Assembly: GCA_031082005.1 (NCBI GenBank)
Contig: JAVHLR010000001.1
Location: 501,251-565,250 of the forward strand
Length of the DNA: 64,000 nt
Direction of reading: 5' to 3'
DNA from: Patescibacteria group bacterium
GTDB lineage: Bacteria > Patescibacteriota > Patescibacteriia > 2-12-FULL-60-25
The position numbers and the translations under genes were made by a program. Positions 1 through 64,000 of this stretch are shown here, one piece after another. The notes under the pieces are model-generated. The model searched no databases, was not told where the DNA came from, and saw only the letters and a program-made list of their open reading frames with translations. How positions within the stretch are numbered: the stretch's first letter is position 1; every line of letters begins with the position of its first letter.

Positions 1-2
1 GA

Positions 3-257
3 GCGTTATTGACCTTCGCCGTCATCATCTTCATCCAGCAGTCAGAAGGACACGTTATTGTGCCTAAAGTCATGGAGAAGGCAGTGGGACTTAATCCGCT
101 GATCAGTATTTTAGCTTTGCTGGTAGGCGCCGAACTTTTTGGGCTGCTCGGCGCCCTGTTCGCCATCCCTGTCGCTACCGCCGTATCAGCCATCCTCTCC
201 GAACTGTATCGTCAGCGAGCTGCTTTGCGGCAAGCCTCGAACAAGACATATGAGTAA
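3..257 (+). CDS. AI-2E family transporter, C-terminal fragment
   Basis: The open frame runs in from the window edge, so only the last ~84 residues are present. The segment has two hydrophobic helices separated by a short turn, with the sequence VPKVMEKAVGLNPLISI and the glycine-rich LVGAELFGLLGALFAIP, which is the typical ending of the AI-2E/PerM family (Pfam PF01594) of polytopic inner-membrane proteins. What the protein transports cannot be told from this part; family members have been linked to autoinducer-2 export or ion antiport. The stop codon lies inside the start of the next gene (8-base overlap), so the two are probably cotranscribed and translationally coupled. Confidence 0.85.
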   Translation, partial: ALLTFAVIIFIQQSEGHVIVPKVMEKAVGLNPLISILALLVGAELFGLLGALFAIPVATAVSAILSELYRQRAALRQASNKTYE

Positions 258-633
258 TGAAAACAAATGTTGTCCATCAACAAAGATAATCGCTCCGATA
301 CTGTTTGTTTTTATCTTGGTGGGAGCAGTTTATTTGGTCGTCTATTCAAAACTATCTGTATCCAAGCTCGAGCAGGGAACTATTTCACAACCTTCTGTAG
401 AAAGCGATTTGCATACGTCGTGGCTCATCCAAGTCCGCTCAATCATGTCGGATTTGTCTACCATAACTACGCCCACGCAAGCAGAGGAGATGCAACACAG
501 CCTATTGGAGTTACGTGTTGCCGGACAGGATAGGGAGACCCACCTGCAACTTGTTTTACTCCTTGGTGACTTGGAAAGGGGAGATACGCAGGCGCTAGAA
601 AAAATTGAATCAATATTGAGTTCATTGAAATAA
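250..633 (+). CDS. Small single-span membrane protein, unknown
   Basis: A 127-residue protein whose ATG overlaps the end of the transporter gene. The N-terminus is short and polar with two adjacent cysteines (KCCPS), followed by one membrane segment at about residues 14-34 (IIAPILFVFILVGAVYLVV), then a polar helical domain of about 90 residues rich in Leu, Gln and Glu. No family recognised. The topology suggests a small protein anchored with its helical domain outside the membrane. The next gene starts three bases after the stop, so this is a middle gene of an operon running from the transporter onwards. Confidence 0.7.
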   Translation: MSNENKCCPSTKIIAPILFVFILVGAVYLVVYSKLSVSKLEQGTISQPSVESDLHTSWLIQVRSIMSDLSTITTPTQAEEMQHSLLELRVAGQDRETHLQLVLLLGDLERGDTQALEKIESILSSLK

Positions 634-636
634 TTT

Positions 637-1398
637 ATGCCCGAAAACACAAACCGAGCTGATACAAGAACAGAACCGATACCAGCAGGCGTTACAAACG
701 CAAAACCAGTGATAGCGACACCCGTTACGCCGCAACCGAAAAAAATTGCGCCCATCAAACCGAAATTCGGCAAGAACGCCATGCTTTTCATCGGTGTCAT
801 AACCTTGACCGTATCAGGCCTTCTGCTGGCGCTCGGTGTCTTGGTGGCAAAAAGCGGCATAGTCGAGCTTACACTGTTGTCTCGTCTGTATTACGGCCCT
901 GTGCCTGCACGACAGCTCGATGCGACGCCGGTTCCAGCAGCAGAGTTCATCGGCTTTCTTGATTCCAGGCTCAAGCAGGCTTACGCGGTATCTCCAGTGC
1001 CTCCATATCGCGCGGTCATCAACGAAAAGGAAATTTCAGGAGCTCTGTTTAATGCTCTGCCAGGAGCGCTGCGTGATTCAAAATGGTCGGTCGATAAGGC
1101 ACAGATACTTGTCAGAGAGGATGATTTTGAATATTTTTCCCATTTTTCTCGTGGCGCCTTAAGCTTGGAGGTGTTGATCAGGATGAAACCCGTCCTTGAA
1201 GCTGGTTCCGTGCGTTTCGATGTCCAATCTATCCAAGTGGGTGACTACGCATTGCCTGTGCCGATTGCCCAGACTTTGGCGGCCTACTATTTTGGCCGCG
1301 ATCTTGGGACATGGACCCTGACTTTCGGTAGTTTGCGCATCAATAGACTGACTTTGCACGAGGGTTACGTAGAGATTTTTGTCAACGAATTGAAGTAG
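637..1398 (+). CDS. Single-span membrane protein, unknown (YpmS-like at most)
   Basis: 253 residues: a Pro/Lys-rich cytoplasmic leader of ~48 residues, a membrane helix at about 49-72 (MLFIGVITLTVSGLLLALGVLV), then an extracytoplasmic domain of ~180 residues. The last 60 residues (GDYALPVPIAQ..., LRINRLTLHEGYVEIFV) loosely recall the extracellular lipid-binding-like domain of YpmS/DUF2140 proteins, but this is a weak impression only. Starts 3 bases after the preceding stop and shares its operon. No catalytic motif visible. Confidence 0.65.
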   Translation: MPENTNRADTRTEPIPAGVTNAKPVIATPVTPQPKKIAPIKPKFGKNAMLFIGVITLTVSGLLLALGVLVAKSGIVELTLLSRLYYGPVPARQLDATPVPAAEFIGFLDSRLKQAYAVSPVPPYRAVINEKEISGALFNALPGALRDSKWSVDKAQILVREDDFEYFSHFSRGALSLEVLIRMKPVLEAGSVRFDVQSIQVGDYALPVPIAQTLAAYYFGRDLGTWTLTFGSLRINRLTLHEGYVEIFVNELK

Positions 1399-1441
1399 TC
1401 TTGAAACAATCCTGCTCATCAGACAAAATGGTGATAACGGA

Positions 1442-2203
1442 ATGATTTTGCTCATCAGACTGTTGCCATTAGCCGTAGGCGCACTCGAAGTGTTCTTATT
1501 TTGGTCGCAGTATAGTTTTCCGTCGAGTTACCCATATTTGGTTCTTGTGGCCTTCGGCGTAGTTCCCGTAACTTCGCGCATCATTGCCGGGCGCCAAGTG
1601 AAGGTGTTGGATCTGTTGGAAAAGATGTTTCCGACCTACATCCTTTTGGCGGCTCTCGGTTTTGCCCTGTTGCTTGCCGAGGGGCGCGTGCAGGTGATGC
1701 TACTCATACTGCTGGCTGGTTTCGCTTCCTTCATATCCCTGGAATTGCTATTTAAGTACGCCAGAAATCCTCGAGCCTACCCGGTTAACGGGTTGTCGCA
1801 CGTGAATCTTGCGTACGTTCCTCTCATCATTTGGTACGCCGCTTCTACGTCAGCCGGTCTGATGATCTTTTTGCATTCGAGCGGAGTATGGCATGTCGCA
1901 GCAGCCTTTCTCCTAGGTGTCGTTATTTTTCGCACAACCGGCCACCCGGGCGCAACCTCGCAACAGAATTATGTTTGGATGGTGGTCGGTGGTTTACTGG
2001 GCCTTGAGGTCGGTCTCATCGGTCTACTCCTTCCGACCAGTACGCAGATCCAAGGTTTGGTGGCCGCCATCATCTTTTGCGGAATTTTGAGGGTCAGACG
2101 CTACTTATACGACCCCAAGCCCTCAACGCGCACAGCGTGGGCAGAAGTTTCATTGGGCGCCTTGGCTCTACTCGTGGCGTTGGGTAGTGCCAAGTGGCTT
2201 TGA
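1442..2203 (+). CDS. Polytopic membrane protein, unknown
   Basis: 253 residues, almost entirely hydrophobic with about seven or eight predicted membrane helices separated by short loops (for example LFLWSQYSF, YILLAALGFALLLAEG, VMLLILLAGFASFISLELLF). One longer polar loop near residues 100-118 holds RNPRAYPVNGLSH. I do not recognise the family. The gene follows the previous one after 43 bases and has a promoter-free upstream region, so it is likely part of the same transcription unit. Confidence 0.65.
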   Translation: MILLIRLLPLAVGALEVFLFWSQYSFPSSYPYLVLVAFGVVPVTSRIIAGRQVKVLDLLEKMFPTYILLAALGFALLLAEGRVQVMLLILLAGFASFISLELLFKYARNPRAYPVNGLSHVNLAYVPLIIWYAASTSAGLMIFLHSSGVWHVAAAFLLGVVIFRTTGHPGATSQQNYVWMVVGGLLGLEVGLIGLLLPTSTQIQGLVAAIIFCGILRVRRYLYDPKPSTRTAWAEVSLGALALLVALGSAKWL

Positions 2204-2254
2204 TCAAAAAAATCCATCTGCGATGAGATGATTGTCGCGCAAGCGGAATTATAG

Positions 2255-2260
2255 TAAACT
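2255..2260 (+). promoter_or_regulatory. -10 box (TAAACT) for the HtrA-like gene
   Basis: TAAACT lies 8 bases before the GTG start at 2269; the same hexamer serves in the same place before 28798 and 63820. An overlapping TATAGT (2250-2255) is an alternative -10. Transcription from either would give a message with no or a very short leader. Confidence 0.45.
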
Positions 2261-2268
2261 TACGTCAC

Positions 2269-3462
2269 GTGATGTTTATGCGGAACGCTTTGCCAAAAGA
2301 ATTTTTTTCCGGACTCGGACGTAGCATCTTCCTGATTTTCGTCGCCGCTAGTTGCGGTGGTTTGGCTGGCGGTGCCGCCGGCTTTTATGCATCGTCTTTC
2401 GATTACGGCGGAACGCTCGATCTCGAACAGCGGATCAGAGAAAGTCTAGAGTCCAGGAATGCCTCCTCGACCGTATCGGTCATCAAGGTGGAACGACCCT
2501 CGCTCTCCACTATCGTGCCATCCATTTTCTTCAAGCGCGGCGGTTCGGCTGTGGCCGGTGTTTATCGCGCGCCGGCAAACAAGGTCGCTGGTGCTGTACT
2601 TGAGGATACGGCCTTGTTGGGGCAGGCAGTAGCATTGACCTCTGATGGTTGGTTCGTGACCCCGGCTGAAACGTTGGAGGGACTGAAATCGAATGAAGCG
2701 ATATTGTGGTACGACCGAAAAGCGTATCCCGTGGAGAAAGGCATCATGGACAACTTGGACGGTGTTGCCTTCGTCAAAGTGAACGCCAGAGACGTCCCGG
2801 TCTTCTCATTCTCGCGCGTACAGGATTTGGCGATCGGCGCAGAACTCTGGAGCGAAAAAAGGCCTTCAGAATACGCGCCATCGGTCGCCACTGACCTCAA
2901 TTTCAATGCAGCACCGAACAGCCGCATGACGAGCGAAACATCGGCGCGTCGCATCGGTATGAGCGGCGTCGCCTTGGCGGGAGATATGGGAGCTCCTGTC
3001 TGGAACGACGAAGGACAATTGGTCGGCGTCGTGGAGAGCGGGGTGGGGGAGCAGTTGAGATTGATCCCCGCGTCGCTTATTGCGTCGTCATTACCCTCGT
3101 TGTTGTCTGATGGTCAGGTCAGACACGCATATCTCGGCGTCGTGACGATGGATTTGGCCAGCGCCAAAAGGCTTGACGTCGCAGAAGACGAAGCTCGTTA
3201 CGGCGCATTGATTTCCGACGATAAAAAAATAAATAGGGTGGGTGTAGCTAAGGATTCGCCGGCGGCTAAAGCAGGATTGAAGAACGGCGACGTGATTTTA
3301 CGTGTCGAACGTGATATTCTTGATGGCACGACAGACTTAGGGGAAATCCTCTCTGAATACAAGCCGGGTTCCGAAGTTACATTGCGCATTTTGCGCGAAA
3401 AGCAGGACTTGGACATCAAGGTCAGTCTTGGCTCGATCATCACAAGCGAAACTTTAAAATGA
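2269..3462 (+). CDS. HtrA/DegP-like pseudoprotease with PDZ domain
   Basis: 397 residues: an N-terminal membrane anchor (about 18-41), a chymotrypsin-fold region (about 110-275) and one C-terminal PDZ domain (about 285-390, with SPAAKAGLKNGDVILRV). The fold landmarks of DegP are recognisable, but the catalytic triad is not: the His site (VTNNHV in DegP) reads VTPAET with Glu134, and the GNSGGP serine loop reads GDMGAP with Met240 in place of Ser. Only the Asp (Asp164 in DGVAF) may survive. The protein is therefore predicted to bind rather than cut its clients, perhaps as an envelope chaperone or adaptor. GTG start chosen because it sits 8 bases from a -10 box; ATG at 2272 or 2278 is possible. 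A Wzz-like gene follows after 3 bases. Confidence 0.85.
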   Translation: MMFMRNALPKEFFSGLGRSIFLIFVAASCGGLAGGAAGFYASSFDYGGTLDLEQRIRESLESRNASSTVSVIKVERPSLSTIVPSIFFKRGGSAVAGVYRAPANKVAGAVLEDTALLGQAVALTSDGWFVTPAETLEGLKSNEAILWYDRKAYPVEKGIMDNLDGVAFVKVNARDVPVFSFSRVQDLAIGAELWSEKRPSEYAPSVATDLNFNAAPNSRMTSETSARRIGMSGVALAGDMGAPVWNDEGQLVGVVESGVGEQLRLIPASLIASSLPSLLSDGQVRHAYLGVVTMDLASAKRLDVAEDEARYGALISDDKKINRVGVAKDSPAAKAGLKNGDVILRVERDILDGTTDLGEILSEYKPGSEVTLRILREKQDLDIKVSLGSIITSETLK

Positions 3463-3465
3463 TTT

Positions 3466-4074
3466 ATGGCGACGAATAACGTAGTTAGGTTGTACACGCG
3501 CAACTGGAAAACCCTGGCGTTGCTGGCGCTTATCGGCACCTTGCTTGCCCTGGGTTTCTCTTTCGCCCAAACATGGCGCTATTCGTCGACTGTCCGCGTT
3601 CTCATCATCCAGACAAACGCTACCGGCTTGGATCCCTACACGGCCATCAAATCGACCGAGCGTATCGCTCAAAATCTATCCGAGATTATCTATACCAGCA
3701 GCTTCTTCAACTCGGTCGTCGCCCAGGGAAAAATCGACTCGTCTTATTTTCCGTCTGACGAAATCAAGAAACGTAAAAAATGGAAAGACGCTATCGAGAC
3801 TATCATAACCCCAAACACCGGAGTCGTCTCAATCGTCGCTTACCATCCGAACCGCGATCAGGCCACCGAGTTGGCTGTTGATGTCGCCAAGCAACTCCAA
3901 GAAGTCGTACCGAACTACTTCGGCTATTCGGTGCGGGTCCAGATCATCGATGACCCGTTACCGTCCGGCTTTTTCGCGAAACCTGACTTGACACGCAATT
4001 TACCTGTCGGTGCCGTAGTCGGTTTCTTGCTTGGATCGGTTTGGGTCTTAGGCCGTCCGAGAAGGGTAGAGTAA
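3466..4074 (+). CDS. Wzz-type polysaccharide chain-length/co-polymerase protein
   Basis: 202 residues with the classic Wzz layout: a membrane helix near the N-terminus (about 14-36), a mostly extracytoplasmic helical/beta region, and a second helix near the C-terminus (about 177-197, VGAVVGFLLGSVWVLG) preceded by a proline-rich DDPLPSGFFAKPDLTRN, like the proline-rich segment of Wzz proteins (PF02706). No kinase domain is attached. Such proteins set the length of polysaccharide chains made by a flippase/polymerase system; none of those partners is in this window. Begins 3 bases after the HtrA-like gene, so the two are cotranscribed. Confidence 0.75.
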   Translation: MATNNVVRLYTRNWKTLALLALIGTLLALGFSFAQTWRYSSTVRVLIIQTNATGLDPYTAIKSTERIAQNLSEIIYTSSFFNSVVAQGKIDSSYFPSDEIKKRKKWKDAIETIITPNTGVVSIVAYHPNRDQATELAVDVAKQLQEVVPNYFGYSVRVQIIDDPLPSGFFAKPDLTRNLPVGAVVGFLLGSVWVLGRPRRVE

Positions 4075-4098
4075 GGAAGCTGAAACAGAAATTTTGTC

Positions 4099-4120
4099 AT
4101 CCCGGCCTTTGTGCCGGGAT
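4099..4120 (+). repeat. Short GC-rich hairpin, partial REP-like element
   Basis: ATCCCGGC and GCCGGGAT form a perfect 8-bp stem around a 6-base loop, preceded by GTC. The same ATCCCGG...CCGGGAT unit is the right half of the element at 8299-8360. It lies just after the Wzz-like gene and could also end its transcript, but there is no T-run. Confidence 0.6.
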
Positions 4121-4202
4121 TGTGTTTGAATAATCCAAAAACCCTCAATTTCCGGGGCAGTACGGGTCAATTCGGAAGCATAATATTCTGTAAACCATAT
4201 TC

Positions 4203-4231
4203 TTGACAAGATTATGGTTTTATGCTATATT
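4203..4231 (+). promoter_or_regulatory. Sigma70-type promoter, near-consensus
   Basis: TTGACA (4203-4208), 17-bp spacer, TATATT (4226-4231), with TG one base before the -10. Predicted start of transcription is about 4238, giving a leader of roughly 95 bases before the lipoprotein gene at 4334. Confidence 0.75.
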
Positions 4232-4333
4232 TATCAGTTAAAAAAGTGTAAGTTCTATACATAACGTCTGTTGCCGAAAAACGCTGTAATGACTTGTTTT
4301 TCGGGAGCAGATGTTCCAGAAAGAGAGCTAAAA

Positions 4334-4591
4334 ATGCGCAATTTCGCGCTCGTAGTAGTTCTTGCCACATATTCCGTCCTTTCCATGGGTTGTAGCCTCT
4401 CCGCCGTCCGCACTGCGCCCTCCCCCTCGTCGACCGCGGCCGCGAAGAAGCCCGCAACTCCGGCGCAGCAGGAGTGCTTCCGGAAAACCCTTGATCAGTG
4501 TCAGAGGGAGAGGCAATCGCGCTTCGCACCGATCGTACTGTACAGCATGACTTCGTGCGAAGATCGCGCAAACTCCTGTTTCTCCAAGTAA
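4334..4591 (+). CDS. Small cysteine-paired lipoprotein
   Basis: 85 residues from the ATG after AGAGAGCTAAAA. A short positive N-terminus and hydrophobic stretch end in a lipobox (LSMG-C20), so the mature protein is a membrane-anchored lipoprotein. A Ser/Pro/Ala linker follows, then a helical region with two cysteine pairs, C48-x7-C56 and C75-x6-C82. Similar paired cysteines occur in the next three secreted proteins downstream, so this is probably the first member of a related group. Function unknown. Codon use is rich in G/C at third positions, unlike the genes before 4.1 kb. A longer in-frame start at 4271 is possible but has no good signal peptide. Confidence 0.7.
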   Translation: MRNFALVVVLATYSVLSMGCSLSAVRTAPSPSSTAAAKKPATPAQQECFRKTLDQCQRERQSRFAPIVLYSMTSCEDRANSCFSK

Positions 4592-4617
4592 TCCCGCCCT
4601 TTTCACCTCTTCAAAAC

Positions 4618-4677
4618 GGCAAGTTCACTCAAACTTGCCCGTTCCCACTGGTTGGGTTTAGATGCTTGTAAACCCAA
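4618..4677 (+). terminator. Two consecutive hairpins after the small lipoprotein gene
   Basis: GGCAAGTT/AACTTGCC (4618-4639, perfect 8-bp stem) and TTGGGTTTA/TAAACCCAA (4652-4677, perfect 9-bp stem). They lie 27 bases after the stop codon. Neither is followed directly by a T-run, so termination is inferred from position. A TTTTTTT tract occurs at about 4702. Confidence 0.45.
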
Positions 4678-4757
4678 TCGATGCCGAACGCATGTGGCTT
4701 TCATTTTTTTCGCAGTTTTACATCTTCAAGAAGATGGATTAAAGTCACAGCCCATAC

Positions 4758-4786
4758 TTGACAAAAATGACGGATTGTGATATTTT
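4758..4786 (+). promoter_or_regulatory. Sigma70-type promoter with long structured leader
   Basis: TTGACA (4758-4763), 17-bp spacer, TATTTT (4781-4786). Transcription would begin near 4793 and run through about 250 bases of leader before the gene at 5046. Confidence 0.7.
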
Positions 4787-4824
4787 CATCAGTTCATTAG
4801 AGTTTAAGAACGTCCGCGTTTTGA

Positions 4825-4917
4825 GGCCGTTCCGTAGCGATTTGGAGGTTTTCCTCCTCTTCCAAATCAATCCGGGACGGCCCCAGGACGCGAGTCCAGG
4901 GGCTTAAGCACTTCGCT
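4825..4917 (+). other. Structured 5' leader RNA (three nested or adjacent hairpins)
   Basis: The gene-free stretch 4592-5045 holds the promoter and then this region. GGCCGT (4825) pairs with ACGGCC (4877) and inside it GATTTGGA (4839) pairs with TCCAAATC (4861), making one long interrupted stem-loop. CCCCAGGAC/GTCCAGGGG follows with one A.A mismatch, then TAAGC/GCTTA. Between here and the start codon lies a further GCGCC/GGCGC stem near 4991. It could be a cis-acting leader or an independent small RNA; no known riboswitch class is recognised. Confidence 0.5.
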
Positions 4918-5045
4918 TAGGTTGAACCTTACAATTTGGATCAGAAGAAGAGTCATCCGCACGGTTGCGGAGGACTGCGGAGTTTTTGCTGGCGCCACGT
5001 GGCGCGCGTCTCAAAACGTGCGGCCACGAGCCGCGGAGGAATCCC

Positions 5046-6284
5046 ATGAAGAAGATCAGTTTCGCGTGTTTCATCTGTTTTTCGCTTCTCCTCACCGGCG
5101 CCGCGTCGGCGCAAAACCAGCCCGAAGGTGGATCGACCATCGACCCGCCGCCCGCCGCCTCGGCCCCCGCAGGTAACCCCTGTGGGACGGATGCCGCCTG
5201 CAACGCCGCCCTGGCGCAGTGCCGGACGGATCTGAACACTTCGGCGACCGCGGCCAGCAATCTGGTCACTGCGCTCGCAGCGTGTCAGGGGAACCTGAAG
5301 AAGACGGTTCCCGTGCCGCCCCCTGTCAAGCTCCCACCGCCCCCCGAGTGCTTGAATGGTGGTGTCCAGAGCGACAAGCCGGACAGCGTGGCCATCATCG
5401 TCCGTGGCAAGTGGGTCTGCGTGGCGACGGACGAAGTGTACCGCTACATCGCGGGACTTCGTCAGGACGTCAACAGGCTCCAAGGACAGGTTCCGGACTG
5501 GCAGCGCTACAAGACCTTGGTCGACAACCTTACGGTATTGCTTGGTCAGCCGGGATCGCAATTCTCCAGCCAGTACGCGAACCTCTTCGCCTGGCAGGAG
5601 TCCGCAGAGGCACGGCTGCAGCGCATCGCCGAAATCGATCGGTGGATCAACGAGTCTCTGTTGCCGTGGATGGCAATGCACGACCAGGCCATCAACACCC
5701 TGTGCCCGGCCGTTGCGTCTTGCGGAGCCACCGACTTCCAGTGCCGCTGCGAGCAGGCAGCCAAGAAGAACCAGGGCACCCGCGTCGACTTCTCGCTCGG
5801 CGCCCGCGGTCTGCTCATGCATCGGCCCAGCGCTGGTGTCGCCGGCGGGATCGAGGGATACGCGGAACTCGAAGTCCGCATCCCGAACAGCAAGGTCGGT
5901 GTCCTCGCTGACGTCGGCGTCGGCATCATCGGAGACTCCGACACCGGCACGCAGTTCACCACCTCGCAGACGATCGCAATCCGCGGATACTTCGGCGAGG
6001 AAGAGCGAACCAGCCTCGACTTCGGCCCGTCCTTCCGGCAGTACTTCTCGACCCACTCCGCTGGGTACCAAGGGGTACTCCAGGACAAGGGAATGGGGAT
6101 GGAGATCGACGGCCGGCTCCAGCTTCGGCACTGCTTCACCGCTGCTGCCTGTCTGGGGCTCGGCGGCTACCTCGGCGGCTCGCCCACCACGAACTACTTC
6201 CCGCAACCTGGGGAAGTCGCTCGTGACAAGGGCTTCACCGGGGGTGGCTTCCTCTCCGTCTCCGGCGTCGTCACCAAGTTCTGA
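5046..6284 (+). CDS. Secreted protein with beta-barrel-like C-terminal half
   Basis: 412 residues. The ATG follows a good ribosome site (GGAGGAATCCC), and the protein opens with a cleavable signal peptide (about 1-22, ending ASA-Q). After it come a Pro/Ala-rich linker, a helical segment with C52-x6-C59, a second proline-rich linker near 88-101, a helical region to about 240, and from about 255 a series of alternating amphipathic strands (RVDFSLGARGLLMH, GYAELEVRI, GVLADVGVGIIG, QTIAIRGYFG, TSLDFGPSFRQYF, GRLQLRHCFTAAACLGLGGYLGG). The last residue is Phe in GVVTKF, as in the C-terminal signal of outer-membrane beta-barrels. This suggests an outer-membrane or surface protein of diderm origin. 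G/C-rich codon use. Confidence 0.7.
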   Translation: MKKISFACFICFSLLLTGAASAQNQPEGGSTIDPPPAASAPAGNPCGTDAACNAALAQCRTDLNTSATAASNLVTALAACQGNLKKTVPVPPPVKLPPPPECLNGGVQSDKPDSVAIIVRGKWVCVATDEVYRYIAGLRQDVNRLQGQVPDWQRYKTLVDNLTVLLGQPGSQFSSQYANLFAWQESAEARLQRIAEIDRWINESLLPWMAMHDQAINTLCPAVASCGATDFQCRCEQAAKKNQGTRVDFSLGARGLLMHRPSAGVAGGIEGYAELEVRIPNSKVGVLADVGVGIIGDSDTGTQFTTSQTIAIRGYFGEEERTSLDFGPSFRQYFSTHSAGYQGVLQDKGMGMEIDGRLQLRHCFTAAACLGLGGYLGGSPTTNYFPQPGEVARDKGFTGGGFLSVSGVVTKF

Positions 6285-6317
6285 TCCTACCAACCGACCC
6301 ACAACGGGTCACTCACC

Positions 6318-6349
6318 AAGCTCGCGAGACATCCTCTGTCTCCGAGCTT
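6318..6349 (+). other. Long hairpin between secreted-protein genes
   Basis: AAGCTCG (6318) pairs with CGAGCTT (6343), with an inner GAGACA/TGTCTC stem, an almost perfect 13-bp stem-loop. It lies 33 bases after a stop codon and could end transcription or stabilise the mRNA end; no T-run follows. The rest of 6285-6450 contains another G/C-rich foldable stretch (6391-6426). Confidence 0.5.
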
Positions 6350-6450
6350 CACACGAGATGGTTTCACCTGAAGCCGTTTCATGTGAGCGCTGGTCCCACC
6401 CATCCGGGGTGCTGGACGAGCGCACGGTCTTTCACAAAAGGAGAATGCTA

Positions 6451-6870
6451 ATGCATTCGAGATTCACACTGTTTGTGTTGGTGCTGTTCGTGTTGGCTCT
6501 CGGTGCATGCAAGAAGGATCCGCCTCCCGCACCGCCCCCGCCTCCCGCACCGCAGCCCTGCTGCAGCGTGCAGTGCTACGAGGACGTGCGGACGTGCAAG
6601 AGCACGATCGAGACGACGCTGAACAACATCGAGAAGATGGCGTCGCTCGTCAAGGCGAGATGCACCGAAGCGTGCCCCGGAAGAACCTGCGAGCTCCTCA
6701 AGGAAGCCGAAGGAATCCGCCGCCAGACGAGGACGCTAGGACTCCAGGCGTGCGACTGCAAGGCCGACACCGCGAGGTGTGAAGCCCTGCGAAAGCAAGC
6801 GCTGGACGTTCAGGATGAGATGAGCCGCCTTGTGAAGGCGTGCGCGGAGGCCAACTGTGGCCGCCCGTAG
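6451..6870 (+). CDS. Cysteine-rich helical lipoprotein
   Basis: 139 residues. The ATG at 6451 is 7 bases from AAAAGGAGA; an in-frame ATG at 6445 is too close to it. The signal sequence ends in a lipobox (LALGA-C20). A proline-rich linker (about 24-36) is followed by an alpha-helical domain containing 12 cysteines, including C42-x6-C49 and C103-x6-C110, with CTEAC at 71-75 between. The spacing suggests helices tied by disulfide bonds outside the cytoplasm. Function unknown. It overlaps the next lipoprotein gene by 14 bases, so the two are translated together. G/C-rich codons as in its neighbours. Confidence 0.75.
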   Translation: MHSRFTLFVLVLFVLALGACKKDPPPAPPPPPAPQPCCSVQCYEDVRTCKSTIETTLNNIEKMASLVKARCTEACPGRTCELLKEAEGIRRQTRTLGLQACDCKADTARCEALRKQALDVQDEMSRLVKACAEANCGRP

Positions 6871-7285
6871 CGCATTCGCGACGCTCATCGCCTCGATCAT
6901 CGTTCTGCCTGCCGCGTGTGTCTGTAACGGCACACCGAGCAAGCCGGACGCCACCCCGCCCGCTGCATCGTCGAGCGAGGAAGCGGAAACCCCGCCTCCT
7001 GCGAAAGACGCGTGTGGCAAGTCGCGCGACGTCTGCAAGCAGACGGTCGGAAGCGCGTCCCGCACCTATATCATGGCCAAGTCCACGCAGGCAATCTGCG
7101 GGGATGCGGCTGACGCTGGTGTCGCGGTTCATCCGCATGCCAGTGACACGGCCAAGGTCGAGAAGTTCGGCCAAGGCGAATGTGAGTCGGAATTGGCGGA
7201 GTGCGAGAAGATCCGCTCCACCGTGGTCAAGGATATGGCCGACGCCCTCGACATGATGGGCAAGGCCTGCGGATACTCGAAGTAG
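6857..7285 (+). CDS. Cysteine-paired lipoprotein, relative of the preceding one
   Basis: 142 residues from a GTG start inside the end of the previous gene, with GGAGG (6847-6850 region) just upstream. Signal sequence and lipobox end in LPAA-C21. A Pro/Ser/Glu/Ala linker (about 26-50) leads into a helical domain with twin pairs C53-x6-C60 and C109-x6-C116 plus C81 and C138. The layout (lipobox, proline linker, helix with C-x6-C, second helix with C-x6-C) repeats that of the proteins starting at 4334 and 6451, which suggests one divergent family. No enzymatic motif. Probably exported and anchored in a membrane. Confidence 0.72.
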   Translation: MAARSAFATLIASIIVLPAACVCNGTPSKPDATPPAASSSEEAETPPPAKDACGKSRDVCKQTVGSASRTYIMAKSTQAICGDAADAGVAVHPHASDTAKVEKFGQGECESELAECEKIRSTVVKDMADALDMMGKACGYSK

Positions 7286-7321
7286 CAAACAACCCGCACA
7301 AGAGCGGGGGAGAGGTTTCAG

Positions 7322-8209
7322 ATGAACAAGCAACTCATGACTCTGGTTTTCGCGGTTCTCGGCATCATTGGTCTGATTGGTTGCGGCGACAACGAGCCCA
7401 AGCGCGCAAGCTCGGACGGCACGACGGTCCCTGCGGACCAGTGCCCAGCGCTCGGATCGGCCTCGGCTGCGGAAGGCGCCAAGTGCGCAGGAAACGTCGT
7501 GCATTGTGGCTTCTGGGTCCCGGCCAATTCGTCGGCCGCCTACGCCGCGTGCCAGGACAACAGTCAGCCCCCGTCGACCTGCAATGCGGGCCAGTCCTGC
7601 TCGACACCCGGCGTCGCCTGCACGGATAGCAGCGGAGTGGTGCTGGAGTGCTACTGCGGCATGTGGGCCAACGCGCTCATGAAGTCGCAGATCGACTGCA
7701 GCCCCTCCAACCCCAACCCGGGAACCGGCGGTAGCGGCGGATCTGGCGGATCGAGCGGTGGTACGGGCGGCAGCGGAAGCGGTGGATCGTACGGGTCCCC
7801 GGCGAGCGGATACGACACCTTCCACATCGAAGTGCTCGCCTCGGCGCAGCACATCTACTGCGAAGGAGCGAGCACCGAGCCGAGCTTCGGCGACGACGTC
7901 AACGTGAAGTTCTTCGAGTACTGGCACAGCTTCGGCTGTGACAGTTTCGACGGGAGCTTCTCCTGCGACATCTTCGTCCCCAGCAATGCTGCCCTCCGGT
8001 TCCAGTGCTACATGCAGAATCCTGATCCCGAACCCGGGGATCAGATCCGCTACACCTGTGCCAACCCGACGCAGCTGCTGCAGGGCGAGAGTTTCACCGT
8101 CAGCCGCAACGGCACGGTGGTCAGCACTGATCTCGCCGCCAACCTGGCACCCGAGGCCAACCCGCAGTCTTCATACAACTGCGTGAACCTCGGTTCCGCC
8201 GCGCAGTAG
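7322..8209 (+). CDS. Lipoprotein with Gly/Ser linker
   Basis: 295 residues; ATG follows GGGGAGAGG. The lipobox is LIG-C21, and the mature protein begins CGDNEP, the same six residues as the lipoprotein starting at 8616. A cysteine-rich N-terminal domain (about 38-125, 13 cysteines) is followed by a Gly/Ser linker (about 130-160, GGSGG repeats) and a C-terminal domain (about 163-295) with three further cysteine-rich segments. Gly/Ser linkers and this type of cysteine-rich lipoprotein are common in Myxococcota. No known domain recognised in either half. A hairpin terminator follows at 8236. Confidence 0.75.
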   Translation: MNKQLMTLVFAVLGIIGLIGCGDNEPKRASSDGTTVPADQCPALGSASAAEGAKCAGNVVHCGFWVPANSSAAYAACQDNSQPPSTCNAGQSCSTPGVACTDSSGVVLECYCGMWANALMKSQIDCSPSNPNPGTGGSGGSGGSSGGTGGSGSGGSYGSPASGYDTFHIEVLASAQHIYCEGASTEPSFGDDVNVKFFEYWHSFGCDSFDGSFSCDIFVPSNAALRFQCYMQNPDPEPGDQIRYTCANPTQLLQGESFTVSRNGTVVSTDLAANLAPEANPQSSYNCVNLGSAAQ

Positions 8210-8235
8210 TCTCTGCATTCTCCTCCCACCTCCTC

Positions 8236-8270
8236 AACTCCCCATTGTGGTCACACCGCAGTGGGGAGTT
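8236..8270 (+). terminator. Hairpin terminator of the 6451-8209 lipoprotein operon
   Basis: AACTCCCCATTG pairs with CAGTGGGGAGTT (one G-T pair), loop about 11 bases, followed by TTCGCATTT. It lies 26 bases after the last stop codon of the operon. Confidence 0.75.
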
Positions 8271-8298
8271 TCGCATTTATGTGATAGTTATCAGTTTT

Positions 8299-8360
8299 GT
8301 CATTCCAGCGCAGGCTGGAATCCAGAATATTCTAGATCCCGGCTCGGTGGCCGGGATGAC
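8299..8360. repeat. REP/BIME-like double palindrome
   Basis: The unit starts GTCATTCCAGC and ends CCGGGATGAC. It contains two hairpins, ATTCCAGC/GCTGGAAT and ATCCCGGC/GCCGGGAT (with wobble), joined by a short AT-rich centre. GTCATTCC...GGGATGAC elements of this kind are widely scattered intergenic repeats in bacteria. The half-unit at 4099-4120 is a second copy in this window. The stretch 8361-8504 shows no gene. Confidence 0.75.
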
Positions 8361-8504
8361 AGACGAATAGCGTGAAAACACTTTTTGTACTCATTGATTT
8401 TAACCCGCTACTCAAGATGAACCCCTTAGCTATTCTTTTTGTTCACCTCCCCCAAAATGCGTAAATGCTATCTACTATCTACCTATACCCATCCCTCGCT
8501 CTTG

Positions 8505-8533
8505 TTGACACTTTCTTATATATATGGTTAGGT
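8505..8533 (+). promoter_or_regulatory. Possible promoter for the MopE-motif lipoprotein
   Basis: A perfect TTGACA at 8505-8510 is followed after 17 bases by TTAGGT, a poor -10. The AT-rich TATATATA between them may matter. It belongs with the other TTGACA promoters of this block by position, but the -10 is uncertain. Confidence 0.35.
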
Positions 8534-8615
8534 CTGATATCCTAAAAGTGCAGAAAGCTGGCTTTTTTCGCCAAGAAATGGCTAAAAAAGCGAACCTTTT
8601 GCTAAGGAGATACTG

Positions 8616-9596
8616 ATGAACCGGAGTTCATTCGTAGCGTTTCTGACGGTATGTTTCGCACTCGTCGCATGCGGCGACAACGAGCCGATGGTCAATCCTG
8701 ACTTTGTCGGTGGAGCCGCAACCGGAGGAAGCGGTGCTGTCGGCGGTTCAGGCGGCGTAGCCGGAACCGGCGGAGTTGCCGGCCAGGGTGGATCTTCCGC
8801 TTCTGGCGGAACCGGCGGATCGTCTGGAGACGGAGGATCGGCAGGCGATGGCGGAGCTGGCGGTGATGGTGGCTCTGCCGCAACGGGCGGCAGTGGTGCT
8901 GTCGGAGGCTCTGGCGGAACCGGCGGATCGTCTGGAGGGGGCTCGGGTGGAAGTCCGCCCGTCTGCGATCCGAATGACCCGCCGATCGAGTGCGCCATGA
9001 CCACGACCTGCAACGGGCTTGCAGCCTGTCTACCCGACGGTTCAGCCCACGGCGAATGCACTCCACCCGCCGAAGTCTGCAACGACGGTGTGGACAACAA
9101 CTGCGACGGCGTGGCAGACGAAGGGTGCAGTACCAGCGTAGGCTGCGCCAATCAGGTTGGTCGCATCATTCGCTACGTCTTCACGACGCCGCAAAGCGCG
9201 GTGTACGCGAACATCACGCTGTTTGACGAGGCGCTCTTCGCCAACAACAGCCCGATGCCACGTCCCAACCCCTGTGGCGGATCCCAGAGCGACCAGTATT
9301 ACGCCTGGGGAACCGGCTGGGACTGTGGATGCAACGAGACGTGCCACGCCACCTACGATAACTCGGTCGACTGCACGGTTCACCGTCCGCTCGGCGCCAA
9401 GTTGCGCATCAACATCCAGATGTTCAGCATGGGTAACCCCATGACGAGCTCCTGGGCCTGCACCGACATCGTCGGCGCGCTCCAGAACGGCGCGCTCCAG
9501 ATCTACGTCGACGGCGTGCAGGTCGGCTACTCGTTCATCCCTGACCCGGACGCGGCCTACCCCGACCCCAACTGCAAGGTTGTGGTCCAGATCTAG
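8616..9596 (+). CDS. Lipoprotein with Gly/Ser repeats and MopE-type metal-binding motif
   Basis: 326 residues; ATG follows AAGGAGATACTG. The lipobox ends ALVA-C20 and the mature protein starts CGDNEP. Residues about 30-115 are a low-complexity Gly/Ser/Ala stretch built from GGSGG and GAVGGSGG units. Residues 155-172 hold CNDGVDNNCDGVADEGC, the Cys/Asp/Asn-rich calcium- or copper-binding motif of MopE-like proteins (PF11617). The C-terminal domain (about 175-326) contains further cysteines and aromatic residues and is not recognised. The combination is typical of secreted or surface lipoproteins of Myxococcota. Monocistronic, with its own leader and a terminator at 9623. Confidence 0.8.
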   Translation: MNRSSFVAFLTVCFALVACGDNEPMVNPDFVGGAATGGSGAVGGSGGVAGTGGVAGQGGSSASGGTGGSSGDGGSAGDGGAGGDGGSAATGGSGAVGGSGGTGGSSGGGSGGSPPVCDPNDPPIECAMTTTCNGLAACLPDGSAHGECTPPAEVCNDGVDNNCDGVADEGCSTSVGCANQVGRIIRYVFTTPQSAVYANITLFDEALFANNSPMPRPNPCGGSQSDQYYAWGTGWDCGCNETCHATYDNSVDCTVHRPLGAKLRINIQMFSMGNPMTSSWACTDIVGALQNGALQIYVDGVQVGYSFIPDPDAAYPDPNCKVVVQI

Positions 9597-9622
9597 GGCT
9601 TGACACCTCCCTCGCTTCTTCC

Positions 9623-9658
9623 GAACGCCTCCCGCAACCCGCGGCGAGGCGTTCTTCT
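9623..9658 (+). terminator. Hairpin terminator
   Basis: GAACGCCTC pairs with GAGGCGTTC, with an inner CCGC/GCGG stem, followed by TTCTTTTATTATTTT. It lies 26 bases after the MopE-motif gene and is the right end of the GC-rich secreted-protein block. Confidence 0.85.
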
Positions 9659-9716
9659 TTTATTATTTTCTCCCCCTTACGAGGAGAGAAACAAGAAAAA
9701 TATCGCCTCAATGTAA

Positions 9717-9814
9717 GTTTGCTTCGTTATTCGTACCTCATTCCTCGCAAAGACAGGTCTATATGCCGTCATTGCGAGGAGCGTAGACAAAACCGTAGGG
9801 CGACGCGGCAATCT
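9717..9814. repeat. Head-to-head pair of TCATTGCGAGGA-type intergenic repeats
   Basis: The right unit (9768-9814) reads GTCATTGCGAGGAGCGTAG...GCGACGCGGCAATCT, the well-known dispersed palindromic element of many bacteria. The left unit (9717-9755) is a degenerate copy in the opposite direction (TTCGTTATTCG...CATTCCTCGCAAAGACA). They separate the GC-rich block from the housekeeping genes. Confidence 0.7.
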
Positions 9815-9822
9815 CGGGCTTA

Positions 9823-9831
9823 TGCTATAAT
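9823..9831 (+). promoter_or_regulatory. Extended -10 promoter, leaderless start
   Basis: TG-C-TATAAT with TATAAT at 9826-9831; the ATG of the delta' gene follows after only 6 bases (TAGCCC). Transcription would start at or within one base of the ATG. The right end of the intergenic repeat lies just upstream. Confidence 0.7.
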
Positions 9832-9837
9832 TAGCCC

Positions 9838-10788
9838 ATGCCATCCAAGCTGGGAGATGGAATTATCGGGCATAGCGCAGTGGTGCGCATCCTGGAGTCG
9901 GCGCTGGGTAATCCTGCGCCGTGTTATCTTTTGTCTGGCCAATCCGACTTAGGCAAACACTTCCTGGCAGAGCGCTTTGTCCGTCTTCTGCTCGGCCTCG
10001 AAAATGACGACGCGCATTGGAAATCGCATCCTGATTTGAATGTTTTGGAAACTGAAGAGGGGAAGATGGCGGTGAGCGTAGAGCAAGTTCGTGAATTACG
10101 CGAGAAAGTCAGCCTCCGTCCCATGCGTGCTCCGCGTACCGTCACATATATCCCATGTGCCGATCGCCTGAATGAATCCGGAAACAACGCTTTGTTGAAG
10201 ATTATCGAAGAACCTCCGGCTGATGCGGTGTTCGTCCTAGTCGCGGAAGACACGAGCCGTATCCCCTCTACGGTCAAAAGCCGCGCCGTGATACTGCCGT
10301 TCAATCTAGTCCCATCAAGAGATATCGAAGCTGCACTCGTAGCGCAGGGCCATGCCGCCGAACAGGCTTCGCTTTTGGCCAAGGCTGCGCGCGGACGTCC
10401 TGCATTGGCTTTTGGAGCTCAAGGGCAAAAGACTCCTGGATATTTCTTTGTCCGCCGACTGCTTGACGCTCCGAACATCGGCGCACGCCTCGTCATCCTG
10501 GATGAAGTCGGACAAGTCTGTGAATCGGCGGAAGACTCATCGTCTGCCTGGCGCGAGATATTGAACTACGGTATGCAAGAGCTGGCTACGGCCTGGCCGC
10601 AGAAACCTCTCGAATCGACGATCCTGGCGATCGGCCTGATGACTGCATGGAGATATGTCGGCACAGCGGTCTCACCGCGCCTTATGTTGGATAGTGCAGC
10701 CGTGAAGCTTTCCTCTGACCTGCGAAAAATCCTGCCTAAACATTTCTCTTCTTATTTGCCCCAGGCTTTGCCTGCAATATTGAGCTAA
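9838..10788 (+). CDS. holB: DNA polymerase III subunit delta' (clamp-loader ATPase-like)
   Basis: 316 residues. Recognised by the opening of delta'-type proteins (GDGIIGHSAVVRILESAL), a P-loop-like GQSDLGKHFLAE at about 35-46 that ends in His instead of Ser/Thr, HPDLNVLE, the clamp-loader core NESGNNALLKIIEEPPADAVFVLVAED and the sensor-type TVKSRA. In the clamp loader, delta' is the stator that helps gamma/tau open the beta ring. The altered P-loop fits a subunit that does not hydrolyse ATP. The zinc-binding cysteines of classical delta' are not visible. The message is probably leaderless. A BNR-type lipoprotein gene follows after 10 bases. Confidence 0.85.
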   Translation: MPSKLGDGIIGHSAVVRILESALGNPAPCYLLSGQSDLGKHFLAERFVRLLLGLENDDAHWKSHPDLNVLETEEGKMAVSVEQVRELREKVSLRPMRAPRTVTYIPCADRLNESGNNALLKIIEEPPADAVFVLVAEDTSRIPSTVKSRAVILPFNLVPSRDIEAALVAQGHAAEQASLLAKAARGRPALAFGAQGQKTPGYFFVRRLLDAPNIGARLVILDEVGQVCESAEDSSSAWREILNYGMQELATAWPQKPLESTILAIGLMTAWRYVGTAVSPRLMLDSAAVKLSSDLRKILPKHFSSYLPQALPAILS

Positions 10789-10798
10789 ACAAAAAAAT

Positions 10799-11875
10799 AT
10801 GACATTAAACACGTTCTCCAAATATTTATTGGTTCCCTTGGCCGCAGTGGCCCTATTCGGCGCCGGTTGCGGCGGCACTTCGAGCGGTCCGACCGGTCCT
10901 GACGGCGGAGTCTGGAAATCTACGGATAAGGGCACGGCCTGGGTGAATAAACGTGCCTTGGTGCAGGGGGCAAAGATCTCTGCCGGCGCAGCGAGCTTCA
11001 ACATCACGAGTCTAGTCATGGATCCGCAAGACAGGAACACGCTGTATGCCGCGACTGCGGAGAACGGTTTAGCTTACAGTTTGGATGGCGGAGATTCATG
11101 GCAGCTCATGAAGATCGCCAACGTGACCAAGGTGAATGCCGTAGTCGTCAACCCTAAAGACAAGTGCACGATCTTCGTCGCTTCTGCGAATAAGATCTAT
11201 CGCACCGAGAACTGCGGACGTGATTGGAAAGAGGTCTATTTCGAACCGCGCTCTGACGTGTCTTTCACGCGTTTGGCTCTAGATTGGTTCAACCCAATCG
11301 TCATCTACGCCGGAACTTCCGATGGCGACATCTTGCGCTCGCAGGATGGCGGAGCGTATTACGAAAAGATAAAACGCATCGACGGTGTGCCGATCACCAG
11401 CATCGTCGTCGATCCGCATGATTCGCGCGCCGTGTATTTCGGTACGCGCACCGACGGTATCTGGAAGACGGCTGATGGCGGCATGACCTGGACGCAAATC
11501 AAGAAACAATTCGGCGACGATCTGGCCGATGGTCGACGCGTGACGCAGCTAGTGCTTGATCCCGTCGAGGCGAATGTCATCTACAACGTGTGCAAATACG
11601 GAATCCTGAAATCGACAGATGCCGGGGAGACATGGCAAGCACTTAATCTGACGAGCCCTCCGGGTACTGTGCAGATAAATTCCTTGGCCATCGATCCGAA
11701 GAATAATAAGAACCTGATTTACACGGGAGTCCGCACCTTGCAGTTCACGACAGACGGCGGCGCCAGTTGGGCGCCCAAGAAGCTTCCCACGACTCAAGCC
11801 GGTTCTGCGTTACTTATCGACCCGCAAGATAGCGGAGTGATTTACTTGGGAACCACGCCTCCGCCGAGCAACTAG
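10799..11875 (+). CDS. Lipoprotein with BNR/sortilin-type beta-propeller repeats
   Basis: 358 residues. Signal sequence with lipobox (ALFGAG-C), then a repeated blade pattern with S/T-x-D-x-G-x-x-W: STDKGTAW, SLDGGDSW, TENCGRDW, SQDGGAYY, TADGGMTW, STDAGETW, TTDGGASW. That is seven copies about 45-50 residues apart, which matches the Asp-box/BNR repeats of VPS10-, YCF48/HCF136- and sialidase-type beta-propellers. Probably a surface lipoprotein that binds a protein or glycan; no sialidase active-site residues are evident. Ten bases after holB, so likely cotranscribed. Confidence 0.8.
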   Translation: MTLNTFSKYLLVPLAAVALFGAGCGGTSSGPTGPDGGVWKSTDKGTAWVNKRALVQGAKISAGAASFNITSLVMDPQDRNTLYAATAENGLAYSLDGGDSWQLMKIANVTKVNAVVVNPKDKCTIFVASANKIYRTENCGRDWKEVYFEPRSDVSFTRLALDWFNPIVIYAGTSDGDILRSQDGGAYYEKIKRIDGVPITSIVVDPHDSRAVYFGTRTDGIWKTADGGMTWTQIKKQFGDDLADGRRVTQLVLDPVEANVIYNVCKYGILKSTDAGETWQALNLTSPPGTVQINSLAIDPKNNKNLIYTGVRTLQFTTDGGASWAPKKLPTTQAGSALLIDPQDSGVIYLGTTPPPSN

Positions 11876-11987
11876 ACTGCCCGCGTTGACTAAAACGCCA
11901 AAAAATGGAAAACTAGTCAGGTATCGCATCTGAAAGAAGCGTAAATTTAGAATCATCAAAACGCACAGAGTCAGTAAAAAATATACT

Positions 11988-12542
11988 ATGCCCAATTATA
12001 GCGAAAGTTCTAAACCGGAATTCAACAAGGTCATCGAGCGACTGGATAACGAACTGAAGAATATCCGCACCGGACGGGCAAATGCGGCCCTGGTGGAAGA
12101 TGTAAGGGTTGAAGCTTATGGTTCTACCATGGAACTTAAGGGTGTTGCTGCCATTTCCGTGCCTGACGCCAGGACGATCCAGATCGAACCGTGGGACAAG
12201 GGTTTGGTCAAAGAAGTCGAGAAAGCCCTGCTCGGAGCGAATCTGGGCGTCACCCCTAACGTGGCCGGCACCGTCATTCGCCTGAACATGCCGCAGATGA
12301 CCGAAGAGACGCGCCGTGACACGGTCAAGGCGGTCCAGCAGAAGGGGGAGCAGTCGCGCATCGCTGTCCGCAATGTGCGTGAAGATGTGCGTCAATCCAT
12401 CACCAAAGACGAAGAAGCCAAAGTCATAAACGAAGACGAGAAATTCCGCCAATTCGAATCTTTGGATAAATTGGTCAAGGAGTATAACGACAAGATAGAA
12501 AAAATGATCGACGATAAGGAGCAGGAAGTGATGACCATATGA
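11988..12542 (+). CDS. frr: Ribosome recycling factor
   Basis: 184 residues, the usual length. Typical RRF sequences are present: FNKVIERLDNELKNIRTGRAN near the N-terminus, the IEPWDKGLVKEVEKAL region with LGVTPNVAGTVIRLNMPQMTEETRR, and the C-terminal long helix ending in DKIEKMIDDKEQEVM. With EF-G it splits post-termination ribosomes. The gene overlaps glyS by four bases (ATGA), so synthesis of GlyRS is coupled to it. A TATACT abuts the ATG directly, which is too close for a -10, so the promoter is not resolved. Confidence 0.95.
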   Translation: MPNYSESSKPEFNKVIERLDNELKNIRTGRANAALVEDVRVEAYGSTMELKGVAAISVPDARTIQIEPWDKGLVKEVEKALLGANLGVTPNVAGTVIRLNMPQMTEETRRDTVKAVQQKGEQSRIAVRNVREDVRQSITKDEEAKVINEDEKFRQFESLDKLVKEYNDKIEKMIDDKEQEVMTI

Positions 12543-13921
12543 TATCGCCGGAAAAAAAGATGGACCTGCTCGTTTCGTTGTGCAAGCGACGTGGTTTTAT
12601 CTATCCTGATTCGGAGATCTACGGCGGTTTCGCCAACGCATTCGATTACGGGCCGTATGGCGTGGAACTCAAGAACAATATCCGCGACGCCTGGTGGAAG
12701 ATGTTCGTGCGCGGCCGTGAAGATGTCATCGGCCTGGATGCCCCGATCATCCAGAATCCCAAGATGTGGGAGGCATCCGGTCATGTCCAGAACTTCACTG
12801 ATCCGTTGGTCGACTGCAAAAAGTGTAAACGTCGTTTCCGCGCCGACCATCTGCTCGAAGCGAAGGCCGCAGAGCCCGGCTATGACAAAGAACGTCCGGT
12901 AGAAATCAAAGACATCAAATGTCCTGCCTGCGGCGGCGAACTGACGGATATCAGGCAATTCAACTGCATGTTCCGGACCGCGATCGGTGTCACCGAAGAT
13001 GCGACATCCGTGGCTTATCTGCGCCCTGAAACCGCCGGCGGCATGTTCGTCGCCTTCAAGGATATCCGCGATACCATGCGCAAACGCTTGCCCTTTGGCG
13101 TGGCCCAGGTCGGAAAAGCGTTCCGCAATGAAATCACGCCCGGCAACTTCATTTTTCGCACGCGTGAATTCGAACAGATGGAGATCGAATATTTCGTCAG
13201 GCCGGCCGATGCGCCGCAGGCTTTCGAGATGTGGCTGGGTGAGATGAAAAAATGGTTGAGCGACGTTTTGCGTATTAAGGATGAGAACCTGTATTTCCAC
13301 GAGATCCCCGACGAAGAACGCGCATTCTATTCGGCTCGCACGATCGATGTCGAGTATCGCTATCCCTTCGGTCTCAAGGAGTTGTATGGCCTGGCAAACC
13401 GTACCGATTACGATTTGGGCCGCCATCAAGAGCACTCCAAAGAAGATCTGCGCTGGCTTGATCCGGAGACGGGCGAGAAGCTGACGCCGTACGTAGTGGA
13501 GCCGACCTGGGGCCTCAACCGCACCGTTCTCGTGACTCTGCTTGAGCATCTCGATATCGACGAGGCAGACACAGCCGAAGGCGGGGATAAGGAACCGCGT
13601 ATGGTGTTGCGCTTGCCGCCGCAGTTGGCGCCGGTCAAGGCTGCGTTCCTGCCGTTGCAGAAAAAAGAGGAATTGACTGCTATCGCCCAGGGTTTGGCTG
13701 GCGAGCTGCGTCGTGACGGCATCAGCGTCGAATACGACGAGTCAGGTTCGATCGGCAAGCGTTATCGCCGACAGGATGAGATCGGCACACCGTGGTGCTT
13801 CACCGTGGATTTCGAATCATTGGACGATAAGAAAGTCACGGTCCGCGACCGCGACGCCATGACGCAAGAACGTATCGTCATCTCGGAAGTCGCAGAATGG
13901 GTCAAGAACAAATTGAAATAA
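12539..13921 (+). CDS. glyS: Glycyl-tRNA synthetase, single-chain (eukaryote/archaea-like) type
   Basis: 460 residues, class II synthetase. N-terminal LCKRRGFIYPDSEIYGGFANAFDYGPYGVELKNNI is diagnostic of the alpha2-type enzyme. The sequence continues with the insertion carrying CKKCKRRF and CPACGGELTDIRQFNCMF (four cysteines, a likely zinc site), the motif 2 region RPETAGGMFVAFKD...FGVAQVGKAFRNEITPGNFIFRTREFEQME, motif 3 GLNRTVLVTLLEH, and the anticodon-binding domain from about 360 to the end. Charges tRNA-Gly. Overlaps frr by four bases. Confidence 0.95.
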   Translation: MISPEKKMDLLVSLCKRRGFIYPDSEIYGGFANAFDYGPYGVELKNNIRDAWWKMFVRGREDVIGLDAPIIQNPKMWEASGHVQNFTDPLVDCKKCKRRFRADHLLEAKAAEPGYDKERPVEIKDIKCPACGGELTDIRQFNCMFRTAIGVTEDATSVAYLRPETAGGMFVAFKDIRDTMRKRLPFGVAQVGKAFRNEITPGNFIFRTREFEQMEIEYFVRPADAPQAFEMWLGEMKKWLSDVLRIKDENLYFHEIPDEERAFYSARTIDVEYRYPFGLKELYGLANRTDYDLGRHQEHSKEDLRWLDPETGEKLTPYVVEPTWGLNRTVLVTLLEHLDIDEADTAEGGDKEPRMVLRLPPQLAPVKAAFLPLQKKEELTAIAQGLAGELRRDGISVEYDESGSIGKRYRRQDEIGTPWCFTVDFESLDDKKVTVRDRDAMTQERIVISEVAEWVKNKLK

Positions 13922-13931
13922 AACACAAAAC

Positions 13932-15206
13932 ATGAAACCAAAAGTCCATACGCTCAAGAACGGCATGTCCGCCATCCTCGTCCCCCAAAAGGGCGCGGAA
14001 AGCATGACCTTATTCGTTCTGGTGAAAGTCGGATCGCGTTATGAGACGCGCGCCATCAACGGCGCTTCGCATTTCATCGAGCATCTGATGTTCAAAGGCA
14101 CGGAAAAGCGGCCGAATACCGAAATAATTTCGCGCGAGCTCGATCGTTACGGAGCCGAATATAACGCCTACACCGACAAGGACATCACGGCTTACTACAT
14201 CAAGATGGATGCGGCCAAGACGACGCTGGCTGTGGACATGCTCTATGACATGCTGTTCCACTCCAAATACGACCCGGAAGAGATCGAACGCGAAAGGGGA
14301 GTCATCATCGAGGAGATCAACATGTACGAGGACAATCCGCGCATGCACGTCGATGACCTCGTCGAAGAAGCATTGTTCCCGGATTCTACGCTGGGATGGA
14401 ATATCGCCGGACCGCGCGAAACTATCCGCAAAGTCTCGCGAGAAGAACTGATCGCTTACCGTGATGCATATTACATCCCGAAGCGCATGACGGTCGTCAT
14501 GGCGGGTAAGGTCTCTCCGGACGCCCTTAACTTGTTGGAAAAGACTTTCGGCACGGTCAAACGACCCGTTGGACGCGATAAGCGTTTTGATGTCTTCAAG
14601 GCACCCAAAAGACTGCGCGACGCGACCGGTCTGCAGAACAAACAGACGGAGCAGGTGCAGTTCGCTATGTCGTTCCACGGCCTCAAGATGCAGGACTCCA
14701 AGTTGCCTGCAGCCAGCCTGCTTTCGACCATCATGGGCGGAACCATGTCGTCGCGCCTCTTCATCCAGATCAGGGAACGTCGCGGTCTGTGCTATTCGAT
14801 AAGCAGCGGACATCAGGCTAGGGAAGATGTTGGGCTCTTTACTATTTTGGCTGGATTGGATAAGACGCGCATGCCGGAAGCCATCAAGGCGATCATCCAC
14901 GAACTCAAAGACGTGGTGAAGAACGGCGTCACTGACGAGGAACTGAAACGCGCCAAGGACCATATCCGCGGCCGAGTGACATTGGCTTTCGAGGATTCTG
15001 CGACACAGGCCGAATGGTACGGCAAAGACTGGCTTTTCCGCGGGAGGATAGAGACGTCCGATGAGCGCATGAGGCGTTTCGCTAAAGTGACTAAACAAGA
15101 CGTGCACAGACTAGCTGGGCAGATTTTCGACCCTGCCCACATGGCAACAGCTGTCATCGGACCATATCGGACCAAAGACTTGGTCCGCAAGATGATTCGT
15201 TGGTAA
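13932..15206 (+). CDS. M16B family zinc peptidase
   Basis: 424 residues. The inverted zinc motif HxxEH is HFIEH (His47, Glu50, His51), and the third ligand is likely the first Glu of EEINMYEDNPRMHV near residue 120-125. The C-terminal half is the inactive partner domain, with LSTIMGGTMSSRLFIQIRERRGLCYSI. Members of this group (processing-peptidase-like, PqqL/YmxG type) cut peptides or signal-peptide fragments in cytoplasm or envelope; no signal peptide is present. Lies 10 bases after glyS in the frr-glyS-tpiA run. Confidence 0.9.
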   Translation: MKPKVHTLKNGMSAILVPQKGAESMTLFVLVKVGSRYETRAINGASHFIEHLMFKGTEKRPNTEIISRELDRYGAEYNAYTDKDITAYYIKMDAAKTTLAVDMLYDMLFHSKYDPEEIERERGVIIEEINMYEDNPRMHVDDLVEEALFPDSTLGWNIAGPRETIRKVSREELIAYRDAYYIPKRMTVVMAGKVSPDALNLLEKTFGTVKRPVGRDKRFDVFKAPKRLRDATGLQNKQTEQVQFAMSFHGLKMQDSKLPAASLLSTIMGGTMSSRLFIQIRERRGLCYSISSGHQAREDVGLFTILAGLDKTRMPEAIKAIIHELKDVVKNGVTDEELKRAKDHIRGRVTLAFEDSATQAEWYGKDWLFRGRIETSDERMRRFAKVTKQDVHRLAGQIFDPAHMATAVIGPYRTKDLVRKMIRW

Positions 15207-15220
15207 AAAGAAAACGAAAT

Positions 15221-15976
15221 ATGAAAAAAATATTGATCGCCAATTGGAAGATGAACTACGGCCCGATAAAGGCTGGAGCTTGGGTCAGGGCATTCCGTCG
15301 CGAGCGTCTGCCTAAGGATGTCGACATCGCAGTCGCCGTCCCGCACATCTCGCTGGCCGCAGCTCGGGCTTCATTAGGTCGCGCTTCTATCCCAGCTTTG
15401 GCTTCGCAGAACAGTTTCTGGACAGACGAAGGTCCGTTCACCGGTGAGGTCGCGCCATCTATGTTGGTTGAGTTCGGCGTGGCATACGGCTTGGCCGGCC
15501 ACAGCGAACGCCGCATCAATCTGGGCGAGACGGACGAGATGGTGGCGCAGAAAGCCGTCGCATTGCAGAAAGCGGGTATCTCACCCGTGATCTGCGTCGG
15601 CGAAAACGCGCTCCAGCGCAAGAAAGGCGAGGCTAATAAAGTCGTGCGTGCCCAGCTTCAAGTGGCGCTCAAAGATCTGGCCGGAGACGGACGCGCGCCA
15701 GCCGTTATCGCCTACGAGCCGGTCTGGGCCATAGGCACAGGAAAAGCCTGCGCGCCAGAAGACGCGAAAGCGATGCACGCCCTGATCCGCGGTATCTTGG
15801 AAAAGAAATTCGGCAAAGCAGCGGATAATATCCGGATCATCTACGGCGGTTCAGTCGATGCGCGTAACGTCGGGGAGTATCTCTCGACCACAGGTATCGA
15901 TGGAGCGCTGGTCGGCGGTTCGTCGCTTGATCCGCGCAACTTCGGATTGCTCTGCCGCGCAGCTGTCATAGCCTGA
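15221..15976 (+). CDS. tpiA: Triose-phosphate isomerase
   Basis: 251 residues. Catalytic landmarks all present: NWKMN near the N-terminus (Lys), AGHSERR (His), AYEPVWAIGTG (Glu and the flexible loop), and the phosphate-binding IIYGGSVDARN...GALVGGSSL. Interconverts dihydroxyacetone phosphate and glyceraldehyde 3-phosphate in glycolysis. ATG at 15221 chosen because the protein then begins at the conserved MKKILIANWKMN; a TTG further upstream adds only a basic tail that overlaps the previous gene. Same operon as the M16 peptidase. Confidence 0.95.
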   Translation: MKKILIANWKMNYGPIKAGAWVRAFRRERLPKDVDIAVAVPHISLAAARASLGRASIPALASQNSFWTDEGPFTGEVAPSMLVEFGVAYGLAGHSERRINLGETDEMVAQKAVALQKAGISPVICVGENALQRKKGEANKVVRAQLQVALKDLAGDGRAPAVIAYEPVWAIGTGKACAPEDAKAMHALIRGILEKKFGKAADNIRIIYGGSVDARNVGEYLSTTGIDGALVGGSSLDPRNFGLLCRAAVIA

Positions 15977-15990
15977 TCGCTGGATCCACC

Positions 15991-16884
15991 ATGTTCTACA
16001 CCGTAGTGTTGATCGTCGCCGCATTGGCGCTCCTGACCATCATCGTGGTCATTTTGAGGCATTGGAAAAAAATCCGCCTCATCAATCCGGATTCCATCAA
16101 GGAAGAACAGGACAAGCGCAAACGCGACCAGTTCATGCTGAATCGGCTGCAACGCATCAAATCCGATAAGATCGGCCCGTTGATGCTGATGTCAAAACGT
16201 CTGGCGACTTACGGCAAGACCATTTTTCACGCGCTGTATATCCGTCTGATCCGTCTGGAAAGATATTATAAGCAGGCAAAAGCACCGTTCGCCAACATCG
16301 CGCCCTCGCAAAAGGAACGGCTCAAGGTATTGCTTGATGATGCACGCTCACAGGCGCGCGATTTGCGCTGGGCAGAAGCGGAAAAACGTTTTCTCGAAGT
16401 CCTGGCTCTCGATCGCCAGAACTGGGAAGCTTATAGGGGATTAGCCACAATCTATCTCAAACAGAAGCTTTATCCACAGGCCAAGGAGACTTTTGAGTTC
16501 ATGGAAAAGATGAAAAAGGCGGATGATGTCTGTTACGCCGGTCTGGCTGAGATCGCCGAAGCCGAAGGGGACTGGACCAAAGCCGAATCGTTGCGCCTGA
16601 AAGCTCTGGAGGTCCGTCCGCGTCTCGCTAACCGCCACGCAGACCTGGCGGAATTCTATCTTGACCGCGGAGAGGCTGAAAAAGCGTGGCAATACGCCAA
16701 GTCGAGCACGGAGTTGGATTCCAAGTCAGCGAGGTATCTTGAACTATCTGTGGAAGCTGCTATACTCCTCGGCAACCGCAGGGAAGCGCAGGGTAAGTAT
16801 GATAAGCTGCGGTTGGTCTCGGAGGATCGCCCGCGTCTCCAGTCCTTGAAAGATAAAATCGAAGCGATCGGACAGAAGGCATAG
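15991..16884 (+). CDS. Membrane-anchored TPR protein
   Basis: 297 residues. One N-terminal membrane helix (about 3-23) followed by a basic segment, a helical region, and from about residue 110 a series of tetratricopeptide repeats (for example WAEAEKRFLEVLALDRQNWEAYRGLATIYLKQKLYPQAKETFEFM). The orientation rule (basic residues after the helix) puts the repeats in the cytoplasm. Such proteins usually act as assembly scaffolds; the partner is unknown. Starts 14 bases after tpiA and ends the operon at a hairpin with a T6 tail. Confidence 0.8.
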   Translation: MFYTVVLIVAALALLTIIVVILRHWKKIRLINPDSIKEEQDKRKRDQFMLNRLQRIKSDKIGPLMLMSKRLATYGKTIFHALYIRLIRLERYYKQAKAPFANIAPSQKERLKVLLDDARSQARDLRWAEAEKRFLEVLALDRQNWEAYRGLATIYLKQKLYPQAKETFEFMEKMKKADDVCYAGLAEIAEAEGDWTKAESLRLKALEVRPRLANRHADLAEFYLDRGEAEKAWQYAKSSTELDSKSARYLELSVEAAILLGNRREAQGKYDKLRLVSEDRPRLQSLKDKIEAIGQKA

Positions 16885-16906
16885 GAAGCTTTGCGGCTTC
16901 TTTTTT
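16885..16906 (+). terminator. Rho-independent terminator of the frr-TPR operon
   Basis: GAAGC/GCTTC stem with a 6-base loop followed by TTTTTT, directly after the TPR gene stop. Confidence 0.7.
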
Positions 16907-16924
16907 CCTCCCGGAAGATTTCAT

Positions 16925-16998
16925 GCCGTTGTAGCTCAGTTGGTAGAGCACCCCGATGGTCATCGGGGAGGTCTCGGGTTCGAATCCCGACAATGGAA
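16925..16998 (+). pseudogene. Degenerate tRNA-Thr copy
   Basis: D arm and T arm are identical to those of the tRNA-Thr gene that begins 93 bases downstream, and both are preceded by the same ATTTCAT. The anticodon arm instead reads CCCCG-ATGGTCAT-CGGGG, giving an 8-base loop that can itself close further (CCCCGATG and CATCGGGG are perfect complements). The acceptor stem has a G1.A72 mismatch and no CCA is encoded. Most likely a tandem duplicate that has decayed; a frameshift-suppressor-like tRNA is a less likely reading. Confidence 0.7.
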
Positions 16999-17017
16999 AA
17001 CGTCCCTCACATTTCAT

Positions 17018-17093
17018 GCCGTTGTAGCTCAGTTGGTAGAGCATCTCCATGGTAAGGAGAAGGTCTCGGGTTCGAATCCCGACAACGGCTCCA
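17018..17093 (+). tRNA. tRNA-Thr (anticodon GGT)
   Basis: 76 bases. Acceptor GCCGTTG/CAACGGC, D arm GCTC/GAGC, anticodon arm TCTCC-ATGGTAA-GGAGA with anticodon GGT, T arm TCGGG-TTCGAAT-CCCGA, discriminator T and encoded CCA. Reads ACC/ACU. Confidence 0.95.
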
Positions 17094-17094
17094 T

Positions 17095-17181
17095 GGGCAG
17101 GTACCGAAGCGGTCAAACGGGACAGACTGTAAATCTGTTGGCCTTGCGCCTTCCAAGGTTCGAATCCTTGCCTGCCCACCA
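17095..17181 (+). tRNA. tRNA-Tyr (anticodon GTA)
   Basis: 87 bases with a long variable arm (class II). Acceptor GGGCAGG/CCTGCCC, anticodon arm ACAGA-CTGTAAA-TCTGT with anticodon GTA, T arm CAAGG/CCTTG, encoded ACCA end. Only one base separates it from tRNA-Thr, so they come from one transcript. Confidence 0.95.
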
Positions 17182-17198
17182 TCACGTTAAACGTGATC

Positions 17199-17230
17199 AA
17201 CACAAAACCCGCGAAAGCGGGTTTTGTGTT
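17199..17230. terminator. Bidirectional terminator
   Basis: Perfect 14-bp stem (AACACAAAACCCGC/GCGGGTTTTGTGTT) with a GAAA tetraloop. It ends the tRNA transcript on the plus strand and the SH3b gene on the minus strand. A smaller ATCACGTT/AACGTGAT palindrome lies at 17181-17197. Confidence 0.9.
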
Positions 17231-17251
17231 ATCTGAATCGTCTTCGTAGTC

Positions 17252-18430
17252 TTACGGCGCAACCCAACTCACGTCGTTGCTGTAAACTCCGCATTTGCCT
17301 CCCAAGTATTCGCACACGCGGAAATGATAGGTTTGACCGGACTCAAGGCCTCCCCAGGTATCACTCCGTTTCGATGATTCGGAGTAATAGTGATAGTCAT
17401 TTCCTGGATAGACTGGGTTCGGATTTTCCGAAACCACTACTTTGAAGCCCATATCTGAATCGAAGCCGGATAAAGACCAGTTCAGAGACGCTTTATCGCC
17501 AGATGTCGTGACGGATAAAGAGATTGATTTATCCGACTCATCATCTGCATCCTCACCCTGTGGCCACGTTAGCGACACGTTGTTGCTGTAAGCCCCGCAT
17601 TTGCCTCCCAGATATTCGCACACGCGGAAATGGTAGGTCTTACCAGCTTTAAAACCGGAGTCCCAAGAGTCAGTGCGCATCGTCGGGTCGCTAAGATAGT
17701 GATACTCGTTTCCGGGATAGACTGGATTTGCGGTTTCCGAACGCACGACTTTGAATCCCTGACTGAAAGCAGACCCGCTAGCCGTCCAAGTCAGTTGTGC
17801 TTTTGATCCTGCGATCTCGGCCTTCAGCGCCAGGACGCCATTGCTGCTGGTCGGTTTATCGTTGTCGTCGGTTTTATCATCTTCTTGGGTCTCATCCAGC
17901 ATTTTGATGGTGACCTTTTGCAAGCCGTTTGCGGTCACGCTATACATTTCGCCTCGTGCATGGACGCGCATGACGACTTTATTTTTCAACCGTTTGAGCA
18001 GCGCCTTATTCCCTTTGGCTAACAGGCCGTAGTTGGCTTCGTTTATGCCGATGACGTCCTTCAGCGAGAAGTTGATGGTTTTTGTCTCGGCCTTGGTCTG
18101 GCTTTTCGTCTCTGCGCCTTTGGTGGAATTGCCTGCGTTTATCAAGCGGCTGCCGACCCACCCATACCTATCGCCGAATTTGACCTTATACCAACCATCC
18201 ATTTCTCCCAAGACGCTGATCTCCTTATTGGCTGGAATGACGGTCAGAATCTCCGAATCGTCCATGCAAGGCTGGCTGCGCAAACGCGACGCGACCGTAG
18301 TCTTGCCGGTTCCGGTACGCGAATAGAATGGATCGCCGTTGCAGGAGAATGACTCGGCCTGTGCTGCAGAGGTCGCGACGCCAAGTCCGGCAAGCATGGC
18401 CAGGCTGAATAAAAGAAACGCTTTTTTCAT
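17252..18430 (-). CDS. Secreted SH3b protein with two fibronectin-like repeats
   Basis: 392 residues with a signal peptide (about 1-25, ending AQA-E). Residues about 30-98 are a bacterial SH3 domain (VASRLRSQPCMDDSEILTVIPANKEISVLGEMDGWYKVKFGDRYGWVGSRLI) of the kind that binds cell-wall peptides. A linker with a helix-hairpin-helix-like segment (SLKDVIGINEANYGLLAKGNKALLKRL) follows. Then come two repeats of about 95 residues, both containing NPVYPGN-(E/D)YHY and TYHFRVCEYLGGKCG, which look like fibronectin type III folds with a paired cysteine. Probably a wall-binding adhesin. A TATAAT at 18464-18469 lies upstream. Confidence 0.8.
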   Translation of the reverse strand: MKKAFLLFSLAMLAGLGVATSAAQAESFSCNGDPFYSRTGTGKTTVASRLRSQPCMDDSEILTVIPANKEISVLGEMDGWYKVKFGDRYGWVGSRLINAGNSTKGAETKSQTKAETKTINFSLKDVIGINEANYGLLAKGNKALLKRLKNKVVMRVHARGEMYSVTANGLQKVTIKMLDETQEDDKTDDNDKPTSSNGVLALKAEIAGSKAQLTWTASGSAFSQGFKVVRSETANPVYPGNEYHYLSDPTMRTDSWDSGFKAGKTYHFRVCEYLGGKCGAYSNNVSLTWPQGEDADDESDKSISLSVTTSGDKASLNWSLSGFDSDMGFKVVVSENPNPVYPGNDYHYYSESSKRSDTWGGLESGQTYHFRVCEYLGGKCGVYSNDVSWVAP

Positions 18431-18457
18431 ACGGGTTCTCGGTTAGGATTTATTTTG

Positions 18458-18472
18458 TGCTACATTATAGCA
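18458..18472. promoter_or_regulatory. Palindromic divergent promoter core
   Basis: TGCTACATTATAGCA is nearly its own reverse complement and supplies an extended -10 on each strand: TGC-TATAAT toward the SH3b gene (minus) and TGC-TACATT toward msrB (plus). The two polymerases would compete for the same 15 bases, so the two transcripts may be mutually exclusive. Confidence 0.6.
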
Positions 18473-18508
18473 AGAAAGCGGGAAAAATCATTGATTCATA
18501 CCACGGTC

Positions 18509-18913
18509 ATGGAAATGAACAGACTTACTCAAGAAGAGGAAAGAATAATCGTCGGAAAAGGTACGGAAGCTCCTTTTTCCGGTGAGTATGATGATTTTTT
18601 CCTGCCCGGCACATACGTCTGTCGCCGCTGCGGTTCTCCGCTTTATCGTTCGGATGATAAATTCGATGCGCATTGCGGCTGGCCAAGTTTTGACCAGGAG
18701 ATCACCGGTTCAGTAAAGCACTCTCTGGATCCTGACGGTCAGCGTACGGAAATCAGTTGCGCTTCTTGTGGTGCGCATCTTGGTCACGTTTTTCTGGGAG
18801 AAGAGATGACCCCGAAAGACACGCGTCATTGCGTAAACTCATTATCACTGAAATTCATCCCCGTCCCTGGCCAAGATCCCCATCGGGGCTCGGCTGACCA
18901 AAGATATTTATGA
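18509..18913 (+). CDS. msrB: Peptide-methionine (R)-S-oxide reductase
   Basis: 134 residues from the ATG at 18509. Zinc ligands in two pairs, Cys38/Cys41 (CRRC) and Cys84/Cys87 (CASC), the substrate region CGWPSF, LGHVF, and the catalytic Cys108 in RHCVNS. Reduces the R form of methionine sulfoxide in proteins. The frame stays open upstream to 18455, but those residues fall on the promoter and do not resemble the family. The stop overlaps the start of msrA (ATGA), a usual pairing. No signal peptide, so cytoplasmic. Confidence 0.92.
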   Translation: MEMNRLTQEEERIIVGKGTEAPFSGEYDDFFLPGTYVCRRCGSPLYRSDDKFDAHCGWPSFDQEITGSVKHSLDPDGQRTEISCASCGAHLGHVFLGEEMTPKDTRHCVNSLSLKFIPVPGQDPHRGSADQRYL

Positions 18914-19449
18914 TAAAACAGGAAGCGTATTTTGGAGGCGGTTGTTTCTGGTGCACAGAAGCGATTTTCAAGAATCTCGAAGGTGTCATCTTAATCGAGC
19001 CGGGTTATTGCGGCGGCAGCGTCGCAAACCCTACCTATGAACAAGTCTCGAGAGGAGACACCGGCCATGCAGAAACTATCAGAATCGTATTTGATTCTGA
19101 TGTTCTATCCTTTGATCGTCTGCTTGATGTCTTTTTCCATACTCACGACCCGACTAGCCTCAACCGTCAAGGGAATGACTCGGGAACGCAGTATCGTTCC
19201 GTAATTTTTTATGTCGATGACGAACAGAAGAGCGCAGCTAAAGGATACATTAGAAAACTTGGAGAAAATGGTGAATTCTCGAAACCCATCGTAACGGATG
19301 TGACCGCTTTTGATGTGTTTTATCCGGCAGAGGACTACCATCGAGACTATTTCGCAAATCACTCCAAAGAGCCGTATTGTCAGCTCGTGATTAACCCAAA
19401 AATCGAACATTTCTGGCAAAGATATGAGGATTGGGCAAAGAAAAGTTGA
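18910..19449 (+). CDS. msrA: Peptide-methionine (S)-S-oxide reductase
   Basis: 179 residues. Active-site motif GCFWCTE with catalytic Cys12, followed by EPGYCGGSVANPTYEQVSRGDTGHAE, FHTHDPTSLNRQGNDSGTQYRS and AEDYHRDYF, all diagnostic for MsrA. Reduces the S form of methionine sulfoxide. Translationally coupled to msrB by a four-base overlap, so both stereoisomers are handled from one transcript. Confidence 0.95.
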   Translation: MIKQEAYFGGGCFWCTEAIFKNLEGVILIEPGYCGGSVANPTYEQVSRGDTGHAETIRIVFDSDVLSFDRLLDVFFHTHDPTSLNRQGNDSGTQYRSVIFYVDDEQKSAAKGYIRKLGENGEFSKPIVTDVTAFDVFYPAEDYHRDYFANHSKEPYCQLVINPKIEHFWQRYEDWAKKS

Positions 19450-19477
19450 AAATTGGTCAAAACACACGAATTTTTGC

Positions 19478-19483
19478 TATACT
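19478..19483 (+). promoter_or_regulatory. Extended -10 box (TGC-TATACT)
   Basis: TTGC-TATACT lies 31 bases upstream of the ATG at 19515, giving a leader of about 25 bases for the bactofilin-like gene. Confidence 0.55.
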
Positions 19484-19514
19484 TGAAACAAATCAACTCT
19501 AAATAACCATTTAG

Positions 19515-20684
19515 ATGCATATGAAAAAACTAGTTTCTACATTTTTCAGTCTAGCGATATTTTCGCTTGTGGCGTTACCGGCGAGTGCGGCTACCATGAT
19601 ATCGGGGGACATGTTGAGCATGGGCCAAGACGAGGCTGTGCCCGGAGACCTTTATGCATCAGCCGGCAATCTAGTGGCTGCCGGACAGGTCGGCGGCGAT
19701 TTACTGATCGCTGGCGGAAACGTGGTCTCTAGTGGCGATGTTGAACAGGACATTATGGCTGTAGGCGGTACCGTCGACATCAACGGCATGGTCGGGGATG
19801 ATGTCCGCGTCGCTGGAGGAAAAGTGAACATCGGTGCCGAGGTTGCAGGTGACCTTGTCGCTGTCGGCGGGATGGTACAGCTTTTGCCTGGTGCGACCAT
19901 CAAGGGCGATGTGTATGTCGCCGGTGGAGCCGTCGTGCTGTACGGAGCGGTCGAAGGAAACGTTTACGTCAGATCAGGTAGCGCCATTTTGGGCGGCTCT
20001 ATCGCCGGCAATACGGATGTGGTCGGGGAAGAAGAGGTCAAAATCCAGCGCGGAGCCGATTTGCGCGGCAGCGTAAAACTCCAGGGCTTGAAGCAGCCTG
20101 TGGTCGAGGATGGTGCAGTCCTCGCGCAGGACTATGAATTCACACTAAGCGAAACGCGCCCCGTAAAAATGGCAAAACCTGACGGCGCTGCCTTGGCAGC
20201 CTTCGCAGGGGGCGTCGCTGCGTTCGGTCTCATCAAATTCCTGGCGCTTTTGGCTGCGGCTTTGGTCCTAGGCTACGCTTTCAAACAGTTCTCGCGTAAA
20301 CATGTCATCGAAACATATCAGCGCTTCGCGCCGAACCTAGGCTGGGGCTTCGTCGCTCTCATCATGGTGCCGATCGTCGCCGGGTTCTTGGTGATCACGC
20401 TCGTCGGTTCCGTCATCGGTTTAGCTTTGTTGGCTGCATATGGATTGCTGATCACGCTGGCTAAGGTCATGACAGCGTTATTCATCGGCGCCTTGGTCTG
20501 GAGGCTGTTCTCCAAGAAAATGCCGAACGACATAAATTGGAAAGTCATCCTAGTCGGTTGCTTGGTTTACCAGGTCTTGTGTCTGATACCTGTCATCGGA
20601 TGGGTCCTTTCGTTCATCGCCTTCTTGTCGGTCTTCGGGAATCTGTTCATGGCCTCCAAAGAAGCGGTTTTGAAGACAAAATAA
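19515..20684 (+). CDS. Secreted bactofilin-like beta-helix fused to membrane domain
   Basis: 389 residues. Signal peptide (about 1-25, ASA-A), then about 160 residues of short repeats with the pattern G-(D/N)-V/L-x-V/A-A-G-G (DVRVAGGKVNIGAEVAGDLVAVGGMVQLLPGATIKGDVYVAGGAVVLYGAVEGNVYVRSG). This is the right-handed beta-helix pattern of polymer-forming bactofilin-type proteins (PF04519-like). From about 230 there are four or five membrane helices. Unlike true bactofilins the helix is predicted to be outside the cytoplasm. It may form a surface lattice anchored in the membrane. ATG at 19521 is an equally good start. Confidence 0.75.
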   Translation: MHMKKLVSTFFSLAIFSLVALPASAATMISGDMLSMGQDEAVPGDLYASAGNLVAAGQVGGDLLIAGGNVVSSGDVEQDIMAVGGTVDINGMVGDDVRVAGGKVNIGAEVAGDLVAVGGMVQLLPGATIKGDVYVAGGAVVLYGAVEGNVYVRSGSAILGGSIAGNTDVVGEEEVKIQRGADLRGSVKLQGLKQPVVEDGAVLAQDYEFTLSETRPVKMAKPDGAALAAFAGGVAAFGLIKFLALLAAALVLGYAFKQFSRKHVIETYQRFAPNLGWGFVALIMVPIVAGFLVITLVGSVIGLALLAAYGLLITLAKVMTALFIGALVWRLFSKKMPNDINWKVILVGCLVYQVLCLIPVIGWVLSFIAFLSVFGNLFMASKEAVLKTK

Positions 20685-20694
20685 CGCTACGGAT

Positions 20695-22134
20695 GTGACA
20701 TCAAAAATCAGCCCAGACAAGATACTTCTGGCGACAGTACTGGTGTTTGCTTCAATGGCTTGGGCGACTGATGCTTCCGCCCAAGGTCTTTACCCTGCGG
20801 GGCTGTCCCGGAATTTCTTTTCCCGACCTGAAGTTTCCGTTTGGAAAACTGATTTTTCGGGTCGCATAAGGTTCTCCGCTTTTCCACGGACGCAGACTCA
20901 AGGCGTCCATATTGCGGCAGGGGATTTGGGGCAGGACGGTATCGAGGAATTGGTAGTCGGCGCGGGTCCGGGGAACAAACCGGAAATCAAGATTTTTGAC
21001 GCTTCAGGTAATCAGATTCTTTCGTTCATGGCATATCCTACGAACTTCCGCGGAGGCGCAAGGGTCGCTGTCGGCGATGTGGATGGCGACGGTCAACGCG
21101 AAATCATTGTTGCTCCAGGCGAGGGATATAAGTCAGCCATCAGGTTCTTTGACGGCACAGGTCAGCCGAAGTTGAAGGAATTCACGGCCTACGATGATAC
21201 TTTTCTCGGCGGGGTCTTCGTGCGCAGCGCAGACATCGACAGTGACGGCAAGGATGAGGTTTTGACTGCGCCCGAAGCGGGTCATGAACCGCGCATCAGG
21301 ATTTGGGACGCCATGACCGGAAAAATGGAGTCTGAATTCCTGCCGTTCGATGCGGCGCGGCATGATGGTGTCTCTTTCGACGTCCTTAAGACCTCTGCCG
21401 GTTATGGCATCGCTGTCGCACCAGCCAGTTGGTCACCCGGCTTCGTTCGTTTCTTCAGTCTTTCCGATTTAAGCCGACCGACGTATGAGTTCACCGGTTT
21501 CCCCGGAGATTCGCGCAACGGCTTGAATGTCAACGCAGCCGATTATGATGGTGACGGTCTGGATGAAATCGCACTTTCCCAGAACGGCTCTGCTGCGCCG
21601 GAATTGAGATTTTATTCCACCCAAGGTTCTTTGCTGGCGAAATACATGGCGTATGATCCGACTTTCCGCGGTTCTATCGCTGCCGTCAGCCTTAAGTCCA
21701 GAGAGGGTCATCGTATCGCCACCGCTCCCATGTTTCCGACTGTTATCGGTCCGATGGACAAAGAGACTGCCATCGAAGTCAACCTGACGCAGCAGCGTCT
21801 CTTCGCCTTTGAACACGGACGTTTGGCGCGGTCTTTCCTGATCTCTTCCGGTGTCAGCAAATACCCGACGCCCGTCATGGAGACCAGCGTGCAACAAAAG
21901 ATACCGATGATGGATTACCGCGGATATTATGGACCGAACAATCCGGACAACTATTTCATCAGGAACGTAAAGAATAATCTGCGTATCCGCGGACCGATAC
22001 TTATCCATTACGCCTTTTGGCACCACAACTTCGGTCGCCGGATGAGCCACGGCTGCATCAATGTAGGTAATGCCGATTCGGATTGGATCTTCGATTGGGC
22101 TGAAGTCGGAACGCCAGTGAGTGTCCACTATTGA
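20695..22134 (+). CDS. L,D-transpeptidase with FG-GAP/VCBS-like propeller
   Basis: 479 residues, GTG start, signal peptide (about 1-28). Residues about 60-345 contain calcium-binding-type repeats (GDVDGDGQREIIVAPG, ADIDSDGKDEVLTAPE, ADYDGDGLDEIALSQ) of an FG-GAP/VCBS propeller. The C-terminal 130 residues are a YkuD L,D-transpeptidase domain ending in the catalytic SHGCIN with His452 and Cys454. It cross-links or modifies peptidoglycan stem peptides outside the membrane. Fusion to a propeller probably docks the enzyme on another surface component. Starts 10 bases after the preceding gene. Confidence 0.88.
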   Translation: MTSKISPDKILLATVLVFASMAWATDASAQGLYPAGLSRNFFSRPEVSVWKTDFSGRIRFSAFPRTQTQGVHIAAGDLGQDGIEELVVGAGPGNKPEIKIFDASGNQILSFMAYPTNFRGGARVAVGDVDGDGQREIIVAPGEGYKSAIRFFDGTGQPKLKEFTAYDDTFLGGVFVRSADIDSDGKDEVLTAPEAGHEPRIRIWDAMTGKMESEFLPFDAARHDGVSFDVLKTSAGYGIAVAPASWSPGFVRFFSLSDLSRPTYEFTGFPGDSRNGLNVNAADYDGDGLDEIALSQNGSAAPELRFYSTQGSLLAKYMAYDPTFRGSIAAVSLKSREGHRIATAPMFPTVIGPMDKETAIEVNLTQQRLFAFEHGRLARSFLISSGVSKYPTPVMETSVQQKIPMMDYRGYYGPNNPDNYFIRNVKNNLRIRGPILIHYAFWHHNFGRRMSHGCINVGNADSDWIFDWAEVGTPVSVHY

Positions 22135-22206
22135 AAATAACGGACGAGTCACAAAAAAAGTCAGTACCGATCCGCCGCACTGATTCAGTGGCGGAGGAAA
22201 CTAGTG

Positions 22207-22212
22207 TATAAT
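22207..22212 (+). promoter_or_regulatory. Extended -10 promoter, leaderless start
   Basis: TG-TATAAT at 22205-22212 followed after 6 bases (GCTGAC) by the ATG at 22219. It heads the three-gene signalling operon. Confidence 0.65.
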
Positions 22213-22218
22213 GCTGAC

Positions 22219-22662
22219 ATGGCGCGACGTGCTGTTAGTTTAAAAACAAAACCGTCAGACAAGACTGTGGCTATCGTCGAAGACGAAGCTGTTCTTTCGC
22301 GTGTTCTTGAGGTGAAACTCAAGAATGCGGGTTTTAATACGATACTGGCGGCTGACGGGGAAGAAGCGTCTAAGTTGATTCGGGACAAGAGGCCGGATTT
22401 GGTTCTGTTGGATCTCGTCATGCCGAAGAAGGACGGTTTTGAAGTTTTGCGCGAAATGAGGGATAGCCGTGCGACCGAAGATACTCCGGTCATGATTTTG
22501 TCTAACCATGGAAGCGATGAGGACAGGATTTTGGGTAAAAAATTCGGTGCCTGCAGTTATCTCATAAAATCTACGACGAAACTAAACACCGTCATAGACG
22601 AGGTCGAAAACATCTTGGGTTGCAGGACGGGTAATGCCCCTGGGGTAGGTGCCTCTGTCTGA
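22219..22662 (+). CDS. Single-domain response regulator (CheY-like)
   Basis: 147 residues: a 15-residue basic tail and one receiver domain. Acidic pair Glu21-Asp22, phospho-acceptor Asp65 in LLLDLVMP, Ser in ILSN (the Thr/Ser switch site), and Lys in LIKST. No output domain, so it acts through protein contacts or passes phosphate on. ATG at 22219 lies 6 bases from a TATAAT, which fixes the start; an in-frame GTG at 22204 overlaps the promoter. Followed after 2 bases by a histidine kinase, which is its likely partner. Confidence 0.9.
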   Translation: MARRAVSLKTKPSDKTVAIVEDEAVLSRVLEVKLKNAGFNTILAADGEEASKLIRDKRPDLVLLDLVMPKKDGFEVLREMRDSRATEDTPVMILSNHGSDEDRILGKKFGACSYLIKSTTKLNTVIDEVENILGCRTGNAPGVGASV

Positions 22663-22664
22663 AT

Positions 22665-25574
22665 ATGCGCATTACCGCAAAAACGACCCTTGCGATCGCC
22701 TTATCCATCACCCTGCTTACGTTCGCGACGTATGGCATCCTCTCGTTTTATCTGGTGCAGAGATTCGGCGAACTGGAGATCGATGCCGGATATAAGAATC
22801 TCGAAAGATATGATGAGGCCGTTTCAGCCGAGAAAGAGCGTCTTTACGAGACAGCAGCGGATTATGGCGGTTGGGATGATGCGTATGATTACGTCCTGGA
22901 TCAGAACGAAGAATTCATCGAAAGCAACTTCATAATCGAAAACTTCGTTTCTCTTAGGCTTGATGTCGCCATCATCAGCGACCAGGACGGTAAGGTCATC
23001 TTCGCCAGGCATGTGGGCATCGAAGACCCAGAGCCAGAGGAGGAGACTGTTCCGGTAGAGCTGTTGCAGGAGATCGGTAAGCCGCAGTCGATTTTCCGTT
23101 TCACTGAACCGCAGCAGCAGAGAGTTGGGCTTTTCAAGACCCGCCACGCTGTTTTTATAGTGGCTGCGGCGCCAATCATCACGAGTGATAAACAGGGTCC
23201 GGTCCGAGGCACTATGTTGATGGCACGCCATTTGAGCGAAGATTACGTGCATTCCATAAGTGAGCGGGTGAAGTTGCCGCTAAGCAGTTATGAGGTCGAT
23301 TTTTCATCAGATGCCGTGTCGTCTTTTCGCCACACTGTGCCTGGCCAGAACACAAAAGACGACGTCGCTGAAAGCAGCCCGACCTCACTGCTGGGGAGCG
23401 TCTTGTTCTACGACTTGCTCGATCAACCGGTCTTGATCGTCAGGACGGAGCTGCCCCGTATCTATTCGCAGCAGGCTGTCGATGCGGTCCGTTTCGTCGT
23501 CTTGCTCCTTTCGGCTTATGGCGCCATCCTTATCCTACTCTTGATGTTGTTGATGCAGAGGCTGGTCATCTCCCGCATAACCGACATGGCTTCACGTGTA
23601 AAATTGTTGGCCTCCGGAGGCAGGACAGAAAGGTTGCGTTTGCCCGGGAAAGACGAAGTCTCTTCTTTGTCGACTAATGTCATGGATGCCTTTGATGCTT
23701 TGGAAAAATCCAAGCAGGCGATCCGAGACAGCGAAAAGAAATTCGCGATGCTCTCGGCTGCCTCACAGGACGGCATCTTCATGAGCAGCGCGGGCAGAAT
23801 CATCGAGGTCAACGAGACGGCGTCCAAGATCACCGGCTATTCGGAGGAGGAGCTGAAGAACATGTCGATCTTCGATCTAGTCGCGCCCGAATCGTTGGAT
23901 AGCGCCAAGAAACATGTCGCTCAACCGATAGCGAGGCCATATGAGATCAATCTATTGCGGAAAAATGGCGAGGAATTCCCTGGTATGGTGTCGGGAAATA
24001 CGGTCAGGTATGGCAACCGAAAAATCAGGATTTCCTCGATGCGCGACATGACCGAAATCAAACGCGCCGAAGCCGATCTGCGCGAGAGCGAGAACCGCTT
24101 TAAGACGTTGTCAAAGGCCACCCTAGAGGGTGTTTTGATCCTTGAGGGTGACCGAATCAAGGACGCGAACGACACTGTGATGCGCATTACCGGTTACGCG
24201 CGCGAAGATCTCGTCGGCATGCCCATCATCCAACTGGTTGCGGAACCGGACAGGAAGAAAATCATCGACCATATCAGCCAGAGTATCGAAGCGTCACATG
24301 AAGTCGTCGGACTCAAGAAGAGTGGGGATACCTATCCGCTTTATATCTCTGGCCATACGGAATATGATGGCGGTTCCCCGATCAGGATCAAGGTAATTCG
24401 TGATATCACGGAGCAAAAGAAGACGGAGCAGGCTTTGCGCGATTGGAATGATAAGCTAAGGAACGAGCGGGAAAAACTGGATATCATCTTGCACAGCATC
24501 GCGGATGCCGTGGTCGTGATTTCGCGCGAGGGAAAGATCCTTTTGATCAATAACATAGCGAGCGAGATGTGCGGTTACTCGTTATTCGATACAGTGGGGC
24601 ACGATTTCAGGAGCTTACTGGTCTTTAAGGGGCAGGACGGCGCTTCTGACCTGAATTTCATAGATACGGTCTTGCAGGACGGCATAACCACAAACCCGAC
24701 TGGTAAGACTGTTTTGCTGAAGAGGGACGGCTCGGCGCTGCCCGTTTCGGAGTCTGCAGCCCCGATCAAAGATCTGGAGGGCAATATCACCGGATGCGTC
24801 TTGGTCTTCAGGGACGCCACCAAAGAACGCGAGATCGATCGCATGAAGACCGAATTCGTATCCATCGCATCACATCAGCTGCGCTCGCCGTTATCCGGCA
24901 TCAAGTGGCTGATCGAGCTTGTGTTGAACGACACAGGAGAACTCAAGCCGGAACAGCGCGAATATCTTGAACAGATAGACGTCAGCAACGAAAGGATGAT
25001 CCAGTTGGTGGAAGATCTGTTGGACGTCTCGCGCATCGAAACCGGCCGCAAATTCACAATCGAAAAGAAGGACTTTGACGTCGTCCCGGTGATCTCCGGT
25101 TTATTGCAGGAAATGACGAATCTGTCCCTGCAGAAGCATGTAACTACCTCAACTGCGTCTGATTTTCCGCAGTCCATACTGTTGAATGCCGACCAGGAAA
25201 AGATCCGTGAGGTCTTCAAGAACCTTGTCTCGAATGCGATAAAATATACGTCTCAAGAAGGGCATGTGACCATCGACCATACGCGTAGCGCGGAAGAAGT
25301 GGTGTTCAGTGTCAAAGACGACGGCATCGGCATCCCGAAAGATCAGCAGAAAAAGATATTCGAGAAGTTCTTCCGTGCATCGAACGTCGGCAGGGTGGAA
25401 GCTGAAGGTACGGGTCTTGGACTGTATATCGCGAAAGCCATCGTCGAAGGACATGGCGGCAGGATTTGGTTCGAATCGCAGGAAGGCAGAGGTACGACTT
25501 TCTCCTTCAGCCTGCCTGCGGCACCCGAGAAGCTAGAGACAAAACCGAAAAAAGTGAATAAAAAACGGATATGA
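22665..25574 (+). CDS. CHASE4-HAMP-PAS(x3) sensor histidine kinase
   Basis: 969 residues. N-terminal membrane helix (about 10-31), CHASE4-type extracytoplasmic sensor (about 38-265, with GGWDDAYDYV and NFVSLRLDVAIISDQDGKVIFAR), second helix (about 270-296), HAMP (about 297-345), three PAS domains (about 355-470, 475-592, 610-725), then the kinase core. The H-box is FVSIASHQLRSPL with phospho-acceptor His737. The ATP-binding domain has VFKNLVSNAIKYTS (N box), DDGIGIPKDQQKKIFEKFFRAS and GTGLGLYIAK. Intact on paper. Probably phosphorylates the regulator encoded just upstream; overlaps the next kinase gene by four bases. Confidence 0.92.
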   Translation: MRITAKTTLAIALSITLLTFATYGILSFYLVQRFGELEIDAGYKNLERYDEAVSAEKERLYETAADYGGWDDAYDYVLDQNEEFIESNFIIENFVSLRLDVAIISDQDGKVIFARHVGIEDPEPEEETVPVELLQEIGKPQSIFRFTEPQQQRVGLFKTRHAVFIVAAAPIITSDKQGPVRGTMLMARHLSEDYVHSISERVKLPLSSYEVDFSSDAVSSFRHTVPGQNTKDDVAESSPTSLLGSVLFYDLLDQPVLIVRTELPRIYSQQAVDAVRFVVLLLSAYGAILILLLMLLMQRLVISRITDMASRVKLLASGGRTERLRLPGKDEVSSLSTNVMDAFDALEKSKQAIRDSEKKFAMLSAASQDGIFMSSAGRIIEVNETASKITGYSEEELKNMSIFDLVAPESLDSAKKHVAQPIARPYEINLLRKNGEEFPGMVSGNTVRYGNRKIRISSMRDMTEIKRAEADLRESENRFKTLSKATLEGVLILEGDRIKDANDTVMRITGYAREDLVGMPIIQLVAEPDRKKIIDHISQSIEASHEVVGLKKSGDTYPLYISGHTEYDGGSPIRIKVIRDITEQKKTEQALRDWNDKLRNEREKLDIILHSIADAVVVISREGKILLINNIASEMCGYSLFDTVGHDFRSLLVFKGQDGASDLNFIDTVLQDGITTNPTGKTVLLKRDGSALPVSESAAPIKDLEGNITGCVLVFRDATKEREIDRMKTEFVSIASHQLRSPLSGIKWLIELVLNDTGELKPEQREYLEQIDVSNERMIQLVEDLLDVSRIETGRKFTIEKKDFDVVPVISGLLQEMTNLSLQKHVTTSTASDFPQSILLNADQEKIREVFKNLVSNAIKYTSQEGHVTIDHTRSAEEVVFSVKDDGIGIPKDQQKKIFEKFFRASNVGRVEAEGTGLGLYIAKAIVEGHGGRIWFESQEGRGTTFSFSLPAAPEKLETKPKKVNKKRI

Positions 25575-27709
25575 CCATCCGCGCGAAAACGGTTCTAGGC
25601 CTGGTCGTCATTGCGGCCGTTTTCTTGGTCGGCAGGACCGTTTATCGATACGTGAATTTCGTCGAGGAAACCAGGATAGCGGAGACGGAGGAGATTAGAC
25701 GCAGCTTGAAGTCGGTGGAACATCTATTGGACGCGGAGATCAATCGGATTGCGTTGAATGTTTTGGATAACGCCGTTTGGGACGACATGTACGCATTCGC
25801 CCAAAAGCCCGACGATGCTTTCGTCAAATCGAATTTTCCCGACTTCGGAATCACGGATATAGACATCACTTTCGCTTTCATCACCGACAGAAATGGCGAC
25901 GTGCTGATGTCGAAGGCGTGGGATCTGAAGGACGGATCTCCGACCGAAATACCGTCGCAGATCATGGAGATGGCGACGAGCGAAAAAGGGCCGATGCGGC
26001 CGACCTCGCCGGATGACAAGCTGTCGGGTGTCTATGCTGTTGAAGGTGTGACATATCTGTTGGCCGCGCACCCCATCTTGACGAGCGAAAACCAAGGTCC
26101 GGTCATGGGTACTCTGGTGATGGGTCGTGCCTTAGACGACGAGCTTATACAGTCTTTTAATGAAATATCAGGTGCCGATATCGAAATATCTCCGCTTAGC
26201 ATAGACAAGCTTAAATGGTTCGAAGGCCACGCCGTGAGCGGTGCTCGCGATATGGCCTATGCTGCCAACAACGACAAAAGCTCGACTGGAGCCGTTACTG
26301 TCAAGGACATCCTTGGACATCGTGCCTTACTGATCAAGGCCGAAATCGATCGCGCTACGTACCGACGAGGTTATACTGCGATGATTTACGCCTTGCTGTC
26401 ATTGTTTTTGATGGCCTTCCTGATGATCGCCGCCATATTGGTTTTCCTCGATAGGTTCGTGCTGTCGAAAGTCTCTATCCTTTCCGTACAGGCACAAAAG
26501 GCGGAGTTTAGACCGGATGTTCTGCAGGTCATCAAAGGTAACGATGAAATCTCCCAACTTTCACGTAATTTTTCTTTGCTGCTGGAACGCTTGAACGTCG
26601 AGAAAGAAAAACTTAAAAGTATAGTCGAAAGTTTGGGCGAAGGGGTGTTCCTGTGCGACGGGGAGGGACGTATAACCCTGGCGAACAAAGCCATATGCGA
26701 CCTTATCGGCCTGAAACGTAAACCCGACGGCACAGTCGGCTCGAACGTAAGAATCAACTTCCATGATTCCAGGACGCACGCGGTCCGTCAGGATGTTTCG
26801 ATCAAAGTCCTTGAGATGGGACATCTGTTGGATGTCCCCGAGGGCCTTATCCTGACCCACAAAAACGGTTCTGAAACCCCTATCCACTTGCGTGCGGTAC
26901 CCGTTTTCAGGAATGGCTCACCGATTGGTGGTATATTCGTATGCCGCGACATTGGCCGAGAAAAAGCGGTCGAGACCACCCGTACCGGCTTCTTGGCTAC
27001 CGTATCGCGCCATATGGCGCAGCCCATGGAGAGGATCTCTTGGTACCTGCAGTTGTTATCGCGCGAAAAAGACAAATTTTCACAGGACCATAAAGACGCA
27101 ATCGGAGAAATCGATAAGATGACGGAAGGCTTATTGCGTCTGATGGAGGATCTGTCCATGGCCACTTCTTTGGAAGCGGGGAAGAACCCTCTAGGCAAGG
27201 CTAGGCACATAGACGTCGCAGAGCTGGTGAAGAAAGTCATGGGCAGCTTAAGCGAAGAAAAAAGACAGAAAGAGATTCAAGCCAAGATAACTATCAAGCC
27301 AGGGTGTTGCGTATTAGGTGACGAGAAGATGTTGGAACGAGTCATGGAGATCCTTGCATCGAATGCCGTCAAATACAGTCCGCAGGGCGGAGTCATCGGT
27401 ATCGGCTGCAGACGGGACGGTAAATATCTCTCGATCCATTTTTCCGACGCTGGCATCGGAATACCTCAGGATGAGCAAGATAAGATTTTTAAAGGTTTTT
27501 ATCGCGCTAGCAATGACCGCAACGAAAATGGGTTCGGTTTGGGTCTGCATTTGGCCAAACTCGTCGTTGAAGCGCATAAAGGAAAAATATCCGTTGAATC
27601 GACGGAAGGTCAGGGGAGTACCTTCACTGTGACGTTCCCCCTTTGCGGTTCAGAGCACCAACCGGACAAGACGGTGATCGAACCGGGCGTCAGCGGTCAG
27701 ACGTCTTGA
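25571..27709 (+). CDS. CHASE4-PAS histidine-kinase-like protein with altered H-box
   Basis: 712 residues, same design as the preceding kinase with one PAS: helix (about 7-26), CHASE4 sensor (about 35-250, DNAVWDDMYAF), second helix (about 266-290), HAMP-like segment, PAS (about 350-460), kinase core. The ATP domain is complete (ASNAVKYSP, DAGIGIPQDEQDKIFKGFY, GFGLGLHLAK). The H-box reads FLATVSRHMAQPM: aligned to FVSIASHQLRSPL, the acceptor position holds Arg480 and a histidine sits one place later (His481). It may be a pseudokinase sensor that pairs with the first kinase, or use the shifted His. Its end overlaps the convergent minus-strand gene by 20 bases. Confidence 0.88.
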   Translation: MTIRAKTVLGLVVIAAVFLVGRTVYRYVNFVEETRIAETEEIRRSLKSVEHLLDAEINRIALNVLDNAVWDDMYAFAQKPDDAFVKSNFPDFGITDIDITFAFITDRNGDVLMSKAWDLKDGSPTEIPSQIMEMATSEKGPMRPTSPDDKLSGVYAVEGVTYLLAAHPILTSENQGPVMGTLVMGRALDDELIQSFNEISGADIEISPLSIDKLKWFEGHAVSGARDMAYAANNDKSSTGAVTVKDILGHRALLIKAEIDRATYRRGYTAMIYALLSLFLMAFLMIAAILVFLDRFVLSKVSILSVQAQKAEFRPDVLQVIKGNDEISQLSRNFSLLLERLNVEKEKLKSIVESLGEGVFLCDGEGRITLANKAICDLIGLKRKPDGTVGSNVRINFHDSRTHAVRQDVSIKVLEMGHLLDVPEGLILTHKNGSETPIHLRAVPVFRNGSPIGGIFVCRDIGREKAVETTRTGFLATVSRHMAQPMERISWYLQLLSREKDKFSQDHKDAIGEIDKMTEGLLRLMEDLSMATSLEAGKNPLGKARHIDVAELVKKVMGSLSEEKRQKEIQAKITIKPGCCVLGDEKMLERVMEILASNAVKYSPQGGVIGIGCRRDGKYLSIHFSDAGIGIPQDEQDKIFKGFYRASNDRNENGFGLGLHLAKLVVEAHKGKISVESTEGQGSTFTVTFPLCGSEHQPDKTVIEPGVSGQTS

Positions 27710-28301
27710 TGGTTATCTTCTTTCCTTCTGCCACGAAGCCAAGCAGTCGGGCCGTGTCTTCCTTGGCTCGTTCATCCGCTCGCCCTAAGAGTTCAGCGCC
27801 AAGGGCATTTTTTTCTGCCTCCTGGTTCAATATCTGGAGTGCTTCATTATAGCCGCTATCCGAATCTGTGATTCTTTTAAGCAGCCCCTTTTCGTTTTTT
27901 ACCTCAAGAGGACCGACTAACCGTGAATTGAATAGCGTAGCTTTGGGTATGGTCACGGTGATTTCTTCTTCACCTACCACTACGTCATCTTGTGTGATTT
28001 TAGCTAGGTCCGTCCCCAAATTTATCTCCATCAGTCCGCGTGCTGTGATGGTTTGGCCAAAAAAGAGATCCTTAAATGCGCTCCCCGTAGTCTTTGTGAT
28101 CACGACCGGTTGGTCAAAGAAATATGTCTGCGTCACCAAAAACCCCCTGTCATGCAGTGCCGTCAGGATGCTCTGCGAACTGATTTCTGTGCGCAGGGCT
28201 GATTTTGGCGCGTTGGTCTTCAAGCCGACCCAATAACCCGTCCCTAAGAGCGCAAAAACCAACAAAATCGCAGGTATTATCAATAAAAGATATTTCTTCA
28301 T
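27690..28301 (-). CDS. DUF4230-like membrane-anchored protein
   Basis: 203 residues from the start at 28301 (MKKYLLLIIP). One N-terminal membrane helix, then an extracytoplasmic domain with the pattern of DUF4230 (PF14014): an N-terminal ...SQSILTALHDRGFLVTQTYFFDQPVVI, a central GLMEINLGTDLAKIT, EEITVTIPKATLFNSRL, and a long C-terminal helix (EALQILNQEAEKNALG...LLGRADERAKEDTARLLGF). Function of the family is unknown. An upstream in-frame ATG would add 10 residues. The 3' ends of this gene and the kinase gene overlap with no terminator between. Confidence 0.75.
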   Translation of the reverse strand: MKKYLLLIIPAILLVFALLGTGYWVGLKTNAPKSALRTEISSQSILTALHDRGFLVTQTYFFDQPVVITKTTGSAFKDLFFGQTITARGLMEINLGTDLAKITQDDVVVGEEEITVTIPKATLFNSRLVGPLEVKNEKGLLKRITDSDSGYNEALQILNQEAEKNALGAELLGRADERAKEDTARLLGFVAEGKKITIKTSDR

Positions 28302-28459
28302 ATAAAAGTAACTATGCCTGAAAAACGTCAAATAATCAAAATTTTGTTGGTTTTAAAGGCTTAAACGCAGAAAGACGCGAAATGATGGATTATTGACTTA
28401 TCCACGGGAAAAATGTATTATTCGGCGTGCCATTTAAACGCTCTCCTGCAGTCGCTCGA

Positions 28460-28534
28460 GCCCACATAGCTCAGTGGTAGAGCAACGGTTTTGTAAACCG
28501 TAGGTCGTCGGTTCGAAACCGACTGTGGGCTCCA
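28460..28534 (+). tRNA. tRNA-Thr (anticodon TGT)
   Basis: 75 bases. Acceptor GCCCACA/TGTGGGC, D arm GCTC-AGTGGTA-GAGC, anticodon arm ACGGT-TTTGTAA-ACCGT with anticodon TGT, T arm GTCGG/CCGAC region, T and encoded CCA. Reads ACA/ACG. The rpmG gene follows 50 bases downstream. Confidence 0.95.
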
Positions 28535-28584
28535 GCGAAGGCGGGAAACCGTTGGCACCCTTTTCACGCAATATCTAAAAATCT

Positions 28585-28740
28585 ATGCCGCAAGACAACG
28601 CGATAAAATTCGAGTGCAAGGAGTGCCGCAAGGTCAACTATCACTCGAAGAAAAATAAGAAGACCTTGAAGACGCGCCTGGAGCTCAAGAAGTTCTGCAA
28701 AAGCTGTAGGACACGTACAGACCACAAGGAAACCAAATAA
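28585..28740 (+). CDS. rpmG: Ribosomal protein bL33
   Basis: 51 residues. Zinc-type bL33 with CKEC at 11-14 and CKSC at 38-41, the conserved KK(N)KKTLKTRLELKKFCKSC core and a basic C-terminus. Large-subunit protein near the E site. Its place directly after a tRNA gene is common in many bacteria (tRNA-rpmG-secE order), but secE is not next here. A clean terminator follows at once. Confidence 0.93.
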   Translation: MPQDNAIKFECKECRKVNYHSKKNKKTLKTRLELKKFCKSCRTRTDHKETK

Positions 28741-28744
28741 CAAG

Positions 28745-28766
28745 ACGGCCGCGAGGCCGTTTTTGT
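28745..28766 (+). terminator. Rho-independent terminator of tRNA-Thr/rpmG
   Basis: ACGGCC-GCGA-GGCCGT stem-loop with a GCGA tetraloop followed by TTTTGTGTT. Confidence 0.85.
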
Positions 28767-28785
28767 GTTGCCGTCGTTTTTCGTT

Positions 28786-28791
28786 TAAACT
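28786..28791 (+). promoter_or_regulatory. -10 box (TAAACT), leaderless start
   Basis: TAAACT followed by TAGCCC and ATG. The ten bases TTAGCCCATG after the -10 core are identical to those at the holB start (9831-9840). Confidence 0.6.
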
Positions 28792-28797
28792 TAGCCC

Positions 28798-29127
28798 ATG
28801 CTGGGATTCCCTAAGCCGCCTCCGTTGATCCAAAAACCCACCTGCAAGCCTCTGCCGAAGGATCTTCTGCCGGCTGATCGTGGAGTAGTCAGGATGTTTT
28901 ATCTTGTGTCCATGTCGCTATGGATCCTGGGCTATGAACTGCTCTTCTGGTTGTTGCGTTGGTTGTTCGCGGAAACCATCGTTGATTCGGGTCACGCCCG
29001 CGGAATCTTGATCGGCTCAATTCTTTTGGCTGCCTGGATGGGTGTAAGCAGCGGTTATTGGGCGGTTTACTACATATTCAGGTATGGCTTATGGAAAAAT
29101 CTTAAAAACCAAAAAATAAAGACATGA
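28798..29127 (+). CDS. Two-span membrane protein, unknown
   Basis: 109 residues: proline-rich N-terminus, membrane helices at about 30-56 (MFYLVSMSLWILGYELLFWLLRWLF) and 67-93 (GILIGSILLAAWMGVSSGYWAVYYIF), and a basic tail. No family recognised. Overlaps the HD hydrolase gene by four bases (ATGA). Leaderless promoter. Confidence 0.65.
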   Translation: MLGFPKPPPLIQKPTCKPLPKDLLPADRGVVRMFYLVSMSLWILGYELLFWLLRWLFAETIVDSGHARGILIGSILLAAWMGVSSGYWAVYYIFRYGLWKNLKNQKIKT

Positions 29128-29675
29128 AATTACCGGATAAAGTATTGCGCGCCCTGGAGCTCGCCTCGGTGTGGCACCTGGGACAAAAACGCAAACACCC
29201 GCTTGAGGTCATCCCGTACATCGCCCATCCTGTGCAAGTAGGCTACCTGCTGCAGTCTGTCGGAGCGCCTGATCACGTCGTGGCGGCCGGCATCCTGCAT
29301 GATGTGATTGAGGACTGTGGTGTGTCCGAGAATGATCTTGCGCGTGCCATAGACCAAAGGACTGCGCGCCTGGTCACCGAAGTGAGCGAGCCGAAAGACA
29401 TTAAGGACTGGCAGAAGCGGAAGGATGCTTTTTTGGTTTCGCTATCCAAAGCTTCGAAACAAGCGCTGTTGATCAAATGCGCTGACCATGTGAGTAATCT
29501 GCGCAGTCTGATCGAAGCCTCAAAGGCATCTCCTGATGTCTGGCGCATGTTCGGCGGTGACAGGGAGCATAAGCTGGCTTATGAACTCGCCGTCCATGGG
29601 TTGATCAAGATGAAAATAAAATCTCCCCTGGTCGCTTTGCAGGCGAGCCTTTTGGCGAAAGTCACGAAGATTTAG
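29124..29675 (+). CDS. HD-domain phosphohydrolase, RelA/SpoT hydrolase-like
   Basis: 183 residues, one domain. HD metal motif: His of YIAHPVQVG, HD of ILHDVIEDCG, and a later Asp in LIKCADHVSNL, in the order and spacing of the SpoT/MESH1 (p)ppGpp hydrolase domain (H...HD...D). No synthetase domain and no regulatory tail, so a small alarmone hydrolase or nucleotide phosphohydrolase is likely. Substrate not proven by sequence. Coupled to the preceding membrane protein. Confidence 0.8.
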   Translation: MKLPDKVLRALELASVWHLGQKRKHPLEVIPYIAHPVQVGYLLQSVGAPDHVVAAGILHDVIEDCGVSENDLARAIDQRTARLVTEVSEPKDIKDWQKRKDAFLVSLSKASKQALLIKCADHVSNLRSLIEASKASPDVWRMFGGDREHKLAYELAVHGLIKMKIKSPLVALQASLLAKVTKI

Positions 29676-29793
29676 TGCGGCCAGGAAAAACGTCAGTCGG
29701 GTCATTTTCTTCCGAGCATTGACAAATCAGTCTGGACAAACTACCGGATTATTGTCAAAATCGTACAAATTAATCAGCAATAGACATAAAGCG

Positions 29794-32691
29794 ATGCACT
29801 CAACATATATCTCCCGCAGTTGGAGGAATACTGCCATTACGTTCGGAGCCCTCGGTAGCCTGGTGTGTTCGGTCATATGGACGCCTACGGCTAAAGCCGT
29901 TCTTGTCCCGGAGAACAGGGTGCAGATCAGGATGGAAGGTTTCAATCTGACTGGACCATATTCAGTAGTCGGTGGGCAGCCGACGGGCGATGGCGCATTC
30001 AAGAACGGCAATGCTGGCGAATATCCGGAAGGGGCGTGCATCCCATCCTTGATCAGCGTCAAGAACAATGACGGCACTGACGGAGACATACAATTGACCG
30101 CCTATTATGATTACGGTAAAGATTCCGGACTTGGCATCCTTACTTTAAAGCAGACTACGACTGGATTGGCTGACCCGGGTGCGCAGGCCGATAATCTGAA
30201 TGACCTTACCCTTTCAGGCAATGATCTGTCGACGGTGAATTCATTCGATACTGATGCTGGCGGTAGCGTCTCGGCTGTCATCAATGGTCCGTACTCCGGC
30301 ACGAGCGGCACCGCAGCTCCGGCCGTGGGTGATGAATCCCGGCACTACAACATGCTTCTGCAGAGCGTGCCTCATGGCGAAACGGTTTATGTCCTTTTTT
30401 GTGCCCAACTTGATGTTGACGCAAGCCAATACGGCGGCGGCGCGCAGATGAGCGTACGTACCGGTGAAGGCGGAGCGGAAAATATCGCCATCCAAGCCGT
30501 AAAACTGTTGGTTTTGCCGAAACTTACCCTGACAAAAATCGTTGAAGGCGGTACAGCTACTCCTGACCAGTGGTCGTTCAATGTGTCCCCGGCGATCAAC
30601 GGTCAATCCGTTTTTGACATCCCTGATGGACAAGATAGCGTCGTCATCGACAATATCGGCTTGGACGGCACATATGAAATTACGGAGTCTGGCCCGGGGA
30701 GCTATATTTTCCAGGGCGGTTCTGGAGAGAACTGCGCTTTTAACGGCGTAGTAGCCTCTACTACGCTTATGGCCAGCAAACCGCAGACGACCGCGACTTG
30801 CATTTTCACTAATAAATATTTAGAGCCCGTTGTGCTTCCTAAACTGACCGTCACGAAGGTGGTCGTGAACGATGATGGCGGAACAGCGGTCGTATCAGAT
30901 TTCCCTCTGTTCGTCGATGGCGATGCCGTGACGTCTGGTGTCGAGAATACGTTCTCCTCCGGAACGCACACCGTGAGTGAAACGAACCTGGCCGGATATG
31001 TCGGTACTTTTGGCGGGGACTGTGCTGCGGATGGAAGTATCGCTTTAGCCGAAGGCGACATCAAATCCTGCACCATTACTAACGATGATGTCTATGCCGC
31101 GACGACCGGAACATTGACAGTCGTCAAGCAGGTCATCAACGACGATGGAGGGACCAAAGCACCCGAAGATTTCTTGATGAACGTGACTGGAACGAACGTA
31201 TCCATGTCGAGCTTCGCGGGTTCATCGACCGGCGTAACCGTAACTCTGGAGGCGGGTCTGTATTCCGTCGATGAGAGTCTTGATACGGGATATGCCAAAA
31301 CGCTTAGCGAGGGTTGTACCGGCACCATGGCCGTTGGTGATTCGAAACTTTGTACCATCACGAATGACGACATCGACCCTGAAGGCGGTTGGACGGCGAC
31401 TACCGGTACGTTAGTCGTCATCAAGACTGTGGTGAACGATAATGGTGGGACAAAATCTGCTGCTGATTTTACGTTCAGCGTCAGCGGGACGAACCCCTCA
31501 CTATCCTCTTTTGCCGGTTCTGCCGCCGGAACCTCGGTTACGCTTGATGCAGGATCCTTCAGCGTCAGTGAAGCTGCTGATGCGGACTACGCTGCTTCAT
31601 ATGGTTCGGACTGCTCCGGAAGCATCGCCGCCGGCGAAACCAAGACCTGTACCGTAACCAATGATGACATCTACCACGGAGGTGGCGGGGGAGGAGACGA
31701 TTGGGAAGCTACGACCGGAACCCTCATCGTTTTCAAATATATCGATAGCGCCTATGGTGGCGAGCTGCAGCCCGAAGATTTTACGTTGGCTGTAAGCGGA
31801 ACCAGTCCTACGCCTTCTTCTTTTTCCGGCTCAAGCAGCGGCACGACAGTAGTATTGGGCGCTGGCGCTTATAGTGTCACTGAAATAGCTGACGCCGACT
31901 ACGACGCCTCTTACGGCGAGGGTTGCACAGGAACGATCGCAGCCGGTGAGACTGTGCGCTGCATAGTCACTAACCGATACAGTCCGAGTGAAACCGATGC
32001 AGCCGATCTTTCCGTGACGAAATCCGCAAGTGCCTCTAGCATACAGACCGGTACGACGCTTGATTACCTCGTCGGTTTGACCAATATCGGACCTGATCCG
32101 GCGACAAATGCGCAGGTTTCGGATGTACTTCCGGCTGGCTTCATCTATCAATCTTCGGTCGCAAGCCAGGGCTCGTATGATTCTTCGTCAGGTATCTGGA
32201 CTGTCGGTGCGATGGCAGTGGGCGCGACTGCCACTTTGAGCATGAACGTGACCGTCACGGCTGCTGCCGGACTTTATGTCAACACAGCGACGGCGACGGC
32301 CTTGGAATATGACCCGAATCACGCGAACAACGTTGCAAGTCATAACATCACGGTAACTGCGGCTTCGAACGGCGGAGGTTCTGGCGGTGGTGGAGGAGGA
32401 GGGTCTTCTACGCCGCCCAACACCAATAAAGGCGCGAACTCCGGCGGAGGCGGTGGGAGCGGTTTCTCGCCTGTCGCAATCGCACCGCCTGTACCGACGC
32501 CTGCCCCGTTAGTCCTTGGTGCGACTGATGAAGCTACTTCCACAGAAGGCGTACCGGAACCTATTGTAAATGCGCCTGCCCCGTTAGTCCTTGGCGCGAC
32601 TGATGAACTGCCGCGCACAGGGACTCCTGCCTGGATGCTGCTGCTTACTCTAGGTACTGCCGCTGCAGTGATGCGTCGCAAGGTAGAGTAA
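29794..32691 (+). CDS. Large LPxTG-type surface protein with repeated SpaA-like domains
   Basis: 965 residues. Signal peptide (about 1-35), an N-terminal beta domain (to about 240), then five prealbumin/SpaA-like repeats of 75-95 residues. The most regular ones begin TGTLxVxKxVxNDxGGT and end CTxTNDD. They are followed by one DUF11 domain (about 735-850, DLSVTKSASASSIQTGTTLDYLVGLTNIGP), a Gly/Pro/Ser linker with two copies of PAPLVLGATDE, and a C-terminal sorting signal: LPRTG, hydrophobic helix, RRK. Probably a stalk-like adhesin fixed by a sortase; the sortase-like gene is next. ATG at 29794 chosen because it gives a normal signal peptide; an upstream TTG would add 25 polar residues. Confidence 0.88.
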   Translation: MHSTYISRSWRNTAITFGALGSLVCSVIWTPTAKAVLVPENRVQIRMEGFNLTGPYSVVGGQPTGDGAFKNGNAGEYPEGACIPSLISVKNNDGTDGDIQLTAYYDYGKDSGLGILTLKQTTTGLADPGAQADNLNDLTLSGNDLSTVNSFDTDAGGSVSAVINGPYSGTSGTAAPAVGDESRHYNMLLQSVPHGETVYVLFCAQLDVDASQYGGGAQMSVRTGEGGAENIAIQAVKLLVLPKLTLTKIVEGGTATPDQWSFNVSPAINGQSVFDIPDGQDSVVIDNIGLDGTYEITESGPGSYIFQGGSGENCAFNGVVASTTLMASKPQTTATCIFTNKYLEPVVLPKLTVTKVVVNDDGGTAVVSDFPLFVDGDAVTSGVENTFSSGTHTVSETNLAGYVGTFGGDCAADGSIALAEGDIKSCTITNDDVYAATTGTLTVVKQVINDDGGTKAPEDFLMNVTGTNVSMSSFAGSSTGVTVTLEAGLYSVDESLDTGYAKTLSEGCTGTMAVGDSKLCTITNDDIDPEGGWTATTGTLVVIKTVVNDNGGTKSAADFTFSVSGTNPSLSSFAGSAAGTSVTLDAGSFSVSEAADADYAASYGSDCSGSIAAGETKTCTVTNDDIYHGGGGGGDDWEATTGTLIVFKYIDSAYGGELQPEDFTLAVSGTSPTPSSFSGSSSGTTVVLGAGAYSVTEIADADYDASYGEGCTGTIAAGETVRCIVTNRYSPSETDAADLSVTKSASASSIQTGTTLDYLVGLTNIGPDPATNAQVSDVLPAGFIYQSSVASQGSYDSSSGIWTVGAMAVGATATLSMNVTVTAAAGLYVNTATATALEYDPNHANNVASHNITVTAASNGGGSGGGGGGGSSTPPNTNKGANSGGGGGSGFSPVAIAPPVPTPAPLVLGATDEATSTEGVPEPIVNAPAPLVLGATDELPRTGTPAWMLLLTLGTAAAVMRRKVE

Positions 32692-32705
32692 GGTGGTTTG
32701 GCGCT

Positions 32706-33314
32706 ATGGAGCCGGGATATAAAATACTGACCGGCTTGTCAGCCGTGTGCATCGTAATGATCGCGTTAAATGCGTCCTATTTCAGGGCGCATTTGGATTT
32801 TGCAGTCACTCCACCGCCAACTCCGGAAAGCTCTATCTCAACTAGCAGCACTCATGAGCTTATCGGAGAGCCTGATCGCTTGATGATCAAGAACCTTGGG
32901 ATTGACGCGCCAGTCGTTTACATCGAAGAAAAAAATGAAGCGGCTTATCAAGCCGCGCTCAAAAAAGGCGTGGTCCACTTCCCCGGAACAGCTTTACCCG
33001 GCGAGTTGGGTAACGTATATATCTTCGGTCATTCAAGCGATTATGCCTGGGCTGATAGTCCATATCGAGCGGTTTTTGCCCTTTTGACCGAAATCGAAGT
33101 AGGGGACGAGATAAGAATCAGCGACTCCAAAGGTGGTGTTTTCGTTTACCGCGTAATAGAGACGCGCGTGGTTACCCCAAAAGACTTAAGCGTCTTGGAT
33201 CAGCGCGGCAAGCAAAAAAAATTATTGACGCTCCAAACCTCATATCCTTTAGGGACAGCCTTGAGGCGTTTTATCGTGCTGGCCGAGGCTATCGAGTTAC
33301 AGCCTGAAGAGTAA
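32706..33314 (+). CDS. Sortase-family protein with Ser at the catalytic Cys site
   Basis: 202 residues: N-terminal membrane helix (about 10-28), then a sortase barrel (PF04203): LGIDAPVV, GVVHFPGTALPGELGNVYIFGHSS with catalytic-type His109, YRVIETRVVTPKDLSVL, and LLTLQTSYPLGTALRRFIVLAEA. The last segment normally reads TLxTC; here the Cys is Ser179 (codon TCA). The conserved Arg is likely Arg187 or Arg188. Standing 14 bases after an LPRTG protein, it is the obvious candidate to anchor it. With Ser it may be inactive, slow, or mechanistically different. Its end overlaps the convergent CAP gene by 18 bases. Confidence 0.85.
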   Translation: MEPGYKILTGLSAVCIVMIALNASYFRAHLDFAVTPPPTPESSISTSSTHELIGEPDRLMIKNLGIDAPVVYIEEKNEAAYQAALKKGVVHFPGTALPGELGNVYIFGHSSDYAWADSPYRAVFALLTEIEVGDEIRISDSKGGVFVYRVIETRVVTPKDLSVLDQRGKQKKLLTLQTSYPLGTALRRFIVLAEAIELQPEE

Positions 33315-34610
33315 GGCGGAAAGACCGATGACGACTACGGTGTGGAAGATGACCGTCGGTTTCTGTATATGGACTTTCACCAAAATGCTGATCAAAAGGC
33401 AGCCGACCAGGAAGATCATCGTCAAAAGATAGATTTGGCGTGTTTGGTCGCCTAGGCCTTCCAAGGGGATGACGCCGAAAAGGCGATAGGGAGCCTCTGT
33501 ATTGGGCGAGGCGAAGGCATAGAGCTCTTGTGCGCTTGCAGCTGGTGCAATTAGCGCCACGGTCCCTCCGGTTTTCTGACCCGTCCCATTCCAAGCTGCT
33601 ACGTTCACCTTTTCGCCTTCGGGCGCTGCGGTTTTTTGGTCAATGGTGATATCTGCCCGCCACGTTTTGCCATCCTGTGATTGCGTCATGTCTAATTGCT
33701 CTCCACCCGCCTGCGCGATTACCGATGAGGCATTCGCGATGGACAGTTGGATGGAATAGCCGGTTGTGTTTGGGACCACCTTGATGCTGGAATCGTCTAT
33801 TTTCGGGGCTGTCGAAGTGTTTGGGCCCGTAATCTGTTCATCAGGTGGGGTGTCTGGATTAGCTTCGGTCTCGCTTGTCGGCAGGGTCGGTACTTTGATG
33901 TCGTCTGAATTCGGTGTTGATGTTGTATTCGGTTGAATCGAGTTGGCGACGGTCGGGCTGGCTGTTGTCTTGGGCTCTTCGACCGTATTTGTCGTCGCTG
34001 GACGACCGAACATCTGCACTACGATTACGGAAGGGTATCCTTCGAACATGCCCTCGGTGATGCCGACTCCGGTTTCTGTAAATTTTGTGTTCATTATATT
34101 TGACCGGTGGCTTGCACTGGCTAGCCAGCCTGCCAACGCGCCTTCTGCAGAGTTGTAATGGATCGCTAAATTCTCGCCGGATATGCTGTATGAATAACCT
34201 GCTTTCTTGATCCAGTACCAGGGGGTCGTCCCTTCGGGGCTCGTGTGAGCGAAATACTGTTTCTCTAGCATGTCTTCGGCCTTGGCTTGCGCAGCACTGG
34301 CAAGGCGGGTGTTCGTCTTAAGTGCCAAAAGACCTTGTGCCTGTCTCGCTTGGTTAGTCAGTTCTATGATGTTGGGCTTGGTGATTGCGCCAGAGTACAC
34401 CGACGCAGCCGGTAGGATGAGGGAAGTCGAAATAACGACAGCCTTGAGAAGCACCAGGGCGATGCTATAACCCAAAAGCACGCGATGTTTGAGCACGTGC
34501 GGTACGTGGTTGTTCCCTTCGTGGGGTATGAAGTGGTCTTTTGCGTGTCGGTGCAACGCTTTGACCGCCTTTACCGCAGGGTGGACGGGTTTTTTGTTTT
34601 TAGTCGCCAT
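33297..34610 (-). CDS. Membrane-bound CAP (SCP/PR-1) domain protein
   Basis: 437 residues. Basic N-terminus, membrane helix (about 46-70), CAP domain (about 78-205) with the family's conserved stretches (IIELTNQARQAQGL, YFAHTSPEGTTPWYWIKKAGYSYSISGENLAI, GWLASASHRSNIMNTKFTETGVGI). A Thr/Pro/Asn-rich linker (about 208-270), a beta-sandwich-like region (about 270-360) and two C-terminal membrane helices follow. Bacterial CAP proteins of this kind (YkwD-like) are secreted or surface-held and of uncertain activity. A promoter lies at 34627-34654. Confidence 0.85.
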   Translation of the reverse strand: MATKNKKPVHPAVKAVKALHRHAKDHFIPHEGNNHVPHVLKHRVLLGYSIALVLLKAVVISTSLILPAASVYSGAITKPNIIELTNQARQAQGLLALKTNTRLASAAQAKAEDMLEKQYFAHTSPEGTTPWYWIKKAGYSYSISGENLAIHYNSAEGALAGWLASASHRSNIMNTKFTETGVGITEGMFEGYPSVIVVQMFGRPATTNTVEEPKTTASPTVANSIQPNTTSTPNSDDIKVPTLPTSETEANPDTPPDEQITGPNTSTAPKIDDSSIKVVPNTTGYSIQLSIANASSVIAQAGGEQLDMTQSQDGKTWRADITIDQKTAAPEGEKVNVAAWNGTGQKTGGTVALIAPAASAQELYAFASPNTEAPYRLFGVIPLEGLGDQTRQIYLLTMIFLVGCLLISILVKVHIQKPTVIFHTVVVIGLSALLFRL

Positions 34611-34626
34611 GGTTTAGTAATCAGCC

Positions 34627-34654
34627 AGTTTAACACCAAAATCCATTCCGTCAA
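34627..34654 (-). promoter_or_regulatory. Promoter of the CAP gene
   Basis: On the minus strand: TTGACG (34654-34649), 16-bp spacer, TAAACT (34632-34627). The start codon is 16 bases from the -10, so the leader is under 12 bases. Confidence 0.65.
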
Positions 34655-34756
34655 CCAGCCTTTATCCCAGTGTATCACGCCAGAGCTTCTGACTTGAAGT
34701 ACTTGATTAATACGCCGTGTGATGCTAATATTTTGTACGCATAAATGCACCAGGGG

Positions 34757-34830
34757 GGGGGCTTCGTTCAATGGTAGGACGCTGGTCTCCAAAACCAGCG
34801 ACGTAGGTTCGATTCCTACAGCCCCTGCCA
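34757..34830 (+). tRNA. tRNA-Trp (anticodon CCA)
   Basis: 74 bases. Anticodon arm CTGGT-CTCCAAA-ACCAG with anticodon CCA, T arm GTAGG/CCTAC, acceptor GGGGGCT/AGCCCCT giving a G1.U72 wobble pair, discriminator G and encoded CCA. The gene is preceded by extra G residues (a run of nine G from 34753), so the 5' end is ambiguous by a few bases. Confidence 0.9.
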
Positions 34831-34832
34831 CG

Positions 34833-34867
34833 AAAAATGCCGCGTATTTACGCGGCATTTTTTTTGT
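34833..34867 (+). terminator. Terminator after tRNA-Trp
   Basis: AAAAATGCCGCGT/ACGCGGCATTTTT, 13-bp perfect stem with an ATTT loop and a T9 run. Confidence 0.9.
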
Positions 34868-35046
34868 GAAGGCGTAAAGTGAATAGGATACTGTCCAAGA
34901 ATCTTCGGATCTATTACCATGTTGTAACTAGGTTTTTGAGCGAATGAAAACGACGGACTCCGATCCCAAAAATTTTATCCATTTTTGTCATGCTCGTAGG
35001 TGTAACGGAGTAACGCAACACGTATCTTCCGCGAAATATTTAGAAT

Positions 35047-35790
35047 ATGGAATTCAACCAAAACAACGATATTGTCAAACTTTGTCTTCAGGGCATAGGT
35101 ATGGAAAAAATGGGCAAACCAGAAGAAGCGAGTAGGCTATTTGTCCAGGCCTGGGACGAAGCTACATACGATTTCGAAAGATTCATTTCAGCTTATTTTG
35201 TTGCACGACATCAGAAAAATGTCCCCGACAGATTAAAATGGCTCAAAACGACATTACAGATTGCATTAGAGATGAATGACGACTCTGTAAAGAGCGCTTT
35301 TCCTTCTCTATATTCAAACATCGCCAACTGTTATGAGGATTTAAGCGATTTTGACAATGCCAAAAAGAATTATGAATTAGCTGCTTCGTTTAACGATAAA
35401 CCTTCTGATAAGGGTCCTTTCTATCATGGAACGAAAGCAGATCTGCGCGTTGGTGATTTATTGACGGCCGGGGGTAGCTCGAATTACCTTCGCGATCTCA
35501 AAATGAAGCACATTTATTTTACGGCCTTAGCTAACGGCGCTGGGTTAGCTGCTGCATTAGCAAGGGGCGATGGACGTGAACGCATATATATCGTTGAGCC
35601 AACGGGGAGCTTTGAGAATGATCCGAACGTTACGAATAGCTACTTTCCGGGCAACCCAACACGCTCATATCGCTCCCAAGCTCCATTGAAGGTAGTCGGT
35701 GAAGTGACGGATTGGGTGAAAATTACGCCCGAGGAACGTCAAAAATGGAGTGAAGAATTAGCGAGCAACAAGGGAGAGATAAAGAATTAA
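35047..35790 (+). CDS. arr: TPR-rifampin ADP-ribosyltransferase (Arr) fusion
   Basis: 247 residues. Residues 1-118 are helical, with a TPR-like repeat near 86-115 (SNIANCYEDLSDFDNAKKNYELAASF). Residues about 123-228 match Arr (PF12120) closely: FYHGTKADLRVGDLL with His127, HIYFTALANGAGLAAALARG, RIYIVEPTGSFENDPNVT and FPGNPTRSYRSQAPLKVVGEVTDW. Arr transfers ADP-ribose from NAD to the 23-OH of rifamycins and inactivates them. The TPR part is not found in the classical short Arr enzymes. Preceded by 216 bases without a gene beyond the terminator, with no clear promoter. Confidence 0.9.
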   Translation: MEFNQNNDIVKLCLQGIGMEKMGKPEEASRLFVQAWDEATYDFERFISAYFVARHQKNVPDRLKWLKTTLQIALEMNDDSVKSAFPSLYSNIANCYEDLSDFDNAKKNYELAASFNDKPSDKGPFYHGTKADLRVGDLLTAGGSSNYLRDLKMKHIYFTALANGAGLAAALARGDGRERIYIVEPTGSFENDPNVTNSYFPGNPTRSYRSQAPLKVVGEVTDWVKITPEERQKWSEELASNKGEIKN

Positions 35791-35906
35791 TCTTTGGGAT
35801 GCTCACATCCGAGTTTGACTGCATTATTACAGCTCCGATATCCTTCACGAGCCCCTGCTAGCACCAGAATCGTCGCAAGACGGCTTTTGTGGTATTTTTG
35901 ACAGGT

Positions 35907-36242
35907 ATGAATCCCATGAAAATCACCATCCTCAAGATCGCCGGACTGAACGCATCGGCGACTGCGCTTTATGTCGCTTGCGTCGCCATGTTCATGTCGT
36001 ATACTTCCGTAATCTTCGGTGGGGTCGAAGAAAAAACGCCACTTATCCCGTTTGCGATGCTACTATTGTTTGTGCTCTCTGCGGGAGTTACGGGTTCATT
36101 GGTCGTGGGTCGACCCATCCTTTGGTACCTCGACGGCAAGAAAAAGGAAGCGGTTTCGCTCTTCATCATAACGCTAGGATTGTTGTTTCTCATTACATGC
36201 TTCGCGTTTGCGACGTTGGCGTTGTTTGGTCGGCAACCATAA
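35907..36242 (+). CDS. Small three/four-span membrane protein
   Basis: 111 residues with helices at about 8-30, 44-67 and 82-106. The middle part (LLFVLSAGVTGSLVVGRPILWYLDGKKKEAVSLF) is clearly related to that of the minus-strand protein at 51763-52077 (MLFVLSALVSGSIMLGYPLFLAKDGKVKQAMQIV), so the two are paralogues. Family function unknown. ATG at 35907 preferred over an upstream GTG (35889); ATG at 35916 also possible. Confidence 0.7.
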   Translation: MNPMKITILKIAGLNASATALYVACVAMFMSYTSVIFGGVEEKTPLIPFAMLLLFVLSAGVTGSLVVGRPILWYLDGKKKEAVSLFIITLGLLFLITCFAFATLALFGRQP

Positions 36243-36286
36243 AACTGTCTGCACTTTTGACGGAATCAGACTGTTTGAGAGTTTCT

Positions 36287-36295
36287 TGCTATACT
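36287..36295 (+). promoter_or_regulatory. Extended -10 promoter, leaderless start
   Basis: TG-C-TATACT with TATACT at 36290-36295, followed by 7 bases (T-rich) and ATG at 36303. Confidence 0.65.
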
Positions 36296-36302
36296 TTTTT
36301 TT

Positions 36303-36551
36303 ATGAACAAGAACCCATCGAAACCGCCGGTACACGGCCTGCCGAAGGATTTGCGAGAAGCACTTGCTTCTTCTCCGGAAGCCCGGGCCGCGTGGAAAAG
36401 CCTAACGCCGCTCGCCCGCAATGAATGGATTTGCTGGGTAATTTCGGTAAAGAAACGGGAAACGAGAAGTAATCACGTCCAACGAGCGCGCGAAGAGCTT
36501 GTCGCCGGAAAACGACGGCCTTGTTGCTTTGTGGGATGTATCCATCGTTAA
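36303..36551 (+). CDS. YdeI/OmpD-associated (OmdA) domain protein
   Basis: 82 residues. The whole protein corresponds to the C-terminal OmdA domain (PF13376): LPKDLREALASSPEARAAWKSLTPLARNEWICWVISVKKRETRSNHVQRAREELVAGKR, with the characteristic LxxxxxxxWIxxxKxxxTRxxRI-like helix. Stand-alone copies are common in bacteria; the role is not established. Ends in a Cys-rich CCFVGC tail. Confidence 0.78.
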   Translation: MNKNPSKPPVHGLPKDLREALASSPEARAAWKSLTPLARNEWICWVISVKKRETRSNHVQRAREELVAGKRRPCCFVGCIHR

Positions 36552-36641
36552 AAGAATCTAAAAAAGATGATCCAAGTAAAGCACTGCAGATAGCTCGCAT
36601 GAGGCGTAGCGACTCGGAGTTAGGTGTGTTAATGTGTATTC

Positions 36642-37112
36642 ATGATATTTGTGATCATGTCCTTCTTTGTGCCGTTGTTGGTGTATCTGCTCTTGCCTGA
36701 AATGATCCGATATGTGACCGGGAAAAAAGCTAAAAGAGACCTCGTTCTGGCAACCGCGTGCCTGCTATATCTCATCTCTTGGTACCTGCCGTCGCCCTTG
36801 ATAGATGGTCGGAATACGGCTTTCATGACGCACCTGGTGGGTGGCGGAATCTTTACGGGTTTGCTTTGGTTGTATGTCAAACGACAACGTGGATGGAAAG
36901 CGTCTTGGGTAGTTGAGATACTCGTCCTGTTCGCTTGCGTGAGTTCTCTTGGAGTCGCTAATGAGTTATTCGAGCTTGTGACTGTCGAATCCGGTCTTAC
37001 GAGATTGGACGGATCCGATACTTGGTGGGATTTGCTGGCAAATACGCTGGGTGCATCGGTGTTTTGGATTTTTTATCGTTTGACCATGAAAAACGATATC
37101 ACAAGGCCTTAG
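36642..37112 (+). CDS. VanZ/YjdF-like membrane protein
   Basis: 156 residues, five hydrophobic helices. The segment ANELFELVTVES followed by DTWWDLLANTLGASVFW has the E-x-x-E...D-x-x-x-D-x-x-A-N-x-x-G pattern of VanZ-like and DUF2238/YjdF proteins. These are small membrane proteins of unclear biochemical role, sometimes tied to glycopeptide tolerance. Followed after 14 bases by the metalloprotease gene. Confidence 0.65.
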   Translation: MIFVIMSFFVPLLVYLLLPEMIRYVTGKKAKRDLVLATACLLYLISWYLPSPLIDGRNTAFMTHLVGGGIFTGLLWLYVKRQRGWKASWVVEILVLFACVSSLGVANELFELVTVESGLTRLDGSDTWWDLLANTLGASVFWIFYRLTMKNDITRP

Positions 37113-37126
37113 CTTTCCGGAATAAT

Positions 37127-39325
37127 ATGTCTCATACAAAAAAGATAATCATCGGAATGTGCATCCTACTCGTGTCTGCGGTTGGCGCGATGACCTACGT
37201 GAAGCTTCGGAACGATCAAAGTTCCTTGGAAGCAACTAACCAGCCAGTCTCCGAGAGGTATGATGATCGAGATACAGGCCTTGATCTGATCCAAAAAGCG
37301 TTTGACGAGGGCAAACTTGATTACGACACCGCATTGCTCTACAAAGTGAAGTTTTTGTTCAATGATTCGACATTGCCGCGTGAGTATTTTACGAAAAATG
37401 CACCGTTTGAGGACGGTAGTGTCTTCACCGAGATGAAGGCCAATTGGAAAACGCTATCGCAAGAGACTCAAGAGGCGTTAGAGCCATATTTCCGACGTCC
37501 TGATGACGTGGAGAGTTTCATCAGCAAAAAATTGAATGGTGAGGAAACCGACAAGACCAGTTCCTTCCGCTTCATCCAAGCGGTTCAAGCGCGTGATCGG
37601 CCTTTTTCATATAAATCCGAAGATGTACTGACTACGGCGGATGGAAAAATAAGGGTCTGGTACCTCGAAAAAAAAGAGATGGTCAACGACGAAGAGTCGG
37701 TGACGAAGTTGTATTATGAGACGGCTAAGCAGATAGTCGCCAACCTGAATACTGATGGCGCTTACCCCCAATTCGTCGGTCTATTGGGGAAGGTCCCGCC
37801 GGATGACGGTGCCTTTGGGGGTGATAACAAGACGGATGTCTACATCGTACCGTCAGGCTATAGCTTGTTGCAGAACACCGACGGGTCTACTTCCCTCGGC
37901 GTGAATGCGCCTGATAACGGCAGCGGCTACAGCAGTTTCATCTTGATCAGGGACAACCTGACGGCTGACGCATTGAAGACCACGACCGTCCACGAGCTTT
38001 TTCATGCTTTCCAGCGAGCTTTTCCCTGGTGCTGGCAGACAAAAAAGGATTTGTGGTGGATCGAGGGTACAGCGACTTGGTCCGAGGACTTCATCTATCC
38101 CAAGATAAATTCCGAACAGGGCTATGTCGGCAGCTTCATACCAAAACCTGATTCCGGCCTCGTCAGTTCCGGCGACAACTTCGAATACGGCGCTTACGTA
38201 TTTCCGTTCTATCTGTCAAATACCTACGACAGGGGAGTAGTCACCAAAATCTTCGAAGGCTGTGGCCAGGGCGTGTCTAGCGTGAAAAGCGCGGACAGCA
38301 ATATCGATGGTGGCTTCAAGAAAAACTGGAAGGAATTCACTTTGTGGAATTTCAATCAACAACCAGTCGAATATTACAAGCAAAAAGACCAGAGCAGGAA
38401 GTTCACGAAGCACTCCTCGGAATCAGGCGGTAATGCCGAGAATAATTTCATCGCCAGCCTCGGCGAGATGTCGTATCAGACCAAGGTGTTGGATCCATTA
38501 ACGTCTCAGGTCCTCACTTTTTCGATAGACGAGCAGCAGGGCCAGGGTATCAGGAAGGTCGTCTTCAAAGATTTGAAGGCCTTAACCGGAAAAACCGATA
38601 AAGTCGCCATCAAAGCTGTGGTTTATCCAAAATCGGGCGAACCTTACACGGAGGACTGGACTGACCAGGAAAGGCGTGGTTTCTGTCTCGACAAGAGAAA
38701 CGAGGATTTCGACAAAATCGTGCTTATCGTGAGTAATGCCGATATCAAAGATAAACTCGGTGTAGCCGACATAAAAGTCAAATCAACGGATTCATGCTCT
38801 GAAATCGGGCAGGAGGAAGCCATGTCGTCCAAGCCGATATTCGGCGTCGACCCGAATTATTCCGGGACCGTGAAGTATCGGGCCGAGGGTGAGCTGATAA
38901 AGGATTCTGTCCCGGCCGGAGCGAAATACCCTTATCTAGGTAAATGGCGCGTCAAAGTCGATTATTTGGAGCACTGGCCGGGGCAAAGAGTATACAATAT
39001 TTCGCAGACTGCGATGGATTTCGCTTATAACCATTTCGTGGAATTCGACTTGAGCGTCGAGTCGGTCTTGAAAGACGGCACTTTCGTTGGCACGACCAAA
39101 GAGGGTAAATTCGAAACTCCGGGTTGGACCATACACAACGAAATCTCGGGACAAGACACGACGGTCCCACAAAACAAGACCATGTGGGATGTGCCTCAAA
39201 AAGGCGTGATTTCCGACATGACGGAGTCTGGTTGCAAGATAAGCTTCCCGGATTTCGTGCTCTACAACAGCGGAGGATACCGCGATCTACCGCACCCCAT
39301 TGTTTTCCAGATCAGGACGGACTAG
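37127..39325 (+). CDS. Membrane-anchored zinc metalloprotease (gluzincin-like)
   Basis: 732 residues. Signal anchor (about 6-25), an N-terminal region, then a catalytic segment with HExxH as HELFH (His289, Glu290, His293) and the likely third zinc ligand Glu313 in WWIEGTATWSED, 20 residues later, the gluzincin spacing. The large C-terminal part (about 420-732) appears to be two beta-rich domains. Predicted to act outside the cytoplasm on proteins; specific family not recognised. The start at 37127 is chosen because the anchor begins there; the open frame extends upstream into the previous gene. Confidence 0.8.
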   Translation: MSHTKKIIIGMCILLVSAVGAMTYVKLRNDQSSLEATNQPVSERYDDRDTGLDLIQKAFDEGKLDYDTALLYKVKFLFNDSTLPREYFTKNAPFEDGSVFTEMKANWKTLSQETQEALEPYFRRPDDVESFISKKLNGEETDKTSSFRFIQAVQARDRPFSYKSEDVLTTADGKIRVWYLEKKEMVNDEESVTKLYYETAKQIVANLNTDGAYPQFVGLLGKVPPDDGAFGGDNKTDVYIVPSGYSLLQNTDGSTSLGVNAPDNGSGYSSFILIRDNLTADALKTTTVHELFHAFQRAFPWCWQTKKDLWWIEGTATWSEDFIYPKINSEQGYVGSFIPKPDSGLVSSGDNFEYGAYVFPFYLSNTYDRGVVTKIFEGCGQGVSSVKSADSNIDGGFKKNWKEFTLWNFNQQPVEYYKQKDQSRKFTKHSSESGGNAENNFIASLGEMSYQTKVLDPLTSQVLTFSIDEQQGQGIRKVVFKDLKALTGKTDKVAIKAVVYPKSGEPYTEDWTDQERRGFCLDKRNEDFDKIVLIVSNADIKDKLGVADIKVKSTDSCSEIGQEEAMSSKPIFGVDPNYSGTVKYRAEGELIKDSVPAGAKYPYLGKWRVKVDYLEHWPGQRVYNISQTAMDFAYNHFVEFDLSVESVLKDGTFVGTTKEGKFETPGWTIHNEISGQDTTVPQNKTMWDVPQKGVISDMTESGCKISFPDFVLYNSGGYRDLPHPIVFQIRTD

Positions 39326-39360
39326 CGCCTGCAGGAATATTTCGAATAGAGAAAAGACAA

Positions 39361-39384
39361 GGACCTGCCATAAGGTGCAGGTCC
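39361..39384 (-). terminator. Terminator of the zinc-knuckle gene
   Basis: GGACCTGC/GCAGGTCC, 8-bp stem; on the minus strand it is followed by TTGTCTTTTCTC. It may also stop the metalloprotease transcript from the other side. Confidence 0.6.
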
Positions 39385-39417
39385 AAAGTTGGGGCGGGGT
39401 GTCTGTGGCGCTTGTCT

Positions 39418-39876
39418 TCAGGCGTAGTCCGCGTCGAACCCTTCAGGTCCGCCGAGGCACCCGGGCTCGTCACAGCCCTCGTCGTCGCTGCAGCCGTGAG
39501 GGCAGAGGCCGAGGTCTTCGTTGCTTAGACCCTCCTCATAGTCGGGGAGGAGGTCGTCAGCGTCTAGACCGCTCCTGGCGTACGACTGCGGGCAGTCTCG
39601 CTTGGTGTGGCCCGTCTTGCCGCAGAGCGAGCATGTGGATCTACGCTTCGGCTTGGCTTTTTTCGCCTTGAGTTCGGTGAGGCGTTTGCGATCTTCCTGG
39701 GTCAGGAGTGCCCCCTTGCCGAACCGGGCGCCGCAACTTGGGCACGTCTGCTCGTTGCCCTGTAGCGCTTCGATTACTGCAAGGGGAGCTTTGACTGTCT
39801 TTCCTTCCGAGTTCTTCGGGCTGAAGCGATAGCTGCACGAAGGACAAGTGACGAACTTTAGTCTGAAGACGCTCAT
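39418..39876 (-). CDS. Zinc-ribbon plus CCHC zinc-knuckle protein
   Basis: 152 residues. Cys11/Cys14 (CPSC) and Cys45/Cys48 (CPSC) can form one zinc ribbon. After a basic linker (KAKKAKPKRR) comes a perfect retroviral-type zinc knuckle C82-x2-C-x4-H90-x4-C95 (CSLCGKTGHTKRDC). The C-terminus is very acidic with four more cysteines. Zinc knuckles bind single-stranded nucleic acid and are rare in bacteria. Strong Shine-Dalgarno (AAGGAGTG), own promoter and terminator, G/C-rich codons unlike neighbours. No signal peptide, so probably a cytoplasmic RNA- or DNA-binding protein. Confidence 0.78.
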   Translation of the reverse strand: MSVFRLKFVTCPSCSYRFSPKNSEGKTVKAPLAVIEALQGNEQTCPSCGARFGKGALLTQEDRKRLTELKAKKAKPKRRSTCSLCGKTGHTKRDCPQSYARSGLDADDLLPDYEEGLSNEDLGLCPHGCSDDEGCDEPGCLGGPEGFDADYA

Positions 39877-39929
39877 TATTCACTCCTTGTGGTTCGTTTT
39901 CGCCTTGAAAACCGAATGTGCGATTGCTG

Positions 39930-39958
39930 AAGCTATCACCTTTTTCGGCTTTTGTCAA
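39930..39958 (-). promoter_or_regulatory. Sigma70-type promoter of the zinc-knuckle gene
   Basis: Minus strand: TTGACA (39958-39953), 17-bp spacer, TAGCTT (39935-39930). Leader of about 45 bases. Confidence 0.65.
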
Positions 39959-40050
39959 CGGAATGACGTGGAATCTGTAAGGAAATTACACTTTTTATGG
40001 CTTTAAAGGGATCATGAAAATTTCAACATATGCTGGTTGGAAAGAAGGGT

Positions 40051-40058
40051 GCTACTAT
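40051..40058 (+). promoter_or_regulatory. Possible extended -10 of the GH3 gene
   Basis: TGC-TACTAT, with TACTAT at 40053-40058, 29 bases before the ATG at 40088. Same TGCTAC core as before 42064 and 44082. Confidence 0.45.
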
Positions 40059-40087
40059 CCTAGACAAAGGTTCGATCAAAAGCAGAT

Positions 40088-41944
40088 ATGCATTCCATGT
40101 TCAATTCCAAAAAACTAACCGTCATCTTGGTTCTACCGCTTCTGTTGGTCGTGTTTGCATTGGCCTACCTACTCATGAGGCCATCGTCTCTTTCTCCTGT
40201 TCCGTCTTCTTCTCAACTCGTCAGGATTTGCGGACAAGATGAGGCTCGCTGTCATGAGACTGGTTTGCCTTATCAAGACGCCGCTCTGCCGATTGAAACA
40301 AGGCTAGATGATCTGATGGGAAGGATGACGAACGCCGAAAAAATCGGTCAGATGGCCTTGATCGAGAAAAACAGTATCAGGGACCCGAACGACATCGCGA
40401 AGTACGGACTAGGTGCACTCATGAGCGGCAGCGGCGGCAAACCAGACGACAATACGCCCGAAGGTTGGCTGCGGATGGTCCAGGGTTTTAAGGCTTATGG
40501 CCAAAAAACCAGGCTTAGCATACCGCTGCTGTATGGCGTCGATGCGAATCACGGACACAGCAACGTCCCTGGAGCGACGATCTTCCCGCATTCGATAGGC
40601 CTGGGTGCGACAAAAAATCCGGATCTTGTCGGACGCGTCGCAAAAGCGACTGCCGAAGAAGTGGCTGCGACAGGGATCAATTGGGTCTATTCTCCTGATT
40701 TGGATGTAGTGCGCGATATCAGATGGGGCAGGACTTATGAGACTTTCGGATCGGATCCGAAAAATGTCGGTGCCCTTGGTCGGGCATATATCGAGGGGTT
40801 GCAGGCTCATGAAAAAGACGGTCTGAAGATTGCGGCCGCCGCCAAGCATTTTTTAGGGAACGGCTCCACTGAATGGGGCAGCTCAATCAACAAGGACTTC
40901 CGTCTCGATCAAGGAGTCACGAATATCAATGAAGATGAGCTGCGTAACATCCATCTTGAACCATTCAGACAGGCAGTCGAAGCTGACGTCAAATCCGTCA
41001 TGGTCGGGTTGAACAGATGGAACGGTGAAAAGATTACGACCAATAAGTACCTTCTGACTGATGTCCTAAAAAAAGAGCTTGGCTTCCAGGGTTTCGTCTT
41101 TTCCGATTGGTATGGGGTGTACGAAAATGAACGAAATAAATACGATGCCCTGGTCGAGTCGATCAATGCAGGGATCGATATGGTCATGCTCCCGTTCGAT
41201 TATGTCTATTTCTGTGAGAGCCTCCATAAGGCTTTGGCGAACGGTGACATCAGCCAAACGCGTGTCGATGATGCAGTGCGAAGGATATTGAGAGCCAAGT
41301 TCGAGATCGGGTTATTCGATGAGTCCGCAGGCAGTGCTCCTGCATCAGAAGATATCGGTTCTGCGGCGCATCGGGAATTGGCTCGCACTTCTGTCAGGGA
41401 ATCGCTTGTTCTGCTGAAGAACGTCGATGTTTTACCGATCAAAAAAAACACCGCAAAAATCTTGGTAGCCGGATCCGCTGCTGACAATATCGGGAAACAG
41501 TCAGGCGGTTGGACGGTTGAGTGGCAGGGTATAGACGGTAACTGGATACCCGGCACAAGCATCTTGAAGGGCATCCAGGACGCGGTAGGCGGTGATGCCG
41601 AAGTGGAGTATGACCTGGCAGGAAAATTCACGGACCAAGATGGTTTGGCTGACGTGGGCATCGCCGTTGTAGGGGAGAAGCCGTATTCCGAAGGATGGGG
41701 CGATCAAGACAGCCCCAAACTGACTGACCAAGACATGGCGACCATCCAGAGTCTGAAGAAAGTCAGTAAAAAAATCGTCGTCATCATAATTTCCGGCCGT
41801 CCCTTAGAGATCAGGTCGAGTGCACAAGATTGGGATGCGATCATCGCCGCATGGCTTCCGGGAAGCGAAGGACAGGGGGTGGCGGATGTCCTGTTTGGCG
41901 ACTTCGATTTTACGGGAACTCTACCGCTTAGCTGGGGGCTCTGA
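40088..41944 (+). CDS. Glycoside hydrolase family 3 protein, membrane anchored
   Basis: 618 residues. Signal anchor (about 10-30), then the GH3 (alpha/beta)8 domain with YGVDANHGHSNVPGATIFPHSIGLGAT, AAAAKHFLGNGSTEWG, and the nucleophile Asp340 in FVFSDWYG. The second alpha/beta sandwich (about 425-615) follows with RESLVLLKN and AWLPGSEGQGVADVLFGDFDFTGTLPLSW. Closest in appearance to beta-glucosidase/beta-1,3(4)-glucanase members. The protein stops right after LSWGL, whereas family members continue for tens of residues; the other frame after the GGGGG at 41934 reads on for about 35 codons, so a frameshift is possible. Confidence 0.85.
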   Translation: MHSMFNSKKLTVILVLPLLLVVFALAYLLMRPSSLSPVPSSSQLVRICGQDEARCHETGLPYQDAALPIETRLDDLMGRMTNAEKIGQMALIEKNSIRDPNDIAKYGLGALMSGSGGKPDDNTPEGWLRMVQGFKAYGQKTRLSIPLLYGVDANHGHSNVPGATIFPHSIGLGATKNPDLVGRVAKATAEEVAATGINWVYSPDLDVVRDIRWGRTYETFGSDPKNVGALGRAYIEGLQAHEKDGLKIAAAAKHFLGNGSTEWGSSINKDFRLDQGVTNINEDELRNIHLEPFRQAVEADVKSVMVGLNRWNGEKITTNKYLLTDVLKKELGFQGFVFSDWYGVYENERNKYDALVESINAGIDMVMLPFDYVYFCESLHKALANGDISQTRVDDAVRRILRAKFEIGLFDESAGSAPASEDIGSAAHRELARTSVRESLVLLKNVDVLPIKKNTAKILVAGSAADNIGKQSGGWTVEWQGIDGNWIPGTSILKGIQDAVGGDAEVEYDLAGKFTDQDGLADVGIAVVGEKPYSEGWGDQDSPKLTDQDMATIQSLKKVSKKIVVIIISGRPLEIRSSAQDWDAIIAAWLPGSEGQGVADVLFGDFDFTGTLPLSWGL

Positions 41945-42047
41945 TCATCACGGTCGGCATTTTGTTTTTGGACCTACCAAGCAACTCACATCCATCGGAA
42001 GTCAGGCCGCTGAAGTGCGCGACACTTGTGCCGATTCTCGATAAGGA

Positions 42048-42056
42048 TGCTACTAT
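42048..42056 (+). promoter_or_regulatory. Extended -10 promoter, leaderless start
   Basis: TGC-TACTAT with TACTAT at 42051-42056, then 7 bases (CAAGGTC) and ATG at 42064. Confidence 0.65.
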
Positions 42057-42063
42057 CAAGGTC

Positions 42064-43299
42064 ATGGACACTGAAAAATCCGTTACTCCAACAGCAGGTC
42101 CCAAGAACGCCAGTGGTTTTTATGTCGCTGGCTCGCTTGGAGTCCTATTGATACTTGGCGGCGTCAGCGCTTTTATCCTTATCCGCCAGTTTTCTCCATT
42201 TCTGACGCGACCGTCGGAGTTGACCGTCGGAAAATCGTCTGCGGACGGCATTACGATAAATGTTCCTGCAGAGGGGGAGAGTAAACCACCGGTCATCAAG
42301 CACATCTCTCTACCTCAAGAAGTCCGTGGTATCTATTGGACCGCCCATACGGCGGGCACAAGTCGAGCCGATTCTTTGCTGGCTTACGCGTCATCCTCAC
42401 ATCTCAACACGGTAGTAATCGATCTTAAGCTCGATGATGGGACTTTGGCCTTCGCTCCGCTTGACCCGGAGTTCAAGGAACTCTATCCGGTCGATCCAGT
42501 CATTGACGACCTTGATGCTTTGCTTGATCGTTTAGGCGAGCAGGGGATCTACCGCATCGCTCGTATCGCTGTCATGCGGGACAAGACATTCGGTGAACTT
42601 CATCCCGAAATCGCTTTGCGTGATCCGAGCGGGGGAACGTGGCGTGACAATACGGGTATGCAGTGGCTTGACCCGGCAGCGCCTGAAGTCGCGGAATACG
42701 CGCTCGCATTGGCGCACGAAGCCTACCGCCGCGGTTTCGACGAGATCCAGTTCGATTACGTGCGTTTCGCTTCTGACGGCCGTTTGTCCGCCATCCGTTA
42801 TCCGATTTACGATGGTAAACAGACTAAAGCGGAAGTCATGCGTGATTTCTTCCAAAGAGTCGGCGGTACGCTCCAAGAAGAAAAAATACCCGTATCCTTC
42901 GATCTGTTCGGTCTGACCTATTGCACGACCGATGATCTGAATATCGGACAGCGCTTGGCCGACGTCTATCCGTTTGCCGACTTCCTTTCGCCGATGGCTT
43001 ATCCATCACACTACGCCAACGGTTTCGAAGGTTTCGCTAATCCTGCTCTCTATCCATACGAAGTCGTAAAGCGCACGCTGGAAAAAGGCATCGAAATGCT
43101 GAAGGTGACGGATCCCGACCTTGACCCGGACGAGTTCAGAAAAAAATCACGTCCCTGGATCCAGGATTTCGATATCGGAGCGAACTATGATGCAGCCAAG
43201 GTCAAAGCTCAAATCAAAGCATCGCGCGACGCCGGCGCCTCCGGCTGGCTCATCTGGAACGCCAGAAACGTCTATACCCCGATTGATTATCTGAAATGA
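42064..43299 (+). CDS. DUF4015 putative glycoside hydrolase, membrane anchored
   Basis: 411 residues. Signal anchor at about 20-42, then a TIM-barrel domain of the DUF4015 type (PF13200): EVRGIYWTAHTAGT, NTVVIDLKLDDGTLAF, YRIARIAVMRDKTF, GFDEIQFDYVRFASDG (acidic residues of the predicted active site), VSFDLFGLTYC and FADFLSPMAYPSHYANGFEGFANPALYPYEVV. Family members are predicted polysaccharide hydrolases. The start at 42064 is set by the -10 box 7 bases upstream; the open frame extends further but overlaps the promoter. Confidence 0.85.
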   Translation: MDTEKSVTPTAGPKNASGFYVAGSLGVLLILGGVSAFILIRQFSPFLTRPSELTVGKSSADGITINVPAEGESKPPVIKHISLPQEVRGIYWTAHTAGTSRADSLLAYASSSHLNTVVIDLKLDDGTLAFAPLDPEFKELYPVDPVIDDLDALLDRLGEQGIYRIARIAVMRDKTFGELHPEIALRDPSGGTWRDNTGMQWLDPAAPEVAEYALALAHEAYRRGFDEIQFDYVRFASDGRLSAIRYPIYDGKQTKAEVMRDFFQRVGGTLQEEKIPVSFDLFGLTYCTTDDLNIGQRLADVYPFADFLSPMAYPSHYANGFEGFANPALYPYEVVKRTLEKGIEMLKVTDPDLDPDEFRKKSRPWIQDFDIGANYDAAKVKAQIKASRDAGASGWLIWNARNVYTPIDYLK

Positions 43300-43348
43300 T
43301 GAAAGCGCAAGTCGCTAGCATTTTCGTTTTTTTTCCGAACCGGATGGA

Positions 43349-43377
43349 TTGACAAGGGAAGCGAAATGTGGTTTATA
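43349..43377 (+). promoter_or_regulatory. Sigma70-type promoter
   Basis: TTGACA (43349-43354), 17-bp spacer, TTTATA (43372-43377; TTATAA one base on). Leader of about 35 bases before the adenylyltransferase-like gene. Confidence 0.7.
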
Positions 43378-43417
43378 ACCATAGCCAGCAAGCGGTCTTT
43401 CTAACCCGGAGGGCATG

Positions 43418-43957
43418 ATGCAAGGTGATATTTCGACGGAAAAAGGATTCGGTGCGCTCGTGGGTCGATTTTCCCCGATGCATCTGGGTCATCAGAGACT
43501 GATCGAACAGCTCATCGCGACATTTGGCGAGCGCCATCTGATTCTTGTCGGCAGCTGCAACCACGCGGTCTCGTTCAGGCACCTCTTCACGTACAACGAC
43601 AGATGCGAATTCATTCGTGCCGTCTACCCGCAGGCGCACCTGGTCGGCCTGCCCGACTTCGACGAGAACGCGGAATGGTTCAACCAGCTGGATGACACTC
43701 TTGCTCTCGCCAACGCCAATCCGTCGATGGTCACGTACGTCGGCGGGTGTCAGGAGGACGTCGAGTTCTTCATCGAAAGCGGCAGAAGAGTACATATACT
43801 CAACCGCTTCAGCGGTGAGACGCCGCACATCAGCGCAACCGAAGTACGCGACGCTCTGATCGAACATCGCCCTATAGATGGTCTCATCGATCTCCGTATC
43901 GTCGGCCTGGTCAAAGAACGTTTCGACCTCCGTTGGTCGGCCCTCCGCAAGAAGTAG
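43418..43957 (+). CDS. NMN adenylyltransferase-like (NadM-type) protein
   Basis: 179 residues. Nucleotidyltransferase alpha-phosphodiesterase superfamily: GRFSPMHLGH at about 16-25 (the GRFxPxHxGH motif), the LVGSCNHAVSFRHLFTYNDRCEFI region and the C-terminal ISATEVRDAL (ISxTxxR). It resembles the N-terminal domain of NadM/NudE-type NMN adenylyltransferases, without the Nudix domain, so NAD synthesis or repair is likely. The ATG at 43418 is 5 bases from GGAGG; ATG at 43415 is too near. Own promoter and a downstream hairpin, G/C-rich codons: same style as the 4.3-9.6 kb block. Confidence 0.82.
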   Translation: MQGDISTEKGFGALVGRFSPMHLGHQRLIEQLIATFGERHLILVGSCNHAVSFRHLFTYNDRCEFIRAVYPQAHLVGLPDFDENAEWFNQLDDTLALANANPSMVTYVGGCQEDVEFFIESGRRVHILNRFSGETPHISATEVRDALIEHRPIDGLIDLRIVGLVKERFDLRWSALRKK

Positions 43958-43965
43958 CCTCCTCT

Positions 43966-44000
43966 CGCCCCAGTTTTGCGTGTGTCGCAGGACTGGGGCG
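43966..44000 (+). terminator. Hairpin after the adenylyltransferase-like gene
   Basis: CGCCCCAGT/ACTGGGGCG stem with an inner TGCG/CGCA pairing; followed by TAATGTTTAT rather than a strict T-run. Confidence 0.65.
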
Positions 44001-44067
44001 TAATGTTTATGCGCAATGTCTTTAAAGGTGTGAAAAAGTAACTCTTTACCCTTCCGTACGATATCGT

Positions 44068-44075
44068 GCTACTTT
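44068..44075 (+). promoter_or_regulatory. Extended -10 promoter, leaderless start
   Basis: TGC-TACTTT with TACTTT at 44070-44075, then 6 bases (GAATAT) and ATG at 44082. Confidence 0.6.
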
Positions 44076-44081
44076 GAATAT

Positions 44082-44582
44082 ATGAAAATATTCACCTTGG
44101 TTTTATTATCTCTGCTCGTCCTTGGGGGCGGTTGTTCGACGAACCAAGATTTAAGCGACAATCCGTCAGTCCAGCCGAAAAAGATAGACGAAAAACCAGT
44201 CAGTACAAGTGCATCCACACTTGATTTAAGCGGTCGTGGGCTCACTTCGATACCGTCAGATGTATTCTCCAGAACCAACCTTGAGAGCCTGGACTTATCA
44301 GATAACCGCCTGACCGGTGCGCCCCAAGCGGAAATCCGTCATCTCCAGAAGCTCAAGAATTTGGACTTGAGCGGAAATGACCTGACTGGTTTGCCCGCCG
44401 AGCTCGGACAGTTGAAGGATCTTGAGGTTTTGGATGTTTCCGATAACCGCCTGACAGGACTTCCGCTGGAATTGGGGAATCTGACGCAATTGCGTATTCT
44501 CGACATCACCGGAAATCAATATTCAAAACAGGACCTCGATCAAATCGCCGCTAAGCTGACGAATACCGAAATCCGTAGATAG
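44082..44582 (+). CDS. Leucine-rich-repeat lipoprotein
   Basis: 166 residues. Lipobox LGGG-C18, a polar linker, then about four and a half LRR units of 22-23 residues (LESLDLSDNRLTGAPQAEIRHLQK, LKNLDLSGNDLTGLPAELGQLKD, LEVLDVSDNRLTGLPLELGNLTQ, LRILDITGNQY). A surface protein for protein-protein binding. Ends three bases before the end of the convergent DUF218-like gene. Confidence 0.85.
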   Translation: MKIFTLVLLSLLVLGGGCSTNQDLSDNPSVQPKKIDEKPVSTSASTLDLSGRGLTSIPSDVFSRTNLESLDLSDNRLTGAPQAEIRHLQKLKNLDLSGNDLTGLPAELGQLKDLEVLDVSDNRLTGLPLELGNLTQLRILDITGNQYSKQDLDQIAAKLTNTEIRR

Positions 44583-44585
44583 CTC

Positions 44586-45257
44586 TCACCTGACGATTTT
44601 CTTGAGCTCCTCCTCCCACCATTCTTTGACGGCTTGGACGTGTTTTTCTGGACCAGCTTGGCGCAAGAAGACGAACTTCTGCTTGAAAAGTTCGCGATGT
44701 TTTTTGAGGTTGTTCGGGCTTTTCAAGGCCCAAAGATCGAACTTCATGACTTCTGACTCCTTATGTCGCAAGAAATCCGGATCAAGGTAGCGGTTCGCCG
44801 ACTGATCAAAGTCGACTATCATGATTTTTGCCCCGGGTAACGTCTTTTTGGTCAGTGCGATGATCCGCCTGTGTCGAGTCTTTTCTCCAAAGACGATGAC
44901 GTTTCGTGTGTCTGCCTTGAGCGGCTTCAGGATCTCTTTCGTGTATAAGAAATTATCTAATGTTGAATAGGATCTTTTTTCCGGTATCAGATGCCAACGC
45001 TTGACGCGATCTCTGACGGACGTGCGCCGCATCAGCAGCTTGAAATATTTGATCATCTCCTGCGCCTCTGATCGCCTGTACGGTTTGACCATATCAGTCT
45101 TTCCTCCCGAGAAGATGATGGTCGCATCCCAGTTATTTGATTTCGTACAGGCTTCGAATACGTTATTAAACACCGTCTTAAGATAAATCCCGTAATTTTC
45201 GTCTAGCGTGATATCTTTGGGAATTCCATACCCCAGTATGAGGAAACATTGTTGCAT
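44586..45257 (-). CDS. DUF218/YdcF-like protein
   Basis: 223 residues from the start at 45257. Begins with the beta strand QQCFLILGYGIP, then WDATIIFSGGKTD (the SGG of the family), RSEAQEMIKYF, EKRSYSTLDNFLYTKEIL and VIVFGEKTRHRRIIAL, the order seen in YdcF/SanA-type DUF218 proteins (PF02698). That family has a Rossmann-like fold; some members bind S-adenosylmethionine, others act in the envelope. A TATATT lies 9 bases upstream of this start. The frame is open to 45368, but the extra residues are unlike the family. Confidence 0.7.
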   Translation of the reverse strand: MQQCFLILGYGIPKDITLDENYGIYLKTVFNNVFEACTKSNNWDATIIFSGGKTDMVKPYRRSEAQEMIKYFKLLMRRTSVRDRVKRWHLIPEKRSYSTLDNFLYTKEILKPLKADTRNVIVFGEKTRHRRIIALTKKTLPGAKIMIVDFDQSANRYLDPDFLRHKESEVMKFDLWALKSPNNLKKHRELFKQKFVFLRQAGPEKHVQAVKEWWEEELKKIVR

Positions 45258-45518
45258 ATGAACTTGAATATACAGCAATTTGCCGCATTCAAGAATGGGG
45301 TCTTGATGATGACTGCGAATATTCGCATAAAATGGGGATATTTTTGATTTGAATGAAAAACCGTCCACGTCGCGTAGTAACTAGTGAACCCTCAAGCATG
45401 GGTTCCCGAAGTCCGCTCATCGCGTTCTGTTCGCCGGCAGTACGGAGGGTGATTGGGCGGCCTCGGGTACGGCTAACGCAAGTTTGCCGGATAATTCACT
45501 CAAACAAAAAAACACAGT

Positions 45519-46085
45519 ATGAATTTTACGAAATCATTAGCCATCACGGCCGTGGCTTTAGCAGGCGCTGCGACTTTAGGCACAAGCGTCTATGCAGCCC
45601 AAACGCCTGGTGTTTTCCAGGATCGAGCCAATGGCTTGGTGCAAGCTATCGCCACCAAGTTCAATCTGAACGCCACTGAAGTCCAACAGGTGTTCGATGA
45701 ACAACGCGAGCAGCATCAAACCGAAATGCAGGCCAAGAATGAAGAGCGTTTGAACGAAAGGCTTAAACAGGCGGTGACCGACGGCAAACTGACCCAGGCA
45801 CAAGCTGACGCTATTACAGCCAAGCACGAAGAGATGCAGGCCAACATGGAAGCGTTGAAAGACAAGACGCAGGAAGAGCGCCAGGCTGCCATCAAGACCC
45901 AGATGGAGTCGCTGAAGCAGTGGGCGACCGACAACAACATCCCCGCTGGTTATCTCCCCATGGGCTTTGGACCAGGCCGTGGCGGCATGATGGGCGAGGG
46001 CCATGCAGGTGGCGGACGCGGTATGGGTAAGATGCGCGGCGGACAAGGTTTTAACGCCGCACAGGGCACGACCCAACAGCAATAA
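45519..46085 (+). CDS. Secreted helical protein with Gly/Met-rich tail
   Basis: 188 residues. Signal peptide (about 1-25, VYA-A), a helical middle (about 30-140, very rich in Gln, Glu, Lys and Ala; LVQAIATKFNLNATEVQQVFDEQ resembles DUF2680-like exported proteins), and a C-terminal tail of Gly, Arg and Met (GPGRGGMMGEGHAGGGRGMGKMRGG). A metal- or surface-binding role is possible but not shown. The 150 bases upstream (45369-45518) hold a GAACCC/GGGTTC hairpin and no gene. Confidence 0.75.
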   Translation: MNFTKSLAITAVALAGAATLGTSVYAAQTPGVFQDRANGLVQAIATKFNLNATEVQQVFDEQREQHQTEMQAKNEERLNERLKQAVTDGKLTQAQADAITAKHEEMQANMEALKDKTQEERQAAIKTQMESLKQWATDNNIPAGYLPMGFGPGRGGMMGEGHAGGGRGMGKMRGGQGFNAAQGTTQQQ

Positions 46086-46114
46086 ATTAGGAGCGCAAAC
46101 GCAATAGAGGTATA

Positions 46115-46142
46115 AACAGTCCGGCCATATGGCCGGACTGTT
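46115..46142. terminator. Perfect 28-bp palindrome, bidirectional terminator
   Basis: AACAGTCCGGCCAT/ATGGCCGGACTGTT is a perfect inverted repeat followed on the plus strand by ATTTAATATTT. It sits between convergent genes ending at 46085 and 46167. Confidence 0.85.
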
Positions 46143-46166
46143 ATTTAATATTTAGCAAGAAGTTTT

Positions 46167-46442
46167 CTACAGCTCGTCGACCTCTTTCTTGCCGTGTTCC
46201 ATCTCGGTGACTTGCTCCGGATCCTTCTGCAACAACATGGCTTGGAACTCACCAATATGCGTTTTTTCTTCTTTGGCTATGTCGGCCAGCATCGTTTTTA
46301 GCTTGGGATCCTGGGCGTAGGCCGCCATCTGGTCGTACAGATTGACTGCATCCAGCTCTGCGATTATGCCTGCGCGGCATATCTCTTGGTCGATTTTGTC
46401 CGGCGTCAAGCCAGAAAGCTTCTTGGGTATATCGCTCAACAT
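46167..46442 (-). CDS. Encapsulin-type mini-ferritin
   Basis: 91 residues, two predicted helices. The iron-site pattern of encapsulated ferritins (EncFtn) is present: Glu29 with Tyr36 in IAELDAVNLYDQMA, then Glu58/Glu59 and His62 in ADIAKEEKTHIGEF, and a following LLQKDPEQ. EncFtn forms ring-shaped decamers in which two helical hairpins share a ferroxidase site, and usually works inside an encapsulin shell. No encapsulin gene is in this window, and the C-terminus (GKKEVDEL) is not an evident targeting peptide. Confidence 0.8.
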   Translation of the reverse strand: MLSDIPKKLSGLTPDKIDQEICRAGIIAELDAVNLYDQMAAYAQDPKLKTMLADIAKEEKTHIGEFQAMLLQKDPEQVTEMEHGKKEVDEL

Positions 46443-46520
46443 ATCTGTTGGTTCGTGAGTAAACTATGGCCATTATGTAGAAAATATCCGCAATCTGCAA
46501 CTGCCTCGGCTATGCGCGGA

Positions 46521-46529
46521 TGGTATAAT
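46521..46529 (+). promoter_or_regulatory. Extended -10 promoter
   Basis: TG-G-TATAAT with TATAAT at 46524-46529; the ATG at 46540 follows after 10 bases, so the leader is at most a few bases. Confidence 0.6.
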
Positions 46530-46539
46530 CGAGTCGCTT

Positions 46540-47142
46540 ATGAATCGGATAATACTTTTTCTCTTGTTGTCTGACGCTTTCATCCTGACGGGCTTCGGTT
46601 TGATCGACCCGATATTGGCCATTTTCATCAAAGATAACCTGGTCGGCGGAGAAATCTACGCCGCGGGCATCGCCAGCACGATTTTTCTGCTCGCGAAATC
46701 TTTCGTCCAGTTGCCGTTTTCGCGCTTCGTCGACAGTCACGATCGGAAGGCGCTTTGGCTTATTGTCGGATCGCTTTGCATCGCGACCGTACCTTTCATC
46801 TATACGACCGCGAATACGGTCAATGATATTTATCTGGCGCAATTGCTCCATGGCATAGGAAGCGGCTTGGCTTTTCCGACTTGGCTTGGTCTGTGGAGTA
46901 CGCATTTAGACAAACACCACGAGAGCTACGAATGGAGCCTTTACTCGACGATTACCGGCGTCGGCACTGCGATTGCGGCTGCATCCGGAGCCTTAATGGC
47001 TGAATTCTTGGGGTTTGACCTGACGTTCATGACCGTCGGCGCCATCTCGTTCATCGGATGCATATTCCTCTTCTTCATCCACGAACAAGACCGGAACAAG
47101 AAGAAGCTGGTCCGTGTCCACGCACCAAAGCATAAGAGATAG
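46540..47142 (+). CDS. Half-size MFS transporter (six helices)
   Basis: 200 residues with six membrane helices corresponding to the N-terminal half of a Major Facilitator protein. The loop between helices 2 and 3 carries RFVDSHDRKALW, matching MFS motif A. The reading frame ends in a basic tail (KKLVRVHAPKHKR) and no second half follows in any frame, so it is a genuine short protein rather than a broken gene. It could work as a dimer. Substrate unknown. Confidence 0.78.
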   Translation: MNRIILFLLLSDAFILTGFGLIDPILAIFIKDNLVGGEIYAAGIASTIFLLAKSFVQLPFSRFVDSHDRKALWLIVGSLCIATVPFIYTTANTVNDIYLAQLLHGIGSGLAFPTWLGLWSTHLDKHHESYEWSLYSTITGVGTAIAAASGALMAEFLGFDLTFMTVGAISFIGCIFLFFIHEQDRNKKKLVRVHAPKHKR

Positions 47143-47257
47143 ACGCCCTATATAAAGTGGGAAATGTCTGACAATTCTTGGCTAGTTTTAGCTAAATTTT
47201 AATATTGAACCATTTTATGCTTAAAATGCGTATTACTGTTTAAGAAATCTTCTCGTT

Positions 47258-49228
47258 ATGATGAAAAAAATTAAGGGTTTAGCCAAAAAGAAGTCGGTCA
47301 TCGGCTTTTTTGCTGTCGCAGTAGTCGCCGGCACCGTTTATGAGACGCAGTTCAATCAAGCTGAAGCCGAGACGCGTTACATCCTAACGACAGCCACCAG
47401 GGGCACTCTGGTGAATACGATAAGCGCCAGCGGACAGGTGTCTGGTCTGAATCAAGTTGAAGTCAAACCCAAGGTCTCCGGAGACGTCGTCAGGATATTG
47501 GTCGAAACAGGTGAAGAGGTGACTGAAGGTACTCCCATCCTTGAAATCGACAGGCGTTCTGCACTCAAGACTGTTCGGGATGCTTCCAGATCAGTCGAGG
47601 ACAGCAAGCTATCGTATGATTCAGCGTTGTTGTCATACCAAAAAGCCAAGCAACCCGCTGACGCCGTTTCCATCATCCAAGCCGAAAACAGCTTGAACCA
47701 GGCTAAGCGCGATCTTGAGGATCTCAAAGACGGGACGGATGATATCGAAATCAAACAAGCCGAAAATAGTTTGTCCATTCAGTTGCAGAACACCAAAATG
47801 TCGGCTGATGGAGTTACGCCGCAGGTCGTTCGCGATGCTTATGACGAGGCGGTGCCGGTCGTCAAAAGCGTTTCGCAGACATTGGACCAGGCCGTGCGTG
47901 ATGCTGATACCATCCTTGGTATCGACACGACGAACTTGAATGATACATATGAAAGCCTGTTGTCGATATTGGACACCTCGCGTCTTTTTACGGCCAAGGC
48001 TGACTATCGCGTAGCCAGGAACTCCGTCGATGCCCTTAAAAAAGTGGCTGACGGGTTGAAAGTTTCGGACGAGAGCACTACGAACATCGATGCTGCTCTT
48101 GTTGCGGCACAGGATAGCTTAAAAGTCGTCGAGCCCCTGATGCAGGACATGCAGGACGTACTGGCAAACACTATTTCTTCTGCGTCATTCAGCCAAAGCA
48201 GTCTTGATTCCCTGCGTAACACTATCCAGTCTGACCGCAACAATGTTTCCACGAAGCTAACCAGCATCACCAACCAGAATCAGACGATAGAACAGGCGAG
48301 AACCACCTATCAGACGGCTTTGTTGAATGTCGATAAGGCAAAAAACGACTTGGATAAGCTCAAGGAAGGCGCGACCGCGAACGCCTTGGCGACGGCAGAG
48401 GAGCGCGTAAGGGCGGCTCAAGCATCTTATGACGAACTCAAGCTGGGCTTGGACCCTATCGACGAAGCGGTGCAGCAAAACACCCTGGCACAACGCCGTT
48501 CATCTCTTGTCGCAGCGCAGAATAAATTGAGTGATGCGCAGGAGACGCTGGACGATTACACAGTAAAAGCGCCTTTTGACGGCATCATCGCCGATATTTC
48601 GACACAACGAGCTGATTCCGTTTCTCCTTCGGCGGGCGTGGCGACTATTTTGACTAAAGCCAAGATAGCGACCCTGTCGTTGAATGAAGTGGATGCGGCC
48701 AAGATCGAAGTAGGGCAAAAGGCTACTCTGACTTTCGATGCTGTGTCGAATCTCACCATCGCCGGCTCTGTCAGCGAGATTGATTCGATAGGGACGGTAA
48801 GCCAGGGAGTCGTGAGCTACGAGGTCAAGGTCGCATTCCTGACCGAAGACGATCGCGTCAAACCCGGAATGAGCGTCAATGCGGTTATCGTGACGAATAT
48901 CAAGACGGATGTCCTGCTGTTGCCCAACTCTGCCGTCAAAACCGATGCCAGCGGATTATCTACGGTCACGCTTCTCCCCGGCGCCAGCAAAACCGATGTG
49001 AGCAACGCCCAAGGCGTCATCTCAAATGCGACACCTCAAATCAAAAACGTCGAGGTTGGTTCTTCGAATGACGAATCGACGGAAATCGTCAGCGGCGTGG
49101 AAGAAAACGAGATAGTTGTCTCCCGTACCGTGACTCAAACCGCAGCCGCGAGCGCTGCCAAACAAACCACATCGAGCTCTGCACTGCGTATTCCTGGGAT
49201 GGGCGCTATGGGCGGCGGACCTCGATGA
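47258..49228 (+). CDS. MacA/HlyD-like membrane fusion protein
   Basis: 656 residues. N-terminal anchor (about 13-32), first biotinyl-lipoyl half (SASGQVSGLNQVEVKPKVSGDVVRILVETGEEVTEGTPILEID), a very long helical hairpin (about 105-410, several heptad-rich stretches), second lipoyl half (DYTVKAPFDGIIADI) and beta-barrel/membrane-proximal domains. A Gly/Met-rich end completes it. Acts with an ABC transporter of the MacB type; those genes follow directly, the first with a four-base overlap. The helical hairpin is longer than in usual MacA. Confidence 0.88.
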   Translation: MMKKIKGLAKKKSVIGFFAVAVVAGTVYETQFNQAEAETRYILTTATRGTLVNTISASGQVSGLNQVEVKPKVSGDVVRILVETGEEVTEGTPILEIDRRSALKTVRDASRSVEDSKLSYDSALLSYQKAKQPADAVSIIQAENSLNQAKRDLEDLKDGTDDIEIKQAENSLSIQLQNTKMSADGVTPQVVRDAYDEAVPVVKSVSQTLDQAVRDADTILGIDTTNLNDTYESLLSILDTSRLFTAKADYRVARNSVDALKKVADGLKVSDESTTNIDAALVAAQDSLKVVEPLMQDMQDVLANTISSASFSQSSLDSLRNTIQSDRNNVSTKLTSITNQNQTIEQARTTYQTALLNVDKAKNDLDKLKEGATANALATAEERVRAAQASYDELKLGLDPIDEAVQQNTLAQRRSSLVAAQNKLSDAQETLDDYTVKAPFDGIIADISTQRADSVSPSAGVATILTKAKIATLSLNEVDAAKIEVGQKATLTFDAVSNLTIAGSVSEIDSIGTVSQGVVSYEVKVAFLTEDDRVKPGMSVNAVIVTNIKTDVLLLPNSAVKTDASGLSTVTLLPGASKTDVSNAQGVISNATPQIKNVEVGSSNDESTEIVSGVEENEIVVSRTVTQTAAASAAKQTTSSSALRIPGMGAMGGGPR

Positions 49229-49941
49229 GCCATGCGCCTATGATCGAGATAAAAGATATCGTCAAAGACTATGTGAACGGGGATGAAACCACCCATGTCC
49301 TTAAGGGCGTCTCTTTTTCGATCAAAAAAGGCGAATTCGTGGCCATCATGGGTCCTTCAGGCTCCGGCAAGTCAACCCTGATGCATATCATCGGCGCTTT
49401 AGATGTGTCGACTAGTGGTTCGTACACGTTGGATGGCCAAGACGTTTCTTCCCTCGAACCCGATGAACTCGCGCGCATCCGCAAACAAAAAATCGGCTTC
49501 GTCTTCCAGGCGTTCCATCTTTTGCCGCGCGCTACTGTCTTGCGAAACGTTGAGTTGCCCTTGATTTATAGTGGCATAGACCGAGAAGAGAGGGCACGGA
49601 GAGCCGGCGAAGCTTTGATTGCCGCAGGCTTGGATGAATCACGGCACGAACATCTCTCGAATCAGCTTTCAGGTGGCCAGATGCAACGCGTCGCCATCGC
49701 ACGTGCCTTGGTCAATGACCCGGCGATTATCCTGGCAGATGAGCCGACTGGCAATTTGGATTCGAAGACTGGTGATCTTGTTCTGGACACCTTTCAGGCG
49801 CTCCACAGACAGGGGAGAACCGTAGTATTGATCACGCACGAACCCTACGTGGCCAGCCACGCCGAACGTACCCTGCTGGTCAGGGACGGTTTGATCGTTG
49901 AGGATAGGCTTAATACCGACAAAGTCACGCACGGACCATAG
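49225..49941 (+). CDS. MacB/LolD-type ABC transporter ATP-binding protein
   Basis: 238 residues. Walker [11 protein letters not shown] loop [24 protein letters not shown] (the FQxFxLLPxxTxxENV form of the MacB/LolD group), signature [15 protein letters not shown], Walker B and D loop [13 protein letters not shown], switch His in VVLITHEP. Provides ATP hydrolysis for the FtsX-type permease encoded next. Start overlaps the previous gene. Confidence 0.95.
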
Positions 49942-49942
49942 T

Positions 49943-51163
49943 ATGAGAACGGCAGATCTACTTGAGGAAATTTATCTCGGCATCTCATCCAATAAGGTGC
50001 GGTCAGGTTTGACCATGCTGGGCATCGTCATCGGCGTCGCTTCTGTTATTGCTATGTTATCCGTAGGCGAAGGGTCCAAAGCGCAAATCGAATCCAATAT
50101 CCAATCTATCGGCTCCAATCTACTTATGGTGATGCCGGGTATGCAACGTGGAATTGGATCTGCCGTCAGCTCCGGTCGTGGATCAGCACAGACTCTGACG
50201 CGTGAAGATGCTGACGCACTGCAGACAGCTGATGGGGTTTTAGCTGTGGCTCCGGATTCATCTCGGCGGTTCCAGATCACGGCCAAAGGAACGAATACGA
50301 ATACCCAGGTCGTGGGAACGACGCCTCAATATCAAACGGTCAGAAGCATTTCAGTCGATTCAGGTACGTTTTTCAGTGATCCCCAAGTCACTTCGCGTTC
50401 CAAAGTTGCGGTCATCGGGCCGACCACGCGAGGCGACCTGTTTGGCGAAGATGTGAATCCTGTCGGGCAGCAAATCAGGATCAATGGAGTCATCTTTACG
50501 GTCATCGGAATGACTGTTGCAAAAGGTGGTTCCGGCTTCTCAAACCAAGACGACATGGTTTATATCCCGATAACCGCCATGTCCGCTTATCTGAATGGGG
50601 GAGACACTGTGAGTACAATAAGTATACAAGCCATTGATCAAGAATCCATGGCTTCAGCTCAAGCGAACGTTACGGAAATCTTGTTGGATCGTCATAACAT
50701 TTCTGATGCCGCTTCTGCTGATTTCAGCGTCATGAACCAGTCCGACATCGCCAGCGCAGCTTCAAGCGTCACTAATACCATGACTCTGCTCCTGGCAGCC
50801 ATCGCTGGCATTTCTTTGTTGGTTGGTGGTATCGGAATAATGAATATGATGCTTACCAATGTGACCGAACGTACGCGTGAGATTGGTCTGCGCCAAGCCA
50901 TTGGTGCAGAGAAGGGGGAGATAGTCGGACAGTTCTTGGGTGAAGCGATCTTATTGACCGTCTTCGGCGGGGCTATCGGTATCTTGGTAGGCTATTCCAT
51001 CTCTTTCGCCTTAAGTCGGTTCATGTCGCTTTCTACTCAAGTCGCGTGGTCGTCTGTTGGCATGGCTTTCGGCGTATCCGCGATCATCGGTTTGGTCTTC
51101 GGCTACTATCCGGCCAGGCGCGCCTCGAGACTGAATCCGATTGAGGCACTGCGCTACGAATAA
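49943..51163 (+). CDS. MacB-type ABC transporter permease
   Basis: 406 residues. One N-terminal helix (about 20-42), a large extracytoplasmic MacB domain (about 45-280, FQITAKGTNTNTQVVGT...) and three C-terminal helices with the FtsX-type NMMLTNVTERTREIGLRQAIGAEKGEI and a final PARRASRLNPIEALRYE. With the adaptor and ATPase it forms a mechanotransmission exporter for a peptide, lipid or small molecule. Start one base after the ATPase stop codon. Confidence 0.93.
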   Translation: MRTADLLEEIYLGISSNKVRSGLTMLGIVIGVASVIAMLSVGEGSKAQIESNIQSIGSNLLMVMPGMQRGIGSAVSSGRGSAQTLTREDADALQTADGVLAVAPDSSRRFQITAKGTNTNTQVVGTTPQYQTVRSISVDSGTFFSDPQVTSRSKVAVIGPTTRGDLFGEDVNPVGQQIRINGVIFTVIGMTVAKGGSGFSNQDDMVYIPITAMSAYLNGGDTVSTISIQAIDQESMASAQANVTEILLDRHNISDAASADFSVMNQSDIASAASSVTNTMTLLLAAIAGISLLVGGIGIMNMMLTNVTERTREIGLRQAIGAEKGEIVGQFLGEAILLTVFGGAIGILVGYSISFALSRFMSLSTQVAWSSVGMAFGVSAIIGLVFGYYPARRASRLNPIEALRYE

Positions 51164-51215
51164 ATTGATATAAACGGCTGTCGCACTAGACGGCCATAAA
51201 TAATTTCGTCTTCCT

Positions 51216-51698
51216 ATGGAAAACAAGCTCATCCTTCCCCTAATAATCACAGCCTTACTCTTCGGAGGCGCGGGCTTTTTTGGTGGCATGAAATATGCAC
51301 AGTCTAAATCGAGCGCGACGCCAGGTGGCCAGTTCGCGGCCATGCGTGCCAACGGAGGCATGGGTGCGGCCAGGCTCGGCGGCGGCGCCGGCGGACAGTT
51401 GCGCGGAGTTAATGGCGGAGGCATGACAAGCGGCGAAGTCGTCATGAAAGATGATGCTGGTCTGACGGTCAAACTCCGCGATGGCAGCTCTAAAAATATC
51501 TACTTCGCCTCATCTACCTCGATCGGCAAGATGGCCGAAGGATCGAAGGACGATCTGTCACAAGGTACTGAAGTCGTGATTACCGGTACGAACAATCAGG
51601 ACGGCAGCATCACGGCCAACATGATCCAGATCCGTCCCGAAGGCTCTGCTCCCATGGGTTTCGGCGGCCAACCGCCCGAATCTGCCCCACAGCAATAA
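51216..51698 (+). CDS. Small secreted Gly-rich protein with OB-like domain
   Basis: 160 residues. N-terminal hydrophobic anchor (about 4-24), a Gly/Ala/Met/Arg-rich linker (to about 65), then a beta domain (TSGEVVMKDDAGLTVKLRDGSSKNIYFASSTSI...GTEVVITGTNNQDGSITANMIQIRPEG) of the DUF5666-like type. Likely part of, or a cargo related to, the MacAB-like operon that precedes it by 52 bases. Strong terminator follows. Confidence 0.7.
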   Translation: MENKLILPLIITALLFGGAGFFGGMKYAQSKSSATPGGQFAAMRANGGMGAARLGGGAGGQLRGVNGGGMTSGEVVMKDDAGLTVKLRDGSSKNIYFASSTSIGKMAEGSKDDLSQGTEVVITGTNNQDGSITANMIQIRPEGSAPMGFGGQPPESAPQQ

Positions 51699-51712
51699 GG
51701 AATCAAAATAAC

Positions 51713-51748
51713 AAAAACGCTCCGGAATGATGCTCTGGAGCGTTTTTT
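51713..51748 (+). terminator. Rho-independent terminator
   Basis: AAAAACGCTCC...GGAGCGTTTTTT, stem of at least 11 bp with a T6 tail; also usable from the minus strand (A-run on the other side). Confidence 0.9.
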
Positions 51749-51762
51749 GATGATACGACTAT

Positions 51763-52077
51763 CTACAAAGCGAAACTCATCAAGCCCAGGAGCATGATGA
51801 CGAAAATCCATAACATGCTGTAACCGACTATCTGCATCGCTTGTTTGACTTTACCGTCCTTGGCGAGGAATAGGGGATAGCCCAGCATAATACTCCCGCT
51901 GACCAGGGCAGACAGGACGAATAACATGAGCACGAAGCTGATGCCGAGGGCGGGTGAACCGAGCGGTGGCATTACCTTGTCGAGCCCCTGCATCAACGAC
52001 GCGACTAAGCCGATGTAGGCCGATAGACCAAGGGCCTGAATTAATGCGATGATCGCCGGGTGTCGAAAATTTTTCAT
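51763..52077 (-). CDS. Small three-span membrane protein, paralogue of 35907
   Basis: 104 residues; helices at about 10-30, 44-66 and 80-101. The middle segment is clearly similar to the protein starting at 35907 (FVLSAxVxGSxxxGxPxxxxxDGKxK). Function unknown. Last gene of a minus-strand run beginning with queH; 4 bases separate it from the preceding gene. Confidence 0.7.
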   Translation of the reverse strand: MKNFRHPAIIALIQALGLSAYIGLVASLMQGLDKVMPPLGSPALGISFVLMLFVLSALVSGSIMLGYPLFLAKDGKVKQAMQIVGYSMLWIFVIMLLGLMSFAL

Positions 52078-52081
52078 ATTC

Positions 52082-52303
52082 CTATTCCGCTGTTGATGTG
52101 GCGGTTTGGATTGGGTTATTGCAGACTAAGTTGCTTATGTTGTCGATCGATCTCAACAGCTGTTTATTGATGTATCGCTGGAACATGATCATGCCGATCA
52201 GCAGTATCGTGAAAGCCACCAAGATGGGCACCATGGTCGAGGTTGAACCAGCGTCTGTCTTTATGCGTCTGTCCATCAAATGCATGATATCGCTTTTAGC
52301 CAA
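52082..52303 (-). CDS. Small single-span protein, unknown
   Basis: 73 residues: polar N-terminus (about 1-22), one membrane helix (MVPILVAFTILLIGMIMF, about 24-41) and a polar tail ending in TATSTAE. Lies between queH and the small membrane protein with 15 and 4 base gaps, so the three form one operon. Confidence 0.55.
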   Translation of the reverse strand: MAKSDIMHLMDRRIKTDAGSTSTMVPILVAFTILLIGMIMFQRYINKQLLRSIDNISNLVCNNPIQTATSTAE

Positions 52304-52318
52304 AAAAACACAGCTCGC

Positions 52319-52870
52319 TCACTCGGCAAGCTTCTTCTTGAGGGAGAACCTGCAACCGCAATAGTCCTGGCGATAGATGCCCGAGCGCTTGGCTCTGTCT
52401 TGTGAGATGGTCTCTCCATTCATTTTTTTCCAATCACGTCCAAGGAAGCTAAGACCGTATTTGTCGGCCAGCAGCGCGCCGACCTCGTTTATCTGAACGA
52501 CATTTTTTCTGCGGCTGACGCTCAAGGTGGTCGCGACCCAGCTGAAGCCATGTTCTTTCGCGAAGCGAAAAGTCCTATCCAGCCTGAAATTGATGCACAA
52601 CCTGCAGCGCGGTCCGTTCTCCCTGTCTTCTGCGTGACCCAGGGTCGCATCGTCCCAAGCATCGGGGGAGTAGGTCGCTTCGAGGAAAGGGAGATTGAAG
52701 CCGTCGGCCATGATCCGCGCGGCATCGCGTCTTTTGAAGTATTCCTCCTGCGGGTAGATGTTTGAGTTCTCGTAATAGACCGCAACGTCAAATTCCGGAA
52801 TCAGAAGTTCCGGGACATACGCGCTGCAGACTCCGCAACAGGCATGGAGCAGGAGTTTAGGCTTTTCCAT
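52319..52870 (-). CDS. queH: Epoxyqueuosine reductase QueH
   Basis: 183 residues. DUF208/QueH signatures: LLLHACCGVCSAYV, VYYENSNIYPQEEYFKRRDAA, PRCRLCINFRLDRT, WVATTLSVSRRKN and IYRQDYCGCRFS. The paired cysteines hold an iron-sulfur cluster and metal. The enzyme makes queuosine from epoxyqueuosine in tRNA (the role QueG has elsewhere). tgt, an earlier step of the same pathway, is at 60542, so this organism probably modifies tRNA with queuosine or salvages its precursor. Confidence 0.92.
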   Translation of the reverse strand: MEKPKLLLHACCGVCSAYVPELLIPEFDVAVYYENSNIYPQEEYFKRRDAARIMADGFNLPFLEATYSPDAWDDATLGHAEDRENGPRCRLCINFRLDRTFRFAKEHGFSWVATTLSVSRRKNVVQINEVGALLADKYGLSFLGRDWKKMNGETISQDRAKRSGIYRQDYCGCRFSLKKKLAE

Positions 52871-52904
52871 GCCAGGAATTTAACCTAAAACACCTGATTT
52901 GTCA

Positions 52905-53258
52905 TCAACCCATCTTCCGGAACTTCACGTTCAGGATAGGCTCGTATTTCGTGTCATTTTCATCAGTTATCTCTACCGGCTCTCCTTTGATGAGCGAGTT
53001 TAGGGCTAGATCATTCAACAATTCGCTATCCGATTTGACGTCAGATTCGATCTTTTCCATTTCAGCCATCTCGCTCTCGAATTGTGCTTTGATCTCGTTT
53101 TCCAGTCCTTTCTTCTTATCCTTGAGTCGGCGCAGCTCATCGATCAGATCCTGTAACGGCTTGGATGTCGAAAAAGCATCCCGCAGACTTGACTTGATCT
53201 TCTTTTTCTCTTTCTTTTTTACCTGGATGCGTGAGAAGACTTCTTGGATGTCTGGCAT
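52905..53258 (-). CDS. Coiled-coil protein, unknown
   Basis: 117 residues, no membrane segment. Lys/Glu-rich helices throughout (IQVKKKEKKKIKSSLRDAF, LQDLIDELRRLKDKKKGLENEIKAQFESEMAEMEKIESDV), ending in a short beta-like part (EPVEITDENDTKYEPILNVKFRKMG). Probably cytoplasmic. Located between the zinc-import operon terminator and queH. Confidence 0.7.
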   Translation of the reverse strand: MPDIQEVFSRIQVKKKEKKKIKSSLRDAFSTSKPLQDLIDELRRLKDKKKGLENEIKAQFESEMAEMEKIESDVKSDSELLNDLALNSLIKGEPVEITDENDTKYEPILNVKFRKMG

Positions 53259-53280
53259 AGGATAGTGGCTGAAGATTTTT

Positions 53281-53319
53281 CAAAATAAAAAGTACGCGTA
53301 TTCTATCACACGCGTACTT
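53281..53319 (-). terminator. Terminator of the znuACB operon
   Basis: Perfect 10-bp stem AAGTACGCGT/ACGCGTACTT with a 10-base loop; on the minus strand followed by TTTTATTTTG. Confidence 0.85.
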
Positions 53320-53371
53320 GCTGGGCTGTGGATTATGTTCACCTGGTGCGGCAGATGCGAGGTTGTCCGTC

Positions 53372-54202
53372 TTATGCGTGTCTGCGCGCCGCAATAAGCC
53401 GTTGCTTTGACTTCGAGTAGACGACGAGTATGGCGAAGATCCCCATGCCGGTCAAAACGATCGTAGCCCCGGTCGGCAGATCGAAGCGGACCGAGACGAA
53501 TATCCCGCAGAGTACGGAGAGGACTCCGATCGCGACCGAGGTAACCATGAGGGAACGGAATGAACGCGAAATGAGTTTGGCGCTGATGATCGGTATGATG
53601 AGGAGCGCGCTGACCAGGATGATCCCAAGGACTTTCATGCCCATGACCACCGTAACGGCGATCGAAACGTAGAGCAAGTTGCGCAGCAGATCGATTTTGA
53701 TTCCGTTAACGTAGGCCAGGTCCTCATTTAAAATCATCAACGCCAACCGTTTGTAATTCAAAAGTATAAAAATTATGTTCATTATACCTAAGCCAACCAT
53801 CAGGCCGACCTCTGACCACTTGATAGCAAGGATGTCGCCGAACAGGAACGTCGTCAGTTCAGGACGATAGCCTCCGCCCAAACTCAAAAGCAAAATGCCG
53901 ATAGCCATACCTGAAGTGAAAATCAGGCCGATTATGGCGTCGGATGAAAGTTTAGCTCGTTTTTCCAATTGGGCTATCACGACGGCGAAAATCGCCGAGA
54001 ACAGAATCGAGACCGCCAGAGGATTCGTATTCAGCAGATACCCCAACGCGGCTCCTGAAAGCGAGGCGTGGGCGATGCCGTCGCTGAAGAAAGCCATCCG
54101 CCGCAGGATCACGAATACGCCGATAAGCGAAAGGACGACGCCGAGGAACAGGCCTGTGATGAGGGCCTTTTGCATGAACGGATAGGCAAGCATTTCCAGC
54201 AT
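53372..54202 (-). CDS. znuB: Zinc/manganese ABC transporter permease
   Basis: 276 residues, about eight membrane helices. ABC-3 family (PF00950): FSDGIAHASLSGAALGYLL near the N-terminus, IGLIFTSGMAIGILLLS, and MKVLGIILVSALLIIPIISAKLISRSF near residues 180-215. Transports divalent metal delivered by the binding protein. One base separates it from the ATPase gene. Assignment to zinc rather than manganese is from the operon type only. Confidence 0.9.
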   Translation of the reverse strand: MLEMLAYPFMQKALITGLFLGVVLSLIGVFVILRRMAFFSDGIAHASLSGAALGYLLNTNPLAVSILFSAIFAVVIAQLEKRAKLSSDAIIGLIFTSGMAIGILLLSLGGGYRPELTTFLFGDILAIKWSEVGLMVGLGIMNIIFILLNYKRLALMILNEDLAYVNGIKIDLLRNLLYVSIAVTVVMGMKVLGIILVSALLIIPIISAKLISRSFRSLMVTSVAIGVLSVLCGIFVSVRFDLPTGATIVLTGMGIFAILVVYSKSKQRLIAARRHA

Positions 54203-54203
54203 A

Positions 54204-54899
54204 TCAATGGAGGTGCGCGGTCATTTTCGTTCCGTACAGTTTCTCGATTGTCTGGGCATCTAACGTCGTGTGCGGTGGTCCGAAACAGACCATATTCCTA
54301 TTCAAGCATATGACCTGATCCGCGAATTCGTACACGGTGTTTATCTCGTGGCTGATTATCATGACCGTCAGGTTGTGCTCGCGGTTTAGGTGTCCGATAA
54401 GTTCATAGAAGGCCTTTGCTCCCTCGATGTCGATTCCGGCCGCCGGCTCGTCCAACAAAAGTAACTTTGGCTTCTTCAATAAAGCCTGTGCAATCAACAC
54501 CCGCTGCAGTTGGCCTCCAGACAACGTCCCGATCAGTTTGTCCTCCAGTTGATCGATGCGCACCTCTCGGCAGATTTCCTTCGACTCTTTGTGGGCAGTA
54601 CGCCGTCGGGTGAAGCTAAGCAGTTCGCCGACCGTGATGGGCATGGTCCGGTCAAAATCGAAATACTGCGGAACATAACCGATTTCGTGCAGTTCGTCGG
54701 CGATACCGCGCCCGTTTATCTTGATTGATCCAGAGAAGGGAAGTAGGCCTAAGATGGCTTTGAAAAGCGTCGATTTTCCTGAACCATTCGGCCCGATGAC
54801 TGCCGCGATTTCTCCGGCTTTTATCTCGAAGCTCACGTTGCTTAACACCGTTTTTTCACCGAATGAGACGGAGACGTCTTTGAGGCTTAAGATCTTCAT
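54204..54899 (-). CDS. znuC: Zinc/manganese ABC transporter ATPase
   Basis: 231 residues from the start at 54899. Walker A GPNGSGKST, signature LSGGQLQRVLIAQAL, Walker B LLLLDEPAAGID, switch His in VMIISHEI. PQYFDFDRTMPITVGELL in the Q-loop region is typical of the zinc/manganese group. A longer in-frame start (54935) overlaps the binding-protein gene and is unlikely. Works with the permease encoded next and the lipoprotein-like binding protein before it. Confidence 0.92.
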   Translation of the reverse strand: MKILSLKDVSVSFGEKTVLSNVSFEIKAGEIAAVIGPNGSGKSTLFKAILGLLPFSGSIKINGRGIADELHEIGYVPQYFDFDRTMPITVGELLSFTRRRTAHKESKEICREVRIDQLEDKLIGTLSGGQLQRVLIAQALLKKPKLLLLDEPAAGIDIEGAKAFYELIGHLNREHNLTVMIISHEINTVYEFADQVICLNRNMVCFGPPHTTLDAQTIEKLYGTKMTAHLH

Positions 54900-54903
54900 G
54901 TTT

Positions 54904-55821
54904 CTACTGCAGTGTAGCTGCAATACGCTCGGCATTCAATTTAAGCAGATCGTCATAGGTCTTGGTGTCTTCTGCGGAGCCGGCCGGATCAAGCGTCACG
55001 AGTTTAAGTTTTAAATCCTCTGCTAGGGTCGAAGAGAGTTGTGGATCAAGCTGCGGTTCAATGAATATGGTAGTGATACCGTTATCGACGATCAGTTTCT
55101 GAAGCGTCGCAAGTTGCTGCGGAGTGAGGTTCTTTCCGGGCGATGGCACGACGCTGCCGATCCAATCCAGACCATAGTCTCGTGTAAAATATTGCCATGC
55201 GTCGTGATGGGTCACAATTTTCTTGTTGGCTTTGCTCGCGAAAAGTCCTTTGATCTCGGCATCGAGAGCATCCATCTTGTTTTCGAACTGGGAAAGGTTG
55301 GCCTGGAAAATGTCTGCCTTATCTGGCGCGACCTGTACCAACGCTTCGCTTATGTTGCGTGCAATCTGTTTTCCGTTTTTGGCGGAAAGCCAATAGTGTG
55401 GGTCGGCACCTTCTTCGCCCTCCTCTTCTTCTCCGATGAGTATGCCTTCTGGCGGTTGCAGGAGTTCGATATCCTTGTCCATGCTGATGACCTGGCTGCC
55501 GGGCAGGTCAGACGCAAGGTTGGCTGCCCAGTCATCCAAACCCTGTCCGATGATAAGCAGAGTTTTTGATCCTTGCATCTTCACTAAGTCGCTGGGTGAA
55601 GGGGAGTAGGTGTGCGGGCTGGCGCCACGGGGGAGGATAGTCACGATTTCGACCTCCTCACCGGCAATTTGTCGGGCGATATCGCCCAACGGAAATATGC
55701 TGACTGCGATTTTCGGCGCTGACGACTGACGATTTGGTTGCTTTTGAGCCAGGCTGAAATATACCGCCGTGCCCAAAATCAGTATTGCGACGATTACTAT
55801 AAGTATCGAAGATTTTCTCAT
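54904..55821 (-). CDS. znuA: Zinc/manganese-binding protein (ZnuA/TroA type)
   Basis: 305 residues with an N-terminal signal anchor (about 6-25, no lipobox Cys). Metal ligands in the usual order: His of GASPHTYSP, His of DPHYWLS, His in KIVTHHDAWQYF, and the Asp of TLDPAGS. Before the second His lies a short acidic loop (GEEEEGEEGADPH) where ZnuA proteins have a His-rich loop. Captures Zn(II) or Mn(II) outside the membrane. Divergent from the gene at 55897 across 75 bases. Confidence 0.9.
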   Translation of the reverse strand: MRKSSILIVIVAILILGTAVYFSLAQKQPNRQSSAPKIAVSIFPLGDIARQIAGEEVEIVTILPRGASPHTYSPSPSDLVKMQGSKTLLIIGQGLDDWAANLASDLPGSQVISMDKDIELLQPPEGILIGEEEEGEEGADPHYWLSAKNGKQIARNISEALVQVAPDKADIFQANLSQFENKMDALDAEIKGLFASKANKKIVTHHDAWQYFTRDYGLDWIGSVVPSPGKNLTPQQLATLQKLIVDNGITTIFIEPQLDPQLSSTLAEDLKLKLVTLDPAGSAEDTKTYDDLLKLNAERIAATLQ

Positions 55822-55882
55822 ATAATTGGTCTCAATCCTAGCATGGAAAGGCGTTCGGGTGAAGTGTCAGTCCAGTCTGTGC

Positions 55883-55888
55883 TACAAT
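55883..55888 (+). promoter_or_regulatory. -10 box (TGC-TACAAT), near-leaderless
   Basis: TACAAT at 55883-55888 with TGC before it; ATG at 55897 follows after 8 bases. On the other strand a weaker TGC-TAGGAT lies upstream of znuA, so 55822-55896 holds divergent promoters. Confidence 0.6.
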
Positions 55889-55896
55889 ATGCCCGT

Positions 55897-57414
55897 ATGA
55901 AAAAAATCCACCTCCATTCCTTGTTAGCTATTTCGTTGTTTATCCTTACGCCTTCGGTGGCGGCAGCGGCTACCAATCAGCAGATATTCAACTCGGCAGT
56001 AGTCGAGACTTTCAAGAAAGATGCGGCACTGCGCATCGATTCGCGTTTTGACGTCAAGTTGAATGAAACGCGCGTCAGCGACAAGAAATCAGTTTCGCAA
56101 TTCGAGACGGTCTTGCGCTACATGTCGCGTCGTCGTCCGAACAATGGCGTCCGTCAGGACTATGAAGGACGGCTCGTGGTCGAGAAAATGTCGGTTTCCG
56201 GGGAGGCTCTCGGCATGCCCTTCAAGCTGGCTGACCCATTAGCCGTAGAATGGAAAAAGATAGCTGACACTGGTTACTATCGTTTGAAGACCAATAAGCT
56301 TCCGGAAGAGCTGTCCCAGCTTGTCGGGCCTGATATCGCGCCGTTCATCGGTCAGTGGCTTCGCTCCACGCCGACACAAATAAAAGAAGGCGCCACCGCC
56401 TTGGGTGGTTCGGCGGTCAACCTCAAGGATAGCCCGTTGTCCACCGAAACGGTTGATTCTACCGGCTTACAGGATCTGCAGGTGGTCAGGATAGAGAAGA
56501 CCGAACGACGCAAGAATGGCGACCTGATCTATCGTTTCCGGATGCGCGTGAACCCGAACGCAGTCACGAAATACGAGAAGGAGGGGCTGGCTAATCTGCA
56601 GAAGTCGACGCGCGTAGATAAGGCTGAAGCCATCAAGAAGTTCAAGACGTCAGTGGCTGATATGCGCCGCGCCCTGACCCACACCTGGTTCGCAGCTACC
56701 GTGAACGTCACGCAAAAGGCGTTGGAACGCTTAGAAATCCAAGGTTGGGCAGACTGGTCCAGCGATGATAAGGCCGGTAAGCCGACGAAGATCAAAGCGA
56801 ATTATGCCATCGGCATGTCTTTCCTCCGCGACGGTAACTGGGAAGTGGTCAAACCGGAGAACTCGCTTGATTTGAATGCGGTTTTCTCGTTCGTCCTTGC
56901 GCAGATGTTCAAGAGCTCTTTGCCTGCGGTGGAAGAGGCTGCAGTATCTGAAGCCGTTCCGTTTTCTGACCCGGTCGCTGGCTTATGGCTTGAATATCCC
57001 GCTGGTTGGGATTCGGCTGAAAACAGGCTGCGCTTCGCTGCATATCCCCAACCCATCGATGAAACCATGAGTGACGCGCAGAATATCGATAGTGCATGGA
57101 AATTCTTGAGATCCTACTTAGTCGAAGGCACTCTCACCGTTGACGGCATGAAACAGGTCAGGGAAACCCTGGCGAGCAGCTTTACGCTACCCACAGACGG
57201 CGGTATCGATATCGACGGAGGCCGTTATACGATGACGCGTCGTACAAGCGACGCCTCCGGATGGGTGACGACCGACGTCATAATTGCGCCTAACAAAGCG
57301 ACGGGGCAGGTCGTAGCCTTTATCCTTGAGGGGCCTGCTGATATGACACCAGCCGAAAAGTCGCTGAAGACCCAAATTTTGGATACCTTCACCCTAATCG
57401 GCTTTCTTCCATAG
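55897..57414 (+). CDS. Secreted protein with PsbP-like C-terminal domain, unknown
   Basis: 505 residues. Signal peptide (about 1-25, AAA-A), then two parts: residues about 30-340 with no recognised family (repeated charged beta-strand pattern, VRIEKTERRKNGDLIYRFRMRVNPNA), and about 355-505 that resembles PsbP/DUF1795-type domains (DPVAGLWLEYPAGWDSAENRLRFAAYP... TGQVVAFILEGPADMTPAEKSLKTQILDTFTL). Extracellular. Codons and -10/ATG spacing are of the host type. Function not inferred. Confidence 0.7.
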   Translation: MKKIHLHSLLAISLFILTPSVAAAATNQQIFNSAVVETFKKDAALRIDSRFDVKLNETRVSDKKSVSQFETVLRYMSRRRPNNGVRQDYEGRLVVEKMSVSGEALGMPFKLADPLAVEWKKIADTGYYRLKTNKLPEELSQLVGPDIAPFIGQWLRSTPTQIKEGATALGGSAVNLKDSPLSTETVDSTGLQDLQVVRIEKTERRKNGDLIYRFRMRVNPNAVTKYEKEGLANLQKSTRVDKAEAIKKFKTSVADMRRALTHTWFAATVNVTQKALERLEIQGWADWSSDDKAGKPTKIKANYAIGMSFLRDGNWEVVKPENSLDLNAVFSFVLAQMFKSSLPAVEEAAVSEAVPFSDPVAGLWLEYPAGWDSAENRLRFAAYPQPIDETMSDAQNIDSAWKFLRSYLVEGTLTVDGMKQVRETLASSFTLPTDGGIDIDGGRYTMTRRTSDASGWVTTDVIIAPNKATGQVVAFILEGPADMTPAEKSLKTQILDTFTLIGFLP

Positions 57415-57415
57415 G

Positions 57416-57444
57416 TTGACTGACAAGTCTTTTTCAGGTAATTT
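57416..57444 (+). promoter_or_regulatory. Promoter, near-leaderless
   Basis: TTGACT (57416-57421), 17-bp spacer, TAATTT (57439-57444), then 8 bases to ATG at 57453. The -35 begins one base after the previous stop codon. Confidence 0.65.
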
Positions 57445-57452
57445 CGGCTCCT

Positions 57453-57878
57453 ATGATGATCGAGTTCGCTGGTTTGCAATTATCCCGCGAAGAGCTGAAG
57501 GAAATCCATCAGGCTCTGCTTCAGCGCGCCATGGTCGAGAGCGAACGGCGACGCGAAAGGGGATTGGAGAAGGCGGAGAGTTTTCCTTTGCTTGAGCGGA
57601 TTGAGACTCTGTTGGGAGAGAAGGCGCCTGAAATAGACAAAGCAGAGACCGGCCTTGAGAACGAATTGTGGGAATTCGCCTGGTACGCCTTCACCGACGA
57701 GTGGGCTTGGTATCGTGCGGCGCAAGAAGTCGATGAAGAACTCAAAAACAAACGCCAGGAGTTACCCGATGCTGAAGCGAAAAAGATGATCGAATCGCGC
57801 TACAAGAAAAACTTCAAGAAGTATGTCGCCGAGGTCGACATGCGCGAGCAGCGGACCAAGAGTCTGAAGATAAAGTGA
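57453..57878 (+). CDS. Charged helical protein, unknown
   Basis: 141 residues, soluble, mostly helical with many Glu, Lys and Arg, and a tryptophan-rich centre (ENELWEFAWYAFTDEWAWYRAAQ). No family recognised. ATG at 57456 (second Met) equally possible. Its 3' end lies three bases from the end of the convergent small membrane gene. Confidence 0.65.
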   Translation: MMIEFAGLQLSREELKEIHQALLQRAMVESERRRERGLEKAESFPLLERIETLLGEKAPEIDKAETGLENELWEFAWYAFTDEWAWYRAAQEVDEELKNKRQELPDAEAKKMIESRYKKNFKKYVAEVDMREQRTKSLKIK

Positions 57879-57881
57879 CGA

Positions 57882-58163
57882 CTAACGGTCGATCCTGACT
57901 TCCTCGTCCTGAATTACGGTCGTGCCGCTGGCCGCGAACGTGCTCTTGATGTCATCTAGCGGGTTCAGGAAGCTCATGGCGATAGCGGCGATGATGTAGA
58001 CTACGAAAAATGAAGCTGCGATCCACACGAAGGACTTCTCTTCTTCTAGGGCATCCGAAAATACATGCTTGATGAGATAAGCGAAAGTCAAAACGACCCC
58101 GGCGATGAGTAGCGACCAGGGGAATGTCATGTTCTGGAAGAAGTTCGCGAAGAAAGAATCCAT
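57882..58163 (-). CDS. Small two-span membrane protein, unknown
   Basis: 93 residues; helices at about 14-34 (FPWSLLIAGVVLTFAYLI) and 46-66 (FVWIAASFFVVYIIAAIAMSF), then a polar tail (DDIKSTFAASGTTVIQDEEVRIDR). Start at 58163 follows a long AT-rich stretch (58164-58295), in which no gene is seen. Confidence 0.6.
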   Translation of the reverse strand: MDSFFANFFQNMTFPWSLLIAGVVLTFAYLIKHVFSDALEEEKSFVWIAASFFVVYIIAAIAMSFLNPLDDIKSTFAASGTTVIQDEEVRIDR

Positions 58164-58295
58164 GAAAGGAAAATTTGTTTATTTTGCGTGTACTTAACTG
58201 GAAAAATAAATTTAGCACCTAATTGTTCGGTTTTCAATAGATTGACCTTTAAGCCTTGAAAAAAGTACGCTTTTTTGGTTTAATAGTCTAATCGT

Positions 58296-59867
58296 ATGAC
58301 CGTCTTTTATAAAGGCCTGACTGAACAAGTCCTGAAAGCCGTCCAACCAGGGCAGCAGACGGAAATATCTGATGATTCGCGTATCCATGTTCACGCGGCG
58401 GTCAGCCGTTTTGCGGTGCTTTATGAGCGCATACGCAACGCTGTGGACTATAAGGACGAACACTTGTTGCGCAAGTCTGCCTTGAAACGGATCCTGAACC
58501 GACAGATCCTCCTGGAGGACGACCCGCATGTCATCGCGAACAACCTGGTCAAAGAGATGATCGGGGCGCGTTATCTGCCCAACGACAAGCTGCCGGAGAG
58601 CGTGTTGGATGAAGTCGCGGAACGCATCATGAAGCTCCAGGCGGTGACCAAGATCCGGGCCGGAAGCGAAAGGCATTATTCCTGGCTGCGCGGCATCGTA
58701 ACGGTCGAAATAGAGGAATTGTTGGTCGATCACTTCGAAGAAAAATCCCTGGTCACATTCCTTTACGAAAGGCTGGTCGGAAAAATCCTCATCCAAGGCG
58801 AAGTGCTGCAGGATCCTGAAATGCGGTTGCAGGTGTATCTCGCGTGTTGTCGCGAACTGCATAAGTCGGACGATGAGACTTTGTCCTATAAGTTGATGCG
58901 GGCGTATCTGCCGGAGTGGTTAAGGCCGGAGGATTGGCTGGCTAATCCGCGCAGCATGGCTGAACGTCTTGTCGCCGTCGAACGGCGTATCCGTTTGAGT
59001 CTGGCTAACCCGCTTACTCCGAGGATCCGTCGAGCCATCAAGCCCTGGGCTGTCTCGCTTAATTTTTTGCGTGATGCGCTCAAGGACAGACCGGAGCAGG
59101 CAAGGGAACTGCTGAACGAACCTGACACATTGAACGCAGTCGTGGCGCGTCTAGCCGACCGCCGCTACAAAGAAGCGCGTGGAAAACTCCGACGCGGCGC
59201 CGTACGCGCGACCGTATATCTGTTCGTGACCAAGATGATGATTGCGCTGCTGCTTGAGGTGCCTTTGGAGATGTTGTGGTATAAGCACGTCTCTTATCTT
59301 TCGCTCATGATCAACATTCTGTTGCCTCCGATGCTCATGTTCACGGTTTCTCTCTTCATCCGTATCCCGGGTCGCGATAATACGGACCGCATCAAAGAAT
59401 ATGCAGACCGTTTGCTGGAAAAGGACGGAGTTCCGGTCAGGGACATCCGCGCGCGCAAGAAGCGGGGGACTAAGTCTAAGCTGCTGCTCTCCATCATCTA
59501 TGCTGCCATGTTCATCATTACGTTCGGCAGTATCGGCATCGTCTTGCTGAAGCTGGATTTCACCTGGCTTTCAGCGGCGATATTCTATTTCTTCCTCTGT
59601 GTGGTCAGTTTTTTCGCTTTTCGTCTGCGCCAAAACGCGCGCGAATATATCATCGTACAGGGTAGGGACCGTACATATGGCGTCGTTCTGGATTTCTTGT
59701 CATATCCCATCCTGCGCGCCGGCCAGTGGCTGTCGCGCAGCATATCGCGAATCAATTTTTTCCTTTTTTTCCTGGATTTTCTGGTGGAAGCTCCCTTCAA
59801 GATGGTGCTGTCCGTACTCGAGGAGTGGTTCGCTTTCATGAAGGAAAAGAAAGAGGAGTTGCAGTGA
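58296..59867 (+). CDS. Large membrane protein with long helical cytoplasmic part, unknown
   Basis: 523 residues. The first ~300 residues are soluble, helical and charged (RIHVHAAVSRFAVLYERIRNAVDYKDEHLLRKSALKRILNRQ...). Then two hydrophobic blocks at about 310-360 and 390-440 give about four membrane helices, and a final amphipathic part ends in KEKKEELQ. I do not recognise a named family; proteins of this build occur in CPR genomes. One base separates it from the DedA/TVP38-type gene, so a joint membrane function is possible. Confidence 0.7.
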   Translation: MTVFYKGLTEQVLKAVQPGQQTEISDDSRIHVHAAVSRFAVLYERIRNAVDYKDEHLLRKSALKRILNRQILLEDDPHVIANNLVKEMIGARYLPNDKLPESVLDEVAERIMKLQAVTKIRAGSERHYSWLRGIVTVEIEELLVDHFEEKSLVTFLYERLVGKILIQGEVLQDPEMRLQVYLACCRELHKSDDETLSYKLMRAYLPEWLRPEDWLANPRSMAERLVAVERRIRLSLANPLTPRIRRAIKPWAVSLNFLRDALKDRPEQARELLNEPDTLNAVVARLADRRYKEARGKLRRGAVRATVYLFVTKMMIALLLEVPLEMLWYKHVSYLSLMINILLPPMLMFTVSLFIRIPGRDNTDRIKEYADRLLEKDGVPVRDIRARKKRGTKSKLLLSIIYAAMFIITFGSIGIVLLKLDFTWLSAAIFYFFLCVVSFFAFRLRQNAREYIIVQGRDRTYGVVLDFLSYPILRAGQWLSRSISRINFFLFFLDFLVEAPFKMVLSVLEEWFAFMKEKKEELQ

Positions 59868-59868
59868 T

Positions 59869-60558
59869 ATGGCGCAGCCAAGCAGATTCAGATGGTGGAA
59901 AATCATCGTCGGCGCGGTTTGGGCCTTCGGTCTTCTCTCATTTTTTTACTGGTTCGAGAACAGCGGCATCGGGATGCGCCAGCTCCCTCACCTGATCCGC
60001 AGTATCGTGAGGTCGTATGGCGTTTGGGGACCGGTCGCGGTGCTCGCTTTGTATGTCGTCAGGACTTATTTTTTTCTGCCCACTACGGTGCTCATCCTGG
60101 TTTCCGGATCCCTATACGGCCCGTTGATCGGATTCCTTTTGGCTGTTGTCGGTGACAACCTGACTGCTGCCTTGGGATTCGCTACGGGCAGGTTCCTCGG
60201 GCGTAAATTCGTCAGCGATCACGAATCTACCTGGCTCAAGCATTATGACGAGGTTTTGAGCCGTAATGCCTTCATGAGCGTCCTCTTCATGCGCTTGTTC
60301 TATTTCCCGTTCGATATCGTGAATTACGGCTGCGGTATGTTCAGTGTCCCTTACGGACGTTATCAGCTTGCCACCTTCATCGGCCTGCTGCCCTCGATAG
60401 TCACGCTCGTGTTCCTGGGCGATGCTTTCGTTAATCCACGGGCCTTTGTGGTCTTCCTCTTCCTTCTGGTCGCGACAGTGGCGCTAGGTTTGGCGCTGAA
60501 GAGTTCCCGTTGGTCGAAGAAGATTTTTTCAGATAAAACCAATGTCGAAAACATTTGA
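59869..60558 (+). CDS. TVP38/TMEM64 (SNARE-associated/DedA-like) membrane protein
   Basis: 229 residues, about six helices. Family core (PF09335): PTTVLILVSGSLYGPLIGFLLAVVGDNLTAALGFATGRFLGRKF and FMRLFYFPFDIVNYGCGMFSVPYGRYQLATFIGLLPSIVTLVFLGDAF. Members are proposed lipid scramblases or transporters. Overlaps tgt by 17 bases. Confidence 0.85.
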   Translation: MAQPSRFRWWKIIVGAVWAFGLLSFFYWFENSGIGMRQLPHLIRSIVRSYGVWGPVAVLALYVVRTYFFLPTTVLILVSGSLYGPLIGFLLAVVGDNLTAALGFATGRFLGRKFVSDHESTWLKHYDEVLSRNAFMSVLFMRLFYFPFDIVNYGCGMFSVPYGRYQLATFIGLLPSIVTLVFLGDAFVNPRAFVVFLFLLVATVALGLALKSSRWSKKIFSDKTNVENI

Positions 60559-61666
60559 GCTCAAGGCAAAAAGCGACATCAGCCGCGCACGACGAGGTGT
60601 TTTGACGACCGCACACGGCGAATTGCAGACGCCGTTTTTCATGCCCATTGCGACCAAGGGTGCGGTCAAGACTCTATCCAGCGAGGACGTGCGCCAGCTG
60701 GGAAGCCCGATCGTCTTATCCAACACCTATCACCTATATCTTCGCCCTGGATTGGATGTGCTGCGCGAGTTCGGCGGCCTGCATAAGTTCATGGATTGGG
60801 ACGGAGCTTTGTTGACTGACTCGGGCGGTTATCAGGTCTTTTCCTTAGGCAAGATGCGAAAGATCACCGAAGAAGGCGCTACTTTCGCGTCCCACATCGA
60901 TGGCTCAAAGCATCTCCTCACGCCGGAACTATCGGTTCAGATACAGCAGATCGTCGGCAGCGATATCATTATGGTATTGGATGAATGCACTCCAGCCGGC
61001 TCGACGTCTGAATACATGGAGGATTCAGTGGCTCGTACCACACGTTGGGCGGCGAGGTCTAAAGCGGAACACCAGAAGGGGAGAGCGGGCTCTAACAATC
61101 CGGGGTCATTGCTCTTCGGAATCAATCAGGGCGGTACGAGCTCTGAAATGCGTCTACGACACGCAGAGGATCTGGCAAAGATCGGTTTTGATGGATATGC
61201 CATAGGCGGTTTGTCGGTTGGTGAACCATTCCCCGACGCTTGTCGCATCGTTGAAGGTTTGGATGGAGTTTTGCCACCAGAGAACCCCCGCTACTTTATG
61301 GGCGGCGCACAACCGAACGAGATCGTCGAATACGTCAAAAGGGGAGTGGATATGTTTGACTGCGTCCTACCTACCAGGAATGCGCGCCACGGAACCCTGT
61401 ATCGCTTTGTACACCAAGATGTCTCGAAACCTGATTTCTTTGAGTACATACATATTACTAATGAGCAATATAAGTATTCTAAAGAACCGATAATCGTCGG
61501 AGATTGTCCCATTGAAGAACTCAAGGAATTATCTTTAGGTTATTTACGCCACCTTTTCACCGTCGATGAGATGCTCGGATATCGACTCGCGACACTCGCG
61601 AATATCCATTTTTATCTTGAATTGATGCGTCTCATCAGGCTCTCTATAGAGCGTGGCAGCCTGTAA
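60542..61666 (+). CDS. tgt: tRNA-guanine transglycosylase with incomplete zinc site
   Basis: 374 residues. Bacterial Tgt: LTDSGGYQVFSL (catalytic Asp region), EFVAS-like MVLDEC, GINQGG, YAIGGLSVGEP, and the nucleophile Asp in MFDCVLPTRNARHG. It exchanges guanine-34 of tRNA-Asp, -Asn, -His and -Tyr for preQ1 (queuine in some CPR-type salvage). The zinc motif CxCxxC...H is changed: Cys322 and His337 remain, but the other two Cys positions are Ile324 and Leu327 (DCPIEEL). Start in the tail of the TVP38 gene. QueH at 52319 belongs to the same pathway. Confidence 0.93.
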   Translation: MSKTFELKAKSDISRARRGVLTTAHGELQTPFFMPIATKGAVKTLSSEDVRQLGSPIVLSNTYHLYLRPGLDVLREFGGLHKFMDWDGALLTDSGGYQVFSLGKMRKITEEGATFASHIDGSKHLLTPELSVQIQQIVGSDIIMVLDECTPAGSTSEYMEDSVARTTRWAARSKAEHQKGRAGSNNPGSLLFGINQGGTSSEMRLRHAEDLAKIGFDGYAIGGLSVGEPFPDACRIVEGLDGVLPPENPRYFMGGAQPNEIVEYVKRGVDMFDCVLPTRNARHGTLYRFVHQDVSKPDFFEYIHITNEQYKYSKEPIIVGDCPIEELKELSLGYLRHLFTVDEMLGYRLATLANIHFYLELMRLIRLSIERGSL

Positions 61667-61675
61667 ACAAGACTC

Positions 61676-61704
61676 TTGACTTTTCGTTAGAAAAGATGTA
61701 AATT
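61676..61704 (+). promoter_or_regulatory. Sigma70-type promoter
   Basis: TTGACT (61676-61681), 17-bp spacer, TAAATT (61699-61704). Leader of about 55 bases before the ATG at 61766, which has AGGAGA 9 bases upstream. Confidence 0.7.
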
Positions 61705-61765
61705 CTGGCTTCGTTTTGTGGTCGCCTTGACCTCGAGACATGCTCTTTCCAGGAGAATCCAAGAG

Positions 61766-63073
61766 ATGCAACAAGTTCACTCGAATTCAGCCTCCGGAAG
61801 AAAACTGATTTATGCCGAGCTCGACCTGTCCGCGATCGAACAGGAAGATGCGCAAATCTACCGCGAGGGGGTGCGGCTCTCCGAGTCCTTCATCTCGCTC
61901 GAACCGGAACGGCAGGCGTACATCAGGGCCAACCCATGCATCCCGAAGCTTTTCACTTGTATGGACGAGAAGGAGCAAGACACGGTCGAGGCGCTCGGAC
62001 TGCCCAATGGCGTTTCCAATGTGTACCAGACCGCCGGCAACAAACTCGGTGCCACGAATCTGGTCTTGCGCCGCGAGATCCAGACTGGCATCGACCGCGC
62101 GTTTTCCCTCGGGAAGCGCGTCCTCGTCCTCTTCATCACGCATGAATCGAAGTCAGAACCCGCGCATGATTCATGCGCTGCTTGGGGGCACGATGGTCGT
62201 GCGGCTGACGACAACGCCGTACGGCACGTCGCCCGCATCAATCAGGACTATGTCGATCGCGGTGCTCATCTCGAGGTGGTTCAGCGCCATCTCATCGCCG
62301 TCCGTCTCAAGTCGTTCACCGACCTCGAGACGCGCGTCTGGTACGGAGAGAGGTCGTGTGTCGATCCTCTTGATTTCATGCCCTCCGACGGGGTGGAGAT
62401 CGACAACGATGAGCTGTCGCGTCGTGTGTTCTCTCGGTTCGCCGAGACGTTCCCGCACGACGATTCGCGTTTCAGCAGCGTCAGTGAGGGGGAGTGGGTC
62501 AAGACGCTGCGTCAGATGACGGATATGTTCGTGGCCAATGTCCATTACGCTCGGGACGTGGCCACGGGCAAGGTCAAGCCGACAAAAGCGGGGCACAAGG
62601 GCCAGCGCATATTCGTCGGCCGCGGTGCATGGGACGAATTCAGCGAGGTGAATGCGTACTTCAAGGTTTCTGACTTCACCCCCGACATGCTGCGCGAATG
62701 CAGGATCTCGGGGAAGTACGTCATGAAGAACGCGATCCTCGGATTGAAGGACAGGGGTGACGGCCGGCTGGTCGTTCCGTTCCACATCAACGTCCCGTAT
62801 GACCTGACGCGACCTGGTGACCGCTGCGGATCCATCGCTCACGCCATGGATCTGGCACGTTCCATCAAAAATGATTGGGAAGAGCGTTTGTGTGGCGCCG
62901 AACGTGTCCGCTACCTCGCCGAGCTCCTTCAGGCCTTGAAACACGACGGCGTGAACCCGCTGGAATGCCCCAGCTTGGACGCCGTCACGCCCGAGATCCT
63001 TCGTTTCTACATCTCCGTCTCCCCCCGCGAGACCCGCCGTCCCGAACTCGTCGCGACCGGCGCGGATCTCTGA
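61766..63073 (+). CDS. Unknown protein with beta-carbonic-anhydrase-like metal pattern
   Basis: 435 residues, no signal peptide. No family recognised as a whole. Residues 62-142 resemble the order of features in beta-carbonic anhydrases: C65-M-D67 (C-x-D), TAGN at 89-92 (cf. RNAGN), a hydrophobic strand GKRVLVLFITHE at 116-127 (cf. VIVLGH) and H134-D-S-C137 (H-x-x-C). The beta-CA zinc set is Cys, His, Cys. The C-terminal ~280 residues are mixed alpha/beta with no known domain. Strong promoter and Shine-Dalgarno, hairpin after the stop, G/C-rich codons: same gene style as 4.3-9.6 kb. Confidence 0.6.
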   Translation: MQQVHSNSASGRKLIYAELDLSAIEQEDAQIYREGVRLSESFISLEPERQAYIRANPCIPKLFTCMDEKEQDTVEALGLPNGVSNVYQTAGNKLGATNLVLRREIQTGIDRAFSLGKRVLVLFITHESKSEPAHDSCAAWGHDGRAADDNAVRHVARINQDYVDRGAHLEVVQRHLIAVRLKSFTDLETRVWYGERSCVDPLDFMPSDGVEIDNDELSRRVFSRFAETFPHDDSRFSSVSEGEWVKTLRQMTDMFVANVHYARDVATGKVKPTKAGHKGQRIFVGRGAWDEFSEVNAYFKVSDFTPDMLRECRISGKYVMKNAILGLKDRGDGRLVVPFHINVPYDLTRPGDRCGSIAHAMDLARSIKNDWEERLCGAERVRYLAELLQALKHDGVNPLECPSLDAVTPEILRFYISVSPRETRRPELVATGADL

Positions 63074-63078
63074 ACTCC

Positions 63079-63128
63079 ACAGCCCTGACTTCACTCGTCC
63101 TCCTCGGACGCCACGAAGCCAGGGCTGT
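63079..63128 (+). terminator. Hairpin after the carbonic-anhydrase-like gene
   Basis: ACAGCCCTG pairs with CAGGGCTGT, extended by TTC/GAA across a long loop holding CCTCCTCGGACG. No strict T-run. Confidence 0.5.
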
Positions 63129-63176
63129 TCGCTATGGAAATCAATCAACTTGCTGGTCAATAGAAAATTTGGCGAT

Positions 63177-63182
63177 TATAAT
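63177..63182 (+). promoter_or_regulatory. -10 promoter (TATAAT), leaderless start
   Basis: TATAAT followed after 7 bases (GTTTGAC) by ATG at 63190. Confidence 0.65.
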
Positions 63183-63189
63183 GTTTGAC

Positions 63190-63771
63190 ATGAAAATTCT
63201 CGTTGTAGATAACGGCACGGCATACCTCCGGGCGCTTTTGCACCAGCTGGAACCGAATGACGTCACTGTCACAACCCGGGACGAGCTGTCTGCTCGAGCG
63301 ATCACTTCTGTCGATGTGATTGTCCTTTCTGGAGGGAGCTCCATGTCGGTCATCGGCCATGAAACAGAATACGGATATGAACTGGGTTTGATTCGAGATG
63401 CGCGAACTCCCATAATCGGCATCTGTCTTGGTTTCGAATTGATAGCACGCGCTTATAAAGCAAAACTGGAGCGCCTTGTGGTAAAAGAAAGAGGTCTGAT
63501 CAGCTTGAAATATTTACAGCCGCATCCGATTTTCCTTGGGGTTCCTGAAACGTGTGTTTTTGAGAGCCACAGGTGGAGGGTGAAAGAGATCTTAAAGCCC
63601 TTGGTCGGATTGGCGAAATCAAAAGATGGGTACGAAATAATTTCCCATGAATCAAAACTCATATTCGGCTTTCAGTTTCATCCGGAGATGTTGCCAGAGG
63701 TTGCCGTCGGGGACGAGATAATGCGAAATTGCCTGAACCTGATAGAGCGCCAGCAGAGCGGTGATGAGTGA
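63190..63771 (+). CDS. Class I glutamine amidotransferase (GuaA N-domain-like)
   Basis: 193 residues. ILVVDNGTAYLRAL start, DVIVLSGGSS (oxyanion region), nucleophile Cys in IIGICLGFELIA, and the His/Glu pair in FGFQFHPEM. Releases ammonia from glutamine. Without a synthetase domain attached it is either a free GATase subunit or a gamma-glutamyl peptidase/hydrolase of the GuaA-like group. The start at 63190 is set by the TATAAT; an ATG at 63181 falls inside that box. Confidence 0.85.
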   Translation: MKILVVDNGTAYLRALLHQLEPNDVTVTTRDELSARAITSVDVIVLSGGSSMSVIGHETEYGYELGLIRDARTPIIGICLGFELIARAYKAKLERLVVKERGLISLKYLQPHPIFLGVPETCVFESHRWRVKEILKPLVGLAKSKDGYEIISHESKLIFGFQFHPEMLPEVAVGDEIMRNCLNLIERQQSGDE

Positions 63772-63806
63772 CCTCGGATTCGGTTGCCTTCTGTCCTCCT
63801 GACAGC

Positions 63807-63812
63807 TAAACT
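63807..63812 (+). promoter_or_regulatory. -10 box (TAAACT), leaderless start
   Basis: TAAACT followed after 7 bases (CGGGCGC) by ATG at 63820. Confidence 0.55.
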
Positions 63813-63819
63813 CGGGCGC

Positions 63820-64000
63820 ATGGATTATCTCGAGAATTTGAATCCTGAACAGCTCAAGGCAGTGACCCACAAGACAGGGCCTTTATTGATCGTCGCTGGC
63901 GCCGGCACAGGTAAGACGATGGTTTTGACCAGGCGCTATCTGCACCTCCTTGACGGTACCTCGTATAGCGTACCTCGTACCTCTCAGGTATCGGACAACC
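63820..64000 (+). CDS. UvrD/Rep/PcrA-type helicase, N-terminal fragment
   Basis: About 60 residues before the window ends. MDYLENLNPEQLKAVTHKTGPLLIVAGAGTGKT has the Q motif (LNPEQLKAV) and Walker A (AGAGTGKT) of superfamily I DNA helicases. Just after RRYLHLLDG the frame runs into a repetitive insertion (GTACCTCGTA units) instead of the expected motif Ia, so the downstream coding sequence should be checked. Confidence 0.85.
   Translation, partial: MDYLENLNPEQLKAVTHKTGPLLIVAGAGTGKTMVLTRRYLHLLDGTSYSVPRTSQVSDN
63956..63983. repeat. GTACCTCGTA direct repeats inside the helicase gene
   Basis: GTACCTCGTA occurs at 63956-63965 and 63970-63979, with a third partial GTACCTC at 63977-63983. The units are in frame as far as the window shows and encode Thr/Ser/Val/Pro/Arg residues. 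Confidence 0.6.

Follow-up and report, generated by a model that had tools for sequence, protein, structure and literature searches.

A putative cell-surface island in an Uhrbacteria lineage combines cysteine-patterned helical lipoproteins with a predicted beta-barrel protein

Results

Six genes of a candidate surface island and their cysteine spacing

The window is a 64,000-nucleotide stretch of contig JAVHLR010000001.1 from a Patescibacteria group bacterium. Uhrbacteria are presumed to lack an outer membrane and to spend their lives attached to other bacterial cells. Near the start of the window, we found six genes, p1 to p6, with the following features:

4334..4591, + strand: p1, an 85-aa lipoprotein (lipobox LSMGC) with the pattern C48-x7-C56-x18-C75-x6-C82, from sequence and the orthologue in genome G003
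5046..6284, + strand: p2, a 412-aa exported protein with a signal peptide (..AASA-Q), a cysteine module, a Pro-rich linker, a helical middle and a predicted C-terminal eight-stranded beta-barrel ending in Phe
5181..5285, + strand: p2 N-terminal cysteine module, C46-x5-C52-x6-C59-x20-C80 (residues 46-80)
5781..6278, + strand: predicted transmembrane-type beta-barrel domain of p2 (residues 246-411, eight long strands), from AlphaFold2, Foldseek, VIA-align and amphipathicity
6451..6870, + strand: p3, a 139-aa lipoprotein (lipobox LALGAC, ATG of MHSR) with a poly-Pro linker, two C-x6-C-x20/21-C modules and six extra cysteines
6574..6663, + strand: p3 module 1 (C42-C49-C71), from the alignment of relatives
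6757..6843, + strand: p3 module 2 (C103-C110-C131), from the alignment of relatives
6857..7285, + strand: p4, a 142-aa lipoprotein (lipobox LPAAC, GTG start), p3 paralogue with two modules
7004..7099, + strand: p4 helix 1 (residues 50-81, with C53, C60 and C81), AlphaFold2 pLDDT 89-95 over most of its length
7181..7270, + strand: p4 helix 3 (residues 109-138, with C109, C116 and C138), AlphaFold2 pLDDT 89-95
7322..8209, + strand: p5, a Cys- and GGSGG-rich lipoprotein, conserved island partner
8616..9596, + strand: p6, a GGSGG-rich lipoprotein with a MopE-type motif, the last island gene before holB

An earlier, sequence-only reading had described p1 to p4 as secreted proteins with paired cysteines, and we confirmed in the sequence the four open reading frames and every cysteine position quoted, namely C48-x7-C56 and C75-x6-C82 in p1, C52-x6-C59 in p2, C42-x6-C49 and C103-x6-C110 in p3, and C53-x6-C60 and C109-x6-C116 in p4. 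As it had proposed, three of the four are lipoproteins: p1, p3 and p4 carry lipobox cysteines, which together with the LspA (PF01252) encoded in the genome identify them as bacterial lipoproteins, and p2 has an ordinary signal peptide. It knew no named family for these proteins, and p1 to p5 indeed match no Pfam or NCBIfam family. The p4 start overlaps the p3 end by 14 bp.

The C-x6-C spacing that was taken as the repeated unit is real, above chance and conserved. When the mature chains of p1 to p4 were shuffled 20,000 times, the seven observed occurrences compared with a mean of 1.8, and 0.125% of shuffles reached seven. The true unit is longer, however. In p2 to p4 each helical pair is followed downstream by a third cysteine (C80 in p2; C71 and C131 in p3; C81 and C138 in p4), and the unit is therefore C-x6-C-x20/21-C, present five times against a shuffle mean of 0.18, with 0/20,000 shuffles reaching five for this pattern picked post hoc. 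There are two copies in p3, two in p4 and one in p2, while p1 differs (C-x7-C-x18-C-x6-C); p2 also has a second pair, C226-x6-C233, overlooked previously. The module cysteines fall at heptad-equivalent positions 0, 7 and 28, on one face of a single long helix.

Cysteine conservation, read from alignments that are shallow (7 and 4 sequences), is support for the spacing independent of the shuffle statistics. Across seven p3/p4 relatives, no residue is invariant apart from the six module cysteines, and C46, C52, C59, C80, C102 and C125 of p2 are invariant in six relatives, two of them with different spacing. No C-x6-C-x20-C zipper was found in the curated families searched (Pfam and NCBIfam).

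Treating the four proteins as one family did not hold up, as homology is limited to the paralogues p3 and p4 (hhalign probability 94%, E 1.5e-7). The p2 module is suggestive of a relationship to p3/p4 (E 5e-4, probability 31%), and the weak match of p1 to the others runs through the signal peptide and linker. Searching PDB sequences with profiles of p3/p4 and of p2 returned chance-level matches alone, and gene searches found no match for p2 and p5 in the plasmid collection or for p4 in phages. A match of the p3/p4 profile in G247 (E 5.6e-4) was rejected as a low-complexity reverse-strand frame with no secreted ORF.

The long helices of p3 and p4 may be zipped in parallel

Structure prediction had been proposed as a check on the helical modules, and the AlphaFold2 model of p4 contains helices at high confidence (H50-81, H95-102 and H109-138), two long ones linked by a short one. 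On both long helices, the cysteine stripe and the hydrophobic moment point in directions no more than 20-30 degrees apart. A fold search with p4 gave only generic helical bundles at weak scores (best Z 7.0, rmsd 7.8), and two alignments of the model (8oyy, 98/98 residues over 115 chain residues; 1ls4) are compatible with an up-down-up path, on an indirect reading.

The sequence-only reading had the C-x6-C pairs facing each other across an antiparallel hairpin in all four proteins, resembling CHCH proteins with a new spacing. This geometry fits p1. The p1 orthologue in G003 (L010 10008-10241) is 51% identical and retains all cysteines and Pro66, and the nested positions give near-equal sums (48+82=130, 56+75=131) around a turn at Pro66. 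Going by its sequence, p1 is likely a small antiparallel helical hairpin with nested disulfides. AlphaFold2 also breaks the p2 module up into a pair of short helices (H50-65, H70-86), a low-confidence hairpin within a whole-protein model of pTM 0.43. In p3 and p4, on the other hand, the two copies lie on two helices of ~30 residues with a third helix between them. The antiparallel reading of the pairs is disfavoured because cysteines seven apart on one helix share a face, at a distance of ~10 Angstrom, and an antiparallel register pairs two of three cysteines (at most four of six), leaving 2/6 invariant cysteines unpaired. A parallel register pairs 3/3 in 7/7 p3/p4 sequences. With homology confined to p3 and p4 as well, we consider an antiparallel hairpin in all four proteins improbable.

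We therefore infer that the long helices of p3 and p4 run parallel and are zipped by three disulfide rungs. In p4, these would be C53-C109, C60-C116 and C81-C138, stapling the helices at heptad-equivalent positions, and p3 carries further cysteines at both ends. Extra cysteines occur jointly at the N-ends of both modules (C37/C38 with C101 in p3; C40 with C99 in the relative L032). Both proteins would be lipid-anchored via a Pro-rich stalk ending in an up-down-up three-helix domain.

The same disulfides could instead join different chains, with parallel coiled-coil dimers (p2-p2, p3-p4 or p2-p3) forming a cross-linked surface mesh. Cysteines at 0, 7 and 28 share one heptad position, ideal for stapling a parallel coiled coil. 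The lone module of p2 has nothing to pair with inside its own chain, and in L012, a relative, a module is about one heptad longer. But p3 and p4 always have exactly two modules, enough within one chain, and we regard inter-chain pairing as unlikely.

The C-terminal half of p2 is modelled as a membrane-type beta-barrel

AlphaFold2 models the C-terminal half of p2 as an eight-stranded outer-membrane-type beta-barrel. It aligns with NspA at Z 17.2 (rmsd 2.6, 148 aligned; VIA-align) and with OmpA at Z 15-16. Uncultivated Patescibacteria are regarded as monoderm and as lacking outer-membrane proteins (PMC7906910, PMC12102498), and Omp85/BamA (PF01103) was found in 0/41 family genomes, with the control matched in 7/14. 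p2 itself has no Pfam or NCBIfam match, OMP families included. In G014, a distantly p2-like protein gives a weak PF13505 match (18.7 bits, under the cut-off); a PF13505 match in G043 was set aside as probable Bacteroidota contamination, judged from its ORFs (a generic porin beside a response regulator).

If p2 were a soluble barrel, nothing would follow about membranes. The missing Pfam OMP match and Omp85 fit that possibility, and PsbO and other soluble barrels do appear lower in the match list (Z about 9-11). The top 15 structural matches, however, are all membrane barrels (Z 14-17), all eight strands alternate hydrophobic-out and polar-in with charged inner residues, and a C-terminal aromatic (F or Y) is present in 6/7 p2 relatives, which makes a soluble barrel distinctly unlikely. 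The p2 barrel is thus predicted from its model to be of the outer-membrane type, although the lineage is thought to be monoderm and has no detectable Omp85.

The island is conserved and its genome encodes a disulfide-making enzyme

In G000-G003 and in G011, the island occupies an identical slot, flanked by a Wzz-like gene and holB. p2 also follows the Wzz-like gene in G010 and in the truncated G013 contig, where the p2 relative is on the reverse strand and truncated at the contig end. The island is conserved across the genus and partly across the family. A MopE-related protein of Sandaracinus shares 42% identity with the p6 MopE motif across 71 aa. Together, these findings are best explained if p1-p6 make up a cell-surface island inherited as a unit in a single Uhrbacteria lineage (Candidatus Uhrbacteria, Patescibacteria) with a tiny genome. 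High expression was rejected as the cause of GC-rich codons (ribosomal genes, GC3 0.59-0.69). A literature search, with most subscription journals outside its reach, found no report of barrels or lipoproteins in Uhrbacteria.

This genome encodes a VKOR-DsbA fusion, and VKOR is present in 32/41 family genomes. The fusion could make the disulfides of p1-p4, which would then form outside the cell. From the earlier reading, the picture of exported or lipid-anchored modules built of helices holds up, and their conserved cysteines sit in an oxidising environment. That the cysteines are instead reduced and line a Csp-like bundle binding copper or zinc, as their stripes on a buried helix face, the 12 module-region cysteines of p3 and the MopE motif of p6 might suggest, is very unlikely given Sec/lipoprotein export, the VKOR-DsbA oxidase, a low cysteine number (exactly six in several members), no conserved His/Met partner, and the design of Csps themselves, in which four-helix bundles carry a large Cu(I) load (PMC7558416).

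Discussion

Taken together, we favor a surface island in which p3/p4 form parallel disulfide zippers, p1 a hairpin and p2 a barrel, which together most likely give an epibiotic cell a rigid contact layer stabilised by oxidation, a joint reading to which we assign an even chance. It builds on what we observed of sequence, conservation, synteny, oxidase presence and the helical and barrel topology of the models. Parallel pairing, disulfide connectivity, barrel location and function are the steps we infer from there. In p2, the barrel would come after a cysteine helix that looks related, a Pro-rich linker and a stalk of helices, and it would sit in a membrane at the interface. The island may act where epibiont and host meet, as a stiff, oxidised layer for contact or tethering. 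More speculatively, and with little likelihood in our view, the barrel might be handed to a Gram-negative host and inserted in its outer membrane by host BAM, with the p2 cysteine-helix stalk engaging zipped p3/p4 on the epibiont as a two-cell rivet.

The island offers named, testable candidates for an epibiont contact surface, and the C-x6-C-x20-C zipper would be a simple heptad rule to staple parallel helices. A predicted barrel beside putatively disulfide-zippered lipoproteins also raises the question of where a beta-barrel goes in a cell without BamA.

Several known systems share parts of this arrangement. The p6 motif and the low-complexity GGSGG linkers of p5 and p6 recall the MopE-motif/GGSGG-rich lipoproteins of Myxococcota, although the motif is the sole matching part. 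Csps likewise have cysteines lining bundle helices, whereas the island proteins have fewer cysteines, heptad spacing, lipid anchors and a genome with a disulfide-making enzyme. The predicted p2 barrel resembles OmpA/NspA/OmpW-type barrels in strand number, alternation, C-terminal aromatic, signal peptide and structural match, but differs in having no Pfam OMP match, no detectable Omp85, and a long cysteine module and stalk before the barrel. Twin CX9C/CHCH and twin CX3C (small Tim) proteins are also small and helical, with paired cysteines and with nested disulfides of the kind predicted for p1, and the Cys45-Cys76/Cys55-Cys66 nesting of CHCHD1 (PMC12114033) would be mirrored by 48-82 and 56-75 in p1. 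CX6C is found in eukaryotes as well, in NDUFB10 (CX6C/CX11C). In place of the 9-residue CHCH spacing, p1 has 7 and 6, and p2-p4 have 6 and 20/21 on one long helix; unlike CHCH proteins, they are bacterial lipoproteins with oxidation by VKOR-DsbA, rather than Mia40, as the probable route.

Conserved cysteine modules in p2-p4

The sequence-only reading had described four neighboring secreted proteins (p1, window 4334-4591, to p4) as sharing twin C-x6-C pairs, and we found every listed pair in the sequences. The pattern is real, being enriched over shuffles and kept in relatives, but in p2-p4 the true unit is a longer helical module, C-x6-C-x20/21-C.

Modules with C-x6-C-x20/21-C spacing
Window 5046-6284, p2, exported protein: cysteines 52/59/80
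Window 6451-6870, p3, lipoprotein: cysteines 42/49/71 (module 1) and 103/110/131 (module 2)
Window 6857-7285, p4, lipoprotein: cysteines 53/60/81 (module 1) and 109/116/138 (module 2)

C-x6-C occurs 7 times compared to a mean of 1.8 in shuffled mature sequences (0.125% of shuffles gave at least 7), and the extended motif, picked post hoc, 5 times compared to 0.18 (attained in 0/20,000); cysteine separations peak at 7, 21, 28, and 56. Conservation is the stronger test. Across seven p3/p4 relatives, the only invariant columns are the six module cysteines, and C46, C52, C59, C80, C102, and C125 of p2 are invariant in six p2 relatives, with module spacing x5-x6-x20 in four, x5-x6-x16 in one, and x6-x7-x27 in one. 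The p1 cysteines are kept in one relative. A second p2 C-x5-C-x6-C (window 5703-5744; C220, C226, and C233), common only to the G003 orthologue, lies immediately upstream of the barrel.

The proposed homology among the four proteins was borne out for p3 and p4, which by sequence comparison are paralogues (BLASTP E 4e-4; hhalign probability 94%, E 1.5e-7) and whose genes overlap by 14 bp. Alignment of the p2 module with p3/p4 module 1 (E 5e-4, probability 31%) is only suggestive of a relationship, while p1 had no BLASTP match to p3 and matched the p3/p4 profile weakly, through its signal peptide and linker (E 6e-4, probability 29%). Modules 1 and 2 showed no significant similarity apart from spacing, and no sequence relative of p1-p4 was found in Pfam, NCBIfam, or PDB.

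Predicted fold of p3 and p4

An antiparallel, disulfide-stapled helical hairpin had been proposed for these proteins; it may apply to p1 at most, since in all seven p3/p4 sequences it would leave two cysteines unpaired, whereas parallel long helices would pair 6/6. The AF2 model of p4 (7-sequence alignment) has helices at 50-81, 95-102, and 109-138, the long ones (pLDDT 89-95) each bearing a cysteine stripe on the hydrophobic face. Where extra cysteines occur (p3; the L032 relative), both modules have gained them together at their N-terminal ends, which is what adjacent ends would predict. Aligning the model with 8oyy and 1ls4 (Z near 5-6) gave matches that pass through the intervening helix, an indirect fit to an up-down-up path. 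Together, these observations make a parallel three-rung disulfide zipper the likelier and best model, for which the genome's VKOR-DsbA fusion would supply the disulfide chemistry.

Genomic setting and distribution

The source genome (1.31 Mb, rated 100% complete) holds the window within contig C3. The island genes lie between a Wzz-like gene and holB in G000-G003 and G011; in G010 the Wzz-like gene is followed by p2, as in G013, whose contig stops inside p2. An HtrA/DegP-like PDZ-domain gene (window 2269-3462), conserved in relatives, adjoins the Wzz-like gene; with GDMGAPV in place of the catalytic serine motif GNSGGP and the His motif also missing, its product is apparently a pseudoprotease.

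GC3 of p2-p5 (window 5046-8209; p5 is a Cys-rich lipoprotein) is 0.78-0.81, compared to a mean of 0.61 and a maximum of 0.73 in 48 other genes. Ribosomal genes, at 0.59-0.69, rule out ribosomal-type expression bias. G003, G001, and G011 show the same contrast although they have diverged widely, and in G002 it is less marked; one possibility is that p2-p5 derive from, or were repeatedly exchanged with, a GC-rich donor. The MopE motif of p6, a GGSGG-rich lipoprotein, is similar to a Sandaracinus protein.

The closest island-bearing relative is L029 (JAJYXM01), and Candidatus Uhrbacteria MAGs L031 (CAIKNB01) and L032 (JACRQE01) also carry the island. A 5.5 kb contig filed as an Alphaproteobacteria MAG (L030, 1-5463) has the island order p4-like, p5, p6, holB, BNR lipoprotein; it carries the Uhrbacteria island and was most likely assigned to the wrong bin.

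The p3/p4 family was found in 4/41 family genomes, all of one genus, with no further credible genome among 381 of the class; full-length p5 was found in five of the 41. The p2 profile matched eight, two weakly, and inspection revealed a p2-like frame in both; its barrel profile matched 1/380 genomes drawn across the phylum, namely its own. A distant p2-like protein in G014 (L055 1474-2901, minus strand) combines a Cys helix, Pro-rich linker, coiled coil, and barrel weakly matching PF13505, and the gene after it encodes a lipoprotein bearing multiple MopE motifs; judging from this locus, islands of this type may extend further through the family than profile searches reveal. A Bacteroidota-like porin in the family bin G043 (L054 84-656, minus strand) is probably contamination.

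A predicted outer-membrane-type barrel in p2

In the AF2 model of p2, the N-terminal half is helical and residues 246-411 form eight long strands, every strand alternating hydrophobic and polar faces (average over seven relatives), and 6/7 relatives end in F or Y. Foldseek best matches were OmpA, OmpW, Ail, NspA, and OmpX (E about 1e-6 to 1e-4), and membrane barrels filled all best 15 rows of VIA-align (NspA Z 17.2, rmsd 2.6, 148 residues). The C-terminal part of p2 is thus predicted to be an outer-membrane-type barrel. Structural claims for the island proteins are based on predictions and small alignments, and their function is inferred.

Our literature search turned up no description of barrels of this kind in the lineage, and Omp85 was found in 0/41 family genomes, the control search being positive in the expected diderms. 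In a published cryo-TEM study of groundwater CPR-like cells on Gram-negative hosts, the small cells showed no outer membrane (PMC7906910), and the T4SS of Patescibacteria is monoderm-type (PMC12102498). p2 changes the overall story because it would join cysteine modules with an outer-membrane-type barrel, for which this lineage is expected to offer no place.
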